Part shown: positions 1 through 5,604 of the stretch, in pieces
Position numbering within the stretch: position 1 is the stretch's first letter
Layout of the letters: each line of letters opens with the position of its first letter
DNA from: an uncultured Phycisphaerales bacterium
GTDB taxonomy: Bacteria > Planctomycetota > Phycisphaerae > Phycisphaerales > UBA1924
Assembly: GCA_937871415.1 (NCBI GenBank)
Contig: CALMQD010000591.1
Coordinates: forward strand, 1-5,604
Direction of reading: 5' to 3'
DNA length: 5,604 nucleotides
Notes under the pieces: generated by a model
Told to the model about the DNA's origin: nothing
The model's input: the letters and a program-made list of their open reading frames with translations, nothing else
Databases searched by the model: none
Program-made: the position numbers and the translations under genes

Positions 1-141
1 CATGGCCACCTGGATTCCGGCGCCAAGCTCTGTGTTGGAGGCGATGGTACGCAGGCGCTCCAGAGCGGTCTCCGTGAGAGCGCGATCCGGATCGTAGAAG
101 AAGTAGGAGTAGGCGCGAACGCGGCCGCGGCCCACACGCCC
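1..141 (-). pseudogene. mfd: Fragment of transcription-repair coupling factor Mfd (helicase motif VI onward), 5' part missing
   Basis: Seen: the minus-strand frame whose codons begin at 141 gives 47 uninterrupted codons to the window edge. It opens with [15 protein letters not shown], then [17 protein letters not shown], then [12 protein letters not shown]. Known: this is the order in Mfd, where the (QL)RGRVGR arginine-finger motif VI of the SF2 translocase is followed by a RAY-Y stretch, TETA-ERL-TIA and ELGAG-AM, just before the DLEIRGAGNLLG segment. RecG shares motif VI but normally has a DGF-IA pattern instead of LGAG, so Mfd fits better. Mfd removes stalled RNA polymerase from damaged DNA and recruits UvrA. 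Odd: upstream of GRVGR the frame reads RPRAGDVA, not the expected LYQLR, and that DNA belongs to the membrane-protein gene in another frame. All N-terminal domains and motifs I-V are therefore absent. Ten of 47 codons end in A or T, against 6 of the first 47 of the membrane gene, a weak hint of a different source. The rest of the gene, if present, lies left of the window. Confidence 0.82.
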
Positions 142-1160
142 AGCCACGTCACCGGCCCGCGGTCGAGCGCCGGGACCCACGGCGCCCCCAGGGCGTTGCT
201 CAAGTACACAAACCCGCTGATCCACACGGCCGAGCCGAACATCGACGTGCACGCCACCGCGCCCCACGCCGGCATCATGAGCCCCAGGATCACGCCCGCC
301 GCGAGCCCGACAATGCCGCTGAAGAAGATCACGGACCGGTGCGCGGCGGGGAGTTCGTTCCACCGCTCGCCCGCTCGGGCCGCGACCTGGTCGGCAAAGC
401 CGCGGATCCGCTGGACCGCCGGCAGTTCCGCCGCCCGCTCCGCGGCGTCACCGGCGCTCCGCTCGACCTGTTCACTCACCAGGCTCGCCAGAACGACGCG
501 CGGCGAGGGCGCGGCGGCGCGCAGCCCAGCGCGGGTCGCGGTCGCGCCGCCATCAGCCCCTGCGAAGAAACCACAGAACTGGTCGGTCCAATCGACCCCG
601 CCTGTCTCATCGCTGGTTGACCAGGTCGTTGTGACCTTCTCCCCCGCCCTCTCATCTTTCTCCGCGGCGGAGAACTCGTTGCTCTCGCCGTCGTCGTTCG
701 ACCAGCGCCAGGCTGAGTCGGTTGTGGACGGTGCGCCGGCGTCCTTGCTCAAGGGCCAGAAGTGGAGGATGGTCGCCGCGGCGAGCGGCACGAGCACGCC
801 CATGACCACCCCGAGGGCGAGGGCCATGGCGCTGCGGAACATGAGCAGACCGGCGAGGGCCCCGATGAACAGGCCGATGAGCAGGCCCCGATAAACCAGC
901 GCCGAGCCTTCGACGGCCTCGGTGCCGACCAGCGCGCTCCCTCCCAACTGGCCGAGCACCGGCGCGAGGAACGCGCCCAGCAATCCCCCCACCCCCGCGC
1001 CGACGATCAGCACGACCATCCGCACGTACCGCTCGCCCTTGAGCCAGAGAACCAGACCGGCGACCATCGCGGCCGCGACGAGCGCGTGCACCGCCCAGGG
1101 CAATGACCCGATTCCTTCGAGCACCTTGCTCATGGCGTCCATCATCGACTGAAGGGACAT
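3..1160 (-). CDS. Multi-spanning membrane protein of unknown function, 3' part lost at a chimeric junction
   Basis: I do not recognise the family. The ATG at 1160 is preceded by GGAGG with 8 bases of spacing, which fixes the start. Visible domains: hydrophobic helices at about residues 22-40, 47-69, 91-108 and 111-133, several with glycine-zipper spacing ([13 protein letters not shown]); a polar, acidic, Ser/Thr/Trp-containing segment at about 140-195; an Ala/Arg/Glu-rich, probably helical region at about 220-270; and two further helices at about 276-297 and 302-322. A last hydrophobic stretch (VTWLGVWA) starts near residue 337. The layout is four helices, a soluble middle and two or more helices. 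Genuine-looking sequence stops near residue 340-344 (about position 130-143). The frame stays open to the window edge, but from there it reads low-complexity out-of-frame protein (PTPTSST...), while the adjacent frame encodes Mfd. The natural C-terminus is therefore not in the window. It is transcribed divergently from pheA. It could be a scaffold, channel-like or stress protein, but nothing in the sequence decides this. Confidence 0.75.
124..143. other. Chimeric junction between membrane-protein gene and Mfd fragment
   Basis: The coding signal on the minus strand changes frame and identity here without a stop codon. Bases 143-124, read on the minus strand, can be translated either as LGVWAAA (a plausible membrane helix of the gene on the right) or as GRVGRGR (Mfd motif VI of the gene on the left). 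That double reading is what a short shared sequence at a recombination or misassembly point would produce. The exact breakpoint cannot be placed inside this stretch. A single base shift inside one gene cannot explain it, because a membrane protein and an Mfd helicase motif are not parts of one known protein. Confidence 0.7.
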
Positions 1161-1168
1161 GAACACAG

Positions 1169-1173
1169 CCTCC
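1169..1173 (-). promoter_or_regulatory. Ribosome binding site of the membrane-protein gene
   Basis: The minus strand reads GGAGG, then 8 bases, then ATG. This is a near-consensus Shine-Dalgarno site at normal spacing. It selects the ATG at 1160 over the further in-frame ATG codons at residues 6, 7 and 10. Confidence 0.75.
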
Positions 1174-1497
1174 AATTCCGCGCGGCTCCGGCAAGGGGAT
1201 CGACGACCCGAACCCCGGTTCCGCGCCGATGCCAACACCCAGCCCCCGATTCATGGGTGACCTCGCGGCTCGCACCGGCTGGGCAAGGCGATCGCTCTCC
1301 AATCCACCGCGCCCAAGTCCGGATAACCGGCCTGCTCGATGGTCTTTGGGAATCTCCGCGTCGAGCGTTGCACGAAGGGCCCGCACGCGTCGATCAAGTC
1401 TCGGCGGAGCCGGTACTTGCGCGGCACGGCGCCAGGCGTGCGCTCCCGCCCTCCCGCCTCGCTTCCGCCCCGCGCTCGACCCGGCCCGCACGAACTC
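1174..1497. other. Intergenic region between divergent genes, no clear gene
   Basis: This stretch separates the minus-strand membrane gene from plus-strand pheA, so both promoters should lie here. I could not find a convincing -35/-10 pair for either direction, nor a leader peptide rich in phenylalanine codons or an attenuator-like hairpin for pheA. There is a small dyad GAACC-CC-GGTTC at 1210-1221, about 50 bases ahead of the membrane gene start. It is short enough to be chance. A minus-strand reading frame with a possible GTG start at 1427 and a stop at 1251 (58 residues) has fairly gene-like codons but no properly spaced ribosome binding site, so I do not call it. Confidence 0.5.
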
Positions 1498-2736
1498 ATG
1501 AAGAAGCGAAAGGCACAATCCCCCCGCAAGCCCAAGGCGCGCACCGCGCCCCGCTCCAAGGCCGCCGGCGGCGCGACCCCAACCGCCGAGCCCGCCGCGC
1601 TCGAAGCCCTGCGCAAGCGGATCGACGCGGTCGACAAACGCCTCGTCGGGCTCATGAACCAGCGCGCCCGGCTCGTGGTCGGCGTGGGCAAAGTCAAGCG
1701 CGCGCTCGGCTATCCGACCTACGCGCCGCACCGCGAGTCGCAGGTGCTCACCAAAGTGCTCGGGCTCAACACCGGCCCGCTGCACGCGCGGACGATCGAG
1801 GGCGTCTATCGCGAACTGATGTCGGGCTCGTTCCGCCTCGAGGTGCCCATCCGCATCGGGTACCTGGGGCCCGCCGGGTCCTACTCGCACGTCGCGGCGG
1901 TCAAGCACTTCGGCACGTCCGTCGACTTCGAGGACCTGCACACGATCGCCGGCGTCTTCACCGAGGTCGCTCGCGGGCACGTCGACTTCGGCCTCGTACC
2001 GATCGAGAACTCCATCGGCGGCGGCATCGTCGAGACGCTCCAGGCGTTCCAGGAGTTCCACAACGACGTCACGATCTCCACCGAGGTGCAGATCGAGGTG
2101 CACCACGCGCTCCTGTCGAACTGTGCCCCGAGCCAAGTGACGCACATCCACTCCAAGCCCGAGGTCTTCCAGCAGTGCCGCACGTGGCTGGCGACGCAGT
2201 ACCCGCGGGCCCACCTGGTCGCCGAGGCGTCGAGCTCGCGGGCGGTGAAACTCGCCGCGAGCGCACCGGTCCCCGTCGCTTCGCGGAGCAAGCCCCGGGC
2301 CGGCGGCGAACACGCGCACGGCGTCGCTGCGATCGGCTCGACGCTCGCGGCGCAGATCTACGGCGTGCGCGTGCTCTTCGAGAACATCGAGGACAACCCG
2401 AACAACATCACCCGATTCTTCGTGGTCCAGCCGCGCAGCAAGCCCGCGCCCAAGAGCGCCGGACCCGGGAACGACAAGACATCGCTCATGTTCGCCACGA
2501 TGAACGAACCCGGAGCGCTGGTGAACGTGCTGGCGGTCTTCCAACGCGCGGGGATCAACCTCACGCACATCGACAAGCGTCCTTCCGGGCGCGAGAACTG
2601 GCAGTACAGCTTCTTCGTCGACGCCGAGGGGCACATGGACGACCCCTGGTTCGCCAGCGCCGTCGCCCAGGCCAAGGGCCTGTGCCGCGAACTGCACGTG
2701 CTCGGCTCATACCCCCGCAGCAAGCGGATCCTGTGA
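1498..2736 (+). CDS. pheA: Bifunctional chorismate mutase / prephenate dehydratase with ACT domain
   Basis: This 412-residue cytosolic enzyme converts chorismate to prephenate and then to phenylpyruvate, the committed branch to phenylalanine. Domains: a basic Lys/Arg/Pro/Ala tail (1-32); AroQ chorismate mutase (about 34-110) with R39, R56, K67, R79 and E80 in the positions of E. coli R11, R28, K39, R51 and E52; prephenate dehydratase (about 119-311) with IGYLGPAGSYSH, LVPIENSIGGG, a SKPEVFQQC stretch and the TRF motif at 305-307 that carries the essential threonine; and an ACT domain (about 327-402) with GALV at 339-342. The ACT domain normally binds phenylalanine for feedback inhibition. The usual ESRP motif is DKRP here (359-362). 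The dehydratase carries a small extra Pro/Arg/Gly loop at about 256-276. The frame is open further upstream to an ATG at 1339, but that extension is arginine/proline-rich with no family similarity, so the ATG at 1498 is preferred. Neither start has a clear Shine-Dalgarno site. No other aromatic amino-acid genes are adjacent. Confidence 0.95.
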   Translation: MKKRKAQSPRKPKARTAPRSKAAGGATPTAEPAALEALRKRIDAVDKRLVGLMNQRARLVVGVGKVKRALGYPTYAPHRESQVLTKVLGLNTGPLHARTIEGVYRELMSGSFRLEVPIRIGYLGPAGSYSHVAAVKHFGTSVDFEDLHTIAGVFTEVARGHVDFGLVPIENSIGGGIVETLQAFQEFHNDVTISTEVQIEVHHALLSNCAPSQVTHIHSKPEVFQQCRTWLATQYPRAHLVAEASSSRAVKLAASAPVPVASRSKPRAGGEHAHGVAAIGSTLAAQIYGVRVLFENIEDNPNNITRFFVVQPRSKPAPKSAGPGNDKTSLMFATMNEPGALVNVLAVFQRAGINLTHIDKRPSGRENWQYSFFVDAEGHMDDPWFASAVAQAKGLCRELHVLGSYPRSKRIL

Positions 2737-4617
2737 CGCCGCGCCGGGTTCCGCCTTCGCGGCCGCCGCGCCGCGCTGCGCGACCATGACCTCGCGGTAC
2801 AAACCCTCGACCTCGGCGACGTGGCCCGGGTAACTCTGAAGCCCCGGCAGCGAGGCCGCGTGGACTTCCTGCGCCGACGGAATCACCACGTCGCCTCGCA
2901 CGCAGCGCTCGACCAGCCCCGCCAGCGCCCCCTCATCTCCGCCCCGGAACAGCACCCCGTTGCCCAGGGGGTGCTCGGCGCTGCGCCCGGGCTCGACGAC
3001 CCAGTCCACCGGCCCGCCCAGCCGCGAGCACAGCACGAAGCGCCCCGCGTGCAGGTTCTCCAGCAGCACCAGCGGCGAGTTCTCCAGCCAGATGTGCGGC
3101 AGGATCCCCACGTCGTACTCGCCCGTCGCCGCCTTCGAGATCAACTGGTACAGGTCGTAGGCGCCGAACACACTCACCTGCGGGTAAAGGCTCAGCCGCT
3201 TGCGGAAGGCCCAGTCCAGACCCGCGGCGTGGATCGAGATGTGGCACCGCTCGCGCACCTCGCGCGACAGCAGCGGGATCGCCCGCGCCAACACCTCCAG
3301 ACCCTTGTTCGGGCGCGTCGTCCCCATGAAGCAGAACCGCAGCGGACGCCGGCTCGCCGGCGTCCACGGACGCTCGCCGTAGAACGGACTGCGCTTGGCG
3401 GCGCGATGGATCTGGTCGAAATGCGGCTGCCCCAGCCTCACCCACCGCGTCCGTTCCGCGGGGACGCCCATCGCCACGTGCACCCGCCGCAGATAGTCGC
3501 TCGGCGCCGTGACCAGGCTCGCGGCATTCAACGCCTCGACCCCCGCCCTCCGGCGCCGGCCGTAGTTGTTCAGCACCACGAGGTGACGCGAAGCGCCCCC
3601 GAGCATCCGCTGGTTGGCGTCCTCCGGCGCAAGCGCGTAGTCCTGCGGCTCCTCGGCCACCTCCAGTTTCAGGCCGTGGTCGATGAGCCCGGTCTTCGGA
3701 TCGTCCGCGCGGTCCGTGCCGATATCGAACCCCCGCGAAAGCTCCGGGTCGGCGATGGCCTCGGGCGTGCCGTGACGCGGCCTGAACTTCGCGCTGATCC
3801 GGCCCTTGAGCAGGCTTTTGAGCGAGGGCTTGAGGCCGTAGACCGCTTTGCGGACCACGTCGGCGCGGTAGAAGCCCAGCGTGTACTCGAGCGTGTCACC
3901 GATCGCCCGCGCGCGGCGCAGCCTCGCCGCGTCCTGCCGGGGAAGACAATCCTCGCACCGCTTCCCGCCCTCGTAGTCCAGGCAGACCTCGCGTTCCTTG
4001 TACAGCAGGTCGACCTGCGGGCACACGAACCAGTAGTTGTGCAGCGTGACGACAACCGGGATCCCCGCGCCGCGAATCGCCGCGATGAGATCGAGCCCGT
4101 ACCCCTCCTGCGAGTGGACGTGGACGACGTCGATCCGCTGCTCCCGGAGGAACCGCGCGACGAGCGCCGCGGAGCGCTCGTCGCGCACCTCGCGCTCCAT
4201 GTTCGAGAAGTTCCAGAACGCGGGCGAAAGGTTCGGCGAGTTCACCAGATCGAAGCAGCGCACGCCGCCCCAATCCTCTCGGTGCCGGATCCTCGGCGCC
4301 CCGACGATGCCGGGCGTAAGGGCCGCGCCGAAAGTCATCCCCGACTGCAGGTACACCACCTCGTGCCCGCTGAGCGCCAGCCCGCGCGCCAGTTCCGAGC
4401 AGTTCAGGTTGTAGCCGCTCCCCTCGCGCCCTTGCAAAGCCAGCCACGCCCACCCGATGATCGCGACCCGCAGCGGGCGGTCGGACTTCCGCCACCCCGG
4501 AGCGCCCCCCGAACCGGCGCGGGCTTGCACCATCCCGTTGCCGAGCGCTTGCGCACGCTCCCCGCCGCCCCGCGACGGGCCCGTCCTTCCTTCGATCTCG
4601 GGGCGGTTGTTCGTCAC
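2707..4617 (-). CDS. GT4-type glycosyltransferase (GT-B fold) with a large insertion
   Basis: This 636-residue protein probably transfers a sugar from a nucleotide donor during surface glycan or glycolipid assembly, at the cytoplasmic face. Residues 1-48 look disordered. The N-terminal Rossmann domain starts at LRVAIIGWAW (49) with a glycine loop REGSGYN (64-70), then DVVHVHS (163-169) and HNYWFVCP (193-200). C199, C212, C221 and C224 follow the pattern common in GT4 proteins with HDYW-CP. About 225-350 is a charged insertion. Family-like sequence resumes with LNAASLVTAPSDYL (363-376). The C-terminal domain has LRFCFMGTTRPNKGLEVL (426-443), YDVGILPHIWLENSPLVLLE (501-520) with the EX7E motif E512/E520, and a GG-D-V segment. 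The start is GTG. TAAGG ends 7 bases before it and overlaps the stop codon of the upstream gene, so translation may be coupled. The protein is longer than the usual 350-420 residues of the family. The 3' end overlaps pheA tail-to-tail by 30 bases. Donor and acceptor cannot be told. Confidence 0.88.
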   Translation of the reverse strand: MTNNRPEIEGRTGPSRGGGERAQALGNGMVQARAGSGGAPGWRKSDRPLRVAIIGWAWLALQGREGSGYNLNCSELARGLALSGHEVVYLQSGMTFGAALTPGIVGAPRIRHREDWGGVRCFDLVNSPNLSPAFWNFSNMEREVRDERSAALVARFLREQRIDVVHVHSQEGYGLDLIAAIRGAGIPVVVTLHNYWFVCPQVDLLYKEREVCLDYEGGKRCEDCLPRQDAARLRRARAIGDTLEYTLGFYRADVVRKAVYGLKPSLKSLLKGRISAKFRPRHGTPEAIADPELSRGFDIGTDRADDPKTGLIDHGLKLEVAEEPQDYALAPEDANQRMLGGASRHLVVLNNYGRRRRAGVEALNAASLVTAPSDYLRRVHVAMGVPAERTRWVRLGQPHFDQIHRAAKRSPFYGERPWTPASRRPLRFCFMGTTRPNKGLEVLARAIPLLSREVRERCHISIHAAGLDWAFRKRLSLYPQVSVFGAYDLYQLISKAATGEYDVGILPHIWLENSPLVLLENLHAGRFVLCSRLGGPVDWVVEPGRSAEHPLGNGVLFRGGDEGALAGLVERCVRGDVVIPSAQEVHAASLPGLQSYPGHVAEVEGLYREVMVAQRGAAAAKAEPGAASQDPLAAGV

Positions 4618-4624
4618 AGGAGAA

Positions 4625-4629
4625 CCTTA
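4625..4629 (-). promoter_or_regulatory. Ribosome binding site of the GT4 gene, overlapping upstream stop codon
   Basis: The minus strand reads TAAGG, 7 bases, then GTG. TAAGG matches the 5' half of the Shine-Dalgarno consensus TAAGGAGG. The TAA is also the stop codon of the preceding glycosyltransferase gene. This placement supports the GTG start at 4617 and suggests translational coupling within the operon. Confidence 0.5.
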
Positions 4630-5604
4630 CCCGTAACGCCCGGCGTTTTCATACGGCCGAACCCGCAGGCAGAAACCCAGGGCCTTCCAAGCCGTGGAGA
4701 CCAGTCGAGCAGCCAACCGCACGCGCTGGAGCGTCGATTCAAGATCGACCTGCGCAACGCCCGGGCTCTTGGTGTCGATGTGCAGGTTCAGCCCCGTCGG
4801 CAGGACCGGCAGTTCCGAGGCCTGGTCGAACACGACCACCGCCCGCGGGCGCACCCGCACCAGCGCCGCCTGCTTGCGTGCCTTCGATCGCCAGCGCGGC
4901 CCGTAGACAATGACCTCCGCCGCGCCCGCCGCCGATGCGCGTGCGGCATCCGGCCCGTGTTCAAACCCCGGGACGCGATTGCTCACCAGCAGCACCCACC
5001 GCAGCCCGAGGTCGGCGTTCGCCGTGATCAGCGCCTCCGCGTGCGCCAGCAGGTCGGCCCGCGGCACTTCGACGGCGATGGTCGCTGCGCTCGCGCCCCC
5101 GCCTTTCCCCCCACCGCCCGCGAGCTCCGCAAGCACATCCCGAACCGGGCGCGGCGCGGGCCCCTCCGGGGCGGTCTTGCCGGGGCGCACGTCGATGATG
5201 TCGCGAACGGTCTGCAGAATAATCCGCGCGTGCATGAGCCGCCGGTGCCCCGCCGCGGTCCAGGCGTCTTTCAGCAGCGTCTTCATCCACCAGCGCGTCA
5301 CGCGTCGCAACTGGACACCCGGCAGAACTTTCTGGATCATCCACACCGCGTTCCGCTGCGCGTAGTACAGGCGCTGCGGCGTGAGTTTCATGAGCCACGG
5401 AGTGTGGTACACCACCGCGTCGAGGTTGAGCACCACGCGCCAGCCGCGCTTGGCAAACCGCAGCGACCAGTCCGCATCGTCGCAGTAGATGAAGTAACGC
5501 CAGTCCCAGAAGCCCACGCCCGCTTGCTCGCGCGTGCCCATCACCGCCTCCCAGCGCGCCAGCAGCGAGCGGCGGATTGACGTAGCGGTGCGTGCGCCGG
5601 GCGA
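4627..5604 (-). CDS. GT2-type glycosyltransferase, C-terminal part, with an extra C-terminal region
   Basis: The frame is open to the right edge, so 325 residues are visible and the N-terminus with the nucleotide-sugar-binding DXD region is outside. The visible start (SPGARTATSIRRSLLARWEA) runs into FWDWRYFIYCDDADWSLRF (32-50). The DD-DW--R pattern, followed by RGWRVVLNLDAVVYH (53-67), is typical of the acceptor-side part of GT2 (GT-A fold) rhamnosyl- and galactofuranosyl-type transferases. LYYAQRNAVWMI (79-90) resembles the YY-RN segment often seen after it. A Gly/Lys linker lies at about 163-170. After it comes about 155 residues of alternating hydrophobic strands and helices (IAVEVP, LRWVLLVSN, AEVIVYG, RAVVVFD, LNLHIDTKSPG) that I do not recognise. 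A GTG at 5544 could be called as a start, but the sequence upstream of it continues the domain, so it is not the true start. The gene is followed after 9 bases by the GT4 gene in the same direction, which indicates an operon. Likely role: adding a sugar to a surface glycan precursor; the substrate is unknown. Confidence 0.82.
   Translation of the reverse strand, partial: SPGARTATSIRRSLLARWEAVMGTREQAGVGFWDWRYFIYCDDADWSLRFAKRGWRVVLNLDAVVYHTPWLMKLTPQRLYYAQRNAVWMIQKVLPGVQLRRVTRWWMKTLLKDAWTAAGHRRLMHARIILQTVRDIIDVRPGKTAPEGPAPRPVRDVLAELAGGGGKGGGASAATIAVEVPRADLLAHAEALITANADLGLRWVLLVSNRVPGFEHGPDAARASAAGAAEVIVYGPRWRSKARKQAALVRVRPRAVVVFDQASELPVLPTGLNLHIDTKSPGVAQVDLESTLQRVRLAARLVSTAWKALGFCLRVRPYENAGRYG

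Follow-up and report, generated by a model that had tools for sequence, protein, structure and literature searches.

The left end of the contig analysed here appears to join DNA of two different bacteria, most likely (with a probability of about 95%) as a laboratory or assembly artefact and not as a rearranged gene. The window, meaning the whole stretch of DNA that was analysed, is the entire contig C591 (5,604 bp), and the piece of mfd at its left side is therefore a contig tip. The genome bin comprises 2.73 Mb in 615 contigs and is 77% complete. We favour the artefact because the two sides of the join differ in origin and share a nearly identical stretch there, because the join lies at a contig end, and because the membrane-protein gene that it interrupts has full-length counterparts elsewhere. 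In addition, the bin has an Mfd of its own, bases 1-400 had no other match when the contigs of the bin were searched, and the right end of the contig also departs from a sequence conserved in five of five long relatives. The features are listed in Table 1.

Table 1. Position, strand and supporting evidence of the features of the window
Feature	Position	Strand	Evidence
Foreign contig tip: actinobacterial mfd	1..117	-	Residues 9-47 of the 47-residue fragment, plus shared CG at 117-116; TIGR00580 E=1.4e-14 for 141-1
Junction stretch	116..141	-	Membrane frame GVWAAAAF, Mfd frame GRVGRGR(V)R; the best of 32 Actinomycetaceae mfd sequences matches at 23 of 26 nt
Truncated planctomycete membrane-protein gene, last 31 residues missing	116..1160	-	Full-length P0002 97% and P0003 90% identical; relatives in 39 of 60 other genomes of the same order
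pheA-like gene (chorismate mutase / prephenate dehydratase), a conserved and divergently oriented neighbour of the membrane gene	1498..2736	+	Pfam PDT 8.5e-50, CM_2 1.2e-18, ACT 1.3e-7 for 1501-2736; ATG at 1498
Probable second bad tip, right contig end	5569..5604	-	12 residues (SPGARTATSIRR) where five relatives have conserved ...VVSAC

Origins of the two sides of the join

Bases 141 to 1 of the minus strand encode 47 residues of Mfd (transcription-repair coupling factor). This had been claimed in a preliminary description of the sequence, and a profile search of the 47 codons bore it out, with NCBIfam TIGR00580 (mfd) covering all residues at profile positions 734-780. The region corresponds to what we take to be helicase motif VI and onward. 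The likeness to Mfd ends there: whereas a functional gene has a complete helicase and TRCF domain in one open frame, the piece in the window covers only 47 of the roughly 1,200 residues, lacks a start, a stop and the flanking domains, and is not a gene of the host organism.

The taxonomy of the two sides was compared separately, as had been proposed, and the Mfd side is by its matches of actinobacterial origin. Among the matches listed in a first scan, those to Actinomyces johnsonii (80% over its best segment) and to a bin of Humibacillus (71%) ranked ahead of two proteobacterial genomes with 52 and 41%. The fragment matched 368 of 396 actinobacterial genomes at E<=0.001; within the Actinomycetaceae 119 of 121 genomes matched, the best with 87% identity. 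Using the full-length Mfd of one relative as query, restricted to the region of the fragment, we also compared the best 120 of 8,000 scored candidates. The best of these 120 was the metagenomic protein P0017 with 45 of 47 residues identical (38/39 over residues 9-47), differing at residue 8, where the window has Val and P0017 has Glu, and at residue 38. The best named one among them was P0011 of Arcanobacterium haemolyticum, with 41/47.

A search for a second mfd gene in the genome, as previously advised, was successful. The bin has a single PF03461 match, which lies on another contig (C281) within an open frame 1,268 residues long; the last 715 residues of this protein were read, and the result speaks for an open frame and not for activity. 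The fragment in the window is identical to this protein at 22 of 47 residues. The presence of this separate Mfd indicates that the fusion implies no loss of DNA repair, and the suggested loss of transcription-coupled repair was rejected.

The membrane-protein frame starts with ATG at 1160 on the same strand, in a different frame from Mfd, and runs without a stop down to base 3. The Mfd frame is likewise open through the junction, so the observation that no stop separates the two held. Nine homologues of the membrane protein were obtained in a public protein search, among them P0002 (ENA source, 11 member sequences, encoded on a 3,640-bp contig) and P0003, whose name refers to a Phycisphaerales bacterium. 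The preliminary description had advised looking for an intact copy of the gene in relatives, and P0002, P0003 and P0004 are full length. Up to GVWAAAAF, P0002 and the window share 337 of 348 residues, with no difference from residue 197 to residue 348. Past this point the two diverge completely, P0002 reading VGMCVQWTGLLSP... and the window APTPTSST..., and P0002 runs on for 31 residues that are absent from the window.

The motif G-M-x-x-Q-W was seen in the continuation of all eight homologues that were compared, which are the nine from the search except P0010. Of 24 relative loci, 23 reach the cut site, and all 23 continue with the last helix and with Q in register. Because these eight homologues and 23 loci continue past the join, the window's gene is, on this comparison, without its last 31 residues. 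The membrane side is, again judged from its relatives, of planctomycete origin; the tally of 40 of 61 genomes with this protein includes the bin itself. A search for the missing tail elsewhere in the 77%-complete bin found nothing credible. One match on C192 (E=0.027, 23 residues) was discarded, as no such protein was present in the six frames looked at.

P0002-P0009 and the window protein (116-1160) form a planctomycete membrane-protein family that is weakly TM7S3/TM198-like and highly variable in its middle part. The gathering cut-off of PF13886 (TM7S3/TM198-like), 29.2 bits, was reached neither by the window protein (16.2 bits) nor by P0002 (20.7), P0003 (19.4) or P0008 (27.7). The membrane gene and the pheA-like gene stand back to back, and the same pairing was seen in 15 of 24 relative loci, counting those with both genes at E<=1e-6 within the fetched stretch.

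The sequence at the junction

The preliminary description had placed a stretch readable as either gene at 143-124. Such a stretch is present, and we refine it to about 141-120, with the switch between the sources at 118-115. Bases 141-120 fit both genes and read GRVGRGR in the Mfd frame despite being membrane-gene DNA, bases 119-118 fit the membrane gene only, and bases 117-116 again fit both. In the membrane gene, the bases of the GTT codon at 120-118 are the last of GCG and the first two of TTC, which encode the Ala-Phe also present in P0002. A Val codon is expected to follow in the membrane gene, and the window reads GCG there. Since the GTT is explained by the membrane gene and the codon that follows is GCG and not one for Val, the membrane gene must extend to 118 and can extend no further than 116, with the start of Mfd at 117-115, so that the switch is located to within about two bases.

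The Mfd reading of GTT gives Val at residue 8. In three overlapping sets of Mfd sequences, Val was found at this residue in 0/46, 0/20 and 0/120, and Glu in 38/46, 19/20 and 116/120. For the set of 46, we counted after removing duplicates and any alignment that began beyond residue 3 of the fragment; the Mfd of the bin itself is among the 46, as are two further ones from outside the actinobacteria (L038, L039). In the set of 20, L081 is from the same genome as L069. At the DNA level, bases 141-116 agree with Actinomycetaceae mfd in up to 23 of 26 bases, a near-identity estimated from relatives of the donor and not from donor DNA. For 28 of the 32 mfd sequences, none of 10,876 other placements tried in the window matched as well as the junction; for the remaining 4, some other placement equalled it.

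These comparisons bear on the earlier proposal of a misassembly or mis-cloning at a short shared sequence. An artefact is supported, but the sharing was probably not exact, as the likely donor differs at the codon just before the switch: bases 119-118 misfit Mfd in the sets examined. We think that the join probably tolerated mismatches and did not use one exact shared word, because membrane-gene bases stand at 119-118, where a walk through an exact-word graph would be expected to carry Mfd bases. The lower share of GC-ending codons in the Mfd part, which had been put forward as a weak hint of another source, was confirmed as a difference (31/39 in 117-1 against 309/347 in the membrane gene). 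However, 42 of 308 windows of 39 codons within the membrane gene were equally low or lower, and we set it aside as too weak a sign of foreign origin.

The right end of the contig

A glycosyltransferase gene runs off the right end of the contig and aligns with five long relatives only from residue 13. Just before that point all five relatives have VVSAC, and the window has TSIRR. About 36 bp at this end are thus unlike the conserved (D/E)V-VVSAC region that precedes SLLARW in the five glycosyltransferases. The DNA of the right tip had no obvious match to the conserved sequence either, and no copy of the tip with up to 3 mismatches was detected elsewhere in the bin. From the alignment, this end is likely another bad tip, about 36 bp long, and it looks as if more than one tip of the contig is wrong. 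A search of the rest of the bin for the first half of the glycosyltransferase gave no more than weak matches, on C197 (E 4.0e-5 to 0.025); we took these to be another protein and not the missing half.

Probable origin of the chimeric end

Three readings other than an artefact were weighed. One denies the presence of Mfd altogether and takes the 47 residues as a chance reading of the alternative frame of the membrane gene. It would agree with the lack of a Pfam match for the short 47-residue piece, and with a search of 5.8 billion proteins in which the 48-residue fragment found no homologue, a search that considers only proteins of 0.55-1.75 times the query length and so excludes full-length Mfd. 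The TIGR00580 match and the identity with P0017 refute this reading, the matches in actinobacterial genomes also stand against it, and its probability is negligible. The preliminary description had instead suggested a real rearrangement driven by microhomology, in which the organism's own mfd broke and became fused to the membrane gene, both being truncated. That suggestion is the one point in its favour. The fragment is too distant from the Mfd of the bin to be the host's own, and the latter lies in a long open frame on another contig, which refutes the idea for that Mfd and makes it highly improbable overall.

Short similarity at a join is also used by illegitimate recombination. An actinobacterial mfd fragment could have crossed phyla into a planctomycete chromosome, joining and cutting the membrane gene where the two unrelated genes nearly match over about 26 GC-rich bases. 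The assembled contig does read this way, with an open frame. The foreign part, however, ends with the contig after about 117 bp, other assemblies carry full-length counterparts of the gene, and the opposite end of the contig also looks wrong. We consider such an event very unlikely, and a biological rearrangement is not supported.

For the artefact, we lean towards a route through library preparation. A single strand of the membrane gene would have annealed to mfd DNA over the approximately 26 near-matching GC-rich bases, with a two-base mismatch at 119-118, and would have been extended on the mfd DNA; the resulting chimeric read would then have ended up in the assembled contig tip. Chimeric reads with mismatched bases have been described to arise when homologous single strands mis-anneal during end repair (PMC8674242). 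The microhomology-induced chimeric reads (MICR) of that work resemble our case in short homology, mis-annealing, extension and a mismatch close to the join, which in the window would be the TT at 119-118. They differ in that they were described within one genome, whereas the join in the window is between two organisms. The parallel is partial, because that work concerns fixed tumour tissue and states that amplification-based sequencing is free of such artefacts (PMC8674242).

A direct misjoin by the assembler is an alternative form of the same artefact. We regard it as the less expected route, yet a possible one, above all if the true donor has Val at residue 8. Assembler misjoins are a known cause of chimeric contigs, for which small-word graphs and sequencing errors have been named (PMC7299287). 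As in the chimeric short-read metagenome contigs described there, two genomes are found in one contig, here, by their matches, those of a Phycisphaerales bacterium (P0003) and of a member of the Actinomycetaceae, and they are linked at similar sequence. Those contigs are described as arising mainly between related species that share words, whereas the join in the window connects different phyla through about 22 bases that are similar between unrelated genes (PMC7299287).

By either artefact route, the observation is most likely an ordinary one and not a real biological feature of the organism. It calls for caution, as contigs of bins like this one can end, within roughly their outer 150 bases, in foreign DNA whose frames are fully open, and such an end can give the impression of a gene fusion, a truncation or horizontal transfer. 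Settling this case was cheap: the end of the gene was compared with complete counterparts, and the tip with the copy that the bin itself carries.
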